A stretch of 48,371 nucleotides of DNA from Desulfobulbaceae bacterium (GTDB lineage Bacteria > Desulfobacterota > Desulfobulbia > Desulfobulbales > Desulfocapsaceae), in assembly GCA_004796425.1 (NCBI GenBank), contig QZLB01000182.1:1-48371 (forward strand). Direction: 5' to 3'. Within the stretch, counting starts at the first letter, position 1, and each line of letters begins with the position of its first letter. The translations under genes were made by a program, and so were the position numbers. A model generated the notes under the pieces. That model was not told where the DNA came from, made no database searches, and saw nothing but the letters and a program-made list of their open reading frames with translations. This document shows positions 1 to 48,371 of this stretch, piece by piece.

Positions 1-49
1 CTTTTCTATTACTATCAGCTCTCAATTAACCATTTTCGAGGAGCATAAG

Positions 50-328
50 ATGTCACCGTTTGGAAAATTGCCATGTTGGGTTATCATGAATTGTGCGGAG
101 GACAAAGAATGTCCGGCCAAGAATCATCCACATCAAGATTGCTGGGAGGTCTTTAAAGCGATCGAGGCAAATACATTTAACAGTTCCTTTAATATCTGCC
201 GTGACTGTATTGTTTTTCTATCGAGACAGAAAGACTCCCCGGTGTCCTCGGAAGAGATGAAACAGATCATGGAGCGAAAGGGAATCACGGTTACTTCATG
301 CGGGAATTACACGAGGCATCACAGCTGA
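50..328 (+). CDS. Two-CW domain small cysteine-rich protein
   Basis: A 92-residue soluble protein with no signal peptide or membrane segment. Its cysteines lie at 9, 15, 21, 31, 50, 53 and 84, and two of them are followed by Trp (C9-W10 and C31-W32). The order CW, NC, CPA, CWE, CxxC matches the two-CW family that is common in Desulfobacterota. The spacing suggests a metal site (zinc or Fe-S), but nothing in the sequence identifies the metal and the role is unknown. The ATG has a good ribosome site (GAGGAG) about 7 bases upstream. It is convergent with lepA, so it is probably its own unit or the end of an operon that begins outside the window. Confidence 0.8.
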   Translation: MSPFGKLPCWVIMNCAEDKECPAKNHPHQDCWEVFKAIEANTFNSSFNICRDCIVFLSRQKDSPVSSEEMKQIMERKGITVTSCGNYTRHHS

Positions 329-386
329 TTACCCGCCATTGACCAGCGCCACAAAAGACGTCCTGACCATTTCAAGGGGTGCTCGA

Positions 387-2183
387 TCAGGAGTTTTCTG
401 ATTTTAATACTGCAAGAAAAGCATTTTGCGGTATGTCCACATTACCCACCGTTTTCATCCGTTTCTTTCCTGCTTTCTGCTTCTCCAAAAGTTTTCGTTT
501 CCTGGTGATATCACCGCCATAACATTTCGCGGTTACATCCTTTCTCATCGCCGATACGTTTGTCCGGGCAATGATCGTCCCGCCGATCGCAGCCTGAATC
601 GCGATTTTAAACATCTGCCGGGGAATTTCTTCCTTGAGACGCTCACAGGCGTTCAACCCTCTGTTGCGAGCACTGGAGCGGTGAACAAGTTGGGAAAGAG
701 CATCGACTGACTCGCCATTAACGAGAATATCAAGTTTTACAAGATCGCTTTGGCGGTAATCGATGAGCTCATAATCAAAAGACCCGTAACCCTGGGTTAT
801 CGATTTTAGCCTATCATAGAAATCATAGACCACCTCGGAGAGGGGCAGTTCGCAGGTGAAATCGATTCTTCCCGGTGTCGGATAATTATAGCTGGTGTTT
901 TCACCCCGTCGCTCCATGCAGAGCGTCATGACCGCACCCATATAACGTTCGGGAATAAGAATGGAAGCCTTGATAAAAGGTTCCTCTATCCTTGAAATAT
1001 TAGCTGGTTCAGGGAAATAAGCGGGGTTGTCTACATAGAGTTCTTTGCTGTCAGAAAGGTAAAATTTATAACGAACTGAAGGGACGGTAAGTATCAGGGA
1101 TATATCAAATTCTCTTTCGAGCCGTTCCTGTACAACCTCAAGGTGTAGCAAGCCAAGAAATCCACAACGAAAACCAAAACCCAGCGCAGCAGAGCTGTCT
1201 TTTTGGAAGGTGAGAGCTGCATCATTGAGCTGCAGTTTTTCTAGAGCTGCAGCCAAATCCTCATACTCATCGGTTGAAATTGGGTAGATTGACGAGAATA
1301 CAACGGGTTGTATTTCTTTAAAACCTTCAAGGGGTTCACTGCAGGGCTTGTCTGCCCGTGTAATGGTATCGCCTGGTTTGGCGTCGTGTACTGTCTTGAT
1401 ACCAGCGATGATATAACCAACCTGACCTGCTGACAAACATTTTTGAGGTTCTCTTTTCAATTTGAACAGGCCCACTTCTTCGACACGATATTGTGCCCCG
1501 GTCGACATGAAGGTAACGGTATCTCCGGTGTTAATCGTGCCATTGATGATTCTGCAGGAAATGATGGTGCCTCTAAAAGAATCATAATTGGCATCAAAGA
1601 TCAGTGCCTGGAGGGGCAGGGCTGGATCACCGGTTGGCGAAGGCAAATGATTGACAATCGACTCCAATATTTTGTCTACGCCAGTACCATTTTTAGCCGA
1701 GCATAGTTGAGCGATCTCAGAATCGAGGCCCAGATCCTCTTCAACCTGAAAAAGCACTTTGTCAGGCTCAGCTGAAGGCAAGTCGATTTTGTTAATGACT
1801 GGTATTATTTCAAGATCATTTTCCATGGCCAGATAGAGATTCGCCAGGGTCTGGGCTTCAACACCCTGAGCTGCATCAACCAGCAAGAGTGCACCTTCAC
1901 AAGAGGCAAGAGCTCTTGAGACTTCATAACTGAAGTCAACATGGCCAGGGGTGTCTACGAGGTTGAGAAAGTATATATTCCCGTCATTTGCGGTATATTT
2001 AAGACATATTGTTTGGCTTTTAATGGTAATTCCCCGCTCACGCTCGATATCCATATTATCGAGGAGTTGGTTCTTGAATTCGCGTTCCGATACTTGATTA
2101 CACAGCTGTATCATTCGATCTGCGAGGGTTGATTTACCATGATCTATGTGTGCAATAATACTGAAGTTTCTTATGTTTTTCAT
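387..2183 (-). CDS. lepA: Elongation factor 4 (LepA)
   Basis: A 598-residue translational GTPase that acts on the ribosome (back-translocation/assembly role known for the family). The P-loop is AHIDHGKST (residues 11-19), G3 is DTPGH, G4 is NKID and G5 is SAK. The C-terminal LepA-specific domain is present, with the KCYGGDITRKRKLLEKQK and KKRMKTVGNVDIPQ blocks near the end. Length and N-terminus (MKNIRNFSIIAHIDHG) match the family, so the ATG is secure although the upstream ribosome site is weak. It is transcribed divergently from rpoH across an AT-rich gap. Confidence 0.98.
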   Translation of the reverse strand: MKNIRNFSIIAHIDHGKSTLADRMIQLCNQVSEREFKNQLLDNMDIERERGITIKSQTICLKYTANDGNIYFLNLVDTPGHVDFSYEVSRALASCEGALLLVDAAQGVEAQTLANLYLAMENDLEIIPVINKIDLPSAEPDKVLFQVEEDLGLDSEIAQLCSAKNGTGVDKILESIVNHLPSPTGDPALPLQALIFDANYDSFRGTIISCRIINGTINTGDTVTFMSTGAQYRVEEVGLFKLKREPQKCLSAGQVGYIIAGIKTVHDAKPGDTITRADKPCSEPLEGFKEIQPVVFSSIYPISTDEYEDLAAALEKLQLNDAALTFQKDSSAALGFGFRCGFLGLLHLEVVQERLEREFDISLILTVPSVRYKFYLSDSKELYVDNPAYFPEPANISRIEEPFIKASILIPERYMGAVMTLCMERRGENTSYNYPTPGRIDFTCELPLSEVVYDFYDRLKSITQGYGSFDYELIDYRQSDLVKLDILVNGESVDALSQLVHRSSARNRGLNACERLKEEIPRQMFKIAIQAAIGGTIIARTNVSAMRKDVTAKCYGGDITRKRKLLEKQKAGKKRMKTVGNVDIPQNAFLAVLKSENS

Positions 2184-2430
2184 AAAAAGTAACGGAGAAC
2201 GCCTCGAGTTGCGATTTGAGCGGGAATTAAAAAGAATGCTCTTGTATCATAAATAATAAAATATTAAAATAAAAAATTCCCCGCTTAAAGTATCATGTGT
2301 TACTATATCAGTGGAAATATGATCATTAAAAGCAAATTTCCAGATTCGCTTAATTTGAAGTACAGAGGGATGCACGGTCATTGTGAGATTTGGCTTTAGA
2401 TCAGACCAAGAAGTCCCGGAGAAAATATAT

Positions 2431-3402
2431 ATGAGCAGGAAAAATAAATCAACCGATCAAGACATTACGGTGGAGCATGAAAATCCGCTGGTAGCGGTTT
2501 CGGATGACGAAAACCTCCCCGTTCTTAGTAATCCCGCACTGCACCGGTATTTACAGGAAATCAGTCAATACGAATTATTGTCCCGTGAGGAAACGGAAGA
2601 GCTGGCAATTAAATTTCGTGAAACTGGTGATCCGAATGCGGCATATCGACTTGTTTCATCCAACCTGCGACTTGTTGTAAAAGTGGCAATGGATTTTCAG
2701 AAATACTGGATGCAAAATTTCATGGATCTCATCCAGGAAGGAAATGTCGGTCTCGTGCAGGCTACCAAAAAGTTTGATCCGTACCGTGGCGTGAAGTTTT
2801 CCTACTATGCGGCCTACTGGATAAGAGCGTACGTTCTGAAATTCATTATGGATAACTGGCGGCTTGTTAAAATCGGGACAACGCAGGCGCAGAGAAAATT
2901 ATTTTTCAGTCTTAATAAAGAGAAAAAATTACTAGAAGCACAAGGTTTTCAGCCCGAACCCAAACTGCTTGCAGAACGGCTTAACGTAAAAGAAAAAGAA
3001 GTCGTGGAGATGGGCCAGCGAATGGATAGCTGGGATGTATCGCTCGAGAGTCCGGTAAAAAATGATTCCGATGATGAGCAGAAAAGTTTCATTCCAAGCA
3101 ATGAGCCTGGCATCGAGTCAAAGATAGCTGGTAAAGAGATGAAAATTCGCCTGGCACAATTGCTCGAACAACTCAAAGAAAGTCTGAACGATAAAGAAAC
3201 GATGATTCTTGAGGAACGTTTACTGACAGACGAGCCGCTTACTCTGCAAAACATTGCGGATAAGTTTGATATATCCCGTGAGCGTGTGAGACAGATCGAA
3301 GTTAATTTGCTCGGAAAGATGAAGAAATATCTTGAGGCGGAAATGCCGGATATTGTCGACTTCTTTGATGGAGAGAAAATTATCGTTGGTGCGACTGATT
3401 AG
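2431..3402 (+). CDS. rpoH: RNA polymerase sigma factor, RpoH (sigma-32) type
   Basis: A 323-residue sigma-70-family factor, expected to direct RNA polymerase to heat-shock promoters. Region 2 is typical (NLRLVVKVAMDFQ, DLIQEGNVGLVQATKKFDP, FSYYAAYWIRAYV). The RpoH box QRKLFF follows region 2.4 and separates it from RpoD. Region 4 ends with the helix-turn-helix FDISRERVRQIEVNLLGKMK. I chose the ATG at 2431 because GGAG (2418-2421) precedes it by 9 bases; an in-frame GTG at 2383 would add 16 unconserved residues. It is divergent from lepA. Confidence 0.93.
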   Translation: MSRKNKSTDQDITVEHENPLVAVSDDENLPVLSNPALHRYLQEISQYELLSREETEELAIKFRETGDPNAAYRLVSSNLRLVVKVAMDFQKYWMQNFMDLIQEGNVGLVQATKKFDPYRGVKFSYYAAYWIRAYVLKFIMDNWRLVKIGTTQAQRKLFFSLNKEKKLLEAQGFQPEPKLLAERLNVKEKEVVEMGQRMDSWDVSLESPVKNDSDDEQKSFIPSNEPGIESKIAGKEMKIRLAQLLEQLKESLNDKETMILEERLLTDEPLTLQNIADKFDISRERVRQIEVNLLGKMKKYLEAEMPDIVDFFDGEKIIVGATD

Positions 3403-3461
3403 CCAGACCAATCCTGCCGTCCCGAGGCATTCCCCATATAACTTAAAATGAGTGTGTATCC

Positions 3462-4640
3462 ATGAACGTACCATTACTGGATTTGCGTCCGCAATTAGAT
3501 GATTTAAGAGAAGAAATTGTCGAAAGTGTTATAAACGTAATAGACTCCACCAGATATATTGGTGGCCCGGAAGTGGAAAATCTGGAAAACGAGGTGGCTG
3601 CCTACTGCAATGTAGATCATGGGGTTGGTGTTTCCAGCGGTACCGATGCATTGCTTGCAGCGCTTATGACGTTGGATATTGGTAATGGTGACAAAGTTAT
3701 TACAACGCCATATTCCTTTTTTGCAACCATGGGTGTCATTTTGCGGGTTGGCGCCGAACCGCTCTTTGCCGATATTGATCCGGTTAGTTACAATATTGAT
3801 CCTAATCAAATTCAGGCACTTCTCGAAAGTGACAATAGTGGCAAGATCAAGGCAATTATTCCGGTTCACCTTTACGGGCAGTGCGCAGATATGGAGCGTA
3901 TATTGAAAATCGCTCGGGAATTCGAGGTGCCGATTATTGAAGATGCTGCCCAGGCGATTGGAGCCGAGATGCCAATCGGTGATGATAATCAATGGTATAG
4001 AGCCGGCTCTATGGGCCTTGCAGGCTGTTTTTCCTTTTTCCCTTCAAAAAACCTTGGTGGTATCGGTGATGGTGGGATGGTGGTGAGTACTAATGAGCAA
4101 TTCAGTAAAAGACTGGCTCTGATGAGAAACCATGGTGCCTACCCGAAATATTTTCATGAAATGGTGGGCGGAAATTTCAGACTTGACCCCATTCAGGCGG
4201 CGGTTTTAAGAATTAAATTACGAAAGCTTGATCAGTGGCATCAAGGGCGTATTAATAATGCAAACCTTTACCACAAACTGTTTGAGTCAGCTGGCCTGCT
4301 TGATGATGATCAGGTGATACTTCCAGAGGCTGTATATCGTAAAGTTGCTGAAGCTGGTGAGCAAGACCGTCATTATCATATCTATAATCAATTTGTCATA
4401 AGGGTGAAGCAGCGAGATCAACTCAGGGAATATCTTGCCTCGGAAGGAATCGGCACAGAGATTTATTATCCGTTGGCATTGCATCAGCAGAAATGTCTTG
4501 GGAATAAAGCAAACACGCTTTCTCTGGTCCATGCTGAAACAGCAGCAGCAGAAACCCTTGCGCTCCCCATATTTCCTGAACTTACTGATGACATGCAGGA
4601 ATTCGTGGTAGCGCATATCAAGCGATTTTACAATCAATAA
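3462..4640 (+). CDS. DegT/DnrJ/EryC1/StrS-family sugar aminotransferase
   Basis: A 392-residue PLP-dependent aminotransferase of the family that aminates keto-sugar nucleotides for surface polysaccharides. It has the family start VPLLDLRPQ, the phosphate-binding SSGTDALLAAL, the EDAAQAIGA block with the cofactor Asp, and the PLP lysine K196 in FFPSKNLGGIGDGG. The C-terminal substrate segment YYPLALHQQKC is also typical. The exact sugar cannot be read from the sequence; WbpE/WlbC, PseC or ArnB-like roles all remain possible. It is followed 100 bp downstream by a large TPR/beta-barrel protein, which may put both in envelope polysaccharide work. Confidence 0.9.
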   Translation: MNVPLLDLRPQLDDLREEIVESVINVIDSTRYIGGPEVENLENEVAAYCNVDHGVGVSSGTDALLAALMTLDIGNGDKVITTPYSFFATMGVILRVGAEPLFADIDPVSYNIDPNQIQALLESDNSGKIKAIIPVHLYGQCADMERILKIAREFEVPIIEDAAQAIGAEMPIGDDNQWYRAGSMGLAGCFSFFPSKNLGGIGDGGMVVSTNEQFSKRLALMRNHGAYPKYFHEMVGGNFRLDPIQAAVLRIKLRKLDQWHQGRINNANLYHKLFESAGLLDDDQVILPEAVYRKVAEAGEQDRHYHIYNQFVIRVKQRDQLREYLASEGIGTEIYYPLALHQQKCLGNKANTLSLVHAETAAAETLALPIFPELTDDMQEFVVAHIKRFYNQ

Positions 4641-4740
4641 CTGGTTACTTCTGCGAGGGTTCGTAATTGTTCTGAGAAGACAGAAGAAACACCATTACTT
4701 GCCACACACTGAGTCTTGCAGAAGCATACCAAGAGATTTC

Positions 4741-7700
4741 ATGATCTTAATGCGATCGCTCATATTCTATGTAACGGTTCTGCTCGCAATTGTAGTCCCA
4801 CCAAACAGCTCCCTCTATGGTTCTGAGGTTGCCCCCGAAACAGAAGTAAAGGTCCTTGGGAAACAGGACGAAAATCCAATTTGGAAACAATTGTGGGATT
4901 CCGCACGAGCCCTTTCTCGCGAAAGTAAACTGGAGGAAGCGCTGAAAATATATCAGAAAGTATTGATCCTAAAGCCAAACATTGAAGAGGTCAAGTGGGA
5001 ATTGTGCAGATTATATATTGCACTGGAGAATTTTCCTGAAGCCAAAAGAATAGTGGATCAGCTTCTTGAATTTGACAGCCAGAATATCGATTACCTGATC
5101 AGTGCTGCAGATATTGCCTTTCAATCAGGAGAGATTGAGCGGGCAAAAGGTCTATATGGCAAAGCTTATGAGCAGGAGCCGCTTGGGGATCATGGTGTCG
5201 ATGCCCTTATTGGTCTTGCCCAAAGTCTTTTACAACTTGGTAAACGCGTGCAGGCAATACCCCTGCTTGAGCAACTTTATACGCGCTCCGAGATAACTCC
5301 AGAGTTACTTGAGACCTTGGCATTCCTGCTCCAACAAAATGATTCCTTGCACAAGAGTGCATTTTATTTCTCCACACTGATTAGGAAGTATCGAGTCAAT
5401 CCCGAAATAATAAGAACGACTGCGCGTATCCATCAGGAAATCGGTCTTGACCAGCAGGCCGCAGATTATTGGGAGAATTACCTGAAGGAAATCCCTGAAG
5501 CCTTGGATGGCCGACATTGGCTTATTGACTATTATTTCTCGATAAATATCAGAAAAAAGGCCCTCCCTCATCTTGAGTATCTCATTTACCATGGGATCAA
5601 TCTTCAGGAATATCTACTTAAAGCAGGAAATATATACCTTTTTACCTATGGTCGAGCTGACAAAGCGCTCGGCTATTACGAGCAATACAAAAATAATTTT
5701 CCTGATGGGAAAGATGTTTCTCAGGAAATCGCCAATATTCAGCTCATCCTTGCCAACGATCTGATTTCGATTGTTGAAAATACTGGTGTATGGACGCTCT
5801 GGCGCGATCTGGCCCGTCTTACTCCAAATAGAATCGGGATTTATCGTGCCATGGCAGAACTGCTTAAAAATCTCGAAAAAGAAAAGGAATATATTGAAGT
5901 ACTTGAAATAATACATTCACACGTCCCTGAAGATTGGCAGATCGCTGATCAACTAGCAGGACAGTATCAGTTATATGGTGATTTACAAAACTGTGCAAAT
6001 TTGTCTATGAAACTCCATCGATCTGCACCATTTGACAGGAACAGATCTCTCCGAGCGATATCTTGCCTCAAAGGGGCCGGGCAGGACTATGAATTACGAA
6101 AGGTTTACCAAATCTATCTTGAAAATATAGCTGATGATTACGAAGTGTTGAAAGCTACCCTTGTTCATTTAGGAAAACTTGGAGATCTAGAGGGGCTAGA
6201 GAAGATTTACAACCGATATCTTGAACGAGCTGATAGATCTGATACCAGTCATTTAGAAATAGTGATGATCATGGTCGATCAATTGATTCAAAATGGTATG
6301 GTAAGCAGAATCTCACAATTCAAAGAGACCCTTCATACTCCCGATTTGACTGGTCTAAATCCAAAGTATGAGTCACTTGAATCACAGATTGATTTTCGTG
6401 TTCATATTACTGAAAAAAACTATGAAGAAGCTGAACAGTTATTAAGAGAAGCACTTATCAAAGAACCTGAAAAGATAGAGAATGTAATAGAACTTACACA
6501 TTTTTATCTGTTAACCGACAGGTTTGATGAGGCCCAGATCATGTTGCGGAGGGCTGAATTGATGTTTGTTAAAAAAGACTCAGCTTCTGTACAATCCGTA
6601 AAAAGAGAAATATACCGCTTAAAATCAACCCTATCTAAGGAATTAGGGCAGGCGGATATTCTGGTGAGGACCACACGTGATTATCTGGTAAAGCTCAAGG
6701 ACCCTGAAATTATCGAACCTGAAGATTTTGATATCTTTATGATCTTGGTAACATACTATTACCAAAAACAAAATTTAGAAGAGAGTATAGAACTTTTGAA
6801 TCAATACCGTAATCTCTTTATCACCGATGAACGGTTTCTCATTCTCGCAAATATTTTGAGTTCAGAACAGTTAGTGACTCAAGAGAAAAGTGAAAGCGGG
6901 GATATTGAGGGGATGGGCTATAAATCAATCATAAGGAAACTTGAAGCAGCAAAAATCTGGAAAGCTCTTGGCAGAAAATTTGAGGCTGAAAAACTATTAG
7001 AGTCTATTCAGAGTACCGATGATAATGTTGTGTCTGCGCAATTATTGCTTGCAGAACTGTATCAGGAACGAGACGAAAACCTGGAATCACTTCACATATT
7101 CCAGGCACTGTCTGAGCAATACCCGGTGGAAGACTATTTTATTTTAATGACCTATGAACAGCTTTTAGCAGTCGGGATGTACAGAGAGTTTCTCGAAAAA
7201 GCATCGAATTATATCGAGCTGGATATGAAGGGGCAACTACCAGAGAATCCCATTGCACTGTCTGATGTTAGGTTATGGTTTGGAATAGCTCGGGCCTCAT
7301 GGGCATTGGGTGACTGGGAATATGCACTTCAGATTTATAATAAAATCAAACTTGATCTCCAAGTTTCTATTTCTACTCTTCTGAAAGAAAGTAAAAAAGA
7401 TCCCTTATTCAAAAGTGTCGATACCAATTATTTTTGGGGGTTATTCGGTGTTTCTCCCTCGACTATGGAAATATTGGATTCAATGATGAACATTCGTTTT
7501 GTTCTGCAAAATATTGAGCAGCCCATAGTTACCCTGACAAATGATTATCTTGCTTCCTTCATCTGGTACAAAAGAGTTGATCAGGAGTATGACGCTCGGG
7601 ATGCTTTGAATAATCGTGAATTTTATAAAGCTGAACAATTATATGCTGATATGATACAGGAAGAGGTTGTATCACAAACCGATGCCACGCCAGAATTGGC

Positions 7701-8724
7701 GACCATTTATGGCAGGTTGGAAGAAGAAGATCGAGAATTCGAGCTTCTTAAGGAGCTGGACGAATCTGATAGCGGATATGCCTTGTTAAAGAAGTCAATT
7801 GACAAACAGGCAAGAAAGCAAAAACCTAATATTTTCTTTCATACCTTTAAAGATGATGAGGCAGGTCGAGAAGACACTATTGATTTGATCAATGATTATT
7901 TCGGACTGGGCCTGAATTTTCCCACCACAGATCGACAATACCTCAGAATCAAGGCTGGCAACAGCACGTACCGGGCACACCATCAATCAGGAAGTGCAGA
8001 TGGCAATAAACTCTCCGCAAATTATTCAATTCTTTTCAGTGATTTGCTAAAAGGTGAAATAACACTTGGCTTTGAAGATATTGAAGAGACAGGGAGTCGC
8101 AATACCATCTACGACTTCTTCCTGAGATATCAGCCGAGTTCTGCAGCTAAAGCATATCTGAGTATTGGTCAAGCGATGGTCTATGACACCTTGGACGCGA
8201 TTTTTAACGACAGCTATTATCAAAATTTTGATGGAGGGTTTCAGGCAAATCTCTTTACCAAAACATTCGCCGGCATTGATTTCAGTATCAAGAATTACGA
8301 TGACGGCAATAATGGTACGCAGTTTGACGTATGGCTGCGGTATCGGCTTTTTGGAGAAAGAAACAGATTTGACATTCAGTGGGATTATCAGAAAATCGAT
8401 AATACCGACCCAAATGACCAAAATGATGAATCTGGGAGGGGGCTTCATACCTATTGGCGGCCAGGAGGGTACTGGAAGCATCTTGTCTCACTATCTTACC
8501 GGCAAGAGCTCTGGCCAACAGGTAAATTACAGAGTGGTACCGGTTATTTCTCGTTGCGATATGGTATTGGGTATGAATCTCTTGAATCGATTGTTCAGGA
8601 AATTGATATGAATATTTCACTTGAAATTCATCCTTCAATTCTATTAAAAGGTACTTTCTCATCTGAGTGGATGGATGATTTTGATACGAGAGCATTTTCA
8701 GCAATGCTAACGTACCGGTGGTAA
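4741..8724 (+). CDS. Large TPR protein with C-terminal outer-membrane beta-barrel (BcsC/PgaA/PelB-like architecture)
   Basis: A protein of about 1327 residues. An N-terminal signal sequence (hydrophobic SLIFYVTVLLAIVV) is followed by roughly 900 residues of helical repeats with TPR character (for example WDSARALSRESKLEEALKI and LREALIKEPEKIENVIEL). The last 280 or so residues are rich in alternating aromatic strands and end in YRW, as outer-membrane barrels do. This is the layout of polysaccharide export proteins such as BcsC, PgaA and PelB: a periplasmic TPR scaffold plus a pore. I do not recognise a specific family. The ATG at 4741 has AAGAGA upstream; an in-frame TTG at 4699 is less likely. 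No synthase gene is nearby apart from the aminotransferase just upstream. Confidence 0.75.
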   Translation: MILMRSLIFYVTVLLAIVVPPNSSLYGSEVAPETEVKVLGKQDENPIWKQLWDSARALSRESKLEEALKIYQKVLILKPNIEEVKWELCRLYIALENFPEAKRIVDQLLEFDSQNIDYLISAADIAFQSGEIERAKGLYGKAYEQEPLGDHGVDALIGLAQSLLQLGKRVQAIPLLEQLYTRSEITPELLETLAFLLQQNDSLHKSAFYFSTLIRKYRVNPEIIRTTARIHQEIGLDQQAADYWENYLKEIPEALDGRHWLIDYYFSINIRKKALPHLEYLIYHGINLQEYLLKAGNIYLFTYGRADKALGYYEQYKNNFPDGKDVSQEIANIQLILANDLISIVENTGVWTLWRDLARLTPNRIGIYRAMAELLKNLEKEKEYIEVLEIIHSHVPEDWQIADQLAGQYQLYGDLQNCANLSMKLHRSAPFDRNRSLRAISCLKGAGQDYELRKVYQIYLENIADDYEVLKATLVHLGKLGDLEGLEKIYNRYLERADRSDTSHLEIVMIMVDQLIQNGMVSRISQFKETLHTPDLTGLNPKYESLESQIDFRVHITEKNYEEAEQLLREALIKEPEKIENVIELTHFYLLTDRFDEAQIMLRRAELMFVKKDSASVQSVKREIYRLKSTLSKELGQADILVRTTRDYLVKLKDPEIIEPEDFDIFMILVTYYYQKQNLEESIELLNQYRNLFITDERFLILANILSSEQLVTQEKSESGDIEGMGYKSIIRKLEAAKIWKALGRKFEAEKLLESIQSTDDNVVSAQLLLAELYQERDENLESLHIFQALSEQYPVEDYFILMTYEQLLAVGMYREFLEKASNYIELDMKGQLPENPIALSDVRLWFGIARASWALGDWEYALQIYNKIKLDLQVSISTLLKESKKDPLFKSVDTNYFWGLFGVSPSTMEILDSMMNIRFVLQNIEQPIVTLTNDYLASFIWYKRVDQEYDARDALNNREFYKAEQLYADMIQEEVVSQTDATPELATIYGRLEEEDREFELLKELDESDSGYALLKKSIDKQARKQKPNIFFHTFKDDEAGREDTIDLINDYFGLGLNFPTTDRQYLRIKAGNSTYRAHHQSGSADGNKLSANYSILFSDLLKGEITLGFEDIEETGSRNTIYDFFLRYQPSSAAKAYLSIGQAMVYDTLDAIFNDSYYQNFDGGFQANLFTKTFAGIDFSIKNYDDGNNGTQFDVWLRYRLFGERNRFDIQWDYQKIDNTDPNDQNDESGRGLHTYWRPGGYWKHLVSLSYRQELWPTGKLQSGTGYFSLRYGIGYESLESIVQEIDMNISLEIHPSILLKGTFSSEWMDDFDTRAFSAMLTYRW

Positions 8725-8795
8725 GAATGAGGAATTTATAATTATTCTGCGGTCATTTTATAACACTATCGCAGTTTTTTGGAGGTTAGTACTGA

Positions 8796-9281
8796 ATGGT
8801 TGAGAGAATCCCGATGTCCAAGACTGGTCATCAAAGACTGAAGCAAGAATTGACCAGGCTTGAAACCGTAGATCGTTTCGAAATTGCAAATGCGATTGGG
8901 GTAGCCCGTGAGCATGGTGATCTCAAAGAAAACGCAGAATATCACGCGGCAAAAGAGAAGCAGGGTCACATTGAAGGCCGTATCATTGAGTTGAAAGACA
9001 AATTAGGGCGGGCTGAGGTTATTGATTGTTCTGTGGTAAGCACAGAGCGGGTGGTTTTCGGAACCGTCGTGACCTTGCTCGATCTCGAAACGGATGATGA
9101 GGTTACCTATCAACTTCTCGGTCCTGAAGAGGCTGATGTCAAGAAAGGATCCATTTCCGTCCTTTCTCCCCTTGGCAGATCCATTCTTGGCAAGGAAATT
9201 GGTGACGACGTGGTGGCAAAAACGCCTGGTGGTACAAGGGAATTCGAAGTAATTGATATCACCGCATCTGATATCAGTTAA
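8796..9281 (+). CDS. greA: Transcription elongation factor GreA
   Basis: A 161-residue protein that rescues backtracked RNA polymerase by stimulating transcript cleavage in the secondary channel. The N-terminal coiled coil carries the acidic tip motif with AREHGDLKENAEYHAAKEKQ. The C-terminal FKBP-like domain has LLGPEEAD, ISVLSPLGRSILGK and GDDVVAKTPGG. Length matches the family (about 158). A strong GGAGG lies at 8781-8785. It starts 71 bp after the TPR/barrel gene and could share its transcript. Confidence 0.97.
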   Translation: MVERIPMSKTGHQRLKQELTRLETVDRFEIANAIGVAREHGDLKENAEYHAAKEKQGHIEGRIIELKDKLGRAEVIDCSVVSTERVVFGTVVTLLDLETDDEVTYQLLGPEEADVKKGSISVLSPLGRSILGKEIGDDVVAKTPGGTREFEVIDITASDIS

Positions 9282-9302
9282 GTGTCGAGTACCGACCGGT
9301 GA

Positions 9303-9890
9303 CTACGACCTGATCTTCAGTCCGGAAATGAATATCTGATAAAGTTGATCGATAGTTTCTTCCAGCGTATAGCTTGTATCAGATGCGGAAGTCCATACTC
9401 GGGTCACTTCATCCAACGCTCCAAAGAGTGCTCGTTTGGCAATGCCGGGCATTATGTCTTTCCGAAACACACCAGTTGATTGACCTTCATTAATGATTTC
9501 GGAAATAAGATTAATATATCTCTGAAAGGCGGTATTACGGTAATCTCTGACAACTTTGTTACTTTGCCGAAGTTCAATTTGAATAACTTCGGCAAGATTT
9601 TTATTCCTTTTCATCGCAGTCAAGTGATGACGGGCAAAAATCTCCAGTTTTTTCTGCGGATCAGTTTCGGAAGAGAGTGAAAGTTCAATTTGAGCAATAA
9701 TTTTCCCTATTTCTTCTTCAAAAACAGATACTAATATATCGAATTTATTATTGAAGTAGAGGTAGATGGTACCATCTGCAACCTTTGCTTCCTTGGCAAT
9801 GTCTGAAATGCGAGCATTAAAAAATCCTTTTTTGGCAAAGACTTTTATTGCCGCAGATATAATTTTGTCGTGCTTGTCTAGATTTTTCAT
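9303..9890 (-). CDS. TetR-family regulator, FadR-like (fatty-acid type)
   Basis: A 195-residue repressor. The N-terminal helix-turn-helix (IISAAIKVFAKKGF, ISDIAKEAKVADGTIYLYF, NKFDIL) is typical TetR. The sequence resembles the Bacillus FadR/YsiA branch, and the gene is preceded by a perfect palindrome matching the FadR box TGAATGA-N4-TCATTCA, 40 bp from the start codon. Inference: an autoregulated, acyl-CoA-responsive repressor of fatty-acid use. No beta-oxidation gene is adjacent, so its main targets would lie elsewhere. It is convergent with greA. Confidence 0.88.
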   Translation of the reverse strand: MKNLDKHDKIISAAIKVFAKKGFFNARISDIAKEAKVADGTIYLYFNNKFDILVSVFEEEIGKIIAQIELSLSSETDPQKKLEIFARHHLTAMKRNKNLAEVIQIELRQSNKVVRDYRNTAFQRYINLISEIINEGQSTGVFRKDIMPGIAKRALFGALDEVTRVWTSASDTSYTLEETIDQLYQIFISGLKIRS

Positions 9891-9928
9891 TGTTCGCGCT
9901 ACGATTGGAAAAGCACACCTTCACTGTT

Positions 9929-9950
9929 GATGAATGACCACTCATTCATC
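9929..9950. promoter_or_regulatory. FadR-type operator palindrome upstream of the TetR gene
   Basis: Two perfect 9-bp inverted arms, GATGAATGA and TCATTCATC, flank the 4-base centre CCAC. The inner 18 bp fit the published Bacillus FadR (YsiA) consensus TGAATGA-N4-TCATTCA exactly in both arms. The position between the tetR-family gene and purD-purE fits autoregulation. Binding itself is inferred. Confidence 0.75.
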
Positions 9951-10054
9951 TAATCTTTCAGCCATGGTTTGTCAATCCGTAATTTACTGATACCATTGCC
10001 ATTGTATGATATTGATATCTATCTCGATAACTTATTGATTGTAAGATTTTTTAT

Positions 10055-10066
10055 ATCGTATACGAT
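10055..10066. promoter_or_regulatory. Palindrome ATCGTATACGAT upstream of purD-purE
   Basis: A perfect 12-bp palindrome 57 bp before the purD-purE start codon in an AT-rich region. Its core TCGTATACGA has the T-x-GT-ATA-C form seen in operators of GntR regulators, but a chance palindrome is possible and no GntR gene is present in the window. Confidence 0.25.
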
Positions 10067-10123
10067 TTACTGAATTTATAATTTGTGGAAATAAAAAGGT
10101 CAAAATCTATAAATGGGGGAGTT

Positions 10124-11899
10124 ATGAAAGTATTGGTCATCGGTTCCGGAGGTCGAGAACACTCACTGGTCTGGAAAATCAAACAGAGCAAAAAGGTTGA
10201 AAAAATTTATTGCGCACCAGGCAATGCAGGGATCAGCAAAATGGCTGACTGTGTTGATATCAGTGCGACGGATGTAAACAAACTTGCTTCTTTTGCCAAA
10301 AAAGAGGGCATTGATTTAACAGTGGTAGGGCCTGAATCATCACTTGTCGAAGGCGTTGTCGATGTCTTTGAAGAAGAAGGGATGAAAATTTTTGGGCCGA
10401 ATAAGAAAGCGGCAATTTTAGAGGGAAGCAAAGTATTCACCAAAGAATTTCTTAAAAAATATGACATCCCCACAGCTGATTTTAAAATCTTTGTGGATCG
10501 GAAGAAAGCTAAAAAATATATTGAAAAATGTGGTGCACCAATTGTGGTCAAAGCAGATGGTCTTGCTGCGGGGAAAGGGGTTATTGTAGCCGAAACAGTT
10601 AAAGAGGCCAAGGAAGCAGTTGACCTGATTATGAAAGATAAAGCTTTTGGTCAGGCAGGGAACAAAGTGGTAGTAGAAGATTGTCTTAAAGGGGAAGAAG
10701 CCTCGTTTATTGCTTTCACCGATGGAAAAACGATACTTCCACTCCCAACCTCTCAGGATCACAAACCGATATATGATGAAGATAAAGGTCCCAATACAGG
10801 TGGTATGGGCGCATATTCTCCCGCTCCTGTGGTAACTGATGAGATATCTGAATTCGTAATGGATAATATCATGTTACCAACAATACGTGGATTGGCAGCC
10901 GAGGGGAGGCCATATAAAGGTATGCTCTATGCCGGCTTGATGATAGAAGGTAACAAGATAAATGTACTTGAGTTCAATTGCAGGTTTGGGGATCCAGAAG
11001 CACAACCACTGCTGATGCGTCTTAAAAATGATTTAGTTGATATTCTTGAAGCTGGAGTAGACGGAACGCTTGACAAGATTAAAATGAATATTGATCCACG
11101 CCCAACGGTCTGTGTCGTTATGTCGTCCGGTGGGTATCCGGGAAAGTATGAGACCGGAAAAATGATAACCGGGCTCACCAAGGCAGCGGCAATGCCAGGT
11201 ATCGAAGTTTTCCATGCAGGTACGACAATGAACCGTGGCCGCACCTCAACAGCAGGAGGAAGAGTACTCGGTGTTACCGCAATCGGTAAAGATCTGCAGA
11301 CTTCAATTAAAAGGGCCTACCGGGCAGTTGAGGTAATAAAGTGGACCCAATCGTATTATCGTACTGACATTGGGGCAAAGGCGCTCAAACGATTTGCAGA
11401 TCCTGCAGGCGAAATTAAAGTCGGCATTTTGATGGGAAGTGATTCCGATTTACCGGTGATGCAGGCAGCCGTAGACGTGTTAAAAAGCATGGGCGTTGGT
11501 GTTGAGATAACGGTCGCTTCGGCTCACCGAACCCCTGAACGAGTCATGAAATATACTGCTGAAGCACCAAAACGTGGCCTGAAACTTATTATTGCCGGAG
11601 CTGGAATGGCAGCACATTTGGCAGGGGTTATTGCATCCCATACTGATTTACCTGTTATCGGTGTACCACTGGATGCCTCTCCGCTTGGAGGCATGGATGC
11701 CCTGCTGGCGACCGTGCAAATGCCCCCTGGTGTTCCGGTAGCCACGATGGGTATTGGTAAGGCAGGCGCTAAGAATGCTGCTGTGTTTGCGGTTCGGATG
11801 CTTGCCTTAGAGGATCAAAAACTTGCCAAGCGTCTGGTTGAGTATCGCGAAGAAATGGTTAAGGAAGTGTTGCGTAAGGCTGAAAAAGTTGAGGGATAA
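10124..11899 (+). CDS. purD/purE: Fused phosphoribosylamine-glycine ligase / AIR carboxylase (PurD-PurE)
   Basis: A 591-residue protein that joins two purine-synthesis enzymes. Residues 1 to about 425 are PurD: MKVLVIGSGGREHSLVWK, the ATP-grasp segment VVKADGLAAGKGVIV, NTGGMGAYSPAP and LEFNCRFGDPEAQ. Residues from about 430 to the end are PurE: VGILMGSDSDLPVM, VASAHRTPERV, AGMAAHLAGVIA and VQMPPGVPVATMGIG. PurD makes GAR (step 2); PurE handles AIR/CAIR (step 6), so the steps are not consecutive. The ATG at 10124 has GGGGGAG just upstream; an in-frame GTG at 10085 is rejected. No PurK is in the window. The 3' end overlaps the next gene. Confidence 0.95.
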   Translation: MKVLVIGSGGREHSLVWKIKQSKKVEKIYCAPGNAGISKMADCVDISATDVNKLASFAKKEGIDLTVVGPESSLVEGVVDVFEEEGMKIFGPNKKAAILEGSKVFTKEFLKKYDIPTADFKIFVDRKKAKKYIEKCGAPIVVKADGLAAGKGVIVAETVKEAKEAVDLIMKDKAFGQAGNKVVVEDCLKGEEASFIAFTDGKTILPLPTSQDHKPIYDEDKGPNTGGMGAYSPAPVVTDEISEFVMDNIMLPTIRGLAAEGRPYKGMLYAGLMIEGNKINVLEFNCRFGDPEAQPLLMRLKNDLVDILEAGVDGTLDKIKMNIDPRPTVCVVMSSGGYPGKYETGKMITGLTKAAAMPGIEVFHAGTTMNRGRTSTAGGRVLGVTAIGKDLQTSIKRAYRAVEVIKWTQSYYRTDIGAKALKRFADPAGEIKVGILMGSDSDLPVMQAAVDVLKSMGVGVEITVASAHRTPERVMKYTAEAPKRGLKLIIAGAGMAAHLAGVIASHTDLPVIGVPLDASPLGGMDALLATVQMPPGVPVATMGIGKAGAKNAAVFAVRMLALEDQKLAKRLVEYREEMVKEVLRKAEKVEG

Positions 11900-12506
11900 C
11901 AAGCATATTCTCGCCACTCCGGATTCGATAAGAAAGGCTGCTGAGATTGTCCGGAGTGGTGGTGTCGTGGCACTCCCCACCGAAACCTTCTATGCATTGG
12001 CAGTAGATCCATTTTCGCCAAAAGCTCTGGAGAAACTGTTCACCATAAAAAAACGGTCTTTATCCAAACCAATTCTCTTGTTAATAAGCAGCCACCAGCA
12101 ACTCCAGCTGTTGGTTAAGGAAGTCCCCCCCCTCTATGAATCATTACTTCGCATATACTGGCCGGGCCCGCTTACCCTTATCTTTCGTGCGAGCAGCACG
12201 TTGCCCTCTCTGCTAACCGGTGGCACAGGGACGGTTGGCATACGGTTTTCCTCTAGTGATACCGTAATGAAACTCTGTTCAGAACTAGAGGGACCTGTTA
12301 CGGGCACCAGCGCCAATATATCAGGCGGATTGCCCGGTGCTAATAGTAAAGATATTCTCAAGATTTTCGGTAATCAGGTAGATCTGGTACTCGAAAATCG
12401 TTTCAAGAATTCTTTGCAAAAAAAAGGTTCAACGATAGTCGATGGACTCAGTGGTAAATTGCGGGTGATCAGAGAAGGGGTGATCCCTGAACATGAAATC
12501 CTCTAA
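11889..12506 (+). CDS. tsaC: Threonylcarbamoyl-AMP synthase (Sua5/YrdC/YwlC family)
   Basis: About 205 residues. The enzyme makes threonylcarbamoyl-AMP from Thr, bicarbonate and ATP for the t6A37 tRNA modification. Family blocks are clear: GGVVALPTETFYALAVDP, IKKRSLSKPI (with the KxR...KP signature), WPGPLTLIF, GTVGIRF and GTSANISG. The start is uncertain. No ATG exists in frame before the conserved domain; I chose TTG 11889, which overlaps the end of purD-purE by 11 bases with AAGG 9 bases upstream. This suggests translational coupling. A TTG at 11823 would lengthen the overlap. Confidence 0.88.
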   Translation: MRDNKHILATPDSIRKAAEIVRSGGVVALPTETFYALAVDPFSPKALEKLFTIKKRSLSKPILLLISSHQQLQLLVKEVPPLYESLLRIYWPGPLTLIFRASSTLPSLLTGGTGTVGIRFSSSDTVMKLCSELEGPVTGTSANISGGLPGANSKDILKIFGNQVDLVLENRFKNSLQKKGSTIVDGLSGKLRVIREGVIPEHEIL

Positions 12507-12638
12507 CTTTTATTCGTGCCAGGTTTTGCAGCGCAACATGTACGAGTTGAGATTATATTGATTAATATGATACCATGGATACGTAAGAATCGGGAAACAG
12601 GACGTTCGGTAATATAAAAACATCTGAAAGGTGAGAAA

Positions 12639-12962
12639 ATGGACGGTCTGAATTGGGACAAAGAATTTGCCCTTGAGCAGGCGGCAGATGATGCTGATCT
12701 CCTACAGGAGCTTCTTGAAATTTTCAAAGATTCCTATGGAAATGATCTGGCACTGATAAAAAGCGGAGTTGAGGAGGGGAATGCATCAGCTATATCCGGC
12801 GCTGCTCACTCAATAAAGGGAGCAGCTGCAAGCCTTGGCATTCACGGCATTCGTGATCTTGCCCTGAGCATTGAAGCTGACGCTCGCAATGACAGCCTGG
12901 CTGTCGCAAAAGAGAATATAGCGCAACTTGAACACTTGTACGAGGAATTGAAGCAGCTGTAG
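12639..12962 (+). CDS. Stand-alone histidine phosphotransfer (HPt) protein
   Basis: A 107-residue all-helical HPt domain. The phospho-accepting His57 lies in AAHSIKGAAASLG, which matches the HxxKGxxxxxG signature. It has no kinase or receiver part and no obvious partner next to it, so it probably relays phosphate for a hybrid kinase encoded elsewhere. The ATG follows AAGGTGAG. A strong terminator follows directly. Confidence 0.9.
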   Translation: MDGLNWDKEFALEQAADDADLLQELLEIFKDSYGNDLALIKSGVEEGNASAISGAAHSIKGAAASLGIHGIRDLALSIEADARNDSLAVAKENIAQLEHLYEELKQL

Positions 12963-12984
12963 AAAAATATTTGTGGGTAATAAT

Positions 12985-13036
12985 AATGGGGAGCGGAAAG
13001 GGCAAGATCTGCAGTCCTTCCACTCCCCATTTTTTT
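12985..13036 (+). terminator. Intrinsic terminator after the HPt gene
   Basis: The arm AATGGGGAGCGGAAAGG pairs with CCTTCCACTCCCCATT with one bulge and one wobble, followed by a run of seven T on the plus strand. It ends the HPt transcript and reaches into the last bases of the opposing ettA gene. Confidence 0.85.
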
Positions 13037-14717
13037 ATCGGGTGAGCTGACGGTATTTAATTCGTTTAGGAATATCAGCCTCCGCTCCAAGCCTTTTTCT
13101 CTTGTCTTTCTCGTAATCTGAGAAGTTTCCTTCAAACCAGACCACCTCTGAATTACCCTCGAATGCTAAAATATGAGTCGCGATTCGATCAAGGAACCAG
13201 CGATCGTGGCTGATCACTACTGCGCACCCGGCATAATTTTCAAGGGCCTCCTCAAGAGCTCGAAGTGTATTTACGTCGAGATCATTCGTAGGCTCATCAA
13301 GGAGCAGAACATTCCCACCTTCTTTTAACATTTTGGCGAGGTGAACGCGATTACGCTGACCCCCGGATAACAAGCCGACCTTTTTTTGCTGATCAGAGCC
13401 AGAAAAGTTAAATCTTGCAACATAGGCTCGAGAATTAACCTCTTTGGTCCCGAGCCATACTGTATCCTGTCCTTCTGAAATTGATTCCCAGATCGTGTGC
13501 TCCGGATTCAGTGAGTCTCGGGTCTGATCTACATAGGATAACTTCACGGTTTCACCAAGCGTGATTGTTCCTTCATCAGGAGTTTCATGTGAGGTAATCA
13601 TTTGGAATAAGGTTGTTTTTCCTGCCCCATTTGGACCAATGACTCCTACAATACCTCCCGGCGGTAGCATGAAATCCATGTTTTCAAAAAGAACCCGATC
13701 CTCAAATGCTTTTTTTACTCCAATGGCCTCGATTACCTTTTTGCCAAGTCGGGGACCGGGAGGAATGTAAAGTTCAAGATCCTTCACACTCTGATCACCA
13801 CCGGTTGTTAATAATTCCTCATATGAACTGATACGGGCTCTTGATTTGGATCTTTTTCCTTTAGGGGACATGCGAATCCATTCTAGTTCGCGCTTAAGGG
13901 TTTTGCGACGATCGCTTTCGTGTTTCTCTTCAACGGCGAGACGCTTTTCTTTTTGTTCCAGCCAAGAGGAGTAGTTGCCTTTCCATGGTATCCCCTTGCC
14001 TCGATCAAGTTCTAGAATCCACCCTGCTACATTATCGAGGAAATATCGATCATGGGTAACGGCGATAATGGTTCCTTCGTATTCCTGTAGGTGCTTTTCA
14101 AGCCAGGCAACCGATTCTGCATCAAGATGATTAGTAGGTTCATCAAGAAGCAGGATATCAGGCTTTTTCAGTAGTATTCGGCATAAGGCAACCCTTCGTT
14201 TTTCTCCTCCCGAGAGGATACCGCAAGCGGTGTCAGAAGGCGGACAGCGCAGAGCATCCATGGCCATTTCAAGTCGTGAATCGATATCCCATGCTGAAAC
14301 CGCATCCAATTTTTCCTGAACTTCAGCCTGCCGATCGATAAGATTTTGCATTTCTTCATCATCCATCGGTTCAGCAAACTTTTCATTGATTTGATTAAAC
14401 TCATTAAGCAGGTCAATGATTTCAGAGACACCCTCCTCAACAATTTCCTTTACCGTTTTTACTGGATCAAGCGCAGGCTCCTGTTCAAGAAAATCTATGG
14501 TAAAGCCTGGTGAGATCACGGTTTTTCCATCAATTTCAGTATCTAAACCGGCAAGTATTCGAAGCAGGGTGCTTTTACCTGATCCGTTTAAGCCGATCAC
14601 ACCGATTTTTGCTCCATAGAAATATGAAAGTGAAATGTCTTTTAATATCGGTTTGTTATCGTATTGTTTACTCACTTTGATCATAGAGTAAATAATTTTG
14701 TTATCTTCGTTGCTCAT
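13035..14717 (-). CDS. ettA: Energy-dependent translational throttle protein EttA (ABC-F ATPase)
   Basis: A 560-residue soluble ABC-F protein with two ATPase domains and no membrane segments; family members bind the ribosomal E site and gate elongation according to energy state. Walker A motifs are GLNGSGKST and GPNGAGKTT. The signatures are LSGGEKRRVALCR and LSGGQRNRVHLAK, and the Walker B segments are LLLDEPTNHLD and LLLDEPTNDLD. The inter-domain linker SPKGKRSKSRARISSYEEL and the arm region fit EttA. The ATG at 14717 is preceded by AGGGGA; a longer frame to 14795 would add 26 unconserved residues. Confidence 0.95.
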   Translation of the reverse strand: MSNEDNKIIYSMIKVSKQYDNKPILKDISLSYFYGAKIGVIGLNGSGKSTLLRILAGLDTEIDGKTVISPGFTIDFLEQEPALDPVKTVKEIVEEGVSEIIDLLNEFNQINEKFAEPMDDEEMQNLIDRQAEVQEKLDAVSAWDIDSRLEMAMDALRCPPSDTACGILSGGEKRRVALCRILLKKPDILLLDEPTNHLDAESVAWLEKHLQEYEGTIIAVTHDRYFLDNVAGWILELDRGKGIPWKGNYSSWLEQKEKRLAVEEKHESDRRKTLKRELEWIRMSPKGKRSKSRARISSYEELLTTGGDQSVKDLELYIPPGPRLGKKVIEAIGVKKAFEDRVLFENMDFMLPPGGIVGVIGPNGAGKTTLFQMITSHETPDEGTITLGETVKLSYVDQTRDSLNPEHTIWESISEGQDTVWLGTKEVNSRAYVARFNFSGSDQQKKVGLLSGGQRNRVHLAKMLKEGGNVLLLDEPTNDLDVNTLRALEEALENYAGCAVVISHDRWFLDRIATHILAFEGNSEVVWFEGNFSDYEKDKRKRLGAEADIPKRIKYRQLTR

Positions 14718-14772
14718 TGCGTTTCCCCTGAGTTTTGAGATTAAGATAAGACCGGCTATATTAACGTGTGAG

Positions 14773-14808
14773 TAAAAAAAAGGGAATAGGCTCAAGGTCC
14801 TATTCCCC
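14773..14808 (-). terminator. Intrinsic terminator of the selenocysteine rhodanese gene
   Basis: Inverted arms GGGAATAGG (14782-14790) and CCTATTCCC (14799-14807) form a 9-bp stem; on the minus strand it is followed by eight T. It separates the rhodanese transcript from ettA downstream. Confidence 0.85.
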
Positions 14809-14835
14809 TAAAACAGAATAATTTTGAGAAGTGTG

Positions 14836-16167
14836 TTATGGCATGATTATTGGACAATCACATTCAGGATCACTGATATCAAGGAGTAAAAACTTCACAT
14901 CATAACCGTTTTTAACCAGTTCGCGATATGCTAAGTCTGCCCGTGCGCCTGTAGAACAGTGAACAAAAATGCGCTTGTCCTTTGGAATGTCAGCCATTCT
15001 TTTTGGTATTTCATCAAGTGGAATATTCACGGTGTTAGTAAAAATACCAAGTTCAGCGATTTCATCAGGCGTTCTCGCATCTATCACGTAGGTATCAGGA
15101 AGTTCTCCATTAACCGCCTTTCTAAATTCAGCAACGGATACCTCTCCCTTGCCAAGTTTTCGTACCCATCTGATTTCCGTAGAAAAGATTGGGCCTTTTT
15201 CTATTTCTCCACCAGAGGCAACCCAACCCTGATAATTCCCTTTCACAAGAGATACGTTTTTGAACCCTTCGTACCTCAGATCATCAAGCGCATCGAGCGC
15301 CTCTTCATCATCATCACTGTAAAGAACGACAGGTGCGTTGCGAGGGATATCATCAATTCGTTCTTCCAGTTGATCGTAATTTACATGAACTGATCGAGGT
15401 ATGCGGCCCTCAACTGCACTCCCGTCATCTCTAAGATCGATCAGGACAATATTTCCTTTTTGAATAAATTCTTGAGAAGCGTAGAGGGGGTGACCAGCTT
15501 TGCTCCATGCAGGCTCACCTGCCAGATAGCCACGAACATTTGTATAACCAAATTTTTTCGCCAGACCGGCGTTAGAAGAGGTCATACCTCACGTGTAACC
15601 ACCACAATAAAAAACGAGTAGTTTGTCTTTGTCATCTGGTAGCACCGAAGCTTTCTTTTCTTTTAACTTGGGTACAGGAATGCTGACAGCACCGGGTAAG
15701 TGTGCCTGGTCGTATCTACTTTTGGGTCGTGCATCAACCAGGAACAGATCGGCTCCATTGGCCATGAGCTCATACAATTCTTCGGTTTGAATTTCTGTCA
15801 CACCTTCAGGTAGCTTGGCCAGTTTTGGTTTGATAACAGTGGCAAATTTATCTTCTCCCCGCTGTTCCCACTGAATAATTGCAGCCTCACCCTTGGCTGC
15901 ATATTCTACACCTTTAGTGTTTTCATCAAAACGTACCATCATGGTTTTGGCTGTGTCGCCTTTACCTACCGTAATGGATATGGTCTTTGCTTTGTTAGAT
16001 TTGCCGACAACCGGTCCCTTAAAGACGTTTTCAGATTTAGTTTCAGCTGCTGCTTTTGCTGGTTGGGCGGCTTGCTTAACTTCGGCCGTCTGCTTTCCAC
16101 AGCCCCAGGTGAAAAGCATTAACAGCGTGAGCTGCAGAACGAAAAAGAGTTTCAATTTTTTTTGCAT
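14836..16167 (-). CDS. Selenocysteine-containing triple-rhodanese lipoprotein (in-frame UGA = Sec193)
   Basis: Read through one UGA (15591-15589) this is a 443-residue exported protein. The N-terminus (MQKKLKLFFVLQLTLLMLF, then TWGC with C23) looks like a lipoprotein signal, though the lipobox is not classical. Rhodanese domain 1 (about 125-220) contains DARPKSRYDQAHLPGA and the loop FYCGGYT-Sec-GMTSSNAG, then KFGYTNVRGYLAGEPAW. Domain 2 (about 232-310) has lost its Cys (loop YSDDDEE). Domain 3 (about 335-430) has a canonical HCSTGARA loop with C404. The same frame, family and fold continue across UGA, and a SECIS-like hairpin follows. Relatives carry Cys at the Sec position. Start: ATG 16167 after AGGGGG. 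Likely a periplasmic sulfur or selenium transfer or redox protein; the substrate is unknown. Ordinary gene calling would yield two pieces, 15589-16206 and 14836-15585. Confidence 0.87.
15553..15591 (-). promoter_or_regulatory. Bacterial SECIS element and UGA of the rhodanese gene
   Basis: On the minus strand UGA (15591-15589) is followed after 21 nt by a hairpin with the stem CGCC/GGCG and the apical loop GGUCU (15567-15563). Further U-A pairs extend below an A/A internal loop. Loop sequence and distance agree with bacterial SECIS elements that recruit SelB; the E. coli fdhF loop also contains GGUCU. Confidence 0.82.
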
Positions 16168-16409
16168 GAATGACCCCCTGTTTTTTTGGTTAATGTTAGC
16201 ATGCAATATTAGAGATTAACTATATAGCTAAAAAGTTAAATTGTATAGGTGTATTTTGTCTAAAATAATCTTCTTTTCAAAAAAGTTTAGCACAAACACC
16301 ACCAGATTTTAAAATGAGATTTTTGCGTAATTTAAGGAGTCCATTAGAGAAAAATTGAGGATTTGTGATAAATTGTTGTGTTATCAATAATGTATGAATT
16401 AACTAGAAT

Positions 16410-16425
16410 TGGTTGCCGCTTTGCA
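16410..16425 (+). promoter_or_regulatory. Possible sigma-54 promoter
   Basis: TGGTTGCCGCTTTGCA has GG and GC separated by ten bases, with the full TTGCA -12 element. The -24 element keeps TGG but not CAC. It lies 219 bp upstream of the calcium-loop gene. This is a pattern match only. Confidence 0.25.
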
Positions 16426-16555
16426 GTGATTTAAAATTTAATACACTATTTCTTACGCCACACGCAGGATGGAATTGATTACATAAACAATGATTGAGAT
16501 AACCGTCAGTTATTATAGTCAAATTTTTGAAAGTAAAAAATAATGATGAAACTCC

Positions 16556-16583
16556 TAAAGTATTGAGGGGTTTACTCCGAAAA
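16556..16583 (+). promoter_or_regulatory. Possible sigma-28 (flagellar-type) promoter
   Basis: TAAAG at 16556 and TCCGAAAA at 16576 resemble TAAA-N15-GCCGATAA with the spacer one base longer and two mismatches in the -10 element. It would give a leader of about 50 nt before the ATG at 16644. Confidence 0.22.
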
Positions 16584-16643
16584 AGAAGATACGGTTAATT
16601 CTTTACTTCTAATTCTTATGGTCAATACGCCAGGGAGGGCATC

Positions 16644-17732
16644 ATGATCATCCAATCATCTTCTGTTCAATTGTCATCTGAACACATTAAAAGAGAAACT
16701 CACCTAATTTCCGAGAAACTTCAAATATGGAACACTGGAGAGAATCGACCACCAGAGCCCGGCGAAAATCAAGCTAACAGGAATACCCTTAACCCCGGTC
16801 GTGAGTCGGTGATAGACCGCGTTAGTTTGATGGGTAGGAAATCAGAGCTAAATGAAACTGATGGGATCAAAGAAGGCGACTACGAAGATACGATGGTTGA
16901 GGATTTGAATATCAGGATTTTGAAGATGCTGATTGAGCGGTTGACCGGTAGACGCGTTAAAGTAGTAAATCCAGAAGAGTTCAGACCAGAAGGTAGTTCT
17001 CGTAGCCTCGATAACAATGGACCATCACCTTTTCACTCGCCAGATTCTGAGGGAATTGTTGATGATAGGTTTGGGATGATTTATGAAAGGTTGGAACGAG
17101 TAACCGAGGAGCAACGTGCGTCTTTTCATGCGGTTGCACGGATTACCAATGATGCTGGAGAGGAAGTTTCGGTTTATATAGAACTGAGCATGCAAAGAAA
17201 ATATGTAGCTGAGCAGAGCCTTTCAATTCGCGCTGGTGCCGCTTTAAAAGATCCCCTGGTTCTTAATTTCAATGGAAACGTCAGCCAATTATCTGATATG
17301 ACATTTGAATTTGATTTGGATGTCGATGGAGAGAATGATAATTTCCGTTTCATCGAGCGCGGCTCAGGGTATCTCGTGCATGATCAGAACCGCGATAATG
17401 TGGTAAATGATGGGTCGGAACTTTTTGGACCCCAAACCGGGCAAGGTTTTGATGAACTTGCTCAATTTGATCAAGACAAAAATGGTTGGATCGATGAGAA
17501 TGACCAAATTTTCGGCAACCTGAAAATATGGATGTTGAATGAAAAGGGTGAACGAACATTAGTATCCCTTGGAAAGATTGGTGTTGGTGCCATCTATGTT
17601 TCCGCAGTTGACACACCTTTTGATTTAAAAAGTGACCACAATGAGCTGGAAGGGCAAATTCGATCAACAGGGATATTTCTCAACGAAGATGGAACGGCCG
17701 GGACTGTTCAACAAGTAGACATTGTTGTTTGA
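16644..17732 (+). CDS. Conserved unknown protein with calcium-binding (EF-hand/VCBS-like) loops
   Basis: A 362-residue hydrophilic protein without a signal peptide. The first 200 residues are low in conservation and charged. The C-terminal 150 residues carry Asp-rich loops: FDLDVDGENDNFRF, DQNRDNVVNDGSELFGPQTG and FDQDKNGWIDENDQIF. This C-terminal block (ELFG...GF.ELA..D..GNGWIDE.D) is known from many Proteobacteria and Desulfobacterota proteins of unknown function and suggests calcium binding and possible non-classical secretion. The ATG has a strong AGGGAGG. It stands alone downstream of a 476-bp gap; its regulation is unclear. Confidence 0.7.
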   Translation: MIIQSSSVQLSSEHIKRETHLISEKLQIWNTGENRPPEPGENQANRNTLNPGRESVIDRVSLMGRKSELNETDGIKEGDYEDTMVEDLNIRILKMLIERLTGRRVKVVNPEEFRPEGSSRSLDNNGPSPFHSPDSEGIVDDRFGMIYERLERVTEEQRASFHAVARITNDAGEEVSVYIELSMQRKYVAEQSLSIRAGAALKDPLVLNFNGNVSQLSDMTFEFDLDVDGENDNFRFIERGSGYLVHDQNRDNVVNDGSELFGPQTGQGFDELAQFDQDKNGWIDENDQIFGNLKIWMLNEKGERTLVSLGKIGVGAIYVSAVDTPFDLKSDHNELEGQIRSTGIFLNEDGTAGTVQQVDIVV

Positions 17733-17734
17733 TT

Positions 17735-18364
17735 CTATTGAGGTGTCATTTTATTAAGGTAAAGAAAATAGCCGTTCACCTTGCCAATAAGGTCTTCTGT
17801 TTCCGAATAACCGGGAACCCTGCCACGATTGAGTGAAGTATTATTCTCACCAGCATTCCAGGCTGTGACAACAAGCTCAATTTTCCCATTAAATCGATAA
17901 TTATACCGAGAGATAAGGTAGACAGTCAGAAGAATGTTTATCGCAGGATCGTGAAGTGAATCTAAAGAGAGATCCTGTAATTTAGACTCTTCAATGTATT
18001 TGAAATTAACCCCGGTATTATAGAGAACCCTGGCGGCAGCTTTACCTGTTTCATGAACAATCTGACCAAGTCCACGGGCGTTATCGACAGATACAGCACC
18101 GGGGTCTACCGATGACTCTGCAATAATCAATGCCTTCACAAAATTTCGGTTTACGACATTGTTTTTCTTATGATAGGCAAATCCGCAAAAATATTTGATT
18201 AGATGATCGTATTGCTCGATTTTGACGATAAGAGAGGGATCGAGTTGTACTGACTTATAGGTTTTGATCGAATCCTTGAAATCACCATAAGCAGGTGCAG
18301 CAGTAATAGATACCAGCCAGAGTGTGACCAACAATCCTGGCACGCGTATCGCAAATTGATGCAT
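17735..18364 (-). CDS. Exported lytic transglycosylase (SLT domain)
   Basis: 209 residues with a signal peptide (about MHQFAIRVPGLLVTLWLVSITAAPAYG). The SLT-type fold is recognisable: ALIIAESSVDPGAVS with the likely catalytic Glu, ARGLGQIVHETG, and VVTAWNAGENN, the family's Ala-Tyr/Trp-Asn-Ala-Gly block. It would cleave peptidoglycan glycan strands in the periplasm with anhydro-muropeptide formation. It begins only 3 bases after the stop of the M18 aminopeptidase gene, so the two form an operon. Confidence 0.82.
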   Translation of the reverse strand: MHQFAIRVPGLLVTLWLVSITAAPAYGDFKDSIKTYKSVQLDPSLIVKIEQYDHLIKYFCGFAYHKKNNVVNRNFVKALIIAESSVDPGAVSVDNARGLGQIVHETGKAAARVLYNTGVNFKYIEESKLQDLSLDSLHDPAINILLTVYLISRYNYRFNGKIELVVTAWNAGENNTSLNRGRVPGYSETEDLIGKVNGYFLYLNKMTPQ

Positions 18365-18367
18365 CAG

Positions 18368-19678
18368 TTATTCTTCTACGGTAACAGTTTTACGTTCGAA
18401 TAGGGCTTTTGAGAGGACCATGAGCTCGTACGGGTCTTTACTTCCGGTCAGCTCTCGGATCGAATGCATGCCAAAGGTAGGAGCGCCCACATCGGCAGTT
18501 GTAAGGCCTAATTTTGCTGAAAGCAGGGGACCAATCGTGCTGCCAGCAGGCATATCACTGTTCATAATAAAATCCTGGGTCTCAAGTCCGCAACTCTCGG
18601 CAAGATCTCTGATAAGAGAACCGGTAAGAGCATTGGTTGCATACCGTTGATTTGCATTAATTTTTATAACCGGACCATTGTTTAATGTAACCGGGTGGTC
18701 CGAATCGGTGAGACCCCCATAATTAGGATGCGTTGCATGCGCATTATCCAAAGAGAGAAAAAATGAGTTACGCATTCCAATCGATTTTTTTTCTGGGTTG
18801 GAATAGATTCTATTGAATACTTCATCTAGAAAATTACTGAGTGCGCCACTACTGGTTCGGGAACCGATCTCTTCATGGTTGGAGAGAACGATCATACTGT
18901 TGGTCTGATGTTTGGCAGTCGCAATTGACCGAATCGCGCTAAAGCAACTGAGCTGATTGTCCAATCTTGGAGCGCTGATGAAGTCGTCGTTAAGGCCAAT
19001 GTATACAGGTTCAGATGTGTCGTAGCAAAAAAGATCAAAACCAAGAAGTTTCTCGACCACCATTGATTGATATTGGTTTTTGAGGAAATCGAGAATTAGA
19101 GTGGGAAGTTGAATAGGGGAGTCTGATTCTTGTGCTCCCCATAAAGGACTCATGTGCTCCTGCACCTTGATGGGATTAGCCTCATTTGCCTTACGGTTGA
19201 GATGAATTGCGACACTGGGGATAAACAGCAGTGGCTTCTCCACATTGATGAGAAATGTCTCAAGTTTTCCAGTAGACAGTTTAACTACTACACGCCCGGC
19301 GATTGAAAGATCTCTGTCAAACCAAGTAGATAGTAGCGGGCCACCATATTTTTCGACACCTGTGAGGAAATAATCATCCGAGCCATTTTTTGAATGTGGT
19401 TTGATCTGCAATGCAGGGCTGTCGGTATGTGCACCAATAATGCGAAAACCCGCGGAAGGTTCTGACGTATGGTTCAAATGAAAGGCGATTAAAGTGCCAT
19501 TTCTTGAAACCAGGTAGGTTCCTGGTCGTTTTAATGCCCAATAGTCTGTCTCGAATAGTTGCTCATATCCCTTGGATTCAAGATAGGTAGAACAATTGTT
19601 TATGCAATGATAAGGGGTCGGGCTTGCTTGGATAAAATTGAATAGATCGCTATTATACGTTTTTATCTGCTTATCCAT
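18368..19678 (-). CDS. M18-family aminopeptidase
   Basis: A 436-residue cytosolic di-zinc aminopeptidase that removes acidic or neutral N-terminal residues. Metal-ligand blocks are visible: GAHTDSPALQIKPH, LSNHEEIGSRTSSGA with the catalytic Glu pair, LDNAHATHPNY, and FGMHSIRELTGSKDPY at the end. Length fits the family (about 430). I start at ATG 19678; a TTG two codons upstream is also open. Upstream of the lytic transglycosylase in the same operon. Confidence 0.94.
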   Translation of the reverse strand: MDKQIKTYNSDLFNFIQASPTPYHCINNCSTYLESKGYEQLFETDYWALKRPGTYLVSRNGTLIAFHLNHTSEPSAGFRIIGAHTDSPALQIKPHSKNGSDDYFLTGVEKYGGPLLSTWFDRDLSIAGRVVVKLSTGKLETFLINVEKPLLFIPSVAIHLNRKANEANPIKVQEHMSPLWGAQESDSPIQLPTLILDFLKNQYQSMVVEKLLGFDLFCYDTSEPVYIGLNDDFISAPRLDNQLSCFSAIRSIATAKHQTNSMIVLSNHEEIGSRTSSGALSNFLDEVFNRIYSNPEKKSIGMRNSFFLSLDNAHATHPNYGGLTDSDHPVTLNNGPVIKINANQRYATNALTGSLIRDLAESCGLETQDFIMNSDMPAGSTIGPLLSAKLGLTTADVGAPTFGMHSIRELTGSKDPYELMVLSKALFERKTVTVEE

Positions 19679-19720
19679 ATTCAAAAAGAGTGGGGATGTG
19701 GGTTGAGCGTGAATTTGGCT

Positions 19721-20464
19721 CTAGAGGAGTTCATTAACCGCTTGGTATGCTTCAACCATCAAACTGCGAGTGGCATTGGTTGCACCGCTGTAAACACTGA
19801 GTGGGTCTGCAACGGTCGCAGTGGGTTGAGAAGACTCAGCATCAGAAATATTGGTCGACTGTATTTCTTCCATCCGCTGCTGATTTAACTCCTGTTGAGC
19901 TCTGGAGAGTTCCGCAGTGGCTTGAGCGGCAATCTGACGGTCTGCAGCAGAGGGGCTTGCAGGCGCAAGCGCGGCTCTTTTAACGGTCTGCATCTTTGCT
20001 ATGGTCGCCTCAGGTGTATTCTCTCGCCCGATATCGATGGAAACCTCACCACCAACTGCATAAAGTCTGCCATCAGGTCCTCTTTGATACGTGAATGATG
20101 CTCCACCGCGTGCATATTGTCCTGCTGCGGCCAGATGGGCTCGCTCATGTGCTCTCACTTCAGTATCCCTGGCCTGGAGCTTGGTCAATACAGCTTGATC
20201 GTTGTAAGAAAGCTCTTCGGTTTGGTTGTTCGGCGATTGGTTACCTGCGCCGTCCTGATTTGTTCCGCTGGATTGGTCATCACCGTTCCGGCGCGCTAGT
20301 CTTCTGCCTTCTTCTGAGACTTGAACGGTCTCCTCAGGAGGTTGTACGGGATTGATGTTTTCTTGAGGCGTAACAGGGCGGTTTACAACACTTGAGTTGT
20401 CGCCCATGATGGTTCCCGTTTGTTGATAAAGCTGGGAAATATATGAAGAAGTCGCTCCGATCAT
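19721..20464 (-). CDS. SprA-related putative metalloprotease
   Basis: 247 residues. The conserved core RDTEVRAHERAHLAAAGQYARGG contains HERAH (HExxH), followed by FTYQRGPDGRLYAVGGEVSIDIG and PEATIAKMQTVKRAALAPA-type helices. This is the SprA-related family of putative metalloproteases found widely in Proteobacteria; no activity has been firmly established to my knowledge. The N-terminal 80 residues and the C-terminal tail are low-complexity (Gln, Ser, Asn-rich). No signal peptide. It lies just upstream of the M18 gene, 42 bp away. Confidence 0.82.
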   Translation of the reverse strand: MIGATSSYISQLYQQTGTIMGDNSSVVNRPVTPQENINPVQPPEETVQVSEEGRRLARRNGDDQSSGTNQDGAGNQSPNNQTEELSYNDQAVLTKLQARDTEVRAHERAHLAAAGQYARGGASFTYQRGPDGRLYAVGGEVSIDIGRENTPEATIAKMQTVKRAALAPASPSAADRQIAAQATAELSRAQQELNQQRMEEIQSTNISDAESSQPTATVADPLSVYSGATNATRSLMVEAYQAVNELL

Positions 20465-20585
20465 AATTGCCTGTTACGTAGTTGCAGTTTTCCTAATTAA
20501 ATATTAATACTTTTTAAGGAAAAAAGCAATGTTTCCGCGGGTACTGAAAAAGCTGAAAAGGGCGCAGAGAAAGGGTGCAGGAGCG

Positions 20586-21587
20586 TTACTGATACCTGAC
20601 CTTCAGATCATAGAGTTTATCAAGATATTCATCTCGAAGTTTCAGTTTGACATTGCTTGATTCAATTTCAGCAATAAGACTGTCAATCGGGGCGGAAATA
20701 TCGATCCCGAATTTATTTTTACCCGTACGGTTTGATTGATCAATGATCATGATTGCATAATAACTGACAATCATTCTGCTCATTGAATCCCTGCGAAAAA
20801 GATAGAGCCTGCCACCCATGGTATTAAGAAAGAAACCTGAATAAAGATACAGCGCGTTATCCGGCATGGTTATACCCAACTCTTTTGTGAGACAATTTCC
20901 ATCGACAGCAATGAGATAAAAATCGACGAGTACCTCTTCAAAACTATCTTTTTCCCGGTCAAGGATTCCTTTCAAAACGAAAATGTTCCGTTTCCCAATG
21001 ATCCGAAAAAAATGGGCGGTATTTTGCAACACGGTATAAAGATCATCGGTCTCTCCACTAACGACCGGTGGGTTGTCAATGAGTCGCTGGATCAGCTTGG
21101 GGAAATAGATGCTGCTCGGTTCATCGAGGGAAAAATTTTGGATGTATTGTTGTTCATCCAGATGGTTAAAGAATTTTTTGATGTTTTCAGCGCGAATAGC
21201 ACACTGCTGTTGCTCATTTTGCTGCTGAGTCTGTACTGGTAGTGGTGTGACGGGAGCGTCATCTGGTTTGCTCAGATCAGTTACAATGATTTGTCCTGAG
21301 CTAACCGTAGCCTGTTGAGTGTTATTGTTGGAATTTATTGAGACAGGAGGGGGGCTGTGGGTTTCCTGGTTGTTTTGATTTGCGATTCCAGGGACAATGA
21401 TGTCGGTGTTTCCTGTTGGGCGTGGTGGGTCGACGATACCTGAAACCGAATTTTTTTCTGAGTCAACAGATTGATAATAGTAACCGCCAAAAAGAAGAGC
21501 GATTAAGAGTACGAAACCAATGAGTATGAGCGTTTTGGTTGAACTCCCCCGTCCAACTCTACGTTGCGGTGCTTTTTCCTGGTCCAT
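20586..21587 (-). CDS. Membrane-anchored protein of unknown function
   Basis: 333 residues. A basic N-terminus (DQEKAPQRRVGRGSSTK) precedes one membrane segment at about 19-41 (LILIGFVLLIALLFGGYYY), then a Gln/Asn/Pro-rich linker to about residue 125, then a folded periplasmic domain of about 200 residues. The domain has no Cys pair or catalytic motif I can name. The layout is that of a type II single-pass envelope protein. The ribosome site GGAGAG precedes the ATG. I do not recognise the family. Confidence 0.65.
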   Translation of the reverse strand: MDQEKAPQRRVGRGSSTKTLILIGFVLLIALLFGGYYYQSVDSEKNSVSGIVDPPRPTGNTDIIVPGIANQNNQETHSPPPVSINSNNNTQQATVSSGQIIVTDLSKPDDAPVTPLPVQTQQQNEQQQCAIRAENIKKFFNHLDEQQYIQNFSLDEPSSIYFPKLIQRLIDNPPVVSGETDDLYTVLQNTAHFFRIIGKRNIFVLKGILDREKDSFEEVLVDFYLIAVDGNCLTKELGITMPDNALYLYSGFFLNTMGGRLYLFRRDSMSRMIVSYYAIMIIDQSNRTGKNKFGIDISAPIDSLIAEIESSNVKLKLRDEYLDKLYDLKVRYQ

Positions 21588-21753
21588 AATAATCTCTCCG
21601 GATTGGAAACGGTCTGAGGTTGGCTCACACTATACAAAGTGGTTGATCGTAAGTCACCAAAGAAAAGACGGGAGTAGCTTTAACTGGTGATGAATCTGCG
21701 TTAACGATAGCAAGGGAACAGGTTTAGAAAATAGGGGGAGGATCTGATAATAC

Positions 21754-21782
21754 TTGACGTCTGAAAACGAAAACACTATTCT
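21754..21782 (+). promoter_or_regulatory. Sigma-70 promoter of the pyrophosphatase gene
   Basis: TTGACG (21754-21759) and TATTCT (21777-21782) are separated by 17 bp, giving a leader of about 70 nt before the ATG at 21861. Confidence 0.5.
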
Positions 21783-21860
21783 ATCTGATCCCGTAACAGG
21801 GGCAAGTATTTAATCAATTTTGCAGTATTTCTATAATAAAAACAATTTCGGAGGATTACT

Positions 21861-22790
21861 ATGACTATTAGTGTAGTTGGACATTCAAACCCAGATACCG
21901 ATTCCGTAACTTCAGCAATCGCACTGGCCGCCTTGATGAACGCACAGGGACAAGATGCAAAAGCTACCATGCAAAGCTCTGCTGACGACCTGAATCCTGA
22001 GTCTAAAATGGTTCTTGACCGTTTTGGTATGGCGGCACCTGAGATGATTGATGATGCAGCTGGAAAGCAAATTGCACTGGTTGATTTCAGCGATATCGCT
22101 CAGGGCCCAGCAAATCTTTCCGACGCAGAAGTTGTGGCGATCGTAGATCATCATAAAATTGGTGATGTTACTACTAATAACCCGATCCTTTTCAGAGCCG
22201 AGCCTGTTGGCTGCACCGGCACCGTGCTGAACAAGATGTTCAAGGAAGCAGGCGTTGCAATTCCTAAGGATGTTGCCGGTGGAATGCTTGCTGCCATCCT
22301 CAGTGATACTGTTAACTTCAAATCGCCCACCTGCACCGAAGCTGACAAAGCTGCAGTTGCAGAGCTGAAAGGTGTTGCGGGTGTTGAGGATACCGAAGAA
22401 CTGTTCATGGATATGCTGAAAGCAAAATCTTCGGTTGACGGCGTTCCTGCAAAAGACCTGCTGTTCAGAGATTACAAAGATTTCGATATGAATGGTAACA
22501 AAGTTGGTATCGGACAGCTCGAGCTGGCAACCCTTGATCAGGTAGCGGACATTCGTGCTGATCTGATGGGTGCAATGGAAGAAGTCAAGGCAGACGGTCG
22601 TCACAGTGTACTGCTGATGCTCACCGATGTTGTTAAAGAAGGAACTGACCTCGTCGTTCTTTCTGATGATCCAGCACTCGTTGAAAAAGCTTTTGGTGGC
22701 AAACTTGAGAATTCATCCATGTGGGTTGAAGGTATGATGAGCCGCAAAAAGCAGACCGTACCGAATCTTCAGAATGCATTTGGCTGCTAA
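21861..22790 (+). CDS. ppaC: Manganese-dependent inorganic pyrophosphatase (family II)
   Basis: A 309-residue DHH-family phosphatase that hydrolyses pyrophosphate to phosphate in the cytosol, pulling biosynthetic reactions (in sulfate reducers also sulfate activation) forward. Motifs: GHSNPDTDSVTSAIA, VDFSD, DHHKIGD, the ILSDTVNFKSPTCTEAD block and the C-terminal SRKKQTVPNL. Length is exactly that of the short form without CBS domains. GGAGG precedes the ATG. Composition is somewhat richer in GC-type codons than neighbours, in line with high expression. Confidence 0.97.
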   Translation: MTISVVGHSNPDTDSVTSAIALAALMNAQGQDAKATMQSSADDLNPESKMVLDRFGMAAPEMIDDAAGKQIALVDFSDIAQGPANLSDAEVVAIVDHHKIGDVTTNNPILFRAEPVGCTGTVLNKMFKEAGVAIPKDVAGGMLAAILSDTVNFKSPTCTEADKAAVAELKGVAGVEDTEELFMDMLKAKSSVDGVPAKDLLFRDYKDFDMNGNKVGIGQLELATLDQVADIRADLMGAMEEVKADGRHSVLLMLTDVVKEGTDLVVLSDDPALVEKAFGGKLENSSMWVEGMMSRKKQTVPNLQNAFGC

Positions 22791-22813
22791 GCTGCTATAG
22801 AAGATTAAGTAAT

Positions 22814-22853
22814 AAAAAGGGCCTGGTCGTCATATGAGATCAGGCCCTTTTTT
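22814..22853. terminator. Bidirectional terminator between ppaC and the UshA-like gene
   Basis: The stem GGGCCTGGTC/GATCAGGCCC with a 9-nt loop is flanked by an A run on the left and a T run on the right, so it can stop transcription from both converging genes. Confidence 0.88.
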
Positions 22854-22881
22854 GTTGAATACCGCACTCGCCATTAACTGT

Positions 22882-23997
22882 TCAGAACCCGGCTGTTTGA
22901 AGAAGCTTCCTCATCTCCTGATCTTCAACCATCCTGCTATCTAGAACCATTGATCTTGAACGAAAGGTCGAGCGATCAGTTCTCTGCTGCGTGTTGTCCT
23001 TCTTCTTTTCAGTCTCTTCAATAAGGGTGATTAACTGGTTTTTTCTATCTAGCAATTGTTTCTGTTTCTCGTCGCTCTTTTGAGCCGATGATTTGGAACT
23101 TTTGTTCTTCATGAGCAGTCGATTGACCCGGTTCAGGCTTCGTTTGAGCCGAGATATCTGTTTTTGATAATCAACTTTCCAGGGCTTTCCCCGCCAGGTG
23201 ATTTCAAGGATTCCTAAAGATTTTCCCAACTCAGCGGTTTGGGTAATGAGCGAATCACTAAATTGCAGTGAATTAATACTTCCGTGACGGGAATCACCTC
23301 CAATTACAATGTCTATGCCCTCAATCTGATTTGTTATAACTTCTACAACGCGTGCCTGTCTCAGTGTTGACAGGAGAATGATTATATCGTGAGTGGGTCG
23401 TAACGATTTAACATTTTGAGATAATTCAGTTATACCTTCGGTGATGTAAAAATCTGAAGTCTGAAGAGAGGTGGTTCCAGTGATCCCGATGATCGCGACA
23501 TCCAACCCGGCCATTTGATAACTTTTATACGGTTCAAAAACAAGATCACCCGATTGGTGGTAGAAATTGCAGGAGATCAACGGGAGCTTTGTTGCTTTGA
23601 GTTGCTCGATAATTGATTCTTCTGAGAGCAGATCATAGGGGCCGACACCAATTGCATCATACCCCATGAGCTTGTAAGCTTCCGAGATGGCAATGGTCTT
23701 CCTCAGAGCTTGTTCTCTATTTGTGGTATTTGTTTTCTCGTTCAGTATGTTCCCCGCGTCAACCAACAGAGATTCATAATATTTTTCCTGGAGTTCTTTT
23801 ATGGCCGTTGCTTTTCTGGACAGACCGCCCTGAAGAGAGTCGCTTCATCCACATGGGTGCAGTTCACCCTTCAGGTTTGTCGTGTGCAGGATTGCAAATT
23901 CAGCGTCTGTAGCGTTGGCTCTACCTTTTGTGGCAATAGAACAAAGCAAGGTAACGAGAAGGGTAAATGATAAGATTTGAGTAAGTTTTGGTATCAT
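22882..23997 (-). CDS. UshA-like selenoprotein (in-frame UGA = Sec51, Cys-Gly-Sec motif)
   Basis: Read through UGA (23847-23845) this is a 371-residue exported protein. The signal peptide spans about 1-29 (hydrophobic LSFTLLVTLLCSIA). Then come FAILHTTNLKGELHPCG-Sec-SDSLQGGLSRKATAI, LLVDAGN, and AYKLMGYDAIGVGPYDLL, the fold of the UshA/5'-nucleotidase metallophosphatases. The usual N-terminal metal motif (NDxH) and GGHTH are replaced by TNLK and GGDSRHG, so hydrolase activity is doubtful. The C49-G50-Sec51 group points to redox chemistry. Relatives in Desulfobacterota have a Cys at this place. The last 110 residues are a charged coiled coil. The ATG overlaps the rarA stop as ATGA. Without readthrough the protein would be called from TTG 23766 and lose its signal peptide. 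Substrate unknown. Confidence 0.85.
23811..23847 (-). promoter_or_regulatory. Bacterial SECIS element and UGA of the UshA-like gene
   Basis: UGA (23847-23845) is followed after 18 nt by the loop GGUCU (23826-23822) on a stem GGGC/GUCC. This extends through an A-A mismatch into CUCUUC/GAAAAG pairing with one more mismatch. The distance equals that in E. coli fdhF and the loop is identical to that of the rhodanese SECIS in this window. Confidence 0.83.
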
Positions 23998-25328
23998 GAA
24001 TGTTTTTTTCGCTTATTTAATAGTGTTCGCCATTTATCGAGTCGATCTTTTATTACTGATTCATACCCCCGTGTAGTTGGAGTATAAAAAAACTGTTTTT
24101 CAAGATTATCTGGCAGGTGTGTTTGTTCAACCAATCCTTCTGGATCATCATGTGCATACTGGTAATTCTTGCCATATTCCAACTCTTTCATTAGTTTCGT
24201 CGGAGCATTCCTCAGGTGGAGTGGAACGGGCAGAGAACCGGTTTTGTTGATCAATCTGCTCACTGAGTGTGATGCTTTATAAAGTGCGTTACTTTTCGGA
24301 GCAGTTGCGAGATAAACAACCACCTGTGCCAGTGCCAATTCCCCTTCGGGGGATCCAAGTTTATGATAAGTTTCCCACCCTGTGTGAGCCTGGGTGAGGG
24401 CATGAGGATCTGCCAGGCCAATATCTTCAGAGGCAAACCTGAGTAGCCTGCGGGCAATGTACAATGGGTTTTCACCTCCAAGAATCATCCTATAGAACCA
24501 GTAAAGAGCCCCGTCAGGGTCTGAATCACGCAAGCTCTTGTGAAGTGCCGAAATCTGGTCGTAATGGTGATCCCCGGATTTATCGTACCGATAGCTTTTT
24601 TCCTGTAATGCAAGATTTGCGGTTTCAAGGTCAATTATCTGATTTGAGGTGTTATTGTGGGTAGCAGAGAGAAGGGAGACTGAAATATCAAGAAGATTGA
24701 GTGCTTTTCGACCATCTCCATCTGCGTTTGCAGCAATAAATTCAAGCGCCTCATCGGTGATCTTGACCAGATTGTCACCATATCCCCTTGAATCATTGAG
24801 GGCGTTAGATAAAATCAGGGTGATTTCTTCTTGTCTCAATGGTTGGAGTACAAATACCTGACAGCGAGAGAGAAGGGGAGAAATAACCTGAAACGATGGG
24901 TTTTCAGTAGTAGCGCCAATTAATGTGAATAAACCGCTCTCCACATGGGGCAAAAAGGCATCCTGTTGACTTTTGTTAAACCGATGTATTTCATCAACAA
25001 AAAAAATGGTTCCTGCAGATTCCTCTTCTCGCCGTCGGGTGGCTTCTTCAACGACGTTTCGCACTTCCTTTACACCTGATAGTACCGCGGAGAAAAAGAC
25101 AAAATGAGCGTTGCTGCTTCCAGAGATGATTTTGGCCAGACTTGTTTTACCTGTGCCGGGAGGCCCCCAGAAAATCATCGATGGGATTGATTTGCCCATA
25201 ATCAATTTATAGAGAATCTTATCCTTACCCAAGAGATGTTCCTGACCGATAAATTTATCAATGGACTCTGGGCGCACGCGTTCGGCGAGCGGAATTGATG
25301 CTTGATCTGGTATTTTTTCGGTTTGCAA
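23994..25328 (-). CDS. rarA: Replication-associated recombination protein A (RarA/MgsA, AAA+ ATPase)
   Basis: A 444-residue clamp-loader-like AAA+ ATPase acting at stalled replication forks. Walker A is GPPGTGKTSLA, Walker B is IFFVDEIHRFNKSQQDAFL, sensor 1 is LIGATTENPSF, and the sensor 2/helical part has DGDGRKALNLLD. The C-terminal tetramerisation domain (SLRDSDPDGALYWFYRMILGGENPLYIARRL, ending near the GYE block) completes the family. Its stop codon overlaps the start of the UshA-like selenoprotein gene (ATGA), which suggests translational coupling although no functional link is apparent. Confidence 0.96.
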   Translation of the reverse strand: MQTEKIPDQASIPLAERVRPESIDKFIGQEHLLGKDKILYKLIMGKSIPSMIFWGPPGTGKTSLAKIISGSSNAHFVFFSAVLSGVKEVRNVVEEATRRREEESAGTIFFVDEIHRFNKSQQDAFLPHVESGLFTLIGATTENPSFQVISPLLSRCQVFVLQPLRQEEITLILSNALNDSRGYGDNLVKITDEALEFIAANADGDGRKALNLLDISVSLLSATHNNTSNQIIDLETANLALQEKSYRYDKSGDHHYDQISALHKSLRDSDPDGALYWFYRMILGGENPLYIARRLLRFASEDIGLADPHALTQAHTGWETYHKLGSPEGELALAQVVVYLATAPKSNALYKASHSVSRLINKTGSLPVPLHLRNAPTKLMKELEYGKNYQYAHDDPEGLVEQTHLPDNLEKQFFYTPTTRGYESVIKDRLDKWRTLLNKRKKHS

Positions 25329-25493
25329 AGCTATCTCTCACACTTTCCATTAAAGAAGTTCATATTCGTTATCTGTTTTACCAAAAATAAGTGTTATCGG
25401 CATCGTCCATTTGAATTAATCAACTCAAAGTTATAGGCTAAAATGAAGACGGTTAAGGTTGTCTTAGTTGGTATAGGCGATGAAGGGTGGGGA

Positions 25494-27041
25494 ATGCAGA
25501 ACGATCAGAAAATTATCATAATAGACCCGGAAGTTGCGACGGCTGATCTTTGTCGATCAGTACTTTCAAATTACGGGTATACCATACTATGCGCTGAATC
25601 AGCAGAAAAAGGATGCGAGCTCAACGGTCAGCATGGATTTGATCTGGTAATAACCGTAGACTTACTCCCCGGACTCGACGGCATAGAAGCGTTTGAAATT
25701 ATGCGGGAAAGCCAACCCAGTATTCAGGGAATTCTGGTTTCGGCAAATCCCAGTATCGCCCATTTGCGAAGAGCGCTTAATAGTGGTTTCAGTGGTTTCT
25801 TGACAAAACCGATTGTTCGATCGGCCCTGGTCCAAAGAATCGAGGATATCAAGAGAAATTCTGCAGTCGGAGTCGATCATACCCGGTATAAAATTCTGAT
25901 TCCATTATATGAATATGGAACAGATTTTTTAAACGCTACCACTCAAGATGAGATTTTTGAGATCCTGTTTAATGCGTTGGAAGACGACCTTGGTGTTCCA
26001 GCTGCCACGGTCATGATGCCAGACGAAGCGCAGGAAATTATCAGGGTAGTTGCCTCAAGAAATATGAGTATTCCACTGGAGGATGGGTTTGAAGTGAAAA
26101 GTGGGGATCGCATCTCGGGGTGGGTATATCAAAAAGCAGAACCGGTTATATTAAATAAAAGAACGCAAAAAGATTCCCCGTTTTCAAAACGTTTAGAGCG
26201 TGAAGAAGTTACAGCGTCGATCTCATTTCCAATGATCCATGAAGGAAAAGTAATCGGGGTTCTGAACATTACCAATGACAGGGATGAGGTCGAGTATACA
26301 AATGCTGATTTTGAATATTTATCGGTTCTCTGCAATTTCACCGTTCTTGCCCTTGAAAAAATCAAATACCAACAGGAGCGAGAACAGCGTTTGCACATGC
26401 AAACTCTGATGCAACAATATGTTTCTGAAGAAGTGGCCGAACTCATTCTTACCCGGAAGGTTAACCCGCTTACCATTGGGGAATTAACCCACCTTACCGT
26501 GATTTTTGCTGATATAAGACATTACACCAGACTCGTCCAAGCTATACCACTCAGACAGACCCGTCAATTTCTCAACGAATTTTTTGATATCTTTGTGGCA
26601 CAAATATACAAACGAAAAGGAACACTTGATAAGTTTATGGGTGATGCCGCCCTGGCGATATTTGGTGCTCCGGTGAAAATAGGCAATACCAACCATAACG
26701 CCCTGCAATCGGCATGTGGAATTGCTGAAGGTTTTCAGGTATTGAAAAACAGATGGCTGGAAAAATATAAGGAATTCAAAGAGGTAGAGCTTGGGATCGG
26801 GATAAGCTCTGGAAATATGTTCATTGGTAATCTCGGATCAGACGAACGACTAGACTATACGGTCATCGGGCCGGAAGTAAATATCGCTCAAAGGCTTGCT
26901 GCGATGGGGGTAGGTAATCGTATTTTGATAACTGAACCAGTTTATAAAGCTCTTCCGGATACTCACGGTTCGCTCGAAGCAATGCAAGTAAGATTGCGGG
27001 GCATAGAAAATGAAGTAACGGTGTATGAAGTAGTAGTTTGA
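25494..27041 (+). CDS. Receiver-GAF-class III nucleotide cyclase
   Basis: About 515 residues. Receiver-like domain at 1-120 (KIIIIDPE, SAN, FLTKP with the conserved Lys). The phospho-acceptor region reads ITVDLLPGLDG, so the Asp is one residue closer to the Pro than usual and the normal place holds Val; phosphorylation is uncertain. A GAF domain follows at about 130-290, then a class III cyclase at about 320-510 with VIFADIRHYT and DKFMGDAALAIFGAP (both metal Asp) and YTVIGPEVNIAQRLAA (Asn and Arg of the transition state). The Lys in LDKF suggests ATP, hence cAMP. Start chosen at ATG 25494; an in-frame ATG at 25443 is possible. Confidence 0.9.
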   Translation: MQNDQKIIIIDPEVATADLCRSVLSNYGYTILCAESAEKGCELNGQHGFDLVITVDLLPGLDGIEAFEIMRESQPSIQGILVSANPSIAHLRRALNSGFSGFLTKPIVRSALVQRIEDIKRNSAVGVDHTRYKILIPLYEYGTDFLNATTQDEIFEILFNALEDDLGVPAATVMMPDEAQEIIRVVASRNMSIPLEDGFEVKSGDRISGWVYQKAEPVILNKRTQKDSPFSKRLEREEVTASISFPMIHEGKVIGVLNITNDRDEVEYTNADFEYLSVLCNFTVLALEKIKYQQEREQRLHMQTLMQQYVSEEVAELILTRKVNPLTIGELTHLTVIFADIRHYTRLVQAIPLRQTRQFLNEFFDIFVAQIYKRKGTLDKFMGDAALAIFGAPVKIGNTNHNALQSACGIAEGFQVLKNRWLEKYKEFKEVELGIGISSGNMFIGNLGSDERLDYTVIGPEVNIAQRLAAMGVGNRILITEPVYKALPDTHGSLEAMQVRLRGIENEVTVYEVVV

Positions 27042-27045
27042 TCAC

Positions 27046-27261
27046 TCATGCACACCTGAAAGAGGTTTCTTTGTAGGTTATCACGTCACCTTTCTTGAGT
27101 TGTTTGCCACGCTCGAACACAATAATCCCATTTACTGAAATAAGTCCCTCGGTAATCAGGAATTTAGCTTCAAGGCCATCTGAGACGAGATCGGATAACT
27201 TCAAAAATTGACCAAGTCTGATTGGATATTTCGTTATCGTTACTGCTTTTGCTGTATCCAT
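27046..27261 (-). CDS. Small S4-domain RNA-binding protein (YbcJ-like)
   Basis: 71 residues forming one S4 domain: IRLGQFLKLSDLV, AKFLITEGLISVNG, RGKQLKKGDVI. This is the small YbcJ/YaaA group, presumed to bind structured RNA. I start at ATG 27261 after GAGG; a GTG seven codons upstream is also open. Convergent with the cyclase gene, with only 4 bp between stops. Confidence 0.85.
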   Translation of the reverse strand: MDTAKAVTITKYPIRLGQFLKLSDLVSDGLEAKFLITEGLISVNGIIVFERGKQLKKGDVITYKETSFRCA

Positions 27262-27297
27262 GGTTATAAAATCCTCAATCACAGAAATTCGCTGAAG

Positions 27298-27320
27298 AAC
27301 CGACTATGATTCGGTTTTTT
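27298..27320 (+). terminator. Possible intrinsic terminator, plus strand
   Basis: AACCGA (27298-27303) pairs with TCGGTT (27311-27316) across a 7-nt loop and is followed by T residues. It could end readthrough from the cyclase gene, although it lies about 250 bp beyond its stop and upstream of the S4 gene on the other strand. Confidence 0.4.
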
Positions 27321-27394
27321 ATCTCGATGAAAAAACGATTTGGACAATAATTGTCATCGCTTGAAAAAGCCAGTGATTATTTAGATAGGAAATG

Positions 27395-27415
27395 TATAAT
27401 TCTGTTTTAAAACAG
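27395..27415 (+). promoter_or_regulatory. -10 box followed by palindrome upstream of the lipoprotein gene
   Basis: A perfect TATAAT (27395-27400) is followed one base later by the 14-bp palindrome CTGTTTTAAAACAG (27402-27415), which would cover the transcription start. No good -35 box is seen. The arrangement fits a promoter with an operator, but the regulator is unknown. Confidence 0.35.
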
Positions 27416-27469
27416 CTTCTTTCAATGTATGTTTAAAAATAAAAATGAACTCAGGAGGCAGATTATATC

Positions 27470-27955
27470 ATGAAAAACATTTGTAAATTAGCAGGGATTT
27501 TTTTCACCGTATTACTGTTAGCAATTAATCTGAGCAGTTGCTCAAAGCAATCTTCTGCGGTACCTCCTGCAGACCTTGCCCCGCTCTCAAATTCGGTGGG
27601 GAATTTTGAAGATATTGAATTGCCATCTGAAATGATCTGGGACAGTACGAAAAGCATGGCAATTAAGACTGATTCGTTTCGAGGTGGAATTCTTGAGTAC
27701 TCAGGTAAGGTCGAAATCAATTCTCTGAAAGATTTCATTACCGCTTCAATGAAAAACAACCAGTGGAAACACGTTGGTGAAGCATCTTCGGAAGAAATTG
27801 TGATCGCCTTTATTAAGCCGAACAAGACCTGCATGGTAACCTTACGGGAAGGTTTTGGCGGATCATTTGGCAAGACTTACCTGACAATGTATATAACCGT
27901 TGACGTTGCCGCGAGCAAGCGACTCAATGCATTTGGAGAGCCGATCGGCAATTAG
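27470..27955 (+). CDS. Lipoprotein of unknown function
   Basis: 161 residues with a clear lipoprotein signal ending in LSSC (Cys24). The mature part (about 138 residues) has MIWDSTKSMAIKT, FRGGILEYSGKVE, LKDFITASMKNNQW and IAFIKPNKTCMVTLREG. This pattern of a compact alpha/beta domain is known in lipoproteins of Desulfobacterota and Geobacter relatives, but I cannot attach a function. AGGAGG precedes the ATG by 11 bases. Followed by a GC-rich hairpin. Confidence 0.72.
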   Translation: MKNICKLAGIFFTVLLLAINLSSCSKQSSAVPPADLAPLSNSVGNFEDIELPSEMIWDSTKSMAIKTDSFRGGILEYSGKVEINSLKDFITASMKNNQWKHVGEASSEEIVIAFIKPNKTCMVTLREGFGGSFGKTYLTMYITVDVAASKRLNAFGEPIGN

Positions 27956-27973
27956 ATTTCAGGTTTCACTAAT

Positions 27974-28009
27974 TTCCCCCACATACTGGCGAAGAGGGGT
28001 GTGGGGGAA
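27974..28009 (+). terminator. Hairpin after the lipoprotein gene
   Basis: Ten-base arms TTCCCCCACA and TGTGGGGGAA pair perfectly across a 16-nt loop, 18 bp after the stop codon. The following T run is weak (TGTTTGG), so termination may be inefficient. Confidence 0.55.
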
Positions 28010-28097
28010 TGTTTGGCTCACCAGACATTACCTATGGCAAGGGTAATAAAATCGTAAGATGATTTTTTTGTTACAGAATTATTTTAAACAATGCGTA

Positions 28098-28106
28098 TGA
28101 TATACT
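28098..28106 (+). promoter_or_regulatory. Extended -10 promoter element
   Basis: TGATATACT is an extended -10 (TGn plus TATACT) about 60 bp upstream of the HEAT/PilZ gene. No clear -35 box is seen, as is usual for this promoter type. Confidence 0.4.
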
Positions 28107-28165
28107 ACTGATACGGTTATGTCAGGGTAATGTTTGTTTGAAAAGAACAGAAAATCTTTCCGAAT

Positions 28166-30517
28166 ATGAGAGCGAATCGCAGTAGACAACAGCGAGCCTT
28201 AGATAAAGCCAAACAGGTTCTTTTGGATGCTGAACGAGAGCGACAAAAGGATCAGGTATCCCAACGCCTCAAAGAATTTACCGAAGGAAATGAACAACTA
28301 CTCGCTGAAGACGAGTTTGCTGACAATCTTGCCCAACATCTCAATCAGATGTATCAGGATGGTCAAAGACAGAGTGTAATCGAAATTGTCAATACACTTG
28401 GCAAGAGTGTTACGAACCAGGATCCTTCAATCCGAGAGAACAGTGTAGCTAACCTTTCACGCCTTGCCGGCTATCTGTTTCAGTCTAATGACCTTGAAGT
28501 ACTCTGTGCATTATTTGATAATCTTGTAAAGTGGGTTGAGCGTGAGGAGAGTTACATAAACGGTTTTGGTGTAGCATGCTCACAACTTCACAAAATTACC
28601 CAACGATTACTTGAGGACAGGCAATACTGGCAGGAAACTGAAAAGATTCTGATCGTCCTCAATCAGATCCAAAGTGGTGTCATCGAAAAAAACAGCACCA
28701 TCCGAGGAATGCTGGTGAAGCTCCAGGAGAGTCTTGCCAATAAAAACATTCTTGAGAAGCTTACCGAAACATATCTGAACAGAAAAAGTGAAGTAAAACA
28801 TGTTGCAGAAACGATTCTTGCCAACCTCGGTAGGCGCGCGGTGATTTATCTGATTAACCGCCTTATGCATGCCGATAAAAAAGAAGAGCGTTTACAACTG
28901 GTCAAACTTATTCCAAATGCCGGCAATGTAGTGGTTCCTGTGGTGGTTGATTGCCTGAAAAAGAAACCACCCTGGTACGTAATCAGAAATGTCGTTTTTA
29001 TCATCTCAGAACTCAACAACTCATCCCTGTACAACATAGTCCAACCCTATCTTTCTCATAGAGATGTCAGAGTTCAGCAGCAGGTGTTGAGTTGTATTGC
29101 CAAGATTAGTGGAACAAAGCTTAAAATACGGCTTATTGAAGCACTGCCTAAGGTTTGCGATGAACTCAAAATGCAGATTATCATGCAGATTGGACAAATG
29201 ACCGGTGAGGAAGTAACCGAGGCTTTACTCTCTCTCCTGCAGGAAAGAGCTAATTTCAAGCAGGAGCACTATATTGAGTTGCTGGTGAAAATTTGTGTTT
29301 CCTTGAAGTTTTCACCAACCAAGGAAGTTATTTCTGCACTTAATGAACTGATAAATGAGCGCAAAGAGTCTGCCGGACCCACTGATCCAGTTCTTGTTGC
29401 AGCTCGAGACACTTTGCTGATACTTGAACCTCGGTACCGACATCAAACGCAGTCAAGTTTTACCGAGAACGAAAACCTGATAGACGAACTTGAGTTTCAA
29501 GGAGAACAAAAAACAAGTTCAATTCGAAAAATAGAACAGTCCATCCGAGAACTTGTTGCTCAGGGCGACCTTGAAAAAGCAGGCAACAAACTGTATTCAA
29601 ATGCGGTAACTGCAGCACGGGATAAAGACTTCAATTCGGCTGAGTTGCTGCGAGACAAGTTGCTGGAGATCAATCCTCTGGCTCTTTCAGAAGTAATTAG
29701 ACTTGGTGAAATCATCGAAGAAGAAAAAAGTTCTTCGATTACCAATCACCATATCGCGGTCTGGAGTGAGCTGTATGAGAAAATGTCTACCGAAGAATTC
29801 AATTCGCTTTACTATGCAATGAGGCTGGAAAACTATGGATTTGACGAGCCAATCGTAAAAGCGGGAGAAACCGATCCGAGTCTCTATTTTGTCAATTCCG
29901 GATTGGTCAGGCTTACCTGTCAATGTGACAATAGGGAAACATTTTTAAAGCGACTGCAGCCTGGTGAAGTTATCGGGGTGGGGCCATTCTTCTCCGTTTC
30001 TGTCTGGACGGTTTCCATGACCGCCCAGTCCGAGACACAGCTCCATGTGTTGTCCCGTGAAAACTTTAACAAATTGCAGCAGGAGTTTCCTGATCTCGAA
30101 GCAAAACTTGAGGAATTTTGTCATAATTACGACACGGTTCCGGAAATGCTTCGCATGTCTGGTTCGGATCGAAGAGAATTTCCGCGCTATTCAGTGAATA
30201 TAAAAATCTCTAACACCTTGCTTGATCCTTACGGTAACGCTGGAAAACGTTCCTTCAAAGGTGAACTCATCGATATATCCAAAGGTGGCTTGTGTTTTTC
30301 CATACACATAACTAGTAAAGAAAATGCGCGGTTGCTACTTGGTAGACAAGTTGTTTCTGAAATCAATTTGGGAGGAGGAAACATCCTTAAATGTTTTGGG
30401 GTCATAATCGGAGTCCAGTTCAAAGAAAATGACCAGCAGGAATTTTCGGTTCATGTCAAATTCTACCGGAACATAGAACATGACCACGTCATGCAGGTGG
30501 TTAATCTCGAAATCTAG
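28166..30517 (+). CDS. HEAT-repeat protein with cyclic-nucleotide-binding-like and PilZ domains
   Basis: 783 residues, no signal peptide. Residues 1-60 are charged and helical; about 60-430 form HEAT-like helical repeats (for example LVKLIPNAGNVVVPVVVDCL, VVFIISELNNSSLYN). A linker with a second helical block follows to about 530. Residues 540-655 look like a CRP-type cNMP-binding fold (ENYGFDEPIVKAGETDPSLYFVNSG, LQPGEVIGVGPFF), though the usual phosphate-cassette Arg is not evident. Residues 665-783 are PilZ with RREFPR and DISKGG, the RxxxR and D/NxSxxG c-di-GMP motifs. Likely a c-di-GMP effector. The ribosome site is weak. The dus gene follows 23 bp later, probably in one operon. Confidence 0.8.
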   Translation: MRANRSRQQRALDKAKQVLLDAERERQKDQVSQRLKEFTEGNEQLLAEDEFADNLAQHLNQMYQDGQRQSVIEIVNTLGKSVTNQDPSIRENSVANLSRLAGYLFQSNDLEVLCALFDNLVKWVEREESYINGFGVACSQLHKITQRLLEDRQYWQETEKILIVLNQIQSGVIEKNSTIRGMLVKLQESLANKNILEKLTETYLNRKSEVKHVAETILANLGRRAVIYLINRLMHADKKEERLQLVKLIPNAGNVVVPVVVDCLKKKPPWYVIRNVVFIISELNNSSLYNIVQPYLSHRDVRVQQQVLSCIAKISGTKLKIRLIEALPKVCDELKMQIIMQIGQMTGEEVTEALLSLLQERANFKQEHYIELLVKICVSLKFSPTKEVISALNELINERKESAGPTDPVLVAARDTLLILEPRYRHQTQSSFTENENLIDELEFQGEQKTSSIRKIEQSIRELVAQGDLEKAGNKLYSNAVTAARDKDFNSAELLRDKLLEINPLALSEVIRLGEIIEEEKSSSITNHHIAVWSELYEKMSTEEFNSLYYAMRLENYGFDEPIVKAGETDPSLYFVNSGLVRLTCQCDNRETFLKRLQPGEVIGVGPFFSVSVWTVSMTAQSETQLHVLSRENFNKLQQEFPDLEAKLEEFCHNYDTVPEMLRMSGSDRREFPRYSVNIKISNTLLDPYGNAGKRSFKGELIDISKGGLCFSIHITSKENARLLLGRQVVSEINLGGGNILKCFGVIIGVQFKENDQQEFSVHVKFYRNIEHDHVMQVVNLEI

Positions 30518-30540
30518 TAACCCTTTTTCTCCTTTTTGAT

Positions 30541-31533
30541 ATGAGTTTTAGTGTTCGTGGGCTCACGATTGATCCACCCATCGCACTTGCACCAATGGTT
30601 GGGCTTTCTCATTCTGCTCTCAGACAGCTGGTAGCCGGTTTTGGCGGTACTGGCCTTTATTTCACAGAAATGCTCTCTGCGAAAAGACTGCCGTCTGAAA
30701 ATGAGAAAAAATCACCTTACCTACTCAGGACTGGAAAGGAGCATCCTCTTATATTTCAGCTCTACTTTATCGATGAAGCTCACATAGAAGAGGCAATTGC
30801 GAAAGCTCACCAGTTCAACGCTCAGGGAATCGATATAAATTTGGGATGTGGCGCACCTAACATAAAAAAAATGGGTGCAGGTCAATCTCTGCTTGATAAT
30901 GCTGCCGGAGTTGAGCGGGTTATTCGTTCAATTCGGCGAAAAACCGAGCTACCCTTAAGTGCGAAAATTCGAATTGGGTATGAAGAGAATGCAGCAAAGC
31001 TCAGAGAAATATGCCTTAGACTACAGAATTATGGTCTCGATTATCTGACCATACATGCCCGGCTTGTTGGTGAAAAGTTTTGTCGAAAACCTCGTTGGCA
31101 CATACTGAAAAAGACCATCAATTCATTGAGCATTCCTGTTTTGGTCAACGGTGGAATATACAGTGTAAAAGATGCCAGAATGTGTCTCGATATAACAGGT
31201 GCTCATGGTTTGATGATAGGCAGGGCAGGGGCACAAAAACCATGGTTGATGAGAGATATTGCTCATCAACTCTATAAGCACGAAGCAATTTCTCCTGATA
31301 AAAACCTCGATCAGATTTATTATGTATTCATGAACTTTTTACGTGATTTTCCTCCTGAACGTCAACTTGGGAGGCTTAAACAATTCACTCACTATTTTGC
31401 CAAGAACTTTGTTTTTGGCCATAAGTTTGCCTCAATGATCCAAAATGCGAAATCGATGGATGAAGCATTCACATGTACAAACCGTTTCTTTTCCTCTAAC
31501 GATGAAATATTACAAATGGAGATGACGTCATGA
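30541..31533 (+). CDS. dus: tRNA-dihydrouridine synthase
   Basis: A 330-residue FMN-dependent enzyme that reduces uridine to dihydrouridine in tRNA. The TIM barrel begins with PPIALAPMVGLSHSALRQL, and FTEMLSA is present. The catalytic Cys lies in DINLGCGAPNIKKMGAG (in most Dus proteins the loop reads GCPxxK, so there is an extra Gly here). LSAKIRIGYEE, LTIHAR, LVNGGIY and GLMIGRAG follow. The DusA/B/C class is not clear. Its stop overlaps the phasin gene start by ATGA. Confidence 0.92.
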   Translation: MSFSVRGLTIDPPIALAPMVGLSHSALRQLVAGFGGTGLYFTEMLSAKRLPSENEKKSPYLLRTGKEHPLIFQLYFIDEAHIEEAIAKAHQFNAQGIDINLGCGAPNIKKMGAGQSLLDNAAGVERVIRSIRRKTELPLSAKIRIGYEENAAKLREICLRLQNYGLDYLTIHARLVGEKFCRKPRWHILKKTINSLSIPVLVNGGIYSVKDARMCLDITGAHGLMIGRAGAQKPWLMRDIAHQLYKHEAISPDKNLDQIYYVFMNFLRDFPPERQLGRLKQFTHYFAKNFVFGHKFASMIQNAKSMDEAFTCTNRFFSSNDEILQMEMTS

Positions 31534-31832
31534 TTGAATTAGTAAAAAAAGCGATGTTTACTGGTGTTGGAATGGTTGCCCTAACTAAAGACAAAATTGA
31601 GGAGGTTTCCAGAGAATTCGTAGATAAGGGGAAGCTATCGGAAGAAGAGGGTAGGAAGCTGATGGATGAACTCTTATCTCGATCTGAAGAATCCAAACAA
31701 GTGCTGAAAGAGCAAATTGAAGCTTCTGTAAAAAGCGTACTTGATAAAATGGATATTCCTACTAAATCTGATATCCAGAAACTGCAAGACGAACTTACCA
31801 GTCTGCGACAGATGATCGAATCAAACGAATAA
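31530..31832 (+). CDS. Phasin-like small coiled-coil protein
   Basis: 100 residues. A hydrophobic N-terminal helix (AMFTGVGMVALTKDKIEEVSREFVDKG) leads into a charged coiled coil with a heptad pattern (DIQKLQDELTSLRQMIE). It resembles the PhaF/PhaI-type phasins that coat or regulate polyhydroxyalkanoate granules; many bacteria without PHA also carry such proteins, so the role is uncertain. Its ATG overlaps the dus stop codon and it is convergent with murJ, 6 bp away. Confidence 0.75.
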   Translation: MIELVKKAMFTGVGMVALTKDKIEEVSREFVDKGKLSEEEGRKLMDELLSRSEESKQVLKEQIEASVKSVLDKMDIPTKSDIQKLQDELTSLRQMIESNE

Positions 31833-31838
31833 CAGCTC

Positions 31839-33500
31839 CTAGTTGCCCGGTAGCAATTTGTTTTTGACCTGATTGATGAGCGAATTAATTTCGGGTAATT
31901 TCAATTGCCAGAGGATCATGAGATACAGTGCAGCGCCACTGATAATCGTGATGGCCAACAATAGTATTTGCGACAGCAGATTATGCTCATCACTGATAGG
32001 TAATGCCAATGATAATCCATAGAGCAAAAGGAGCATAGCACCACTCGCAACTGCTATCTTGGTGATGCTAGAGAAGAGCCTGGCAAAGGAAAAACCGCCA
32101 TTAACGTGGTAAAGTACAGTCATCAGGAAAACGAAATTCAACATCATGGTCAACGATGTGGAAAGTGCAATAGCGCGGTGCTGAAACGTCTCGATGGTAA
32201 AAAGAATAATGATAATGTTTGCTCCAATGGTGAGAAAGGAACCGATGACAGGATAGCGGGAGGCGTTGATCGCATAAAAAACCGGCACGATAACTTTGTT
32301 TGAGGCGTAGGCAAAAAGGCCAGCTGCATACAGGGAAAGGGCAATTGCCGTAGCTTGTGTATCAAGGCTGGTAAAAGCACCATGTTCGAAGATTATTCTG
32401 ATTATTGGCTCAGCGAGAAAAATTAACCCGATGGTGGCCGGAATCGTTAAACAGAACACCATTGTCAGTGAAGAGATAAATGCATCATTCATTTCGTGGT
32501 ATTTTTTTTGGGAAGCCATACTGGCGAGTACCGGCAGCGCCGCAATTGATATGGCAACACCAAACAGCCCTATGGGTAGTTGTACCAACCTGAATGCATA
32601 ATTAAGCCAAGACACTGAACCCTCGGCACAGGAAGAGGCAAAATTGGTGTTGATGAAAATGTTGATTTGAGTTGCTGAAAGACCAATGGTTGCAGGCACC
32701 ATCAGTTTCAAAATGCGGTGCAAACCCGTATCATGAAAACTAATCCGAGGGTACCATTGAAATCCCGCTTTTCTAAGCGCCGGTATCTGGACTGCCAATT
32801 GGAGTATACCTCCGACAAGGGTGCCAATCGCCATACCGATAATTGCCGGGTAACCATATCTCGGTAAAATAATGGCCAGGGATGTACCGGTGATAATTGA
32901 TCCAGCATTAAAAAAGCTTGACGAAAGCGCTGGCAAGAAGAAAATCCCACGCGTGTTCAAGATTCCCATAACGACAGCAGCAAGGGAAACAAACAACAAG
33001 AAGGGCATCATGATAATGGTGAGCAGTGAAGTAAGTTCTGTTTTCCCAGGTACCAGGGCGAAATCCGGTGCAAGCAGGCTGACAATCAAGTCGGCAAGAA
33101 ACATCCCGACCAGGACAAGAATTGAAATTGAGACCCCAAAAAAGCATAAAGTGTTTGAGGCCAGCATCATAGTTTCCTGGCGTGATTTATTAGTGTTATA
33201 ATCAGAAAAAACAGAAACAAACGCTGCGGAGAGGGCGCCTTCGCCAAACAGGTCTCTGAGCAGGTTTGGAATTCGAAAAGCTACCACAAAAGAATCATAA
33301 GCATACCCGGCTCCAAAAAGAATAGCGAAAACCTGTTCACGTACCAACCCAAGCACCCGACTAAACATTACAGCAATCGAAACAAGCGTCGCTGAACGGG
33401 CGATTTTCCCGGTAGGTTTATCTGGTGAATTCAACTGATCTGGGTCTTTCTGTAGTGTTCGGTTGGAGATTAAGAGCGGTTGCGATTTGAAGATACTCAC
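31839..33500 (-). CDS. murJ: Lipid II flippase MurJ
   Basis: A 553-residue integral membrane protein of the MVF/MOP superfamily with about 14 transmembrane helices. It flips the peptidoglycan precursor lipid II across the inner membrane. Conserved marks: SRVLGLVREQVFAILFGAG in helix 1, FRIPNLLRDLFGEGALSAAFV in helix 2, and the inter-helix PALRKAGF segment. Residues 1-35 form an unusually polar N-terminal extension before helix 1; a shorter start is possible but no better ribosome site is seen. Confidence 0.96.
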   Translation of the reverse strand: MSIFKSQPLLISNRTLQKDPDQLNSPDKPTGKIARSATLVSIAVMFSRVLGLVREQVFAILFGAGYAYDSFVVAFRIPNLLRDLFGEGALSAAFVSVFSDYNTNKSRQETMMLASNTLCFFGVSISILVLVGMFLADLIVSLLAPDFALVPGKTELTSLLTIIMMPFLLFVSLAAVVMGILNTRGIFFLPALSSSFFNAGSIITGTSLAIILPRYGYPAIIGMAIGTLVGGILQLAVQIPALRKAGFQWYPRISFHDTGLHRILKLMVPATIGLSATQINIFINTNFASSCAEGSVSWLNYAFRLVQLPIGLFGVAISIAALPVLASMASQKKYHEMNDAFISSLTMVFCLTIPATIGLIFLAEPIIRIIFEHGAFTSLDTQATAIALSLYAAGLFAYASNKVIVPVFYAINASRYPVIGSFLTIGANIIIILFTIETFQHRAIALSTSLTMMLNFVFLMTVLYHVNGGFSFARLFSSITKIAVASGAMLLLLYGLSLALPISDEHNLLSQILLLAITIISGAALYLMILWQLKLPEINSLINQVKNKLLPGN

Positions 33501-33723
33501 TTCCTCTAATTTTTACCAGATAATCCTGCATTTAATTCCCTAGTGAAGTAGCGAAATAATTAATCCCTAATTAAAAGATTGTTAGAAAACAATCATGCTT
33601 GACTTTCTTGCTTTTGAGTTGAATATATGACTTGGACTTTTTTTCGAAGTTAATGACAACCTACCGGTTGAAAATCGTGAAAACCGGCCAGACATTAATA
33701 AACGATGAATTGAGGAGAAACAG

Positions 33724-35787
33724 ATGCAGGATACGAGTTTGATAAGAAACATCGCTTTAATTGGTCATGGGGGGAGTGGAAAAACATCCTTAGCTGAAGC
33801 AATGTTATTTACTGCCGGTAAGCTCAAGCGATTGGGGAAGGTTGACGAAGGTAATTCCTGCATGGATTATGATGAGGAAGAGGTAGAACGCAAAATATCC
33901 ATTAACTCTTCATTCAATACCTATAATTGGAATAAAACAGAAGTCTTTCTTACTGATACTCCCGGTGACGATTCTTTTCACAACGAAACGATATTTGCCT
34001 CCCACATCTGTGATGCCGCATTGTTTACCATTGGAGCCGTACTTGGGGTAAAAGGTCAAACGATCAAGTTTGCCGACCTGGTCGCAGAGAAAAGCATTCC
34101 CTCGATGATCGTCGTCAATAAAATGGATAGAGAACGTGCAGATTTCTTCAAAACGATCAATGAAATCACCGATCAGCTTCCACTCAAGCCAGTCCTGACG
34201 CAACTACCTATTGGCGCAGAAGAAAATTTCAAAGGTATGGTCGACCTCATCTCTGGAAAAGCCTACACCTTTGCAGAAGATGGGAGCGGCAAGGTTAGCG
34301 AGACTGAGGTTCCCGGTGATATGGTCGATGATATCCAGATGTATCGTGAATCCTTGATGGAGCAGGTTGCCGAAACAGACGATGATCTGATCGAAAAATT
34401 TCTTGAAGAGGAAGAACTGAGCGAGGATGAGATTAGAAAGGGGCTCAAACAGGCAATCAAGAATGCAGAAATCTCGCCTGTGTGTGTTTGCAGTGCAACG
34501 CTTAATTATGGTACCGCACCAATTCTTGACTTTGTGAATGAATTTATTCCTGCTCCATCTGATATGGAGAGTATTATTGGAGTTGACCCCTCAACAGGGG
34601 ATGAAATAGTACTACCGCCCACCGCAGACAGTGCATTTTCAGGGTTTGTTTTCAAGACGATGGCTGATCCATATGCAGGTCGCCTTACCATCTTCAGAGT
34701 GTATTCCGGCACCTTGAGTGGTGATACGTTTTACAATGCGAACAAGAAAACCAATGAACGTTTTGGAAGTCTCTTTGTGATTGAAGGGAAAGGGCAGCGA
34801 CAGGTTGATAGTGCAGTACCCGGAATGATTGTTGCGGTCGCCAAACTTAAGGAAGCAACAACCGGTGACACTCTTTGTCAAGAAAATCAATCGGTTACCA
34901 TTGAAGCTCCTGAGCCGCTGGCCCCTGTTATCTCTTACGCTGTCAATGCCAAGAAGGGTGATGAAGAAAAACTTTTTTCCTCAATTACCCGTATGCTTGA
35001 TGAAGACCTGTCTTTGAAAATGAGTCGTGAGCAGCAGACCGGTGAGGTATTGGTATCGGGTATGAGCCAAGTGCATATTGAGGTTGTCGGCTCAAAAATC
35101 AAGCGGAAATTCGGGGTTGAAATGGCCCTCCAATTACCGAAGATTCCATACATGGAGACTATCCGCGGAACCGCACGGGTACAGGGGAAGCATAAAAAAC
35201 AGAGTGGTGGTCGAGGACAATTCGGTGACTGCTGGATTGAAATCTCTCCTGCTCCGGGTCAGCACTTCGAATTCGTTGATAAGATTGTTGGCGGGGTAAT
35301 TCCCCAACAGTACCGACCGGCAGTTGAAAAGGGCATTCTTGAGGCAATGGAAAAAGGTGTTCTCGCAGGATATCCGGTAATAGACGTCAAGGTCGTTCTT
35401 GACGACGGCTCCTTTCATGCTGTTGATTCGTCTGAAATGGCATTTAAAATTGCTGGTTCACTGGCTTTTAAGAAGGCCGCACCAGAAGCCGGGCTCGTGT
35501 TACTAGAACCCATAATGGATATTGTTATTAAAGTTGGTAAGGACAGTGTTGGTGATGTGATGGGTGACCTGAATTCACGACGCGGAAAAGTCATGGGCAT
35601 GGATTCGAGTGAAAAATACGAAATTATTACCGCTCAGGTACCAATGGCTGAAATTCAGACCTATGCAAACGATCTCACCTCGATGACTGGAGGACTTGGT
35701 TCCTTTACGATAGAGTTTGCCCAATATGAAGAAGTACCTGCTCAGATTGCCGATAAAATAGTCGAAGCAAGAAATAGTGAGTCTTAA
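33724..35787 (+). CDS. fusA2: Elongation factor G-like protein (EF-G2 type)
   Basis: A 687-residue translational GTPase with all five EF-G domains. The P-loop is GHGGSGKTS (residues 14-22) and the G3 motif is DTPGDD, where canonical EF-G has DTPGH. Switch I reads MDYDEEEVERKISIN, unlike the TMDWMEQEQERGITI form of canonical EF-G; both changes mark the EF-G2 group, whose role is unclear (it is not the main translocase). GAGGAG precedes the ATG. The end overlaps the mogA start by 11 bases. A canonical fusA should exist elsewhere. Confidence 0.93.
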   Translation: MQDTSLIRNIALIGHGGSGKTSLAEAMLFTAGKLKRLGKVDEGNSCMDYDEEEVERKISINSSFNTYNWNKTEVFLTDTPGDDSFHNETIFASHICDAALFTIGAVLGVKGQTIKFADLVAEKSIPSMIVVNKMDRERADFFKTINEITDQLPLKPVLTQLPIGAEENFKGMVDLISGKAYTFAEDGSGKVSETEVPGDMVDDIQMYRESLMEQVAETDDDLIEKFLEEEELSEDEIRKGLKQAIKNAEISPVCVCSATLNYGTAPILDFVNEFIPAPSDMESIIGVDPSTGDEIVLPPTADSAFSGFVFKTMADPYAGRLTIFRVYSGTLSGDTFYNANKKTNERFGSLFVIEGKGQRQVDSAVPGMIVAVAKLKEATTGDTLCQENQSVTIEAPEPLAPVISYAVNAKKGDEEKLFSSITRMLDEDLSLKMSREQQTGEVLVSGMSQVHIEVVGSKIKRKFGVEMALQLPKIPYMETIRGTARVQGKHKKQSGGRGQFGDCWIEISPAPGQHFEFVDKIVGGVIPQQYRPAVEKGILEAMEKGVLAGYPVIDVKVVLDDGSFHAVDSSEMAFKIAGSLAFKKAAPEAGLVLLEPIMDIVIKVGKDSVGDVMGDLNSRRGKVMGMDSSEKYEIITAQVPMAEIQTYANDLTSMTGGLGSFTIEFAQYEEVPAQIADKIVEARNSES

Positions 35788-36298
35788 AAATAAACCACGG
35801 CAAACCGTTCCCTTACGGTTTGCCGTGGTGACCATGAGTGATAAGGGCTTTCAGGGTGAGCGAGAAGACACCAGCGGTCAAGCGCTCATTGAATTGTTCA
35901 AATACGAAGGAATGGAGCTCTGCTTTTACCGAATTGTTCCCGACCAACGTGATTCTATCATTCACTCAATCATCGAGTCCATTGACTCAGCTCATGCTGA
36001 TCTGGTGATAACAACTGGAGGCACCGGAGTATCTCCATCTGATATTACTCCCGAATGCATGGATGAACTTTTTGAAAAAGAAGTTCCAGGTATTGCTGAG
36101 GCAATGCGCACTGAAAGTTTTAAAATCACCCCGCGAGCAGTTATTTCCCGGGGAAGGGCAGGTATCCGGGGCCAGAGTTTGATCATTAATCTACCCGGCA
36201 GTAAAAAAGCAGCATTGGAAAACATAATGGTTGTACTGCCAGCCCTGTCGCATGCAATCGAGAAGATAAAAGGCAATCAGGATGACTGCGCAACCTGA
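35777..36298 (+). CDS. mogA: Molybdopterin adenylyltransferase (MogA/MoaB family)
   Basis: A 173-residue protein that adenylylates molybdopterin before metal insertion (Mo or W cofactor). Motifs: FAVVTMSDKGFQGEREDTSG at the N-terminus, DLVITTGGTGVSPSD, EVPGIAEAMR and SRGRAGIRGQSLIINLPGSKKA. The start must lie before FAVVT, so GTG 35777 is used, overlapping the EF-G2 gene by 11 bases. The first codons lie in a perfect 15-bp hairpin (35794-35829), which is unusual for a start region. Confidence 0.9.
   Translation: MSLKNKPRQTVPLRFAVVTMSDKGFQGEREDTSGQALIELFKYEGMELCFYRIVPDQRDSIIHSIIESIDSAHADLVITTGGTGVSPSDITPECMDELFEKEVPGIAEAMRTESFKITPRAVISRGRAGIRGQSLIINLPGSKKAALENIMVVLPALSHAIEKIKGNQDDCAT
35794..35829. 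repeat. Perfect 15-bp hairpin within the first codons of mogA
   Basis: Left arm ACCACGGCAAACCGT and right arm ACGGTTTGCCGTGGT are exact complements with a 6-nt loop TCCCTT. It begins 7 bp after the EF-G2 stop codon and lacks a T run on the plus strand, though on the minus strand it is followed by TTTATTTTT. It could attenuate mogA, protect the EF-G2 mRNA end, or end minus-strand transcription coming from purM. Confidence 0.8.
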
Positions 36299-36334
36299 CA
36301 AGAAGGTGCAGTTTGTTCTGGGTGCTTGAAGCGG

Positions 36335-37384
36335 TCAGTCTATCTGAACAGCGGGCTCAGATTCTTCCCGCGTTTCAATTTCACCGATTATGTACGGATG
36401 TTCACCAACGGCACTAAAATGATGCATGATGTCGTCGGTCAGTTGATTGTCCACGATACAGATAAACCCGATCCCCATATTGAATGTACGGAACATCTCA
36501 TTTTGAGTAACCTCACCTTTTTCAGCCAGGAAAGGAAAAATTGCGGGTGGTGCCCATGCCCCACTATTGATACGTGCTCGGGCATTTGGTGGCAATACAC
36601 GGGGAATGTTGTCGTAAAAACCACCCCCGGTGTTATGGATCATGCCATTTATTTTGTAGTTTTTCAGTACGTTTAAAACAGATTGAACGTATATTCTGGT
36701 AGGTTTGAGCAATTCCTCTCCCAAAGTACAGTCAAGCACATCAAGGTAGTCATCAATTTGGTAATCATGATCAGAAAAGCAGATTTTTCTTACCAGTGAA
36801 TAGCCATTGGAATGGAGTCCATTTGAACGGAGTCCAATGATAGTATTGCCAGGTTTCACATCCATTCCATCAACGATCAAGTCGCGATCAACGATTCCGG
36901 TGACAAATCCTGCGAGGTCGTAATCATCGCCCTGGTAAAGTCCAGGCATTTCTGCAGTCTCCCCGCCTACCAGTGAGCAACCTGCCAGTTTACATCCTTC
37001 GGCAATTCCTTTGACAACGTCAGTTGCGATGTCAAGATCAAGGGAGCCGATTGATAAATAATCTAAAAAAAATAGTGGCTTAGCGCCGCTCACAATGATA
37101 TCGTTTACACACATGGCAACCAGATCAATACCAATTGTGTCATGTTTGTTACAGAGGTGGGCAACCGCGAGTTTGGTACCGACGCCATCGGTTGAGGATA
37201 CTAAAATAGGATTCTCGTAGGCATCTTTATCTAAAGAGAAAAGACTTGAGAAACCACCGATTTCATTTACTACCCCACGCTGGTGGGTAGATTTGACCAT
37301 ATCTTTAATGTTGTCAATGAAAGCGTTTCCTTTGTCGATATCTACGCCGGCTTCGAGGTATTTCGAATTTGATTTGGATGTCAT
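36335..37384 (-). CDS. purM: Phosphoribosylformylglycinamidine cyclo-ligase
   Basis: A 349-residue AIR synthetase, step 5 of purine synthesis; its product feeds the PurE half of the fusion protein at 10124-11899. Motifs: YLEAGVDIDKGNAFI, STDGVGTKL, HDTIGIDLVAMCVNDI, LVGGETAEMPG, GLRSNGLHSNGYSLVR, HNTGGGFYDNIPRVLPP and FNMGIGF. Full length. It converges with mogA (37 bp between stops) and is alone on its strand. Confidence 0.97.
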   Translation of the reverse strand: MTSKSNSKYLEAGVDIDKGNAFIDNIKDMVKSTHQRGVVNEIGGFSSLFSLDKDAYENPILVSSTDGVGTKLAVAHLCNKHDTIGIDLVAMCVNDIIVSGAKPLFFLDYLSIGSLDLDIATDVVKGIAEGCKLAGCSLVGGETAEMPGLYQGDDYDLAGFVTGIVDRDLIVDGMDVKPGNTIIGLRSNGLHSNGYSLVRKICFSDHDYQIDDYLDVLDCTLGEELLKPTRIYVQSVLNVLKNYKINGMIHNTGGGFYDNIPRVLPPNARARINSGAWAPPAIFPFLAEKGEVTQNEMFRTFNMGIGFICIVDNQLTDDIMHHFSAVGEHPYIIGEIETREESEPAVQID

Positions 37385-37564
37385 ATCAGTCGGTTGTATG
37401 TATTATGATTGCATATGCATGCAGAAGTCGTTAGCTTAAACGCTATTCAGAGTGTTGTTCTGGTGTGTTGTGTTACCGGACCATACGGATAACGTATACA
37501 GCGCCATTTGTAAACCGTAATATAGGAATCACCCCGGTAAAAAAAACAGGGTATAGAAATTGTT

Positions 37565-37753
37565 ATGAAATTGTTCATCTTGGTTATTGGCATGGTTTTG
37601 ATATTAGAGGGGCTACCATATGCATCAGCACCAGAAAAAATGAAAGAATGGCTTCTGAAGTTGGCGGAGGTTCCTGCCTCTCAATTGCGCGTCCTGGGCT
37701 TTATCGCGATGTTGATCGGGTTTTTGCTCTGTTGGGTCGCTCAGAAAAGTTGA
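37565..37753 (+). CDS. Small inner-membrane protein, YjeT/DUF2065 family
   Basis: 62 residues with two hydrophobic helices (LFILVIGMVLILEGL and LGFIAMLIGFLLCWVA) joined by a polar segment, as in YjeT. The PEKMKEWLLKLAEVP block between the helices is typical of the family. Function unknown. The stop is 3 bp from the converging stop of the next gene. Confidence 0.85.
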   Translation: MKLFILVIGMVLILEGLPYASAPEKMKEWLLKLAEVPASQLRVLGFIAMLIGFLLCWVAQKS

Positions 37754-37756
37754 ATC

Positions 37757-38971
37757 TTATGGAGCTTTAGATAGTTCAAAAATGAGCCCTTTTACCCAAT
37801 GATCTCGTTCTTTTCTCAGATCGATCTTTTGGCTGTGATTTATCACCCAACCACAACTCCTGGATTGATTTTCAATGTAATGGTAACTGTGTGAAAATCT
37901 GCCATTTTTTTTCAAGAGAAAATCTTCTTCTGAGTCTAGCTTTTCAATAGAAAAATAAAAAAGCGCATTTGGCTTGGAGATGCGATGGGATTCTGAAAAG
38001 ATTTTTTCAAGATCGCCAATATACCCAAAAACATCAAGCGCCAGTATAAGCTCAGAATTGTACAGTCTCTGATCTGATAGAGAGGAAAGAATATCGCTGA
38101 TGATCAGAAGATCATACACGTTCTTTCGTTCTGCCTGCTCAATCATACGTTCAGAAAGATCGACACCGATCATGGTTTTGCTCACCTCTCGAAAGGTAAT
38201 TCCACTCAAACCTGTACCGCAGCCAAGATCAATGGTTTTCGTAAATGAGCGGTGAGAAGAATTTTGGAGGTAAAACTCATACATTAATCTGGGCAGATTA
38301 TAGCTGAGTTTATCAACCAGACTCTGTTCATAGTCGATGGCATAGCTGTCAAAAAGCTCTTGTACGTACGATTCCGGTGTGTGTGTCACCCTTTCACCTT
38401 GTAGTGCTGAAACCATGTGTTTGGCTGATATGTGCTGAGGATCAAGCGCCAGAAGTTTTTGATAGGTTGTCAGCGCCTTTTCCTCAAAACCACCCTTTTG
38501 GTAGAGATAGGCAAGATTATTCAATGCGGATTGGTGATTCTCCTCGATTTCCAGAAGTTCCTGATATTGATCAATTGCAGCGTCCAAGTTGTCTAAATGA
38601 GCGTAGCAGGCAGCGAGGTTGTATCTGCTATCAAGGTCTGTAGCGTCAAGTGTGAGTGCCTTGAGGTACGATTCTATTGCCAACTCAACCTTCCCGAGTG
38701 ACTTTTGGCAAATTGCCAGGTTGTAGAAAATATCACCGGAACTCGAATTAAGCTTTGAGGCAGTAATAAAGTGATTTTCTGCCTGCTGTGCGTCTCCTAT
38801 ATCAAACAGTACCTGGGCCAGACTGAATTGAAGTTGCCATAAATCGGGATGATGTTTTACGAGAAAGGCAAATATCGCTTTTGCCTCATCATACTTTCCG
38901 CTGTCATGAAGTTCGTGTGCCTTCACAAATAAGCTTTGTGGATCATTGTTCTCAAAAGAAGATTCTGTCAT
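37757..38971 (-). CDS. TPR protein with C-terminal SAM-dependent methyltransferase
   Basis: 404 residues. Five or six TPR units fill residues 1-185 (for example AKAIFAFLVKHHPDLWQLQFSL, AIDQYQELLEIEENHQSALNNLAYLY). A class I methyltransferase domain occupies about 210-400, with motif I DLGCGTGLSG and the acidic post-motif VDLSERMIEQA. The combination resembles the NDUFAF5/TPR-methyltransferase proteins of Proteobacteria with unknown substrates. No signal peptide; the enzyme is probably cytosolic. Confidence 0.88.
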   Translation of the reverse strand: MTESSFENNDPQSLFVKAHELHDSGKYDEAKAIFAFLVKHHPDLWQLQFSLAQVLFDIGDAQQAENHFITASKLNSSSGDIFYNLAICQKSLGKVELAIESYLKALTLDATDLDSRYNLAACYAHLDNLDAAIDQYQELLEIEENHQSALNNLAYLYQKGGFEEKALTTYQKLLALDPQHISAKHMVSALQGERVTHTPESYVQELFDSYAIDYEQSLVDKLSYNLPRLMYEFYLQNSSHRSFTKTIDLGCGTGLSGITFREVSKTMIGVDLSERMIEQAERKNVYDLLIISDILSSLSDQRLYNSELILALDVFGYIGDLEKIFSESHRISKPNALFYFSIEKLDSEEDFLLKKNGRFSHSYHYIENQSRSCGWVINHSQKIDLRKERDHWVKGLIFELSKAP

Positions 38972-39122
38972 GATATGTGTTAATCCGGTTAAATTGGAAA
39001 TTTAAGGAGAAAAGGTATGCAAAACGCATTGATTGTAATATAAAGGAGTGCGTGAATATACTAATTACTCAGAGTAATGACAAGATATCCGAAGGTAATA
39101 CTTGAGTGGTGGAGTAGGGGCT

Positions 39123-40511
39123 ATGAAGAAAGCTGAAAAAGCTAAGCGTGAATTAATTGGCAATGAGGGAATGGTCCTTCTTGATATGGTGAGAAGGCTT
39201 AACCGAAGAAGTGCTACTGGTCACCTGCTTAAACTTGTTGATAAAACGCATCCCGCAGATACAGCATGGGTCTTTCGTCATTTGAACGAAGAAGAGCGGT
39301 CTCAAATATTTGGAATTATAGCTAAAACAGAGAGCGTTGGAGAATTTCTATCTGAGTTGGATGAAGCCATTCTGGTAGAAATAGTCCAGGAACTCTCACC
39401 TCAATATCTTGCCGAAATTATAACCAAGATGGCCTCTGATGATGCCGCTGATGTTCTCGAGGCACTACCTGAGGAGCTGGCCAATGATATCCGTCGCCAC
39501 ATGGAGAAAAAGGATCGAGAAGAAGTAGATGAACTGCTTCAGTATCATCCTGAATCAGCTGGTGGCTTGATGTCACCTGATTTCATGAGTCTTGAACAGA
39601 ACCTGACCGTGGGAGAGGCAATCTCAATCATCCAGCGTAAAAGTGAGGAAATGGAGATGGTTTTTTATCTCTATATCAACCATGAGGATGGTAAACTTGC
39701 GGGTGTGGTATCACTTCGTGAATTGCTGATGAATGCACCAGAGCGTGAATTAAAAAACGTGATGAATCCCAATGTCATTTCAGTGAGTACCGATACAGAC
39801 AGAGGAGAGGTTGCCCACGTTGTTTCCCAATACAACATCCTCGCGGTGCCAGTTGTTGATTCCGGCTATAACCTGGTGGGAATTGTTACAGTCGATGATA
39901 TTATTGATGTTATCAGGGAAGAGGCGACCGAAGAGTTTTTACAAATGGCCGGTGCAGGTAAGGATCGGGAAATTCTTCTCAAATCCACCTTCGAAAGTGC
40001 CGCCTTGCGAGCACCATGGCTTTTTGCCTCCTGGGTTGGTGGCGTCATGGCTATCGTTATTATCACCTCTTTTGAAGAGGAGCTCTCAAAAGTACTCGCA
40101 CTTGCCGCGTTTATTCCAATCATTATGGGTATGGGTGGCAATATCGCAACGCAATCATCAACTATTATCGTACGAGGAATCGCTACCGGTCGTGTCAATA
40201 TGAATGAAATAGCCCGCGTTGTCTTTAAGGAGATGCGAGTCGGCTTGCTGCTTGGGGTTATTTACGGTCTGTTCCTTGGTGTTGTTTCATACTTTTTCTA
40301 TAATGATCCCAAAATGCTCGGAATTGTAGTCGGGCTTTCAATTTTTGGCAGTATGGTCATGGCTGCTACATTGGGTGCCATCATTCCATTAGTGCTCAAA
40401 CGTTTTGATTTTGACGCGGCAATCGCCACTGGTCCTTTCGTAACGACCTCAATTGATATCCTTGGAGTTATGTTTTATTTTTACATTGCAAAAATAATAC
40501 TTTCACTCTAG
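39123..40511 (+). CDS. mgtE: Magnesium transporter MgtE
   Basis: About 462 residues. An N-terminal superhelical domain (about 1-130), two CBS domains (DFMSLEQNLTVGEAISIIQ; NPNVISVSTDTDRGEVAHVV) and a five-helix membrane domain whose signature is MGMGGNIATQSSTIIVRGIATG. It takes up Mg2+ and closes when Mg2+ binds the CBS region. ATG 39123 follows GGAG; a TTG at 39102 is possible. No M-box-like leader is visible in the short upstream gap. Confidence 0.95.
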   Translation: MKKAEKAKRELIGNEGMVLLDMVRRLNRRSATGHLLKLVDKTHPADTAWVFRHLNEEERSQIFGIIAKTESVGEFLSELDEAILVEIVQELSPQYLAEIITKMASDDAADVLEALPEELANDIRRHMEKKDREEVDELLQYHPESAGGLMSPDFMSLEQNLTVGEAISIIQRKSEEMEMVFYLYINHEDGKLAGVVSLRELLMNAPERELKNVMNPNVISVSTDTDRGEVAHVVSQYNILAVPVVDSGYNLVGIVTVDDIIDVIREEATEEFLQMAGAGKDREILLKSTFESAALRAPWLFASWVGGVMAIVIITSFEEELSKVLALAAFIPIIMGMGGNIATQSSTIIVRGIATGRVNMNEIARVVFKEMRVGLLLGVIYGLFLGVVSYFFYNDPKMLGIVVGLSIFGSMVMAATLGAIIPLVLKRFDFDAAIATGPFVTTSIDILGVMFYFYIAKIILSL

Positions 40512-40522
40512 CGAGGGGCTGA

Positions 40523-41632
40523 GTGGTAGCTATGCAACGTCAAAGAATTATTGGATTTATCGTTATTTTTGTGATTGCTGCTTTCGGGTGGTTCACCTTT
40601 GGACCAGACGTATCAATGCGCACTCTTGAAAATGTAGAGCCGCGGCAAATTCAGGCTAGAGGAGATCTGGCAAGTGATGAAAAGACAACCATAGAAATAT
40701 TCAAGAACACTTCTTCATCCGTCGTTTACATCACCAGTATTACCCTGCGTCGTGGACTTTTTTCACTTAATGCAGTTGAAATTCCACAAGGAACCGGATC
40801 GGGTTTTATCTGGGATAAATCTGGACGTATCGTAACCAATTTCCATGTGATATCCGATGCAAACAGGGTCCAGGTGACCATGGCCGACCAGTCTGTTCAC
40901 AAAGCGGTATTTGTGGGAGCCGATCCCGATAAAGATCTGGCGGTTTTGCAAATAGATGTATCATCCGCCAAATTGCAGCCTATTCCTGTTGGCGAGTCTG
41001 ACAATTTACTGGTTGGCCAAAAGGTTTTTGCCATCGGTAATCCTTTTGGCCTTGACCAGACAATGACCTCAGGAATTATTTCAGCTCTTAACAGAGAAAT
41101 CAGGGCCATAACCGGCAGGAACATCAGAGGTGTTATACAGACAGATGCCGCTATTAATCCTGGTAATTCAGGCGGTCCCTTGCTTGATAGTGCCGGTAGG
41201 CTTATTGGGGTTAACACCGCAATTTTTAGCCCGTCAGGCGCCTACGCCGGTATCGGTTTTGCGGTTCCTGTGGCTGAAGTCAATCGGGTAGTCCCTGAAT
41301 TAATTAAATATGGCAGGGCTATTAAACCAGGTATTGGTGCCACCCTCGCAGACGAGAGAATTTCGCAGAGACTTGGGGTTAGCGGATTGCTGATTCTCGA
41401 CATTGAAAAGGGCGGACCCGCAGATATTGCAGGGTTACAACCCACCAGACAGTATCGTGGGGAAGTATTGATCGGGGACATCATTACGAAAATTAATGAC
41501 CGGGAAGTAAAAAGTTACGATGATGTTCGCGATTTACTTGAAACATTCGCGATTGGTGACACCGTCGAAGTAGAATTTATAAGAGAAGGCCAACTTCAGG
41601 CTGTAGCGCTCACCTTGAAAGCGGTAAATTAA
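40523..41632 (+). CDS. Trypsin-like serine protease with PDZ domain (HtrA/Deg family)
   Basis: 369 residues. One N-terminal membrane anchor (IIGFIVIFVIAAFGWFTF) places the protease in the periplasm, DegS-like. The triad is His108 (TNFHVIS), Asp138 (DKDLAVL) and Ser216 (NPGNSGGPL), all present. A single PDZ domain at about 270-365 includes GLLILDIEKGGPADIAGL. One PDZ and an anchor favour a DegS-like regulatory or quality-control protease. GTG 40523 after GAGGGG is used; ATG 40532 is the alternative. It follows mgtE by 11 bp. Confidence 0.93.
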   Translation: MVAMQRQRIIGFIVIFVIAAFGWFTFGPDVSMRTLENVEPRQIQARGDLASDEKTTIEIFKNTSSSVVYITSITLRRGLFSLNAVEIPQGTGSGFIWDKSGRIVTNFHVISDANRVQVTMADQSVHKAVFVGADPDKDLAVLQIDVSSAKLQPIPVGESDNLLVGQKVFAIGNPFGLDQTMTSGIISALNREIRAITGRNIRGVIQTDAAINPGNSGGPLLDSAGRLIGVNTAIFSPSGAYAGIGFAVPVAEVNRVVPELIKYGRAIKPGIGATLADERISQRLGVSGLLILDIEKGGPADIAGLQPTRQYRGEVLIGDIITKINDREVKSYDDVRDLLETFAIGDTVEVEFIREGQLQAVALTLKAVN

Positions 41633-41640
41633 GCCGTGGT

Positions 41641-42678
41641 TCAATTTGTCTCGCCTGACGACCTGGTTCTACTTCGAGCCAGTTCACGCATATCTTTTGT
41701 ACGATCGGATTCATCAATAATTTCGACCCCGACAATTTCTTCGAGAACATCCTCAAGAGATATAACCCCCGTTACCGATCCATACTCATCGACGACGACA
41801 AAAAGGTGTTGCCTCTTATCATAGAAGTCGATGAGGACCAGATTTAGCGGCATAAATTCTGGGACAAAGTGGACAGGAATTTTTAACTGACTCAACGGCA
41901 GGTGAGTTTTCTGCTCAGCGGCAGCCAGCAGCACATCTTTTCTCAAAACCATACCGGTAACGTTATCCGGATCGTCAAGATAGAGGGGAACTCTACTATG
42001 GCTGCTTAGTCTGTTTACTTTCTGCATTGCGTCGTTTACTGACTGCGACTCCTCCAGAGAAAACGTTACGGTCCTTGGCGTCATAACGTCTCGTACCGTT
42101 TTGTTTTTAAGTTCAATAATATTACTGATAACTTTTTCCTGGTCTTCTTCAAGGTGTCCTGATTCTCGTGATAATGCTGCAATGGTTTGTAATTCCTCGG
42201 CAGAAATAATATCATCATCTCTACTGCTCGAAATAAGACCGGTGATTGTTCGGCAGAGATAGACAATTGGTTTGAGAAAGATAACCATCCAACTGATGGG
42301 ATAAGATATATAAGGAGCAAGCCGGTAAGCGTAAGAAACACCAACCGTTTTTGGTATGATCTCCGAGAAGATCAAAATTGCCAAGGTAAAGGCTGCTGAA
42401 AAGAGGTAGACATTCTGATCACCAAAGAGATTGGCGGCAGCAGCTCCGGCAATAGCGGCACCAACGGTGTTCGCGATTGTATTCAGAGTGAGAATTGCGG
42501 TGATCGGTTCCTCAATATCAGAACGCAAATCTGCTAGTATTACTCCAGAGCGAGCACCGGTTTTTCTGATCATTTCAACTTGACTACTGGAGAGGGAGTA
42601 AAGTACTGCCTCACAGACCGAACAGAGCGCTGAGACCACAATCGCAAGAGATACGGATATTATCAATGATTCTAGCAT
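41641..42678 (-). CDS. CNNM/CorC-type membrane protein (DUF21 plus CBS pair)
   Basis: 345 residues. An N-terminal DUF21 domain with about four membrane segments (LIISVSLAIVVSALCSVCEAVLYSL, TILTLNTIANTVGAAIAGAAAANL, LFSAAFTLAILIFSEIIPKTVG) is followed by a CBS pair (VMTPRTVTFSLEE; VVVDEYGSVTGVISLEDVLEEIVG). No CorC_HlyC tail is visible. Family members act in Mg2+ or Co2+ homeostasis; the neighbouring mgtE supports a magnesium role. Confidence 0.93.
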   Translation of the reverse strand: MLESLIISVSLAIVVSALCSVCEAVLYSLSSSQVEMIRKTGARSGVILADLRSDIEEPITAILTLNTIANTVGAAIAGAAAANLFGDQNVYLFSAAFTLAILIFSEIIPKTVGVSYAYRLAPYISYPISWMVIFLKPIVYLCRTITGLISSSRDDDIISAEELQTIAALSRESGHLEEDQEKVISNIIELKNKTVRDVMTPRTVTFSLEESQSVNDAMQKVNRLSSHSRVPLYLDDPDNVTGMVLRKDVLLAAAEQKTHLPLSQLKIPVHFVPEFMPLNLVLIDFYDKRQHLFVVVDEYGSVTGVISLEDVLEEIVGVEIIDESDRTKDMRELARSRTRSSGETN

Positions 42679-42814
42679 GTATTATACCTTGACTATCTGT
42701 TGTTTAAGATTAAGAAATAGAGAATAATAAGCTGTTTCAATGCTATGTTTCACCTGAACGTTACCTTATGGACCACAGAGTTTAACTAATAATCATCGAA
42801 AAGAGACAAAAATA

Positions 42815-44329
42815 ATGAAAGAGACAAGGTTAACGGTATCAAAAAAAACGCTACGGACGTCCAAAACAGAACTGGCTGTTATTTTATACGATTCAGAGGC
42901 GTGTAACAACGTAGATGGAGAAAAAACGCTCCGCACATTTATCAAAGAGATCGTTAAAACCGGTGATTTCTCAAATAAAAAGAATGAGGCGATTGTCGTC
43001 TACCCCTCTAATGATATCAAAGAAAAGTATAGTGGTATCAAACGATTTGCCCTGGTGAGTACCGGGGACATACCAGAGGGAGGGGAAGATCGCGCTGAAT
43101 TGCTGAGAAGTGTTGGTGGAACCATCACTGCAACGGGCCATAAATATAAGTGCAATGAGATCTCAGTTGTTATACCCGAAAGTCTGCAAAAGTCGATTAG
43201 TTCTGAATTTCGTTTCCTGGCAGAAGGGATCATGCTTGGAGATTATCGGTTCGATAAATATAAAAAAGAATCTGATCCAGAAAAGGTAGTCCCCGGATTG
43301 AAAAAAGTGACATTTATCAATCTCAAGAGACAGGAGTTGGCCAGAAAAGCCTGCAGGATCGCAGCAGTTAGTTCACGCGCAGTGTACCATGCCAGAGATA
43401 TGGCAAATGAACCGGGAAATCACTGGACGCCGGATGAGTTCGCACAATTTGCCAGAGAGGTAGCCGCTTCTTCTGGTCTTAAATGTAAGGTGTTAGAGAA
43501 GCATCAAATCAATAAATTAGGGATGGGTGGTATCATAGCGGTTAATCAAGGTTCAGCAGTTCCACCAAAATTAGTAATTTTGGAACATAAACATCCCAAA
43601 GCTAAAACAACCCTCTTGCTGGTCGGTAAAGGACTTACCTTTGATTCTGGTGGTATCAGTTTAAAGCCGGCTGCTGGTATGCAGGATATGAAGTACGATA
43701 TGTGTGGTGGTGCTGCCGTGCTCGCCGCAATGTCTGCAATTGCGGTGCAAAAACCGAGTGTGAATGTTATTGGCATGGTACCGACCACGGAAAATCTCTC
43801 AGGAGCGAAAGCTTTAAAACCAGGTGATATCATTTCTCACTATAATGGTGTTACTTCTGAAATCATCAACACTGATGCTGAGGGTCGATTGATACTGGCT
43901 GACGCGCTTTCCTACGGAATTGAAAAATTCCAGCCCGATTATGTTGTCGATCTGGCAACATTGACCGGGGCGGTGGTTATCGCTTTGGGACACCATCACA
44001 CGGGGTTGGTCAGTAATAGTGATACATTATCGCAAAAGATTGAGAAATCTGCAAAGCTGGCAGGTGAGCCGGTCTGGAGGTTGCCCCTTAACGATGATTA
44101 TCGAAAACAAATCGATTCAACCGTTGCCGATATTAAAAACATGGGAGGAAGACCTGCTGGATCAATCACCGCAGGTGCCTATCTTGAAAAGTTCGTCGGT
44201 GATACCAAATGGGCTCATCTGGATATCGCGGGTACTGCCTGGGACTTCACAAAAAAAACGTATATTCCGAAAGGTCCTTCAGGAGTAGGGGTGCGAACAA
44301 TTCTTGAGTTGGTTAGAAACCTGAAATAA
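42815..44329 (+). CDS. pepA: Leucyl aminopeptidase (M17 family)
   Basis: 504 residues. The cytosolic di-metal aminopeptidase has the C-terminal catalytic domain GKGLTFDSGGISLKPAAGMQDMKYDMCGGAAV, the NTDAEGRLILADAL signature and the Lys/Arg active-site residues within these. The N-terminal 170 residues form the usual macro-like domain. Some members also bind DNA. AAGAGA precedes the ATG. Ends at the terminator shared with the cold-shock gene. Confidence 0.97.
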   Translation: MKETRLTVSKKTLRTSKTELAVILYDSEACNNVDGEKTLRTFIKEIVKTGDFSNKKNEAIVVYPSNDIKEKYSGIKRFALVSTGDIPEGGEDRAELLRSVGGTITATGHKYKCNEISVVIPESLQKSISSEFRFLAEGIMLGDYRFDKYKKESDPEKVVPGLKKVTFINLKRQELARKACRIAAVSSRAVYHARDMANEPGNHWTPDEFAQFAREVAASSGLKCKVLEKHQINKLGMGGIIAVNQGSAVPPKLVILEHKHPKAKTTLLLVGKGLTFDSGGISLKPAAGMQDMKYDMCGGAAVLAAMSAIAVQKPSVNVIGMVPTTENLSGAKALKPGDIISHYNGVTSEIINTDAEGRLILADALSYGIEKFQPDYVVDLATLTGAVVIALGHHHTGLVSNSDTLSQKIEKSAKLAGEPVWRLPLNDDYRKQIDSTVADIKNMGGRPAGSITAGAYLEKFVGDTKWAHLDIAGTAWDFTKKTYIPKGPSGVGVRTILELVRNLK

Positions 44330-44361
44330 AAAAAGGGGTTTCACACGAATGCGAAACCCCT
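44325..44361 (-). terminator. Intrinsic terminator of the cold-shock gene (overlaps the pepA end)
   Basis: AGGGGTTTC (44334-44342) and GAAACCCCT (44353-44361) form a 9-bp stem; on the minus strand it is followed by T7 and more T. On the plus strand the downstream T content is low, so it mainly serves the minus gene. Confidence 0.85.
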
Positions 44362-44383
44362 GCTCTTTCTACAAGGGTGTGAT

Positions 44384-44584
44384 TTAGAGCTTTTCTACAT
44401 TCTCAGCAGCAGGTCCTTTGGGCCCATCTACGATTTCGAACTGAACCCGGGCTCCTTCTTCAAGGGATTTAAAGCCTTCACCGGAAATTGCAGAATAGTG
44501 AACAAAAACATCAGAACCACCATCATGCTGGATGAATCCAAATCCTTTCGCGTCATTAAACCATTTTACTGTACCTTCAGCCAT
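44384..44584 (-). CDS. Cold-shock domain protein (CspA family)
   Basis: A 66-residue OB-fold RNA chaperone. RNP1 is KGFGFIQ and RNP2 is [19 protein letters not shown] is the standard N-terminus. ATG 44584 has GAGGAG 8 bases upstream. A long upstream region (to about 44988) leaves room for the structured leader often found before such genes. Cold control is likely but not shown by a recognisable cold box. Confidence 0.97.
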
Positions 44585-44988
44585 GCTAATACTCCTCTTT
44601 GCTCTTTCGTCCCGATTCTCCTGACCAGGACTCAATTAAAAATGGGTGATTCACAAGTGAATCAAAATACGAGTTGCTGAGTTTGCGTGGTTACGACAAA
44701 AAGCTCAATCACTTCTGAGTAAATCTTTAAAAAAACTACTTTGTTAAACCACTGCGTATGCAACAATGACCCTCATAGCATAAGACGTTAATAATGGCAA
44801 TCGATTTATGGAGGTGTTTGCCAAAAATATCAACAAAAAAGTATGAAAACCTCAGAAAACATGGTCAGAAGTGATATTGTGGGTTGAAAAACCGAAAAAA
44901 GTGGGTTTATCAGGTAATGTGAGGAATTCCTTCAAGTCTTTGCTCGATCTGAGAATAGTTGAAATTTAACAATAATTTGCAAGAGAAT
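44585..44988. other. Intergenic region between the cold-shock gene and oleB
   Basis: A 404-bp AT-rich divergent region. It holds the leader and promoter of the cold-shock gene on the minus strand and the oleB upstream region on the plus strand. I find no ORF with family features. A palindrome at 44647-44664 is listed separately; no confident -35/-10 pair is visible. Confidence 0.5.
44647..44664. promoter_or_regulatory. Perfect palindrome in the cold-shock gene leader
   Basis: TGATTCAC and GTGAATCA are exact inverted arms around AA, 63 bp upstream of the cold-shock start codon. It may be an operator or a small leader hairpin. Confidence 0.35.
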
Positions 44989-45861
44989 ATGAGATCTTCC
45001 AGTAATTATTCCTTTTATCAATATCCTTTTGAACCAAAATCTCTTGATATTGCCGGATATCAATTGCGATATCTAGATGAAGGGGAGGGGGATCCCGTTA
45101 TACTGTTACATGGGAACCCGACCTGGTCATATTATTACCGTAATCTGGCACAAACGCTGTCTCCTCAGCATCGGGTAATTGTACCTGATCACCTTGGCTG
45201 CGGCTTATCAGACAAACCGCAAAACTATAATTACTGTCTGGAAAATCATATTTCCAATATAGAGCTTCTGATTGATCATCTCGAGATTTCAAAGTTTTCT
45301 CTGGTCGTGCATGATTGGGGCGGAGCAATTGGTTTTGGAGTTGCTGGAAGACATATTCAAAAAGTTCTTAAGATTGCGGTGCTTAATACTGCCGCATTCA
45401 GGTCGACACGAATTCCCCTGAGAATCAGAATCTGCAAGGTTCCTTTTCTCGGTGAACTCATTGTTCGTGGTTTTAATGGGTTTGCTTATCCGGCTACTTT
45501 CATGGCGGTATCGGAGAAGATGGATCAACGGGTTGCAGAAGCCTACCTCAAACCGTACAGTTCTTGGGCAGATCGTGTTGCCATCTATAAATTTGTCAGA
45601 GACATTCCGCTTAATGAATCCCATCAATCGTATGAGACTTTACGAGAAGTTGAAAATAATCTAGAGCTTATCAGGGATGCCAATATTCCACTGGCGCTCT
45701 ACTGGGGTGGCAAAGATTTTTGTTTCAATGATCATTTCTTTGAAGAGTGGAAACTCCGCTTTCCCAACGCTACAGCTCATTACTATCCCGAAGCGGGACA
45801 TTACATTCTTGAAGACGTTGGAAATGTCGTAGAAGCTGAAATTCTATCATTCATTTCCTAA
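44989..45861 (+). CDS. oleB: Alpha/beta hydrolase OleB (beta-lactone decarboxylase)
   Basis: About 290 residues, haloalkane-dehalogenase-like. The oxyanion block HGNPTWSYYYRNL, the nucleophile Asp in VVHDWGGAIGFG and the C-terminal His in PEAGHYILED are all present. In the Ole pathway OleB decarboxylates the cis-beta-lactone made by OleC to a long-chain cis-olefin. The assignment rests mainly on the next two genes, oleC and oleD, since the fold alone would also fit a dehalogenase or epoxide hydrolase. ATG 44989 has AAGAG close upstream; a TTG at 44959 is an alternative. Confidence 0.87.
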   Translation: MRSSSNYSFYQYPFEPKSLDIAGYQLRYLDEGEGDPVILLHGNPTWSYYYRNLAQTLSPQHRVIVPDHLGCGLSDKPQNYNYCLENHISNIELLIDHLEISKFSLVVHDWGGAIGFGVAGRHIQKVLKIAVLNTAAFRSTRIPLRIRICKVPFLGELIVRGFNGFAYPATFMAVSEKMDQRVAEAYLKPYSSWADRVAIYKFVRDIPLNESHQSYETLREVENNLELIRDANIPLALYWGGKDFCFNDHFFEEWKLRFPNATAHYYPEAGHYILEDVGNVVEAEILSFIS

Positions 45862-45875
45862 TATTACAGAACAAA

Positions 45876-47501
45876 ATGATAGAAAATATCGCCCAGACAC
45901 TTGAAAATATCAGTCAACATTACACCAGTAAAGTTGGCTTGATTGAGGCAAAAACAAAACAGAGTTATACATTTGGTGAAATCAGGGACTTTGCCAATTC
46001 ATATGGGGCATACCTAAAAGAGCAGGGAGTAAAACCAGGAGACAGGGTCATGCTGATGGTCAAACCTTCAGTCGATTTTATCAGTTTGACTTTCGCTCTG
46101 TTCAAAATTGGTGCCCCGGTGATTTTAATTGACCCGGGCATGGGATACCGGAACTTGATCAGGTGTATCGCCTCGGTGAAGCCCGACTATCTTGTCGGCA
46201 TACCACCGGTGATTGTACTGAAGCAAATGTTTCGAAATACCTTCAGGAGTGTTAAAAAATCATTCTGCTGCGGGAATTTTCCTTTATTACCGGTAAATAA
46301 TATTCAAACGACTCGAGCAAAAGAACATGTCGATGTTCCGGTCTTTCAACCAGATGATAATTCTCTTGCCGCAATAATCTTCACCACCGGATCAACCGGG
46401 CCTCCAAAAGGGGTAAGGTTTGAGCACAAGATATTTTCAAAACAGCTTGCGCTGATCAAGCACTACTATCGTATTGGGCCAGATGATGTTGATCAGCCAG
46501 GGTTTCCTCTGTTTGGTCTGTTTACCATCGCTATGGGTGCCTGTGCTGTAATACCTGATATGGATCCGACAAAACCAGCTCTGGTCGATCCTGCAAAGTT
46601 CATTGACTCTATACAGCGCTATCAGGTGAGCTACTCCTTCGGGTCTCCGGCGATCTGGAATGTAGTGAGCAGATATTGCATTCAGAACGACATCAAACTG
46701 CATAGTTTGAAAAAAGTGCTGATGGCCGGTGCCCCGGTTCCTGGAAACCTTATCCAAAGAGTTCTCGATAGTTCTTCTGATTCAGCAGAAGTACATACCC
46801 CTTATGGAGCAACTGAGAGTTTGCCAATCGTTTCAGGTGATGGAAGGGAAATTATTTCAGAAACCTGGCCGATGACGCAACAAGGCTATGGCACTTGTGT
46901 GGGGAGAGTGTTGCCTGATATAGAAGTGCGGATTATTGAACCAGCCGACTATCTATTTAATAGTATTGACGATTGTGTCATAAAGCAAGTGAATGAAGTC
47001 GGTGAGATTATCGTAAAAGGTGATGTTGTAACACGGGCGTATGACAATAACGATGCTGAAAACCGTTTCAGTAAAATAAAGGACGGTTCATCCTTCTGGC
47101 ACAGAATTGGAGATGTTGGCTATTTCGACGAGAAAAAGCGGTTATGGTTTTGTGGGAGAAAGGCTCATATCGTAAACGGCCCCCACGGCCCCATGTATAC
47201 GATTAAATGTGAGGCAATTGCTAACAATCATCCCGAGGTGTTTCGCTCTGCACTTGTTGGAATTCAAGGGAAGAATAAAGAACACGCTGAACCGGTACTC
47301 ATCATTGAGAAGGAGCAGCACTCAACAACTGAAGATGCCGCACTGTTAAAGGAAGTGAAACTTCTGACTCAGAAGAATAAAAATACCGAATATATATCGC
47401 ATTTTCTAATTCATCCGTCATTTCCGGTTGATATTCGACATAATGCAAAGATATTTCGTGAGCAACTGCAACGCTGGGCAGAGGGTAAAATAGGAAATTA
47501 A
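45876..47501 (+). CDS. oleC: AMP-dependent ligase OleC (beta-lactone synthetase)
   Basis: A 541-residue ANL-superfamily enzyme. The P-loop motif is TTGSTGPPKGVRFEH; YGATES (A5), GDVGYFDEKKRLWFCGRKAH (A7-A8) and the shortened C-terminal part follow. OleC closes the beta-hydroxy acid to a beta-lactone with ATP. The start lies 14 bp after oleB. Family members keep no free-acid CoA ligation. The gene order B-C-D matches ole clusters of Shewanella, Xanthomonas and Desulfobacterota. Confidence 0.92.
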   Translation: MIENIAQTLENISQHYTSKVGLIEAKTKQSYTFGEIRDFANSYGAYLKEQGVKPGDRVMLMVKPSVDFISLTFALFKIGAPVILIDPGMGYRNLIRCIASVKPDYLVGIPPVIVLKQMFRNTFRSVKKSFCCGNFPLLPVNNIQTTRAKEHVDVPVFQPDDNSLAAIIFTTGSTGPPKGVRFEHKIFSKQLALIKHYYRIGPDDVDQPGFPLFGLFTIAMGACAVIPDMDPTKPALVDPAKFIDSIQRYQVSYSFGSPAIWNVVSRYCIQNDIKLHSLKKVLMAGAPVPGNLIQRVLDSSSDSAEVHTPYGATESLPIVSGDGREIISETWPMTQQGYGTCVGRVLPDIEVRIIEPADYLFNSIDDCVIKQVNEVGEIIVKGDVVTRAYDNNDAENRFSKIKDGSSFWHRIGDVGYFDEKKRLWFCGRKAHIVNGPHGPMYTIKCEAIANNHPEVFRSALVGIQGKNKEHAEPVLIIEKEQHSTTEDAALLKEVKLLTQKNKNTEYISHFLIHPSFPVDIRHNAKIFREQLQRWAEGKIGN

Positions 47502-47502
47502 G

Positions 47503-48371
47503 ATGAAAGATATCCTGGTGATTGGTGGCGGCGGATTTGTCGGTTCTGCCATCGTTAAGGGACTGATAAATAAGGACGTTATAGTCACGGTCGCTGGACG
47601 AAGCCACTACCCGCATATCGAGAAACTCGGTGTCACCTGCTTCAAAGGTGATATTGCCGATCCCACGTTCGTTGATACTATCTGCAGAAACGTCGATACA
47701 GTGTTTCACGTGGCCGCAAAAGCGGGGATATGGGGCTCCTGGTCAGAGTATGAGGCGGCCAACGTTACCGGTACCAAAAACGTTGTACAGGCATGTCTTA
47801 AACACAAGGTTGAACGATTGGTTTATACCTCTACACCCTCTGTGGTGTTCAATAAAGAGAATATTATAAACGGTGATGAGACACTGGACTATAGCGATGC
47901 GTTTCTTTGCAATTACGCAAAATCCAAAGCGATTGCAGAAAAATTCGTTCTTGACCATAATAGTGGAGCGCTCAAGACGTGTGCTATTCGACCACATCTT
48001 ATTTGGGGGCCACACGATCCGCATTTGATTCCGCGAGTAGTTGAAAGGGCGAGACAGGGTAAGCTGAAAATTGTCGGTGATGGTACCAATAAAGTTGATA
48101 TTACCTATATTGATAATGTAGCGCATGCCCACATCCTGGCTGCTAAGGAGCTGGCACATGAGGCTCGTTGTGCAGGAAAAGCATACTTTATTGGGCAGGA
48201 AGAACCAGTCGTATTGTGGCAATGGATTAATGAACTCTTAAAAGATGTAAGCGTCGTGGAGATATCGAAAAAGGTTAATTTCCGACTTGCGTATTTGGTC
48301 GGCGGTTTGCTGGAATTGATTTATAAAGGGTTAAAAATCGAGTCTGAGCCTCAAATGACTCGTTTCCTGGC
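47503..48371 (+). CDS. oleD: NAD(P)-dependent beta-ketoacid reductase OleD (cut by window end)
   Basis: The first 289 codons of an SDR/3-beta-HSD-like protein; the stop lies beyond the window. The Rossmann motif is ILVIGGGGFVGSAIVKGL, the catalytic Ser is in LVYTSTPSVVF and YxxxK is YAKSK; IRPHLIWGPHD is typical of the family. OleD reduces the 2-alkyl-3-ketoacid made by OleA to the beta-hydroxy acid that OleC uses. It starts one base after the oleC stop codon. OleA is not within the window. Confidence 0.92.
   Translation, partial: MKDILVIGGGGFVGSAIVKGLINKDVIVTVAGRSHYPHIEKLGVTCFKGDIADPTFVDTICRNVDTVFHVAAKAGIWGSWSEYEAANVTGTKNVVQACLKHKVERLVYTSTPSVVFNKENIINGDETLDYSDAFLCNYAKSKAIAEKFVLDHNSGALKTCAIRPHLIWGPHDPHLIPRVVERARQGKLKIVGDGTNKVDITYIDNVAHAHILAAKELAHEARCAGKAYFIGQEEPVVLWQWINELLKDVSVVEISKKVNFRLAYLVGGLLELIYKGLKIESEPQMTRFL

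Follow-up and report, generated by a model that had tools for sequence, protein, structure and literature searches.

Rhodanese domains typically handle sulfane sulfur. A periplasmic example is Sud of Wolinella, a small, single-domain rhodanese without selenocysteine (Sec), which passes sulfane sulfur to the Psr-type polysulfide reductase PsrA.

A 2022 review credits the first rhodanese-like selenoproteins to the 2005 bSECISearch paper (PMC9312934), and a study of deltaproteobacteria includes a rhodanese-like domain in its list of Sec proteins (PMC8318568). A 2026 review, in its excerpted text, distinguishes five rhodanese-like selenoprotein forms with the motifs UxxS, UxxG, CxU, UxxG, and UxxxxU (PMC13188914). 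In the Desulfobacterota, it is not settled how sulfur disproportionation and polysulfide use proceed in the periplasm, and rhodaneses are named as candidates for periplasmic sulfur steps in the available portions of several studies (PMC3739170, PMC9751629, PMC13047784). Nine rhodaneses are counted in the Desulfocapsa sulfexigens genome (PMC3739170), and periplasmic rhodaneses are described as strongly expressed in Desulfurivibrio alkaliphilus in work on cable bacteria (PMC13047784). The excerpted part of a 2026 survey gives no apparent link between SseA-type rhodaneses and disproportionation (PMC12998232), which cautions against over-reading the disproportionation idea. Supplements aside, the main texts contain no “seleno” (PMC3739170, PMC9751629, PMC12998232) and no “selenocysteine” (PMC13047784).

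The window, meaning the whole stretch of DNA that was analysed (48,371 nucleotides of a Desulfobulbaceae contig), contains two minus-strand open reading frames (ORFs), 15589-16206 and 14836-15585, which share one frame and are separated by TGA plus one GGT codon. The original prediction took them for one gene read through UGA, with Sec at position 193, five residues after Cys188. Counted from the ATG at 16167, the Cys188 codon (15606-15604) and the UGA (15591-15589) do lie at these positions, which confirms the original observation. This ATG is the likely start of the selenoprotein gene and follows AGGGGGT (16173-16179, minus strand), a stretch resembling a ribosome-binding site by eye. The TTG at 16206, where the first ORF opens, was rejected as an only mechanical start. 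The resulting gene (14836-16167, minus strand) runs over 443 codons to a TAA at 14838-14836 and includes a single in-frame UGA. We consider it to be one selenoprotein gene encoding an exported rhodanese, with a probability of roughly 0.95; sequence alone could hardly make the call more secure, and selenium insertion is what we infer from it.

The 443-residue product, of about 48 kDa, matches the Pfam Rhodanese family (PF00581) in three stretches, with 144.1 bits against a cut-off of 22.2. The AlphaFold model, built from 25 sequences with C in place of U (mean pLDDT 85.0), folds into a beta domain followed by three rhodanese domains. The N-terminal beta domain (15826-16026, about residues 48 to 114) has five strands in the model and matches no Pfam family above its cut-off. 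Rhodanese domain 1 (15499-15786, residues 128 to 223) is the best Pfam stretch, aligns to known rhodanese domains with Z scores of up to 17.6, and holds both Cys188 and Sec193. Here, Cys188 (15604-15606) directly follows the strand of residues 183 to 187 and residue 193 comes just before the helix of residues 195 to 205, placing both in the active-site loop. A profile alignment places Cys188 opposite the Cys in a YCGG loop of PDB entry 6mxv, with residue 193 falling into a two-residue insert. According to alignment and model, domain 2 (15214-15474, about residues 232 to 318) carries LYSD at the place of the catalytic Cys and therefore lacks one. Domain 3 (14890-15153, about residues 339 to 426) has the loop Cys404-S-T-G-A-Arg409, so that the catalytic loop Cys is present in domain 1 (Cys188-x4-Sec193) and domain 3 (Cys404-x4-Arg409). 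Its match to the rhodanese domain of the NADH-dependent persulfide reductase 3ntd has a Z score of 14.9.

Among the described selenoproteins, form 1 (UxxS, WP_010941598.1) appears to resemble the window protein in combining PF00581 with one Sec in a U-x-x-S/T motif; compared by its described motif, it may belong to the same family (PMC13188914). The window protein reads UGMT at this place, and most relatives have the Ser of UxxS. Two NCBI models also match domain 1. The form 3 model rhodanese_LYCAU (NF041203, CxU), a rhodanese-related (seleno)protein, scores 61 bits where its cut-off is 115 and differs in spacing, its Sec lying two residues after the Cys and that of the window protein five. 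The form 5 model TsoB (NF045694), a rhodanese/DsbD fusion-like, rhodanese-domain selenoprotein, reaches 58.9 bits where 805 are required, and the review lists this fusion with two Sec, whereas the window protein has one. Since rhodanese-like selenoproteins are an already listed kind in the excerpted review (PMC13188914), the window protein is a well-supported new member of it. Literature searches returned no paper joining Desulfobulb*, rhodanese, and selenoprotein, “triple rhodanese” was not found among the matches listed, and the only match for “rhodanese-like selenoprotein” concerns algae in its available text. The family layout, the heme-motif relatives, and the operon link described below were not found in the literature searched, which includes partial texts.

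A protein search covered 93 genomes from the bacterium's own family, and 73 of them gave a match at 1e-20. From 164 loci, 119 distinct aligned cores were obtained, the window's included. In one search the best 80 of 221 relatives were kept, eight short partial matches of the family-level search were not extracted separately, and order-level matches were mostly extracted only where other searches also gave them. Three paralogues (L102 to L104) have the domain 1 loop YGVGGCLS without the Cys-x4-Sec pair and retain Cys404 and Arg409; they were left out of the Sec/Cys counts, leaving 116 sequences. Cys188 is invariant in these 116 loop rows, and Cys404 and Arg409 are present in 115, the remaining row being a fragment that ends earlier. 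In the alignment of 25 members, Cys188, position 193 (counting U as C), Cys404, and Arg409 are all invariant.

The signal peptide of the original prediction stands as an export signal and can be refined to a lipoprotein-like one. It covers 16099-16167 and ends in FTWGC with Cys23, an imperfect lipobox judged by eye and with a loose pattern. This pattern occurs in 86 of the 104 main-group rows of the own order. We read the product as exported and probably lipid anchored. A heme-like motif is found in only one of these 104 rows. A sample of 198 genomes from across the phylum gave matches at 1e-30 or better in 21, 15 of them outside the order; 12 of these 15 are full length, ten with TGA and two with Cys. 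All 12 carry C-x2-4-CH after a signal-like stretch (nine CxxCH, three Cx4CH), and three of them also show the loose lipobox pattern. The clade L093 to L101 has the C-x2-4-CH motif in eight of nine rows, and the eight rows L085 to L092 have neither the lipobox pattern nor the heme-like motif. From the motif, these relatives are predicted to bind heme. The three-rhodanese layout, the lipobox-like signal, the heme-motif relatives, and the members in other orders go beyond the original prediction. Eight family genomes (G035 to G038, G063, G064, G066, and G092) have, in addition to the window-type gene, a more distantly related second copy (L093 to L100) that carries TGA, SECIS, and CxxCH.

No recognised sulfur genes or operon surround the window gene or the loci of 64 near relatives. 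By our own reading of the names, purD/purE-like and Sua5-like ORFs are present at 23 of the 64 loci and an ABC-F-like ORF at 18. Each of the two Cys members outside the order belongs to a row of genes on one strand, in which a DUF3373 gene lies upstream of it and the gene for a twin-arginine molybdoenzyme downstream. The best fit for the molybdoenzyme is the PhsA thiosulfate reductase model, at 520.1 and 552.2 bits under a cut-off of 694, and it matches the DMSO/selenate reductase models more weakly. Next comes an NrfD-type membrane protein and, in one locus, also an iron-sulfur protein resembling TtrB/DsrO. A LysR regulator, the only one tested, scores above the cut-off of a multiheme-cytochrome-associated family. 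These neighbours of the Cys members support a role in respiratory turnover of sulfane sulfur or oxyanions, a role that is unproven for the Sec forms. They also offer a parallel in working to Sud and PsrA, with the two Cys members beside a Phs/Psr-like enzyme. Unlike that pairing, the genome of the window has no PhsA match above the cut-off: three matches at 1e-30 fall below it, two of them with one in-frame TGA.

We tentatively propose, at somewhat less than even odds, that the protein works in the periplasm, either as a carrier of sulfane sulfur or as a persulfide reductase, by means of the Cys/Sec pair. Sulfane sulfur from polysulfide, thiosulfate, or elemental sulfur would be loaded as a persulfide on Cys404 or directly on Cys188. 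The Sec193 selenolate would attack the persulfide at Cys188, so that HS- is set free and Cys188 and Sec193 end up joined as a selenenylsulfide. This bond would then be re-reduced by electrons of the periplasm, coming from the protein's own heme in the distant relatives and from another donor in the window's protein. The invariance of Cys188, position 193, Cys404, and Arg409 favours this reaction, as does the heme-like motif of all 12 full-length members outside the order, two of which are encoded beside a PhsA-like enzyme with NrfD-type subunits. Against it count the lack of sulfur neighbours at the window gene, the lack of PhsA above the cut-off in its own genome, the restriction of the Phs/Psr-like neighbours to two Cys forms, and the 2026 survey that sees SseA-type rhodaneses as unconnected with disproportionation (PMC12998232).

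The selenoprotein might also serve a different job, such as reduction of oxyanions (selenite or tellurite), thiol repair, or peroxide removal, which we regard as rather unlikely. The comparison that brings this up is ExtH of Geobacter (GSU2940), like the window protein a rhodanese-like lipoprotein, of about 49 kDa. ExtH is encoded in a conduit-like porin-cytochrome cluster with the porin ExtI, which selenite and tellurite reduction require to proceed normally, and the available text names Sec for ExtKL, not for ExtH (PMC5877670, PMC6148476). The weaker match of the two neighbouring molybdoenzymes to the DMSO/selenate reductase models points the same way. However, ExtH is likened to the window protein by description only, the best model for the neighbouring enzyme is PhsA, though below its cut-off, and rhodanese domains as a rule act on sulfane sulfur.

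Sulfane-sulfur handling could extend to the whole family, although this wider picture is doubtful. It would be an exported triple-rhodanese family of several lineages of the phylum with a Cys-x4-Sec pair, originally wired to a covalently bound c-type heme, that acts on extracytoplasmic sulfane sulfur by reduction or oxidation, and the window's lineage would have lost the heme and gained a lipid anchor. If so, the family would be a cytochrome-linked persulfide oxidoreductase whose gene is split by UGA-stopping gene callers in sulfur disproportionators and sulfate reducers. The heme-motif relatives and the Phs/Psr-like neighbours of the two Cys members make it testable whether Sec, sulfane sulfur, and the flow of respiratory electrons are connected. 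Since a UGA-stopping gene caller splits the protein, annotation-based surveys could miss the catalytic loop.

The Sec assignment itself depends on how the UGA is read. At codon 193, the 119 cores comprise 99 with TGA, 13 with TGC, four with TGT, and the three paralogues without the loop. All 17 of the 116 loop sequences lacking TGA thus have a Cys codon, as anticipated for Cys homologues, and none has TAA or TAG. On the tree of the 116 rows, the Sec/Cys state changes seven times, at least six of the changes being forced by well-supported branches, and repeated change from Sec to Cys is the simplest reading of this tree. Most full-length relatives from the family-level search have exactly one in-frame TGA, at the same codon among those extracted, which argues that it does not occur by chance. 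Cultured carriers of the TGA form include Desulfofustis glycolicus DSM 9705 (L114) and Desulfogranum japonicum DSM 18378 (L131). Two Cys forms (L061 and L160, in G080 and G086) differ from the Sec-type hairpin in essentially a single pair and therefore probably represent recent Sec/Cys changes. The copies G010:C236, G081:C78, and G043:C42, which have an additional TAG, a TAA, or a split between two frames, are broken genes or assembly errors.

If the UGA were a true stop, the product would be an exported protein of 192 residues, with the second part left untranslated or restarted at the ATG at 15585. Such a restart is conceivable, with an ATG one codon past the UGA and Met common at this place in the Sec forms (87 of 96 windows). 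The reading is nevertheless highly improbable: the frame is preserved across the codon in the relatives, the UGA is exchanged for Cys codons in the 17 sequences above, and, according to the structure model, the protein would be cut within the active-site loop of domain 1.

The RNA downstream of the codon also argues against a stop. A stem-loop, CGCC-GGUCU-GGCG (15559-15571, minus strand), occupies bases 21 to 33, with T of TGA as base 1; bases 21 to 24 pair with 30 to 33 around a five-base loop, GGUCU, which is also the loop of E. coli fdhF. The stem-loop lies 18 to 30 nucleotides past the UGA. The 99 Sec cores give 96 distinct Sec windows, and all 96 have the four pairs and G at base 26. In the 17 Cys windows the pairs are intact in four and broken in 13, and pairs and G occur together in one. 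Under synonymous recoding (500 rounds), an average of 8.7 and at most 19 of the 96 stems stayed intact, far below what is retained. With 12 windows of further order and phylum members added, the stem is present in 108 of 108 Sec windows, and two pairs show changes on both sides. In this set, 432 of 432 cells are paired, compared with a mean of 416.9 and a maximum of 421 in 2000 shuffles that ignore relatedness, and sliding the partners by one to three bases gave no full stem. The relatedness problem of the shuffles is answered in part by an independent-pairs test on the tree, a small test of six pairs in which stem and Sec coincide in an average of 5.1 and run counter to each other in none (median p 0.0625). 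The stem-loop is thus under constraint in the Sec forms. The hairpin of the window itself is not unusually stable in a single-sequence fold (z -0.40), and scanning the 401-base loop region against Rfam produced two matches at chance level and none to a SECIS. For the original prediction, which proposed a SECIS search, this means that every Sec form examined has a stem-loop after its UGA, while Rfam did not recognise it.

A sequencing or assembly error, or a UGA read as some other residue, is next to negligible despite the 330-contig draft state of the genome, since an error would not recur across dozens of assemblies as the identical TGA does in 99 of 116 distinct sequences, a non-TGA codon that is always Cys fits Sec and not Trp, and TGA ends eight of the 25 long ORFs of the window (at least 250 codons from an ATG), so that the genetic code looks standard with UGA not generally reassigned. 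As far as sequence allows, an error or another residue at the UGA is thereby ruled out.

The reading of UGA as Sec193, supported by the UGA/Cys exchange and the constrained stem-loop, also finds the required machinery. In this reading, the codon is decoded by SelB and tRNA-Sec, directed by the stem-loop at 15571-15559. The genome of the window contains selA (615 bits), selB (363.9 bits), selD (358.9 bits), and selC, a tRNA-Sec with the anticodon tca (73.8 bits), so that absence of the machinery does not speak against it. Across the order, selA is present in 211 of 257 genomes and has no match in 46. Fourteen of these 46 were examined, all of them carriers of the TGA form; selA exceeded the cut-off in none, with a 54-bit fragment in one, and selB matched at 1e-50 or better in 13 and over the cut-off in 11.

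In G038, selA adjoins an rRNA operon containing a run of N. The gene next after selA in G038 passes into a stretch of N in the closed selA-less genomes G027, G036, and G037, and in G079 a contig begins at this gene. In these four, the selA gap most likely reflects sequence that was masked or left unassembled. An alternative pathway to Sec in the selA-less carriers was set aside, given the N runs and the contig start where selA is expected. No such neighbour gene was found in G023, G051, and G065. G065, a carrier and a 94% complete draft, has neither selA nor selB (selB at 1e-50), and G023, in two contigs, has selB with selA not found; these two genomes weigh mildly against the selenoprotein reading.

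In three closed genomes of the order (L204, L205, and L206, from G038, G028, and G162), selA is found near rRNA genes, and this adjacency may be why selA lies near contig ends in many drafts. The selD of the window's genome (L048, G000:C311:2-904) itself has one in-frame TGA; Sec-containing SelD is known. The two PhsA matches of this genome with one in-frame TGA each, molybdoenzyme-like frames (L258 and L259, G000:C88:16981-18066 and C48:14055-15545), are perhaps, at a guess, Sec formate dehydrogenases.
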